A stretch of 20,386 nucleotides of DNA from a virus, in IMG/VR virus record IMGVR_UViG_3300022562_000006, positions 1-20,386 of that record; one strand, given 5' to 3'. The notes below the pieces were generated by a model. The model did not search any database and was not told the DNA's origin. It was given only the letters and a program-made list of their open reading frames with translations. The translations under genes were made by a program, and so were the position numbers. This document shows, one piece after another, positions 1 through 20,386 of the stretch; positions within the stretch are counted from its first letter, which is position 1; each line of letters opens with the position of its first letter.

Positions 1-1
1 T

Positions 2-226
2 ACGTCCGAAGCTGCCCGCAATCTTGGAGTGGCCCCGACCAGCATCATCAAGGCGTGCAGGCGGTTTGAGATTTCACTTAGCCGCCACTCGTTTGATCCT
101 TATGCGGTATCTAAACGCGGGCCGGAAGCCAGCGACACGCGCACAAAAGCATGGTCGGCAAGCCCGGCTGCGATCCAGCGATATTTAAGCCAAAAGGCTC
201 TTGCAGGCGCGCGCGCTGGTAGATAG
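2..226 (+). CDS. C-terminal part of a helix-turn-helix protein (5' end outside window)
   Basis: This is the only plus-strand gene I accept. The frame is open from the first bases of the window to a TAG at 224-226, and no convincing start is visible. A GTG at 29 would fall in the middle of the DNA-binding motif, so the gene most likely begins to the left of the window. The first visible residues (SEAARNLGVAPTSIIKACRR) look like a helix-turn-helix: an Ala-Ala helix, a Gly-Val turn, then a recognition helix with Ser/Thr and basic residues. The remaining ~45 residues are basic and low in hydrophobics, with no recognisable domain. It converges on the phage late operon. It could be a phage regulator, a small DNA-binding protein or a flanking host gene, and I cannot say which. 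The HTH reading is moderately sure; the function is unknown. Confidence 0.55.
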   Translation, partial: TSEAARNLGVAPTSIIKACRRFEISLSRHSFDPYAVSKRGPEASDTRTKAWSASPAAIQRYLSQKALAGARAGR

Positions 227-229
227 AAA

Positions 230-339
230 GATCGCCGAGGGAAGCAAAATACAAAACGAGATCGTCACGGGTCGGCTTTGTATTGGTCCGAGAACTAGTC
301 TGCGCTACGGCCTATTCCAACCACGCTTCCCTCACGATC
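230..339. other. Nested inverted repeat between convergent genes (possible structured RNA or bidirectional terminator)
   Basis: The gene-free stretch 227-345 is not random. Outer arm 230-245 (GATCGCCGAGGGAAGC) pairs with 325-339 (GCTTCCCTCACGATC): 9 bp (237-245 with 325-333), a small internal loop, then 5 bp (230-234 with 335-339). Inside it, 248-255 (AATACAAA) is perfectly complementary to 277-284 (TTTGTATT), and CGA 257-259 can pair with TCG 272-274 to lengthen this stem. A weaker third stem is possible between GGTC 285-288 and GGCC near 309-312. The result resembles a three-way junction. There is no long T run on either side, so a classical intrinsic terminator is not clear. It starts 4 bases after the plus-strand stop and, read on the minus strand, 6 bases after the holin stop. 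A terminator shared by the two convergent units is the simplest reading. Confidence 0.4.
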
Positions 340-345
340 ACCCAA

Positions 346-513
346 TCAGCTTTTGCGCTTGGAATAGATAGACCAAGCAGCCGTTGCCAATGTCGCAACA
401 GCGCCGCCAAGCGTGGTTGCGGTTTCTGCGTCAATCATTCCTTGTCCGACAAAATAGCCGCCAAGGGCCGCAACGATGGCGCGAACCACGCCTGCGATTT
501 GTTCACCAGTCAT
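346..513 (-). CDS. Holin, probable internal in-frame start within the endolysin gene
   Basis: The last 55 codons of the endolysin frame can be translated alone. Three consecutive ATG codons (519-511) follow an AGGAG at 524-520. The third ATG, at 513, lies 6 bases from it, an ideal distance. The product has a short N-terminus (MTGEQIAGVV), a first hydrophobic span about residues 6-28 with GGYFVGQG, a second about 32-52 with GGAVATLATAAW, and a basic tail SKRKS. This matches small two-span phage holins of the type I remember being named Pam3-gp28 family. Such proteins form membrane lesions that release the endolysin. That a signal-less lysozyme needs a free holin supports separate synthesis. 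The separate product is an inference from the ribosome binding site, while the holin-like segment itself is clearly visible. Confidence 0.6.
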   Translation of the reverse strand: MTGEQIAGVVRAIVAALGGYFVGQGMIDAETATTLGGAVATLATAAWSIYSKRKS

Positions 514-1011
514 CATCATCTCCTGAAAAATGCGGACACTGCCGCGTGGTGTTGTGGTTTTCGATACTGGGGTCAGGAACAGCTTACGCTCTGCCTCTCT
601 ACGCCGAACCAAGCCACTTAGAACCCTTCCACCTGCCTTGTCCCAAAGAAGGATAGCGTTGGCAGCTTTCTCTTTGTCACCAGCGTTGAATGCAGACAAC
701 GCCGTAGACTTCTTAAACGCACCCGGCCCAATATTGTATGCCAAGGATACAAAGGCTCCAAACTCATTCTCGTTGATCGGAGCTGTGATATGAGGCTCAA
801 TCGACGCAGCAAACTTTTCCAAAGCCGCGCGAAGATATTTTTCAGCCTGATCTTTGGTGATCTTCATGCCAAGGCTTGGCTTAATACCAACGTCGGCCGT
901 TGCGGTGGTGCCATATCCAATGGTGAGAATTTTTGCAGGGCAAAGATACGTTTCCGCACGGAAACCTTCAAATTCCTTGACCATATCAACGGTGGCCTGA
1001 TTGACGTTCAT
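346..1011 (-). CDS. GH24 endolysin fused in frame to a C-terminal holin
   Basis: Residues 1-146 are a phage-type lysozyme (GH24), which cuts the MurNAc-GlcNAc bond of peptidoglycan at the end of infection. E15 sits in FEGFRAETYLC, C24 at the position held by Asp in T4 lysozyme (E-x8-D-x5-T), and T30 in LTIGYGTT. NEFGAFVSLAYNIG (82-95) and GLVRRREAERKLF (133-145) are family-typical. No N-terminal signal or SAR segment is present. Residues 147-164 are a linker, and 165-221 form a two-span holin (about 172-194 and 198-218) ending in SKRKS. Lysozyme and holin are normally separate proteins. Here no stop separates them, so the full product would be a membrane-anchored lysozyme. The start at 1011 overlaps the upstream gene as ATGA and has GAGG 8 bases upstream. 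A sequencing error removing a stop cannot be excluded. Confidence 0.85.
   Translation of the reverse strand: MNVNQATVDMVKEFEGFRAETYLCPAKILTIGYGTTATADVGIKPSLGMKITKDQAEKYLRAALEKFAASIEPHITAPINENEFGAFVSLAYNIGPGAFKKSTALSAFNAGDKEKAANAILLWDKAGGRVLSGLVRRREAERKLFLTPVSKTTTPRGSVRIFQEMMMTGEQIAGVVRAIVAALGGYFVGQGMIDAETATTLGGAVATLATAAWSIYSKRKS
511..525 (-). promoter_or_regulatory. Internal Shine-Dalgarno and triple ATG for holin
   Basis: Read on the minus strand, CAGGAG is followed directly by ATGATGATG. The AGGAG is in frame inside the endolysin coding sequence, where it is translated as Gln-Glu before Met-Met-Met. Only the second or third ATG has usable spacing (3 or 6 bases), and the third is preferred. 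A strong ribosome binding site exactly at the lysozyme/holin junction is best explained as the retained start of a once-separate holin gene. Confidence 0.6.
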
Positions 1012-1238
1012 TTCCCGACCCTCGCAATCAAAGCCTTAATGTCGTCTCTGATTTCTGCCAGCATCTTGTTGGTTTCCTCCCGAGAAAGTCTTGATGCCTC
1101 CAGATCCTCCCTGCGCTGGTTCCACAGCCGCTTGATCTCGCGGCTGTTTTCAACGCTGCGCGCTTCAAGCCGGATAAGCCACACAAGTGACGCCACGAAT
1201 GCGACGGCTACGGGCCAAAACGTGCGGACAAGATCCAT
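1008..1238 (-). CDS. Small one-span membrane protein with coiled coil, lysis-cassette accessory
   Basis: The 76-residue protein has an N-terminal hydrophobic segment (about residues 5-23, WPVAVAFVASLVWLI) followed by a long charged helix with heptad-like spacing (about 26-75) ending in IARVGK. It lies between the transglycosylase and the endolysin-holin, and overlaps the latter as ATGA. A GGAG 8 bases upstream supports the start at 1238. The topology (short cytoplasmic end, one span, long helix) is like an inner-membrane spanin (Rz type). I found no overlapping or adjacent lipoprotein (Rz1 type), so a two-component spanin is not shown. Alternatives are a second holin or antiholin, or a small virion membrane protein. 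The role is inferred from position only. Confidence 0.7.
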   Translation of the reverse strand: MDLVRTFWPVAVAFVASLVWLIRLEARSVENSREIKRLWNQRREDLEASRLSREETNKMLAEIRDDIKALIARVGK

Positions 1239-1255
1239 TCACAACACTCCAGAAA

Positions 1256-1810
1256 TCATCTCAGGTTGAACTGTTGCAGGATAGCATAAGGATCATATGC
1301 CGCCAGAGCATCAGACTGCGCCAGTCGCAATTCTGGAAGCCGGAACGGCGGCATCCTGGCCGTCGAGGCGATGCCGTAATCTTCTTCGACAGGCTGGCCC
1401 ATAGCCAGCGGCAGGTTGGCAGATGCGCCGTTGAATGCCCGATCAGCCGCGCCAGTGCCGATGATCTTTGAGACGTAGTTTTGCGTTTCCTCAAATGGCG
1501 GGATGCCACCGTACTTGCGCACGTTGCCGGGTCCAGCGTTATAGGCGGCCAAGGCCAATCGCGGGTCTCCAAACTCATCGAGCTGCTGTCGCAGATACCG
1601 CGCACCCCCACGCAGATTTTGCAACGGGTCTGTCGGATCAACACCTAATTCTGCTGCCGTTCCCGGCATAAGCTGCGTTAAACCATAAGCACCCTTTGAA
1701 GATCCAGCTTCAGGGTTCCAGCTGCTTTCTTGCTGCACAAGGCGGAGAAAGAGATCAGGATTAACCCCTTCCTCCTCTGCAATGCGAATAGCTTCTGCGC
1801 GGTAATCCAT
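1256..1810 (-). CDS. Lytic transglycosylase, SLT/goose-lysozyme-like
   Basis: This is a peptidoglycan lytic transglycosylase: it cleaves the glycan strand and leaves a 1,6-anhydroMurNAc end. The SLT signature is complete. E28 is the predicted catalytic acid in VQQESSWNP, followed by [13 protein letters not shown] (40-52), AYNAGPGNV (89-97) and ETQNYVSKI (108-116). Residues after ~120 form a low-complexity tail without a known domain. There is no signal peptide. The gene lies after the tail appendage genes and before the lysis genes, so it could be a virion-carried enzyme that opens the wall during DNA entry or a second lysis enzyme. P22 itself places such activity in gp4. The start at 1810 lies 3 bases after the upstream stop and has no clear Shine-Dalgarno, suggesting coupled translation. 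Confidence 0.92.
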
Positions 1811-1813
1811 AAC

Positions 1814-2107
1814 TTAGAACCGCGGCGGCCAGTTGTCGTAGCCGTTCAATTGGATCGTGACCGAGCCAGAAGTGTAGTTTCCAGTCTTGATGCCAGCCCG
1901 GTAGAAGTTCTTCATCGGGTCGTAGCCGACTTCCTCTGACGGTGCCGTCCAGGTGTCAACGTCCCGCCAGATGGTGCCGTCGGTCGAACGCTGCACTGTC
2001 ACGGTGGCAACGAATGTCCCAGAGATCGACAGGTTAAAGTCGCCGATGATGAGGATCGGATCGGTGAACGTGTTCTGGGCCGAGATGGTTTTGGTTGTCG
2101 CTGGCAT
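1814..2107 (-). CDS. Small beta-rich phage structural protein
   Basis: The 97-residue protein is made of alternating polar and hydrophobic stretches expected of a beta sandwich (for example GTFVATVTVQRSTDGTIWRD near 30-49, and YTSGSVTIQLNGYDN near 78-92). The pattern 'variation of a measured value in a strip with a standard W-R-D motif' is one I recognise from many hypothetical proteins in phage tail regions, but no function is established. It has the best ribosome binding site of the window, AGGAGG 5 bases before ATG. Its place after three spike/fibre-type genes suggests a tail appendage or virion decoration component. Confidence 0.75.
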   Translation of the reverse strand: MPATTKTISAQNTFTDPILIIGDFNLSISGTFVATVTVQRSTDGTIWRDVDTWTAPSEEVGYDPMKNFYRAGIKTGNYTSGSVTIQLNGYDNWPPRF

Positions 2108-2117
2108 TTAAGCCTCC

Positions 2118-2531
2118 TTATACGCCAAGATTTCCGGCTGCGATGAACTCGTTGGAAGCCGGGCTGATTAGAGAAACGACTGCGTTTTGACCGACAGTGC
2201 TGAACAGACCGCTATAACTTTTTAGCGTGGCTGTCCCTGACGCGATCGTCACCTTGCCAGCGCCGCCCTGAATGATGGTGCAGGAAAAGCCAACGCCCAA
2301 CCCAGTCGCACATGTGATGGTGACAGCCGATCCAGAGGTGCAATAGATCACCTTGCCGTTGTCAGATGCACTCAGCGTTCTGGATGTTCCGGCCTCTGTC
2401 ACAATGCCACTCGAATTGAGAGTGAAACCGCCAGCCGAAAAGCCGCCGACGATGGTCAAAAGGCCCTGAACGATTACGTTATTGAACACCGGGTTTCTGC
2501 CGAATATGCCGCCGTTGCTACGGATTGTCAT
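2118..2531 (-). CDS. Small beta-repeat tail appendage protein
   Basis: The 137-residue protein is rich in Gly, Ser, Thr and Val. Its N-terminus (NPVFNNVIVQGLLTIVGG) resembles the beginning of repetitive fibre segments. Residues ~49-130 contain a module seen in phage tail fibre proteins: SRTLSASDNGKVI, then TITCATGLGVGF, CTIIQGGAGKVTIASG, and a terminal EFIAAGN. A GAGGT sits 7 bases upstream of ATG, and the gene begins 9 bases after the preceding stop. There is no enzymatic motif. It is likely a fibre or adhesin piece associated with the tailspike. The same general style (GTIVLPTSAADKSEV and so on) occurs in the 148-residue protein at 13398-13844. Confidence 0.75.
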   Translation of the reverse strand: MTIRSNGGIFGRNPVFNNVIVQGLLTIVGGFSAGGFTLNSSGIVTEAGTSRTLSASDNGKVIYCTSGSAVTITCATGLGVGFSCTIIQGGAGKVTIASGTATLKSYSGLFSTVGQNAVVSLISPASNEFIAAGNLGV

Positions 2532-2540
2532 TGCGAGACC

Positions 2541-3539
2541 TCACTTGGTTCTAGCCTGCAACTCGGCAGGTGTCAGTTGTTGCGGATAATACTGAGCCTT
2601 GCGCACCCAGCCATAACAGTGGTTCCCAGCCGTCCCGACGGAACCAAAGCGCATTTCACTCTGGCCTGTTGGCGCACCTGCTGTAAGCGTCTGAGCCGCA
2701 GCGCCGTTGATGCTGGAATACCCAGCCCCGGAAGAATAAGACGCGCCGAGTTTGATCGTTGTGCTGGCGGGCCAGCTTCCGGTTTTGACGCTTGCAGAGC
2801 CTCCGATTGTCTTGATGACGCGGGCAGAGGCCGTGTCCCGCTCAAGGCGAATTGCTTGGGTAAGAGTGATGCCACTGTCGGTTATCAGCCCAAACATCTG
2901 CACGAAAGACAGCGCCCCGGAACGCGAAGTTCCTTCTACGATGAAAGTGCCCGCCGACGGGTTGTAGAAGGAGGAAAAGTTTGCCCCGATGATGCGTGAC
3001 ATTTCACCGTTTCGCGTCTTGGTCGTCCCGTCAGTTGGGACGAAACTTGTCTCAAAACCAGTGGCTTCAAGCTGCGCAAACTTTACGTTGCCAGAAACTG
3101 TGAGCGTCAGAGGACCAGCCGTTGGAGTGAAAGTGTAAACTCTGCGGGACGGATAGTTCCCAGCGCCGACGACAGTTGCTGAATGGGTGCCAGACAGAAC
3201 TACGGTCCCGCTTCCGTAGAAAGAAAGCGTGTTGGCGACAGCAGCAACAGTCACTGTCTGAGTTGTGAGGTTTGTCCCGTCGATCAGGCTATTCAGGAGC
3301 AGGTTAGTGGCCGCTCCTTCCGAAAGAAGTCCACGGCAGGCGAGCGTGACTGGATCAAAGTCCAGCCTCGGGAGATTATCATTCACAAGTTCGATCACCC
3401 CGCTCGCATTGATACGGGTTGCGGTGTTGCCCGCTCTAGAAGTGACGATGCGCGGATCAACGACGCCAGTCGTGAAGTCGATGGCGAAGTTCGGAAGAAC
3501 CCGCTCTGTCGCTGTCAGGCTGTAGGACGGTGTGAACAC
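2541..3539 (-). CDS. Tail fibre / lectin-like appendage protein
   Basis: The 332-residue protein begins with a segment (about 18-83) containing DFTTGVVDPRI, TATRINASGVIE, PRLDFDPVTLACRGLL and TNLLLNS. This arrangement is widespread in phage tail proteins carrying carbohydrate-binding beta sandwiches. FAQLEATGFETSFVPT follows at 154-169, then a C-terminal half resembling a concanavalin-A-like lectin fold (GTFIVEGTS, IKLGASYSSG, WVRKAQYYPQQLTPAELQ). It probably contributes to receptor recognition beside the tailspike. The start is GTG at 3539, with AGGAG 7 bases upstream. Two ATGs at 3544 and 3541 lie in other frames and do not lead to a protein. It overlaps or abuts the tailspike stop (3541-3543), implying coupling. 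Confidence 0.8.
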   Translation of the reverse strand: MFTPSYSLTATERVLPNFAIDFTTGVVDPRIVTSRAGNTATRINASGVIELVNDNLPRLDFDPVTLACRGLLSEGAATNLLLNSLIDGTNLTTQTVTVAAVANTLSFYGSGTVVLSGTHSATVVGAGNYPSRRVYTFTPTAGPLTLTVSGNVKFAQLEATGFETSFVPTDGTTKTRNGEMSRIIGANFSSFYNPSAGTFIVEGTSRSGALSFVQMFGLITDSGITLTQAIRLERDTASARVIKTIGGSASVKTGSWPASTTIKLGASYSSGAGYSSINGAAAQTLTAGAPTGQSEMRFGSVGTAGNHCYGWVRKAQYYPQQLTPAELQARTK

Positions 3540-3540
3540 A

Positions 3541-5637
3541 TCATCTCTCCTGATAGAAGCCAGAGGCTGTGATGGTAAACGCCCCAGCCGGAATGATGGT
3601 CTGCGCTAGAGAGCCAGTCGTGGTGTGATACAGGCGGATTGCGCCTACGCCGCCAACATTGACACCGGGGTTGATAAGACCGATTTGGCCGCCAGTTGTT
3701 GCAACGCCGCTGACAGAAACTGCCACGGTTGTTTCCTCGTTGCTTGCGGCGGTCACAGCAAGTGTCGGAAGCGTGACTTGGATCATGCCAGTGCCAGTAT
3801 GACCAGCGTCGACAGTAAGCTTAAGACGAAAAAAGATCAGCTTACCGCGCCGCCTCCACCGTCCGTATTGGATTGTGTAGGTTCCAGCCCCTGCCGTTGA
3901 TGAGCCAGTGACGATAGGCGAATATGAGGTCTCAGCCACATCATTGTCTATGGCTTGGAAGCTATTGCCGCCAACCGTAATGGTGTTCCCTCTGAACTCA
4001 TTGGTCTCTGGCGCAAAGGTGTGGGTGGCTTCTTTCTGGATGGCGACAAGCGTATTCCCGTTCGGTGAGGTGATGATGTTGTTCACAATCCGAACGTAAG
4101 ACGACGACGAGTTCACAGAGAAGTTTATGGCGTCTCCGCTTCCCGGTGATCCGTTCCCGCAGTCTTTGAACAGATTTCCTTCAAGCGTCAGGCGTTCCAC
4201 ATTGAAGACCGTCAGGCCGTCCCCAGAAGAATACCCACTCTGAATGAACTGATTGTTCCTCAGTGTGAGGTCGATGCTCTTTGCGGGTGATCCAGTAAAT
4301 CCGATTAGTGATGTCGCGCTGCCACGAATAAACTGGTTGCCCTCAACAAGCGCCCCTTTAGCGTTATAAATCTCGATAGAACGACCTGTGTTGGTCGTGA
4401 TGTTGTTCACGATGCGGACACCTTGGTCGTGCATCGAGTTTGTTACGCCTGCTGCTATCACAGGGTAATAGATTATCCCTTTACTGGCGTTCTCGATAAA
4501 ATTGCCTTCGACCAAAAACCCTTGATACGGGGTGATGTAATTCTCCGCGTTTGGAAGGAACACAGAGATACAGGCCACATTGCCGCCGATGTCGAAAAAC
4601 TTGTTGTTGGTGATCTTGATGTCGCGCACGACAGTCCTAACATCACCATTCGGCTCGATGTCGATAGCTCCCGGCATGTTGGAGCGTGTGGTACGGGTGA
4701 AATAGCAGCCTTCGATCAGCAGCCCATCGCAGTCGATCACAGACACGCCTTGGCGATTGTCTTTGTTCACGCCATCGAAGAAGCAGTTTCTGATCGTGAC
4801 ATTCACATTGTGACGAACTTGGCCGCCAACATTGCCCATACCAATATAGATACCGTCACCTTGGAAACCGATGAACTGGCAGTTGTCTATCAGCAAGTTC
4901 TTCGCGCCGTTCCAACTTGAAATATGCCGCTGCTCTGCAAACCCATCAGCGACCACGCGCCCCTCTAGGCGAAGGTCTTTGATCGCGATGTTCTCAATGA
5001 ACAGGTTGGGATCGCCACTGTCACAGCCAATTGCGCACCGGACGGCCTGCGCGGTTCTGATAATGGAGCCGGCGCCTTCTCCGAACAACATCGTGTTCGA
5101 CGGCAGGTTTACGAAGTTGATGATATAAAGCCCATTGGGGAAAAACACCGCACGCCCGCCAGTTCCAACAGCGGCAATGAGAGCCTCGGTGTCAACGACA
5201 GCATCGCCGCTGCCCGTGGCACCGAAGTCTTTGATTGAGACATAGTCCTGCAAACGCGAAGTCAGGATGCGATCCACCGCGCCGGTTGATCCTTCGTTGT
5301 AGATCATCTGATCTGTGCGGCTGGCAGTGGTTTCTGGGGTGAACCCATATCCAACGGGGCTGTAAATCACTAAAGCGTTGTTCTTGTCGCGCACCGTCAC
5401 CGAAAACTGGCTGTTGGAAAAAATTAGCGCTGGGCTGCCGTTCCGCATGACGTAGCCATTCGACGTGCGCAGGGGCTGGGCCGCCGGCTGCGTGAATGCG
5501 CTGTCGTAATAAACCTGGATCGGGTTGGTTTCCGGGTTCAGGTTTGCCACGCCAAAATACAGATAGCCCGCGTCGAGCGGATCACCGTTCTTGTCGGTGA
5601 AAATCGGATACGGCGGTGCGAGTTGCGTCAGCGTCAT
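3541..5637 (-). CDS. Tailspike: P22-like head-binding domain plus right-handed beta-helix
   Basis: The 698-residue receptor-binding protein is probably trimeric. Residues ~1-98 resemble the P22 tailspike head-binding domain (PIFTDKNGDPLDAGYLYFG, IQVYYDSAFTQPAAQPL, VTVRDKNNALVIYSPVGYG), which attaches the spike to the tail machine. VSIKDFGATGSG (133-144) opens a Pectate_lyase_3-type beta-helix that continues with many short PbH1-like coils (NVTIRNCFF, GLLIEGCYF, IKITNNKFF, LTLRNNQFI, LTLEGNLF) to ~570. GDGIYIG, NRQGVSV and GAIDIEPNGD (D326, E328) are typical of the family and are candidate active-site residues for polysaccharide cleavage. The last ~115 residues are a beta-sandwich cap. The start at 5637 is chosen for its AAGGA 7 bases upstream and homology. 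An in-frame start at 5703 would add 22 unlikely residues and overlap the previous gene. Confidence 0.9.
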   Translation of the reverse strand: MTLTQLAPPYPIFTDKNGDPLDAGYLYFGVANLNPETNPIQVYYDSAFTQPAAQPLRTSNGYVMRNGSPALIFSNSQFSVTVRDKNNALVIYSPVGYGFTPETTASRTDQMIYNEGSTGAVDRILTSRLQDYVSIKDFGATGSGDAVVDTEALIAAVGTGGRAVFFPNGLYIINFVNLPSNTMLFGEGAGSIIRTAQAVRCAIGCDSGDPNLFIENIAIKDLRLEGRVVADGFAEQRHISSWNGAKNLLIDNCQFIGFQGDGIYIGMGNVGGQVRHNVNVTIRNCFFDGVNKDNRQGVSVIDCDGLLIEGCYFTRTTRSNMPGAIDIEPNGDVRTVVRDIKITNNKFFDIGGNVACISVFLPNAENYITPYQGFLVEGNFIENASKGIIYYPVIAAGVTNSMHDQGVRIVNNITTNTGRSIEIYNAKGALVEGNQFIRGSATSLIGFTGSPAKSIDLTLRNNQFIQSGYSSGDGLTVFNVERLTLEGNLFKDCGNGSPGSGDAINFSVNSSSSYVRIVNNIITSPNGNTLVAIQKEATHTFAPETNEFRGNTITVGGNSFQAIDNDVAETSYSPIVTGSSTAGAGTYTIQYGRWRRRGKLIFFRLKLTVDAGHTGTGMIQVTLPTLAVTAASNEETTVAVSVSGVATTGGQIGLINPGVNVGGVGAIRLYHTTTGSLAQTIIPAGAFTITASGFYQER

Positions 5638-5689
5638 TTGGCATCCTTTCGCGTGACTTTTAACACGAAATGCAGGGGTTTGGATAGGG

Positions 5690-7921
5690 TCATTGCTGAC
5701 CACCGATTGTCATGCGACCAAGCGGAAGGCGAGGCGCGATCTGTTCTTCCTGAGACAGCGCAGCGCCAGCGCCAGCGCCCACAGCAGCCTCTCTGGCCGT
5801 GCCAACGATCTGGCGAGGGGCGTTGCGCTGTGCTGCCGTCATCGCTGACATCATCGCCCCGTATGGCTCACGGATGATTGCCCCGAGCCAGTTTTGCAAA
5901 AGAAGTTGCCCAGGGCCAGATTTGACGAAACTTGCTGTCAGCCTCGGGATCATCCCAAGCGCCGCGTTGGCGCTGTTGGATGCGTTGATCGCGGTGTTTG
6001 TCGCCTTAGCAGCCACATTGGAGAACTGCGTGATGACATCGCGCTCGGCCTTGCTGAACAGAGCATTCACAACGCCGGAGTTGTTTTGGTTAAGGTTCTG
6101 CCACGCCTTCTTGAAGTTGACGCCAGAGACCTGGCGCTCACCGCCACGGAAAGCGCCTTCAGCAGTGTCCGCCAAGCGGATGAATGCCTCTTGGCGCAGC
6201 GCGTTCCATTCGCTTTCCGGCAGTTTGTTTTTCAGCGTTAGGAGATCACGCGGCAGCTTTGTCTTGGAAGCAAGGCCAGATGCGGTCATCGTGAAGATGG
6301 CGTTGGCAGCCTCCTCGGGGGCGACCTTCAACTGGCGCTGGCCATCGCGCGTCACCTTCTCAGTCAGCACGTTCAGGATGCCACCCGTGCTATCCCAAGT
6401 TTTCTTGTATTCTGCCCAGTTCTTAATTGCGTTCGACCATGCCTTCACGGCCTGCTGATCCCCAATAACAAGTTGGTTATTGACCGCATCTGTCAGGCGC
6501 TTGTCAAAGTCAGTGAGGATTTTCCCTGCAACAACACCGTCTGGGGTGGGCGCGCCTTCACGAAGGCTGCCAACCTGCTGACGCCACATCTGCAACGCGT
6601 TCACATCGCCGCCGTTGGCCATGATCTCGTCAAGCCTCAACAAGTATTCATCAACTTTTGGCGTGGCGATGGGGCTGCTGAGACCGCGATAAGTTCCGCG
6701 CACGGCATCTGCAATATTGATCGCCTCATCCGGCGTGACGTAAGCGGCACCAGACGCACGGGCTTGCTTGTAAAGATCATCCGCACGCGCCTTATCGCCA
6801 GCGCGTGCTGCCACAAGCGCCTCCTGTGCAAGCTGCCCTCCCTGGCCCTTGGGGACGGGCATAGCGCCAGGGCGCAAGCCTTCAGATATTGCGCCGATGT
6901 TCTCGCGCAGTGCCTCCTGCTGGCCCGTGCGGAATTGTGTCATCACGTCCTCGGCGCGAGATCCATAGACGCCGCTTGCCATTGCATCTTCGGCAAGCTG
7001 TTGACCTTTGCTGCCGGTGATCTGGCCTTGCGTCATTGGAACTTCAACAGGAAGGCCGCGTGACATTGCGGTCACGGCGGCAGCGCCAGGATCAACGCCG
7101 GCACGCGCCTGCTTCTGGATCTCAGCCGCAACTGCCGCTGTAACCTGATCGGGATCAAGGCCGGCATCGCGCACCAGCTTTGCAGGGCCGGGAAGAAGCC
7201 GGCCATCGGGGGCCAGCACGCGATCAGCGCCGCCACGGCGCGCGGCAGACACCAAAGATCCGACCACGTTAAACAATTTTTCGCCGACAACACCGCCAGC
7301 CGCGCCAATCGGGATGTCCGAGATCTGGAACGGCGCACCGCTCATTGCAGAACTTGCACCTTCGACCAAAGCAGCCTCGCCCGCACCGATAGTGGCCGCG
7401 CCAAGCACGCCAGTTGTCGGCAGGCCGATAGCCCGCGCAGCGCGGCCAATGGGCGTTGCAGCGGCCACAGCACCAGTGGCCTGCAAAGCCTCGGTCATGC
7501 CAAGGCCAGGCTCATTCGGATAAAAGCGGGTGAATTGCCCGGTCTTTTTGCCATCGCGGCGCACCGGGAAGATTGCGACTAGCCTGCCGTTTTCGTCCTC
7601 TTGGAATTGCGTCTCAGGCTCGATATTCAGGATGCCGCTTTTCAAACGGTCCGGGCTGCGCGTGGTTGAGATAAGCGCCGTCATGCGGGCGCTTTCCGAT
7701 CCAGTCAGGCCAAGGTTAGCCTCGATCATGGACGGGATGGTCGGATCTGCATCAGATCCAGAAATGGCTGTAAAAAGCCGCGACAAGACGCCGGGCTTTT
7801 TTTCTTCGGGAGGCTGCGCGCCAAGCATTTTCTGCAATGCAGCATATGCCTGCTGCTCTGTCTCAGCGGTGACCTTGTATCGCGTGCCATCTGGCGTCGT
7901 CAGTTCATAATCAGCCATCAT
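5690..7921 (-). CDS. Ejection (DNA injection) protein, P22 gp16-like position
   Basis: The 743-residue protein sits where P22 encodes ejection protein gp16 (609 residues), the last of three proteins released into the periplasm and inner membrane to guide DNA. The N-terminus carries a short module (YELTTPDGTRYKVTAETEQQ, then AYAAL) that I recognise from the start of many phage injection proteins. An Ala/Gly-rich, hydrophobic stretch (~145-235) could interact with membrane. The rest is mostly helical, with a second Ala/Gly-rich patch near the C-terminus (VGAGAGAALS). There is no enzymatic motif. Two adjacent ATGs are possible: 7921 overlaps the upstream stop as ATGA, whereas 7918 has better spacing (7 bases) from AGGA. 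The role is inferred from order, length and composition. Confidence 0.75.
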   Translation of the reverse strand: MMADYELTTPDGTRYKVTAETEQQAYAALQKMLGAQPPEEKKPGVLSRLFTAISGSDADPTIPSMIEANLGLTGSESARMTALISTTRSPDRLKSGILNIEPETQFQEDENGRLVAIFPVRRDGKKTGQFTRFYPNEPGLGMTEALQATGAVAAATPIGRAARAIGLPTTGVLGAATIGAGEAALVEGASSAMSGAPFQISDIPIGAAGGVVGEKLFNVVGSLVSAARRGGADRVLAPDGRLLPGPAKLVRDAGLDPDQVTAAVAAEIQKQARAGVDPGAAAVTAMSRGLPVEVPMTQGQITGSKGQQLAEDAMASGVYGSRAEDVMTQFRTGQQEALRENIGAISEGLRPGAMPVPKGQGGQLAQEALVAARAGDKARADDLYKQARASGAAYVTPDEAINIADAVRGTYRGLSSPIATPKVDEYLLRLDEIMANGGDVNALQMWRQQVGSLREGAPTPDGVVAGKILTDFDKRLTDAVNNQLVIGDQQAVKAWSNAIKNWAEYKKTWDSTGGILNVLTEKVTRDGQRQLKVAPEEAANAIFTMTASGLASKTKLPRDLLTLKNKLPESEWNALRQEAFIRLADTAEGAFRGGERQVSGVNFKKAWQNLNQNNSGVVNALFSKAERDVITQFSNVAAKATNTAINASNSANAALGMIPRLTASFVKSGPGQLLLQNWLGAIIREPYGAMMSAMTAAQRNAPRQIVGTAREAAVGAGAGAALSQEEQIAPRLPLGRMTIGGQQ

Positions 7922-9255
7922 TCGATCCTTTGAATGGTGACGCCATCAATCACGACTGGCGCAGGCGCTGGCTTTGCCGCGCCTTTGGGTGCCTTGAAAT
8001 CAGCCAATGGGTTGGGCAACTCGCGCAGACGCTTGCGGGCTTCGGCCTGCGTGATCTCGCCGTCGAGACCCTGCCCTGCAATGATCGATGCTGCCACGTC
8101 GTATTCGTTGATGGCGCGGATGGTTTCGATGATGGTCTGGTTACCACCAGGTTGGTTGATAAGTGACGGCAGCGAGTTCTTAAACAAAAGCAAATCAGCA
8201 TCAGACATTGTGCCAGAACCTGCTGGGCGCTGTGCAGGAACAAGGCGGCTGATCGCAGCGTTGACAGCCTGAATGTCTCCAAGACCCTCGGTGGCGATAC
8301 CAAGACTTCCAAGGTAATCCTTGATTGCTGCGGTCCCGCCTGTTTCCACATTAGATAAAAGCGTTTCAAGGTTTTCCAGTTCGACCAAAGACCGGCTTGC
8401 TGTCGTGCCCTGATTGGCAATAGTTGAAAACTGGGTCGCAGCCTCCGCGCCTGCTTTCTTGGCAAATTCAGTTTCACCAGCGCCAACAATGTTCTGCACC
8501 AGCGGGCCTTTTTCAACCTCGCCTCCGCGCAGCATGAACTCGTTATACTCAGGCGTCCCAGGGGCAAGGCCAGCCTCTTTGGCGCGGAACTTTAGCTCAT
8601 CCACTTTCGCAGGGGGTTCGCCCTGCCCCTGTCCAGCCGTCTTCAAGATCATCTCGGCTTGCTCGGTAGTGATTTCGCCGGTGGCCACTAGCCTGGTCAA
8701 TGCAGCCGTTCCATAGCTTGCAGGATCAGCCTCAACAATTGACCGCGCAGCAGTCAACGCTTGAGCCTCGGCCATAGCCTCCGGCGTGCCTGCGTTCTGG
8801 GCAGCGGCAATGCGCTCATCAAAAAGTGACAAGGCCGCATCCTTGTTCCCCATCAGAGACGGGATTAGTGTCTCTATGGTGAACTGAATTTGCGGCTGCT
8901 TCTTCGACTCTTCAATCGCACCAAACGCGGTGCCCAGTTCCTCAAACGTCCCGGCATTTGCCAGCCGAACCTGATTAATCGCGTCTGTGGTCAACGTGCC
9001 ATTCAGGGCCATATCGCGAAGCTGCATCATCTGGGTCTGCATGGCCTCTGCCCTTGCACGCTCAGATGCCGCCGCCGCGCGCCGTTCTTCTTCCTGAGCC
9101 GCCGCACGGGCTTCTTGCGAAGCACGCAAGCCCATCATCTGCTCACGCTCTTGCATCACTTGCGTCTGCTCAATGTCTTGGCGACCCAAGCCATAGCCCA
9201 TCAGCGCCTGCTCAATCGGGCTTTTCACGTCAAGAATGTAGTTGATCGGTTCCAT
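7918..9255 (-). CDS. Ejection protein, P22 gp20-like position
   Basis: The 445-residue protein is close in length to P22 gp20 (471) and sits at the same place between the gp7-like and gp16-like genes. Residues ~28-75 form a strongly charged, Glu/Ala/Arg/Gln-rich coiled coil (including EEERRAAAASERARAEAMQT). The rest is predicted mainly helical, with a Gly-rich region near 210-240 and a proline/alanine linker near the C-terminus (PKGAAKPAPAPVV). There is no catalytic motif. Its start overlaps the previous stop as TAATG and its stop overlaps the next start as ATGA, so the three ejection genes are likely translated as a coupled set. The function is an inference from synteny; sequence similarity to gp20 is not evident by eye. 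Confidence 0.72.
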   Translation of the reverse strand: MEPINYILDVKSPIEQALMGYGLGRQDIEQTQVMQEREQMMGLRASQEARAAAQEEERRAAAASERARAEAMQTQMMQLRDMALNGTLTTDAINQVRLANAGTFEELGTAFGAIEESKKQPQIQFTIETLIPSLMGNKDAALSLFDERIAAAQNAGTPEAMAEAQALTAARSIVEADPASYGTAALTRLVATGEITTEQAEMILKTAGQGQGEPPAKVDELKFRAKEAGLAPGTPEYNEFMLRGGEVEKGPLVQNIVGAGETEFAKKAGAEAATQFSTIANQGTTASRSLVELENLETLLSNVETGGTAAIKDYLGSLGIATEGLGDIQAVNAAISRLVPAQRPAGSGTMSDADLLLFKNSLPSLINQPGGNQTIIETIRAINEYDVAASIIAGQGLDGEITQAEARKRLRELPNPLADFKAPKGAAKPAPAPVVIDGVTIQRIE

Positions 9256-9944
9256 TAGAACGGGCCTCCGCTGTAGAACATGCCCTGACCGAATGTCAGC
9301 GGGGCCGTTGCGCCTTTAGGCGTATATCCCTGATATGCCGCGCCACGCCCAACAAGGGTTCCGACATCTCCAAGCACATTGCCCCACGCTTGGCCCCTGG
9401 CCAAAGCCGATCCAGCCTGCGCTGCGCCGACCTGGCCATACAGGTTGGAAATGTTCGCACCAGTCTGCATGCCTGCTGTGCCAACGCCAGCCGCTGCATT
9501 CTGCCCCGCCGTCGCAAGCCCGCCCAGACGGCTATACTGCTGCTCAATCAGACCAGACAGGATCTGCGGACGGAACTGCGCTAGAGCAGTTTGCACATTG
9601 CCGCCACGAAGGCCGCCAGTGGCAGCCGCATTTTGCAGGATAGCTTCCTCACCCTGACGGGTCATTGCGGCAAATTCTGGGCCTCGCTCAATGGCGGTGA
9701 TCGCCGAGCGTTGGGCTTCTTCACCGCCAAGGCCCATCAATGCGGCCTGGCGCGAAAGCGCGGTCGTGCCTGTCTCAATGTAAGGTTTAAGCAAAGCCTG
9801 CATGGCGTCGAACTGACGGCGCTGCTCTTCAATACCCTTGTCTGCCGCTTGCGTTTGCGCTGTCGCAGCCGTCTTTGCAGCCTTTGACTGCACAACGCCG
9901 CTGACAACTGACCCGCCAATAACTGCTGCCGCAATCCAACTCAT
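9255..9944 (-). CDS. Ejection protein, P22 gp7-like position
   Basis: The 229-residue protein matches the length I recall for P22 gp7. An N-terminal hydrophobic segment (SWIAAAVIGGSVVSGVV, 2-18) is followed by an Ala/Gln-rich helix, then FDAMQALLKPYIETG (45-59), RGPEFAAMTRQGEEAILQNAAATGGLRGGN (88-117, read here in two overlapping blocks) and a Gly/Ala-rich C-terminal half. This pattern is frequent in phage 'DNA transfer' or injection proteins. I chose ATG 9944, which overlaps the cupin stop as ATGA and follows a GGGG-containing Shine-Dalgarno. A longer reading starting at 10025 would add 27 residues of out-of-character Arg/Gly-rich sequence lying over the cupin gene. It is the first of three consecutive ejection-type genes. 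Confidence 0.75.
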   Translation of the reverse strand: MSWIAAAVIGGSVVSGVVQSKAAKTAATAQTQAADKGIEEQRRQFDAMQALLKPYIETGTTALSRQAALMGLGGEEAQRSAITAIERGPEFAAMTRQGEEAILQNAAATGGLRGGNVQTALAQFRPQILSGLIEQQYSRLGGLATAGQNAAAGVGTAGMQTGANISNLYGQVGAAQAGSALARGQAWGNVLGDVGTLVGRGAAYQGYTPKGATAPLTFGQGMFYSGGPF

Positions 9945-10480
9945 TGGAAAGATCCCCCGAGATATTTGTGAACCGCAGCGTCGATGGCCTGCATGTTCAG
10001 CGCCGCGTCCTGCGCGCTTTTCCACGCATCGCTCTTGTCCACGAACATTTCTTCCAGCTTATCCACGTCGGTTTCCTCAGTAGCATAAGCGTTTACGAAT
10101 ACGGTGTCCTCAATGATATAGGCAAACTTCCGACCAGGCTGCCCGGTGAAGATATATGGACCTTCAATCACCTTGGCTTCACCATTGACGATCACCGCCA
10201 TCTTGCCCTTTAGCATGATGTTCATGTGTTCATGCTTGTGAGCGTGTCCCATGATGTAAGTGCCAGCAGGCAAGAAGGCCTCGCGCATATAAATGCCGTG
10301 TCCGAAGTGGTGAGAGACCGGGCAATCAACCTGCGGCGCGGCAAGCATCATTGCCTCGATCTGATCGAGTGATGTCGCAACCGCGATGTCGTTATTGACC
10401 TGCACCAACTCGCCCTCTGCGGAACATGGCTGCTGGATGCCGTTGGTCTCAGCGTCGGCAGTATCGCGCAAATCCTTCAT
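9941..10480 (-). CDS. Cupin-fold protein of unknown role in the structural module
   Basis: The 179-residue protein has a central single cupin barrel. PAGTYIMGHAHKHEHMNIML (71-90) supplies G73, H79, H81, H83 and H85, close to cupin motif 1, although the usual Glu is not in its standard place. GKMAVIVNGEAKVIEGP (92-108) continues the barrel. Motif 2 is degenerate: GQPGRKFAYIIEDTVFVNAY lacks its His. The C-terminal part (EETDVDKLEEMF, then a helical tail ending KYLGGSF) recurs in phage hypotheticals. The histidines suggest metal binding, but no substrate is evident. The gene holds the position of P22 gp14 before the ejection genes, and I see no similarity to gp14. The start at 10480 has GAGG 10 bases upstream. 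Confidence 0.8.
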   Translation of the reverse strand: MKDLRDTADAETNGIQQPCSAEGELVQVNNDIAVATSLDQIEAMMLAAPQVDCPVSHHFGHGIYMREAFLPAGTYIMGHAHKHEHMNIMLKGKMAVIVNGEAKVIEGPYIFTGQPGRKFAYIIEDTVFVNAYATEETDVDKLEEMFVDKSDAWKSAQDAALNMQAIDAAVHKYLGGSFQ

Positions 10481-10492
10481 TTTGCCAAGCCC

Positions 10493-10864
10493 TCAGTCAT
10501 CTTCTTCCCATGCCTGACAGGTGCGCAGGTTGTGGCAAACGAAATCAAATTTCTCGCAATAGCCGCGACCGCCACCATCCATGTCGAACTTATCCAAAGG
10601 AATGTTTTCCATCATGGCCTGCATCATCGGATCGTTTTTGAAGTATTCGCAATTCGCGCACAGGCGACGACGGGCTTCCTTTTCGTCCATGCCCCAAGCC
10701 TTACCGACCGATGCCCAATATTCCTTATTGGCCTTCGGGTCGACTGATGCCTTTTCAGGTCCAAGCTGCCACTCATCAATGACGCGCTGGCGGTTTTTGC
10801 GATTTTCAGCAGCGCTGACAATCTTCTTTTTTGGCAGGCCAAACTCAATCATCATTTCGTCCAT
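10493..10864 (-). CDS. Cysteine-cluster protein, probable metal binding
   Basis: The 123-residue protein has a basic, helical N-terminal half and a C-terminal cysteine cluster: C69 and C72 in RRLCANCEYF, C103 in GRGYCEKFDF, C110 in FVCHNL, C116 in RTCQAWE. The pattern is C-x2-C-x30-C-x6-C-x5-C, with an adjacent His111. This could hold zinc or an iron-sulphur cluster. CxxCxxF followed by aromatic-flanked cysteines recalls small HiPIP-like proteins, but the spacing is not the classical one. I recognise similar C-termini (CHKFDFICHNLRxCQAW style) in structural regions of other podovirus-type phages, with no assigned function. The start overlaps the previous stop as TAATG, with GGGAG upstream. 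Confidence 0.78.
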   Translation of the reverse strand: MDEMMIEFGLPKKKIVSAAENRKNRQRVIDEWQLGPEKASVDPKANKEYWASVGKAWGMDEKEARRRLCANCEYFKNDPMMQAMMENIPLDKFDMDGGGRGYCEKFDFVCHNLRTCQAWEEDD

Positions 10865-11199
10865 TATGCGATCTCCCGACCTGAAGCGCGGATGTTTATG
10901 GAGGTGCCAGTGCTGGCAATCGTGGAGATGAACCCGCCCGGCGCAATCACCTGCCCGACCAGTTCAGGGAAGGTGTAGGTCTCGGACGGCTGAAGCGTTT
11001 TCGTCTTTACGATCAGGTTGTCATTACCAGCAGATCCAGCAGATGCCACAAGGTTGACGCTGATCGTGCGCGCCACCGTATCGTAATTCGTGGCGGTGAA
11101 TTTGTCGATAATCGCTGTAACGCCGTTTGCCGTGTATTGTGATGTCTGAGCAACTTCGGCTGTCTTAGCCGGGATCAGAACCTTAGTGGAAACAGCCAT
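10864..11199 (-). CDS. Small beta-sandwich virion protein
   Basis: The 111-residue protein contains AKTAEVAQTSQYTANGVTAI (near 11-30), DKFTATNYDTVARTISVNLV, SETYTFPELVGQVIAPGGFI (near 72-91) and a final NIRASGREIA. The pattern, which includes a T/V-rich beta strand set and the 'IRASGRE' ending, is one I have seen in many phage hypothetical proteins near tail genes. No function is known to me. It has a very good ribosome binding site, GGAGG 6 bases before ATG, formed from the last codons of the upstream gene. Good translation and small size fit a multicopy virion component such as a decoration or tail accessory protein. Confidence 0.75.
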   Translation of the reverse strand: MAVSTKVLIPAKTAEVAQTSQYTANGVTAIIDKFTATNYDTVARTISVNLVASAGSAGNDNLIVKTKTLQPSETYTFPELVGQVIAPGGFISTIASTGTSINIRASGREIA

Positions 11200-11200
11200 G

Positions 11201-11998
11201 TTAGACCTCCAGAGAGCTTACGTTATCGGTTACCGTCAGGATGATTGATGGCACAGATGGATGGACGGCTGATGCAGCCTCGGCCAGCATAATGACAGAA
11301 ATGTCATCTACCTCCCACATCAATTCGATGTAATCTCCATCATTCAGTTGAATGACGTAATTCCATCCGGCAATGGATTCAGCGTTATTCCCCTGAATTC
11401 GGATCTGCCCAGAGCTGTCTGGAACATCTACTCCGTTCTTACGTAGCCAAATCCAGACTATTCCAACGCCGCCAGCCGTCTTGTCCAACTGAGCCGAGAA
11501 TTGGAGATTGTATACATTCGATCGATCAACATAAACGCGCGACGTGGGCGTCCCAAGATACACGCCCTGAGACAGATCTGTCGTGTTGAACGTCATGGCA
11601 TATGCGGTATTGATCGCAGCAGCCGTTTGTGTGGTGGTGTCATAGAACGACCCATAGCGTGGCGTTCTAAACTCTTTGGGCGGTGGCATTTGTTGCAACG
11701 CGGAAATCTGTTGCTGCAAATTATCAATCTGCTCTTGCGATGCAGGGCTGGGCGCGACGGCCAACAGATCTGTTACGCGCTTGGCGTCCGTTGCATCAGA
11801 CAGCGCCACCTCGGCCTTGTTGTCCGCCGCGCCAGTGGCTTGCGCGTTGTCAAGAATCAACTGTGTCAGCGTGGCAATTTCGGCAGGCGTCAACTGCCCA
11901 GCGACCTTGAACAGCCGCTCAATGGCGCGGATGGCGTCTGGGTCATTGCCGACAAAGGCGGCGATCTGGTTGCGGTTTAGCGGAGTTGGATCAGCCAT
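11201..11998 (-). CDS. Coiled-coil plus jelly-roll structural protein, candidate tail needle
   Basis: The 265-residue protein is in two parts. Residues 1-105 are helical: LNRNQIAAFVGND (7-19), AIRAIERLF (22-30), then a likely coiled coil through LTQLILDNA and QEQIDNLQQQISALQQM (88-104). Residues ~115-265 form a beta-rich globular domain with SFYDTTTQTAAAINTAYAMT, VYVDRSNVYNLQFSAQL, GIVWIWLRKNGVDVPDS and DGDYIELMWEVDD. This pattern resembles C1q/TNF-type jelly rolls common in phage adhesins. It directly follows the gp10-like hub, where P22 encodes the trimeric needle gp26. Phage Sf6 has a needle with a jelly-roll knob, so an analogous role is attractive. A fibre or head-fibre protein is the alternative. 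Start overlaps the gp10 stop as TGATG. Confidence 0.75.
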   Translation of the reverse strand: MADPTPLNRNQIAAFVGNDPDAIRAIERLFKVAGQLTPAEIATLTQLILDNAQATGAADNKAEVALSDATDAKRVTDLLAVAPSPASQEQIDNLQQQISALQQMPPPKEFRTPRYGSFYDTTTQTAAAINTAYAMTFNTTDLSQGVYLGTPTSRVYVDRSNVYNLQFSAQLDKTAGGVGIVWIWLRKNGVDVPDSSGQIRIQGNNAESIAGWNYVIQLNDGDYIELMWEVDDISVIMLAEAASAVHPSVPSIILTVTDNVSSLEV

Positions 11999-13398
11999 CA
12001 GAATGCCAGCGGTTCAACCCGCGCCTCCAGCCGTGCCATTGCAAGCTGCGCATCGCTGGTGCCGCGAAACTTCTGCAAACGCCAGTTGCGCATGGAACCC
12101 TGCTGAAGCCAGACCACCCGCTTGTTGTATTCGCCCAGCTTGCCCACGCGCGCCGGCTTCTCCACGCTGTAGGTCAGCCCGTCCAGTGAATACGATGTCC
12201 AGACAGTAGGATCGGCTCCGGGCTGCACGCGGCCAGTCAGGCTGACCAATTCCATTTCATGGAATATCGCCCCGCGCCCTTCGTTGTAAACGATGGCCGT
12301 GCCAAACTCCCAGCCAATTGTCTCGCCCCAGTGCGTGGCAATGCTCTTGTCCAGATAGCCAACGTCAGTGTCAGCAGGCTTGCAGACGTTCCAGCGATCA
12401 TAGGCCCAGACAGCATCGCAAACAGCCCACCGACCGAGACCGACCAGTGACGTGCGCAGGAAGAACCAAACAGGCTGGCCGACATCCTGCGTTCCTGCGG
12501 CGTCAAATACGATGGTCTGATCCGGCAGGTGGATTTCAAGAAACTGATGCGCGCCCTCGGTGCGCTCCTGCATAAACGACGATGCAAGTTGTGCCTCGGT
12601 GTAGCCAGCAAGGATTTCCTCAATCTCGCGCGTGGCGATCTTGGTCGTCGTGCCATTGGCTCCGATGTAGATTGAGATATTCTCGTTAGTGCCGCTTCCC
12701 ATGAAGGCGATCGCCTCACCGAACACGCAGCAGGTGTATGTGCCAAGTGTTCCCTTTTGCATCTGCGCGCCGGGGATGCGCTGAAATGGAAAACCTGCCG
12801 AACCAGTATTATCGAACACCTCGATGGTGTATCGGTTCAGCGCGTAAATCTCATTGCGCAGCTTTAACAGCGCCTCAATCGGATCAGGGTCAGCTTCCGA
12901 AGATCCATACTTCAGAGGATCAACGGCAAACGGATCATTCAAATCAGTGATGACCAAGAATTCGCCGTCGGTTGTCATGAAGTAGCCGTCAACCCAAACA
13001 ACCGTTAAAGCCGTTCCAAGATCTGGGTCAGTCACTTGCGAAAGCGTCGTGCCGTCATAGAGATAAAGCCGCCCACCAGACGTGACTGCCAGATAGTCAA
13101 AGCTATAGGTAAACGTCACGCGTCCGCCGCTGCCAACGTCACCGATGACCGTCACGGTTCCGTTCTGCGCAACAGTTACCAAGCTGGTTCCCATGACGCG
13201 GTAAAGCACACCGTTCCAGTTGATGCCGCCTCGGTTTGAGCCAGGCCCATCACCAGTCTTCACTATACCATCAGCCGGGCGGAGATAGCCCTCCGAGATG
13301 CCCGTTGATTTCGGAACGGGCACAAGGTTGACAGGATAGCCCGTCCGAAAGTCGGGCGTGCTGTCCGTGAAGATCCCGCTCAGCAGAGGAATTTGCAT
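11998..13398 (-). CDS. P22 gp10-like packaged-DNA stabilization / tail hub protein
   Basis: The 466-residue protein is very close in length to P22 gp10 (472), which binds gp4 under the portal and closes the tail so packaged DNA stays in. Similarity is visible: an early PVNLVPVPKSTGISEGYLRP (22-41) corresponds to PVNMLATPKE and SSGYLRSFPG in P22. VGSGGRVTFTYSFDYLAVTSGGRLYLYDG, KGTLGTYTCCVFGEAIAF and EIHLPDQTIVFDAAGTQ follow the same order, as does a final KRVVWLQQGSMRNWRLQKFR. The start overlaps the upstream stop as TAATG with GGTGG just before it. The neighbours (gp4-like two genes upstream and a needle candidate downstream) agree with the role. Confidence 0.92.
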   Translation of the reverse strand: MQIPLLSGIFTDSTPDFRTGYPVNLVPVPKSTGISEGYLRPADGIVKTGDGPGSNRGGINWNGVLYRVMGTSLVTVAQNGTVTVIGDVGSGGRVTFTYSFDYLAVTSGGRLYLYDGTTLSQVTDPDLGTALTVVWVDGYFMTTDGEFLVITDLNDPFAVDPLKYGSSEADPDPIEALLKLRNEIYALNRYTIEVFDNTGSAGFPFQRIPGAQMQKGTLGTYTCCVFGEAIAFMGSGTNENISIYIGANGTTTKIATREIEEILAGYTEAQLASSFMQERTEGAHQFLEIHLPDQTIVFDAAGTQDVGQPVWFFLRTSLVGLGRWAVCDAVWAYDRWNVCKPADTDVGYLDKSIATHWGETIGWEFGTAIVYNEGRGAIFHEMELVSLTGRVQPGADPTVWTSYSLDGLTYSVEKPARVGKLGEYNKRVVWLQQGSMRNWRLQKFRGTSDAQLAMARLEARVEPLAF

Positions 13399-13844
13399 TA
13401 AGCCACCCGGTACCAGGCGTTGGTTGCCGCATCGAAGCGCATGGTGAAGAAGCCGTTGACAGCGGCCAAGGTTGTCGGCGCGCCGGTGACGGTGGTGCCG
13501 CCAGCCGAGACAGTCAGCGCGCTGACGATCTGCGTGCAGTTGACGCTCACCTCTGACTTGTCGGCAGCGGATGTCGGCAGCACGATGGTGCCAGCTGCGA
13601 AGGTGCCTGTTGGCGTCAGCAGCAGCCAGGTGTCGCCCAGAGCGACAGTGACCGAGAACCCGGTGGCGCTGGGGGCCGCGTACTGCGTCGTCAGCGATCC
13701 CGGCAGCGTCAGATTGGCCTGCATGAACGACAGCAGCAGGCTCATCGATGCCTTGCGCGTGTCGCCGTTATTCGTGGACCATACGGCGAGGAGATCGCCA
13801 AGCTGGATCGTGTCGAGCGAAGAAAGCTGGTTGATGTTGGTCAT
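13398..13844 (-). CDS. Beta-rich structural protein inserted between gp4 and gp10
   Basis: The 148-residue protein begins with SLDTIQLGDLLAVWSTNNGD and RKASMSLLLSFMQANL (9-44), an N-terminal motif common in phage virion proteins. A beta-rich region follows, with GDTWLLLTPTGTFAAGTIVL, a Thr/Val-rich strand set and the ending FFTMRFDAATNAWYRVA. The final segment resembles the C-terminal modules of many fibre-associated proteins. P22 has no gene here: gp10 follows gp4 directly. The product might be a tail or head accessory, or an attachment adaptor. The gene begins 4 bases after the gp4 stop, with only a weak GGGAA upstream, and its stop overlaps gp10 as TAATG. Confidence 0.75.
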   Translation of the reverse strand: MTNINQLSSLDTIQLGDLLAVWSTNNGDTRKASMSLLLSFMQANLTLPGSLTTQYAAPSATGFSVTVALGDTWLLLTPTGTFAAGTIVLPTSAADKSEVSVNCTQIVSALTVSAGGTTVTGAPTTLAAVNGFFTMRFDAATNAWYRVA

Positions 13845-13848
13845 CGCG

Positions 13849-14334
13849 TCATTCCCATGTCAATGCGCTGTCCGGGCCAACCGTCAGCGGGTCAATCGGT
13901 TGACGCAGGAACGCGTCGTTGTAATAGCGCCAGCCCTTGTTGCCCTGGCCGCTCGGGATCGTCATATTGCCAAGCTGCATTTCGACCGGGAAGGTCGAGC
14001 GAGACAACAGCGCCTTGTAGGCAAGCTGCGCGTTGGCCTTCGTGTCGGGCGATACGGTCTTACCATATCCCGGCGCGATGCGAACCGCCAGATTGAGGTG
14101 CATGGCTTCAAGCGCGTCATCTGGAACGCCGATGTCTTGGTTCAGATCGCTGGCAGCCGTCGAGGATGGCAGAGGATAGCGCAGGCGAATGCCCTTGCCG
14201 TTCCACGTTGCCATCATCGCATCAAGACGCTGCAAGGCGCCCTCAAGCTGCTGCGGGGCCAGATCGTAGACATAGGCCGCAAGGCCGATCTCCTCGAATG
14301 CCCGGTTGACGATGTCGCGCTTGGTGTATGCCAT
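13849..14334 (-). CDS. P22 gp4-like tail accessory / head completion protein
   Basis: The 161-residue protein matches P22 gp4 (166 residues), which forms a ring below the portal after DNA packaging. Shared features are KRDIVNRAFEEIGLA at the N-terminus (KGDLVRAALRKLGVA in P22), LEGALQRLDAMMATW and the HLNLAVRIAPGYG segment at 79-91 (P22: HNLACRIAPDYA). P22 gp4 also has a muramidase activity, which I cannot judge here. I chose ATG 14334, with GAGG 7 bases upstream. The GTG one codon earlier (14337) is only 4 bases from GAGG. The start overlaps the upstream stop as TGATG. Confidence 0.93.
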   Translation of the reverse strand: MAYTKRDIVNRAFEEIGLAAYVYDLAPQQLEGALQRLDAMMATWNGKGIRLRYPLPSSTAASDLNQDIGVPDDALEAMHLNLAVRIAPGYGKTVSPDTKANAQLAYKALLSRSTFPVEMQLGNMTIPSGQGNKGWRYYNDAFLRQPIDPLTVGPDSALTWE

Positions 14335-14561
14335 CACAGAGCCTCAGATTTGCGCCCACGGCCACGCTTTGGTTTGGCCTCGGCATCATGTTCGGAATGA
14401 TGAGACACGCCACCAGCGGCCGTCAGAGCATCGCGCACGGTATAGTGCCATCCATCCTTGATTGCCGCCTCAAGTTCTTCATCGGTAACGATGCGCAGAT
14501 CAAACGTCTCGTCTGCGCTGCGTTTGAACTGGCCGGGAGACTTATAAAGCATCGTCGTCAT
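14334..14561 (-). CDS. Small phage protein of unknown function, between coat and gp4
   Basis: The 75-residue protein begins MTTMLYKSPGQFK, then TDEELEAAIKDGWHYTVRDA (26-45), a His/Glu-rich stretch and a basic tail PKRGRGRKSEAL. The pattern of an MLYKxPG start followed by an acidic segment and 'DGW' is one I recognise from short proteins in the head-gene region of many phages, but the role is unknown. It overlaps the upstream 56-residue gene as ATGA and the downstream gp4-like gene as TGATG, so it is translated as part of the late operon. The basic C-terminus could bind DNA or acidic scaffold; this is speculation. Confidence 0.75.
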   Translation of the reverse strand: MTTMLYKSPGQFKRSADETFDLRIVTDEELEAAIKDGWHYTVRDALTAAGGVSHHSEHDAEAKPKRGRGRKSEAL

Positions 14562-14728
14562 TTGCTTTTGCCTTTCGGTGCCTTCGACGGCTTACCTGCT
14601 TTCATGGCAGCGGTGCGTGCTGTGTTCAGCGCAATGGCAATGGCCTGCTTGCGCGGCTTGCCGGATTTTTTTTCCATCGCAATGTTCTTGCCGATGGACT
14701 TGCGGCTGTAACCTTTTGTCAGCGGCAT
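14558..14728 (-). CDS. 56-residue basic phage protein (KPRKQAIAIAL type)
   Basis: A short reading frame begins ATG at 14728 and ends TGA at 14558-14560. The product begins MPLTKGYSRKSIGKN and contains KKSGKPRKQAIAIALNTAR (20-38), then a Lys-rich end (KPSKAPKGKSK). I recognise the pattern 'MPLxKGxSxKxxxxN ... G.PRKQAVAIAL' from a family of tiny, highly basic phage and bacterial proteins of unknown function (I believe DUF6496 is related, not checked). It overlaps the next gene as ATGA, which supports it being real. The Shine-Dalgarno is weak. It follows the hairpin after coat. Confidence 0.8.
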   Translation of the reverse strand: MPLTKGYSRKSIGKNIAMEKKSGKPRKQAIAIALNTARTAAMKAGKPSKAPKGKSK

Positions 14729-14755
14729 GGCGCTATCCCATTGTCAAAGGTGAAA

Positions 14756-14777
14756 GGGGGCGAGTTTCCCCGCCCCC
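14756..14777 (-). terminator. GC-rich hairpin after the coat gene (partial terminator)
   Basis: On the minus strand GGGGGCG (14777-14771) and CGCCCCC (14762-14756) form a 7-bp perfect stem with an 8-base loop (GGGAAACT), beginning 12 bases after the coat stop at 14789. It is followed by TTTCACCTTT, a weak T-rich run. It fits an inefficient intrinsic terminator or a 3' stabilising hairpin that would raise the level of coat mRNA relative to downstream genes. Confidence 0.6.
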
Positions 14778-14788
14778 ATACTATCAGA

Positions 14789-16084
14789 TCAGGGAACCTG
14801 ATTGAACAGCATGATGCCCGACATTTCAGGCTGCTTGTTCACAACGCCGAAGAAGGTATCAACGCGATACTTCGTGACGGCGGTGTTGATGTCGTAGAAT
14901 TTCTGCATCACCAATTCCAGACCCTGATCGGTGGTGCCGCGCATGATGTCAACGCCAGCATTGGCGGGAACAGCATAACGACCCGGCAGGATTTCCAGAG
15001 CGTCTTTCTGCCAGAACACGTTGATGTCGGCATTGTCGACGTTCAGGATGGTAGCAACCGCGCCGTTGGCCGGGGTGGCCGTGACGTTCTTATACTGGTC
15101 TTCAGCATCGGTAGCGCCCTGAGCCGAGATGATCGGCGGGGAAATGACGATGGTGTTGTTGCCAGCGGTGCCGCCGCCCGAAGTGATCGAGATCACGCGG
15201 AAGGTCTTCTTCTGGCCAGTGTCGCCCTTGGTGATGTGATGCACCGAGTTGACACCCGCCAGAGTGAACGCATCGCCAACGCGCAGAACAGCACCAGCCG
15301 CCAAAGTCACGTTCAGCGACTGGAAGCGGTTGTCGACGTTTGCGGTTTCGCCAGTCACCGCGGTCGAAGTCGCGCGCGGGGTGTAATACTGGTTCGCACC
15401 GTTGATGGTGATGTCACCGACCAGGGTCGCGTTGCCCACGATGCGGTTCGCATAGTCCATCTTATAGGTTCCGAAGCCAGCAACTTCACCGACATACGAA
15501 CGCTCATAGGCGGTCACGGGCTTGCCCGTCATGGTCTGACGGTTGGCCAGATCCGATGCCATGCCGTTATACGAGCGCGACGAAAGCGCCAGATAACGGT
15601 CGAACATCTGCACGCCCAGCTCGTTGAAAGCTGCGTCGCACTCAGCAACATCGGAGTAACCGCCTGCTGCGTTGGAGCGAGCAACCACAACGGTCGACTG
15701 AGCCGCTGCCACGTTCATGATGGCGACGTTGATGTCCGAAGCCAACTTCTGCTTGGCGGCATCACCGAGGCGGCCTTCTTGCAGTTGATCGCGCAGCTCT
15801 TTGGCGTTCAGCGCAAACGGGACAGTTTTGCTGAAGCCAAGGGTTGCCGGAACGGACAACTGCGTGAAGTCAATGAACTGCGACGAGATGTCAGTGCCAG
15901 GCGCGCCGTTGATCGAGGTTGCGATGTAGGGCTGCGGACGCCAAATCACGTCGTTGGTACGCTCCATCATCGAGCCTTCGGTGTTGTAAACCGACACGTT
16001 GCGCGACATGACAAGAGCGTCATTGAAGCCTTCAAGAATGTTCTCAAAGGCAACTCGTTCTTCTTTTGAAAAAGCGTTAGCCAT
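14789..16084 (-). CDS. Major capsid (coat) protein, P22 family
   Basis: The 431-residue protein is almost the length of P22 coat gp5 (430). Beyond the length, the order of motifs fits: NAFSKEERVAFENILEGFND at the N-terminus, an RTNDVIWRPQP segment (near 42-52; P22 RSSNTIWMPVEQ), FSKTVPFALNAKELRD, KLASDINVAIMNVAAAQSTVV (near 112-132; P22 KLANNVELAVANMAAEMGS), and a Gly/Thr-rich insertion-like part in the middle. It forms the icosahedral shell on the scaffold from the gene upstream. The start has AAGGA about 9 bases upstream. No decoration gene can be named with certainty. Compared with P22, gp4 is reached after two small genes. Confidence 0.95.
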   Translation of the reverse strand: MANAFSKEERVAFENILEGFNDALVMSRNVSVYNTEGSMMERTNDVIWRPQPYIATSINGAPGTDISSQFIDFTQLSVPATLGFSKTVPFALNAKELRDQLQEGRLGDAAKQKLASDINVAIMNVAAAQSTVVVARSNAAGGYSDVAECDAAFNELGVQMFDRYLALSSRSYNGMASDLANRQTMTGKPVTAYERSYVGEVAGFGTYKMDYANRIVGNATLVGDITINGANQYYTPRATSTAVTGETANVDNRFQSLNVTLAAGAVLRVGDAFTLAGVNSVHHITKGDTGQKKTFRVISITSGGGTAGNNTIVISPPIISAQGATDAEDQYKNVTATPANGAVATILNVDNADINVFWQKDALEILPGRYAVPANAGVDIMRGTTDQGLELVMQKFYDINTAVTKYRVDTFFGVVNKQPEMSGIMLFNQVP

Positions 16085-16108
16085 TTTCAGTGGTCCTTTA
16101 TGTGGGGG

Positions 16109-16957
16109 TTAGCCCTTGGCCTTCTGCTTCTTATACTGGAAAACCTTAGAATAGTCGCCAGTCTTTTCAGCTTCCGACCGCAGGCGGTCTAGGGTGCTGT
16201 CAACCGCGCCAGACGGGCGGGCAGTGCCGCTGATCTTGCGCTCGGGTGACACTTGAGCCTTACGGTTCGAGATTTTCAACTGCGTCTCCAATTTCGCAAC
16301 CGCAAAAGCGAACTTCACGGGATCTGTGATGGAAGCGATTTCCTTCGCCTTTTTCGGGTTCTTGCCCAGAGCATAAACGACCAGGGCCGGGTTGTCGGCA
16401 CCTTGCACAATCATGCCCTGCTGCATGACGCTGAGATTGTCCTGAACGACATCCTCGGCAAATTCAAAGTCACGCACCTTCAGGCCAGCTTTCGCCCCCT
16501 GATAGCTTTCCAGCTTGCGCTCCCATTCTTTCTGAACAGCTTGGTGTTCAGACTTTACGGCAGCCTCGCGCTCGTCATGCTGGCGCTTCTTCTCATACCA
16601 CGCAGTCAGATCCTTCTCATATCGATCGGTGTCGTAATCGGCTTTCTCAAGCGTTGGCTTTGGTCCAAGGGGCGCGACCCCAGGTGTGTTCCGCTGTTCG
16701 ACCTGCGCTAGACGCTGTTCCAGTTCCTTGGCACGACGTTTCTCTTCACGATACTGCTTGCGAAGATCCCGGACCCAATCAGGGGCTCGGGCTTCCTCAT
16801 CTTCCTCCGGGGCTGGCGCTTCCCCGTCAATCGAAATCACAACTTCTTCGTCTTCAGCTTCTTCCTCAGCGCCTTCGGCCATCTCGGCCTCGTCAACTTC
16901 GGTTTCTTCAGCCTCGACTTCAAAGTCCTCTTCGATCTGTTCTGCCAATTCAGTCAT
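16109..16957 (-). CDS. Scaffolding protein
   Basis: The 282-residue protein (P22 gp8: 303) lies exactly between portal and coat. Residues 1-58 are extremely acidic, with runs of Glu and Asp. Residues 60-155 form a charged helix with DWVRDLRKQYREEKRRAKEL (60-79) and QKEWERKLESYQ. The final 50 residues are basic and include AVDSTLDRLRSEAEKTGDYS (251-270) and a KVFQYKKQKAKG end. P22-type scaffolds use a basic C-terminal helix-turn-helix to bind the inside of coat subunits, and an analogous arrangement is likely here. No protease motif is seen, so release of intact scaffold rather than cleavage is the simpler guess. AGGA 6 bases upstream supports the start. Confidence 0.88.
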   Translation of the reverse strand: MTELAEQIEEDFEVEAEETEVDEAEMAEGAEEEAEDEEVVISIDGEAPAPEEDEEARAPDWVRDLRKQYREEKRRAKELEQRLAQVEQRNTPGVAPLGPKPTLEKADYDTDRYEKDLTAWYEKKRQHDEREAAVKSEHQAVQKEWERKLESYQGAKAGLKVRDFEFAEDVVQDNLSVMQQGMIVQGADNPALVVYALGKNPKKAKEIASITDPVKFAFAVAKLETQLKISNRKAQVSPERKISGTARPSGAVDSTLDRLRSEAEKTGDYSKVFQYKKQKAKG

Positions 16958-16982
16958 GCGATCCTCGCGATTTTCTCACCCA

Positions 16983-19052
16983 TTACATTGTGCGGCTGGG
17001 TGGTTGCCGCATTCCGGGGGCGACGGCTTCTTGCAGAGCCTTCGCCGTGTTCACTACGTTGGTGCGCTCTTTCTGCTGAATGCCAGCAAGCACCTCGACG
17101 GTCTTGGCGCGAGTTTCTTCCGCACGCGCCAAGGTGTATTCTGTGTTGGCCTGAGCCTGGCCGGCCTTCGCCTGCGCTTCCATCGCGGCGGCCTGCAGGT
17201 ACTGCGCCTGCGGGTCAGGCTGCTGCGCGGCCTGCATTTCGGCCATCAGCTTCTCGCCTTCCTGCTCGGTCGGCTGGATGACACCCATTTTAATCAGCTT
17301 GTCGCGGAAGTAGGCGCGCACCTCGCCGATGCCCTCGCCGTCCATGTTCATCATGGCCATCGATGTCAGCACCTGCTGCGTCTCGGGATCGGGCGCAAGC
17401 TGGATCATGCCCAACAGCGCGCGAACCGTGGCGCTGCGCTTGGTGGCGCTGGCAGGACCGACATCAACAGCCACGTCGAACTTGGCGTTGCTCAGGTCGT
17501 TCTCATATTCCACTTCGCCAGTTTCGACGTTCAGGATTGGCTTGCCCATTTCGATGCTGGATAACTCACCGCCCACGCCCACGGCCTTCATCTTGCGGCC
17601 AGGCTCAACAAGGATGTCACGCGCCATCGAAAGCCAGATTTCGCCGCAACGTTTGATCGCCTTTGACATGTTCGACATGTAGATGAAGGTCTGCATGTCC
17701 AAGCGCTGCTGGATCAGTTCGACAGCCTTGCCGCTGACGTTGGAGACGACCTCCTCGGCGGCGTCGGGCTTGCCCAGCAGATCGCTCATGTCCTGCTCGG
17801 TGATCTGCAACAGGCCAGCCAATGCAGGCGGGATCTGCGGCGGCTTGGTGTAGCCGACCGGGCCAGAAAGAACCTCGCCACCGTTGGCGTCGGTCACGGT
17901 ATTCAAAAGCAGGTATGGATAGTTTTTAAGGTTGTCCTCGGACCACATCATTTCGTGGCCGGCCACCTGCTCGGGCGTGAAGATCGGTTTCTCGACAGTC
18001 GAGAGCGCACTGATCTCACCCAGCTTGGAAAGCTGCATGTTTTTCAGCCGCTGGGCGTCCTTGGCCAGACGGACGTGGCCCATGCAGCGTTCGATGTTGT
18101 CAACGAACCAACGCTTGCCGTAGACCGGGACAATCGGGATCTGGTCGCCGGCGATGTAGCCGCTGTCTTCCAGCACCTTGCCACCGCTCATGATGTACTT
18201 GCGCACCTTGCGGCGCTTGACGCGGCGCTGGCGAACCTCTTTAGTGCCGACAGCCTCCAGCATCATTTCCAGTTCTTCGTCGTCCTCGAAGTCCTTTTCG
18301 GAATACTTTTCTTCCTGCCCGTCGATGGTCTGGAAGATGCGGATGGTCTCTGACGCTTCCTCGACGCGGTAGACCTCGGCCACATAGACGACATCAGGCG
18401 TGGCCCAGTCAAAGGCCCACTGCTCAATGCCCTTCGGCCAGGTGGTCGGATCGTCATCCCATGCAACCCGGTATGCGTCACGGGTCATCGCGGTCAGCAC
18501 ATAGCACAGGCGCGCGTCGGCCTTGTCCTGTCGCTTGGCATCCAGATCAAAGAACACCGTGCTGTCGGCGTCATAGATCGGCTCAATGCGGATGCGCTGC
18601 TTTTCGTTTTCTTCGTCGTATTCGTCCTCATAGACGGCACGCAAGCGGAACGATCCAAAGCCGCCTCCAACGGCCTCTTCGAAGGCGTTGTCATAAGCTT
18701 CGTTCGCGCCGCTGTCCTGCTCGTCAGCCCGAAACAGTCCGTCGCACACGTCTGCCAGCTTGTCGTCGTCGGTGCCGTCCTTGCTGACAAAATCAACCGT
18801 GATGCGGTTGTTGCGGTATTCGTTGATGATCCGCATGACCGCGAGGTGAACCTTGTTCACTTCAAATTTGGGCTTGTTCAGATATTGCTCATAGAGGTTT
18901 CCCTCCCACTGCGCGCCGGAGATGGAGTAGAAGCGGCGATCTTCCAGGCACTGCAAGCGCTCATCGCGCATCACGCCTTGAATGTCATCGAACTCGGCCA
19001 ATGCTTCTGCATGGACGTTTGCAAGCCGCTGTTCTTTGGTCATGCGGGCCAA
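16983..19052 (-). CDS. Portal protein, P22 gp1 family
   Basis: The 689-residue protein (P22: 725) forms the dodecameric channel at the vertex through which DNA enters and leaves. Similarity to P22 gp1 is direct: VKRRKVRKYIMSGGKVLEDS (278-297), YIAGDQIPIVPVYGKRWFVD (299-318) and GHVRLAKDAQRLKNMQLS (325-342) match P22's [29 protein letters not shown] and GVVRLTKDGQRLRNM. The C-terminal ~90 residues are Ala/Gln-rich helix, as in the barrel of P22 portals. The furthest in-frame start is TTG 19052, with AAGG 8 bases upstream. An ATG at 19043 (MTKEQRLANV) is the conventional codon but has no well-placed Shine-Dalgarno. Either is possible. A sigma70-like promoter lies 33 bases upstream. Confidence 0.96.
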   Translation of the reverse strand: MARMTKEQRLANVHAEALAEFDDIQGVMRDERLQCLEDRRFYSISGAQWEGNLYEQYLNKPKFEVNKVHLAVMRIINEYRNNRITVDFVSKDGTDDDKLADVCDGLFRADEQDSGANEAYDNAFEEAVGGGFGSFRLRAVYEDEYDEENEKQRIRIEPIYDADSTVFFDLDAKRQDKADARLCYVLTAMTRDAYRVAWDDDPTTWPKGIEQWAFDWATPDVVYVAEVYRVEEASETIRIFQTIDGQEEKYSEKDFEDDEELEMMLEAVGTKEVRQRRVKRRKVRKYIMSGGKVLEDSGYIAGDQIPIVPVYGKRWFVDNIERCMGHVRLAKDAQRLKNMQLSKLGEISALSTVEKPIFTPEQVAGHEMMWSEDNLKNYPYLLLNTVTDANGGEVLSGPVGYTKPPQIPPALAGLLQITEQDMSDLLGKPDAAEEVVSNVSGKAVELIQQRLDMQTFIYMSNMSKAIKRCGEIWLSMARDILVEPGRKMKAVGVGGELSSIEMGKPILNVETGEVEYENDLSNAKFDVAVDVGPASATKRSATVRALLGMIQLAPDPETQQVLTSMAMMNMDGEGIGEVRAYFRDKLIKMGVIQPTEQEGEKLMAEMQAAQQPDPQAQYLQAAAMEAQAKAGQAQANTEYTLARAEETRAKTVEVLAGIQQKERTNVVNTAKALQEAVAPGMRQPPSRTM

Positions 19053-19084
19053 GGTGCGCGCCTTTCGCTGGATATTTAAGCCGC

Positions 19085-19113
19085 AGTATATGACAGGCCC
19101 AACAGAATATCAA
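19085..19113 (-). promoter_or_regulatory. Sigma70-like promoter for the portal-led operon
   Basis: On the minus strand TTGATA (19113-19108), a 17-base spacer and TATACT (19090-19085) make a near-consensus sigma70 promoter. It occupies the 61-base gap between terL and portal, and the -35 begins right after the terL stop. Transcription would start near 19078, giving a leader of about 26 bases before the portal start. It is the longest gap between late genes, which supports a regulatory role. A phage activator or antiterminator is not excluded. Confidence 0.6.
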
Positions 19114-20386
19114 TCACCGTGCCATCGGCATCAGAACGGGGACGAGGCGGGTTGATTTGGGCTTCGGCTTTGCCACCATTGCCGGAAACAGATCGGTCAT
19201 GCCCCAGACCAAAGCATCAACGCGGTCAGGCGAATATCCTTGGCCTTTGCGGTCGAAGTCGGTTGTGAAACTGCACATCTGATCTTCAAGCTCCGGAAAG
19301 GATTTAGCGTGCCGGATTTTGTTCTGCTCATAGAGCGCAGCGATAGGCTCGGCGCGAATATGCTTGCCGCGTGATGCGTGAACCTTGCGCACCGGGACAG
19401 TGCGCCCGCGTGCTGCGGCCCTGATGATGGTCTCCACCAGATCGCCGCCCTGGTTGACTTCGGCCACGATGCAATCGGCCTCAAATTGGTCGAACAGCGA
19501 AACCGCGCGCCGCGCCCAGTCCTCTGGCCGATAGCGCCCGCTGTCATCCTCCAGCACATAGCCGCGCCCGGCTGCGTCACGGCCCACGACGATGATGCCC
19601 GTCTCGTCAGATCCGGCCTCGTTGGTGACGGCAGGGTCAAGCGCCACGATGATGCGCTCCAACTCGGGCGGATCTTCGTGCGTGATGTAGCTGCGGCGCC
19701 AGAGAGCGTTGTCATCGTCGGCTGAGAACGTGCCGTCATAGAAACGCCGGCGCTGGCGCTCTGGCATGTTGGCAAGGCTGCGCAGGTATTCCGGCGCGAG
19801 GTTTGCCACGTTGTCGGCTGGGTTGATGGTCGTGTGGCGGAAGTCCTCTGCATGGTCTGGGATCGGCTTGCCGTCTGACGGGTGCAGGCCGAGGACAAAG
19901 ATTTGATAGGACCAGTGCGCCGCCGTCGTTGGGTTGAGGTCAACATACATGACTTGGCGCAGGGGCTTGCCGTTCACTTGCAAAGCGACTTGGGCCAAGC
20001 GCGACTTGACCAATTCGAATGCATCGAGCGCGATCTGGCTGGCTTCGTTCAGGTAGATGGTCGCGTATTCCTTGCCCAGCACCTTGTCGAGGCGGTCGCG
20101 GTCCTTCAGGCCGGCCAGCCAGATTTGCGAACCGTTGGGCAGCTCGAAATATCCGTCCTTGTCGCGCCACTTCATGGTCAGGCCGGGGAAAGCCAGTTCC
20201 ACCACTTTGGGGATGGTTTCGTTGCCGATGGATTGCTTGGCGTCCACGCCGTCGTTGCGGAAGATAGCGTGCCGCGATCCTGGGGCTTTCAGGGCGCGGA
20301 TGATGATGGAATAGATGATGACAAACGTCTTGCCAGAACGCGACCCGCCGTAGACCAGCATGTAACGCGCGCCCGTGGCGAAGATC
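19114..20386 (-). CDS. terL: Terminase large subunit (5' end outside window)
   Basis: This is the motor that pumps DNA into the prohead and cuts the concatemer. The frame is open to the right edge, and residues IFATGARY precede the first visible ATG at 20361, so the real start is outside. Numbered from that ATG: Walker A is GGSRSGKT (5-12), the Walker B-like segment YATIYLNEASQ (99-109) has N105-E106 in place of the usual D-E, and the nuclease acidic residues are D242 (IIVALDPAVT), E301 (CIVAEVNQGG) and D382 (PDRVDALVWGM), the three-acid RNase H-like centre of headful-type terminases. The gene lies before portal, as in P22. The small subunit must lie further right and is not visible. Confidence 0.95.
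   Translation of the reverse strand, partial: IFATGARYMLVYGGSRSGKTFVIIYSIIIRALKAPGSRHAIFRNDGVDAKQSIGNETIPKVVELAFPGLTMKWRDKDGYFELPNGSQIWLAGLKDRDRLDKVLGKEYATIYLNEASQIALDAFELVKSRLAQVALQVNGKPLRQVMYVDLNPTTAAHWSYQIFVLGLHPSDGKPIPDHAEDFRHTTINPADNVANLAPEYLRSLANMPERQRRRFYDGTFSADDDNALWRRSYITHEDPPELERIIVALDPAVTNEAGSDETGIIVVGRDAAGRGYVLEDDSGRYRPEDWARRAVSLFDQFEADCIVAEVNQGGDLVETIIRAAARGRTVPVRKVHASRGKHIRAEPIAALYEQNKIRHAKSFPELEDQMCSFTTDFDRKGQGYSPDRVDALVWGMTDLFPAMVAKPKPKSTRLVPVLMPMAR

Follow-up and report, generated by a model that had tools for sequence, protein, structure and literature searches.

Endolysins in which an N-terminal catalytic domain is followed by a C-terminal membrane domain are represented by the Enc34/M4Lys type (Chivirus group; PMC8943055, PMC7143992) and by LysAP of phage AP1 (PMC8879335), and the membrane domains of M4Lys, Enc34 ORF39 and LysAP can be required for lysis by these enzymes (PMC7143992, PMC8943055, PMC8879335). 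Single endolysin genes that yield two polypeptides from in-frame internal starts are also known (PMC9430671; phi2638A, PMC12203907), and CTP1L is another such two-product gene with an in-frame internal start (PMC4777826). In these genes the shorter polypeptide usually binds the wall, and the survey dealt with phages of Gram-positive hosts (PMC9430671).

The locus described here lies in the window, by which we mean the whole 20,386-nucleotide stretch of viral DNA that was analysed (IMG/VR virus record IMGVR_UViG_3300022562_000006), and it encodes a GH24 lysozyme in frame with a holin of family PF23987 (the Pam3 gp28 family). It resembles the Enc34/M4Lys type in that a catalytic domain precedes two C-terminal membrane helices, as indicated by an AlphaFold model of moderate confidence and a Pfam holin match; Enc34 has, in addition to its two C-terminal helices, a small one-span protein upstream, and both resemble the window. 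The known enzymes have other catalytic domains (PHA02564-type in Enc34/M4Lys), or one span together with a separate holin, whereas the domain in the window is GH24 and its membrane part belongs to a stand-alone holin family that keeps its own start. As in the two-polypeptide endolysins, one stop codon could serve two in-frame products, but the short product would be a holin rather than a wall-binding domain. The literature searched contained no case of a lysozyme gene with its own holin as the putative short product.

The fused reading frame and its lysis cassette

As summarized in Table 1, the lysozyme and the holin occupy a single 221-codon frame that runs from an ATG start to a TGA stop with no internal stops. 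The lysozyme domain covers the whole Phage_lysozyme profile (141.2 bits against a cutoff of 22.3, E 2.8e-41, positions 1-125 of 125), and residues 170-220 match Phage_holin_10 over its full length (PF23987; 57.4 bits against a cutoff of 27, E 1.5e-15, positions 2-52 of 52). By sequence spacing and alignment of the lysozymes, E15, C24 and T30 occupy the positions of the E-x8-C/D-x5-T triad, which we take to be the catalytic positions of GH24. Profile and motif thus identify a GH24 endolysin, with enzyme activity predicted. Alignments show both partners to be intact, including the catalytic positions and the conserved residues of the holin. In the AlphaFold model the lysozyme part is confident (mean pLDDT above 90 over residues 1-120), the linker (residues 153-167) is disordered, and two helices form a hairpin of moderate confidence (pLDDT about 64-77); solved structures are available for GH24 relatives. 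The preliminary description of a GH24 lysozyme leading through a linker into a complete two-span holin is thus borne out by the reading frame and the Pfam matches. The presence of both domains exceeds chance by far, and their sharing of one frame has roughly a one-in-three chance, given a seam or indel and no intervening stop. A SAR endolysin was considered and rejected, there being no N-terminal span: 19-residue windows with hydropathy of at least 1.2 begin only at residue 165 and later.

Table 1. Features of the lysis region of the window.
Feature	Position	Strand	Basis
Fused GH24 lysozyme-holin ORF, 221 aa	346..1011	minus	ORF translation and Pfam
GH24 lysozyme domain, residues 12-141	589..978	minus	Pfam PF00959
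Mosaic seam, from the end of lysozyme homology to the start of amidase-tail/holin homology	546..569	minus	blastn
Remnant endolysin C-tail HAAVSAFFRR (then stop), resembling amidase tails such as AALSAFLRR	516..548	minus	Neighbouring-frame translation, blastn
Holin Shine-Dalgarno AGGAG, 6 nt before the ATG at 513	520..524	minus	Sequence, relatives
Holin from native start (third ATG), 55 aa, PF23987; further ATGs at 519 and 516	346..513	minus	Pfam, relatives
Predicted helix/span 1, residues 169-189	445..507	minus	AlphaFold, hydropathy
Predicted helix/span 2 with basic C-tail, residues 195-220	352..429	minus	AlphaFold
76-aa protein, one N-terminal hydrophobic span and charged coil	1008..1238	minus	ORF list, cassette comparison
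SLT transglycosylase-domain protein, upstream in cassette	1256..1810	minus	Pfam SLT, 91.2 bits

The holin start lies within this frame, and the third ATG with its AGGAG is the same start that is used in relatives. This start is predicted to pair with the anti-Shine-Dalgarno more strongly (-7.4 kcal/mol) than the lysozyme start does (-6.4 kcal/mol). The earlier reading of three ATGs behind AGGAG, the third well spaced, agrees with these values, and the Gln-Glu that precedes Met-Met-Met is indeed a translation of the Shine-Dalgarno, as had been proposed. The fused frame therefore contains an in-frame internal Shine-Dalgarno and start that share its stop codon, and the holin is probably made from 513 whether or not the fused frame is real.

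The portal protein matches annotated P22-like portals with up to 69% identity, and by sequence comparison the cassette is that of a predicted P22-like phage. A GH24 lysozyme fills the endolysin slot of this cassette, and a small PF23987 holin with two spans takes the slot after it. The gene for the 76-aa protein overlaps the lysozyme start by ATGA and lies directly upstream of all three endolysin kinds (GH24, amidase and M15) in many cassettes; a second holin, an antiholin or part of a spanin are possible roles for its product. On the minus strand, positions 1-345 contain no Rz-like gene after the holin, unlike many relatives, and a convergent plus-strand frame (2-226) with weak helix-turn-helix matches continues past the contig end. 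Elsewhere, a protein encoded among the structural genes (9941-10480, minus strand) has a weak cupin-domain match. A promoter and terminator scan of positions 1-1300 gave nothing above shuffled sequence.

Endolysin and PF23987 holin genes in relatives

Holin scans show that relatives encode the PF23987 holin in a small gene of its own, in most cases with AGGAG or a similar motif ahead of an ATG at the same place, and that its N-terminus most often reads MTGEQIAG or a close variant. The genes directly upstream in these scans encode endolysins that are N-acetylmuramoyl amidase-like or M15/VanY-like, classes assigned by sequence pattern and by profiles built in this analysis. Scanning more deeply with the aligned lysozymes yielded about two dozen loci in which a GH24 lysozyme precedes the holin. 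At their C-terminus these lysozymes have a short amphipathic tail, for example STLAAIFHAIVAMFQGMKK; in 16 of 20 GH24-holin loci the lysozyme stop and the holin ATG form a 4-nt overlap (ATGA). After duplicate removal, 69 of 71 distinct endolysin-PF23987 loci have separate genes (24 amidase, 24 M15 and 21 GH24), and two are fused, the window and a distant GH24-PF23987 fusion (L370:1989-2711). Judged by the portal protein, the annotated genomes closest to the window are MW202867 (69% identical) and MW202475; in both, a separate endolysin annotated as an L-alanyl-D-glutamate peptidase precedes a small gene, which MW202867 calls a holin.

The search for homologues with the same fusion, which the preliminary description had called for, thus gave one distant locus and no close relative; the other PF23987 members examined stand alone, whereas in the window a full-length member with native start and Shine-Dalgarno is in frame with the lysozyme. 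In L370 a run of A lies just before the holin ATG, and a change in its length would turn the usual overlap into a fusion. The exact junction DNA had one match among viral contigs (L435), rejected as a chance match in a locus without lysozyme or holin. A scan of genome contigs returned one distant lysozyme locus without a holin. In the named-phage collection the holin alone had no match, and the matches listed for the fusion cover essentially the lysozyme domain only.

The mosaic seam and the leftover tail frame

When the window is compared with the fetched loci by blastn, DNA similarity to tail-type lysozymes stops near 569, and similarity to amidase-plus-holin cassettes starts near 546 and continues through the holin at 76-79% identity. 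In the amidase relatives the matching stretch encodes the C-terminus of that enzyme (AALSAFLRR...) and runs to a stop codon where the holin begins, and the neighbouring frame of the window still reads a comparable tail followed by TGA at 518-516, which overlaps the ATG run. Because the two homologies end and start at this seam and the tail frame with its TGA is readable one frame over, the fusion results from mismatched frames at a mosaic seam, or from a small indel, rather than from the loss of a stop between two genes. Over a 27-nt stretch, six of seven relatives, a small and non-independent set, differ from the window at positions 1 and 3 of the tail frame and never at position 2; counted in the fused frame, the same differences fall at positions 1 and 2. 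This pattern is suggestive of a stretch that diverged as the tail of the upstream enzyme and that may have become a linker in the frame of the holin recently.

It had been proposed that the in-frame Shine-Dalgarno records a deletion that joined the two genes. The endolysin frame already contains a Shine-Dalgarno-like motif in 41 of 65 measurable separate pairs, so that this feature does not point to a deletion, and the seam lies some 25-50 nt farther upstream. A simple deletion between lysozyme and holin was rejected, since the tail frame and its overlapping stop can still be read.

The fusion in the window is a rare one-genome variant of the common separate-but-overlapping layout, or a one-base assembly error in it. 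An indel error in the contig, with the true phage having a GH24 endolysin that ends at this TGA and a stand-alone holin from 513, is a serious possibility, though on the whole we doubt it. The intact tail frame, which matches relatives, the predominance of separate pairs, many with exactly this overlap, and the A run beside the holin start in L370, a usual place for indels, all argue for such an error. Against it, the seam contains no long homopolymer, and the rest of the 20-kb window consists of tightly packed intact genes with no large gene apparently frameshifted, which points to a low indel rate and makes an error in this stretch unlikely a priori.

Tethered lysozymes and the proposed products of the fused gene

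In most of the closest GH24 relatives, which share about 70-78% identity with the lysozyme across the catalytic domain, the frame continues into another two-span module, VQASAVQIASGAGAG...IVALVFAGIVVLAALWVMRERLKKW. Like the window protein, these proteins are typically 221 aa in total, with the same catalytic domain and cassette position; an Rz-like gene comes next, and a separate PF23987 holin is absent. The two-span tail with a downstream Rz-like gene was seen in L001-L056 and others (e.g. L001:3001-3666, L207 and L198). In a Pfam search the module matched no Pfam holin and fell outside every Pfam family, and homology with PF23987 was rejected (hhalign probability 4%). M15 endolysins (15 loci) and amidase endolysins (3 loci) carry this module as well. 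The amidases of L202, L208, L217 and L219 have a further, different hydrophobic tail at the C-terminus (..LPVLRWVGVALTLAGVALMLYARWDDLKAGDKGR). A search for internal starts in the tail-fused relatives found scattered weak sites, none of them conserved, and no conserved internal Shine-Dalgarno, which distinguishes these proteins, as does their unrelated tail, from that of the window.

The premise that endolysins normally lack membrane spans therefore fails among the close GH24 relatives. By these comparisons, an endolysin fused to a two-span module is an established architecture in these phages, and fusion to PF23987 is the rare part. Because close relatives normally carry such a module in frame, usually in a protein of 221 aa, a tethered lysozyme would be an accepted product in this lineage.

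The account that we prefer, to which we give about an even chance, is that a frame slip at the seam in a P22-like cassette produced a gene for both a tethered lysozyme and a free holin. In the usual layout, a short amphipathic endolysin tail ends at a stop overlapping the holin ATG, with the holin Shine-Dalgarno inside the endolysin frame. In the window, the seam or a small indel at 546-569 would bring the lysozyme into the junction in the frame of the holin instead of that of the tail, so that initiation at 1011 would yield a 24-kDa lysozyme tethered by the holin hairpin and initiation at 513 would still yield the free 55-aa holin. If both starts are used, the fusion may lie at the inner face of the membrane and join holin assemblies, and the lysozyme may meet the wall once the membrane has been opened by the holin, a route similar to the one put forward for endolysins that end in a two-helix membrane domain. 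Two products are plausible because the internal start is the native holin start with its Shine-Dalgarno intact; the earlier suggestion of a two-product gene stands to that extent, but the gene is not a conserved one, the fusion being absent from close relatives. A fuller version, in which mixed assemblies of the two products set the lysis time and bring lysozyme to the hole and in which fusions recur through frame slips at overlapping junctions (the window and L370), is put forward tentatively and is rather doubtful. Counting against the preferred account are the single occurrence of the fusion among close relatives, with one more at a distant locus, the moderate confidence of the holin hairpin, and the plausible tail in the neighbouring frame, as expected where one base is wrong or recently changed.

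It is unlikely that only the full-length tethered lysozyme is made, with the internal start a relic and another protein, perhaps the 76-aa one, acting as holin. The tail-fused relatives, which manage with neither a conserved internal start nor a separate PF23987 holin, and the one-span protein upstream, as in phage Enc34, would fit such a single product, but AGGAG, spacing and holin start are all intact and pair better than the lysozyme's own start. A genuine recent frameshift or misjoined recombinant, neutral or defective, in which a functional holin comes from its own start and the fused protein serves no particular purpose, would account for a singleton among close relatives with a readable remnant tail, but is very improbable given that lysozyme and holin are both intact.

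If real, the fusion of the window would exemplify a direct route from overlapping endolysin and holin genes to one membrane-tethered lysis enzyme, and would help to explain why two-span tails are already fused to the GH24, M15 and amidase endolysins of many environmental phages. It would also offer a simple system for studying how a tethered endolysin reaches the wall. That endolysins of three classes have repeatedly been joined to two-span modules in environmental phages with such cassettes may be the more useful result.
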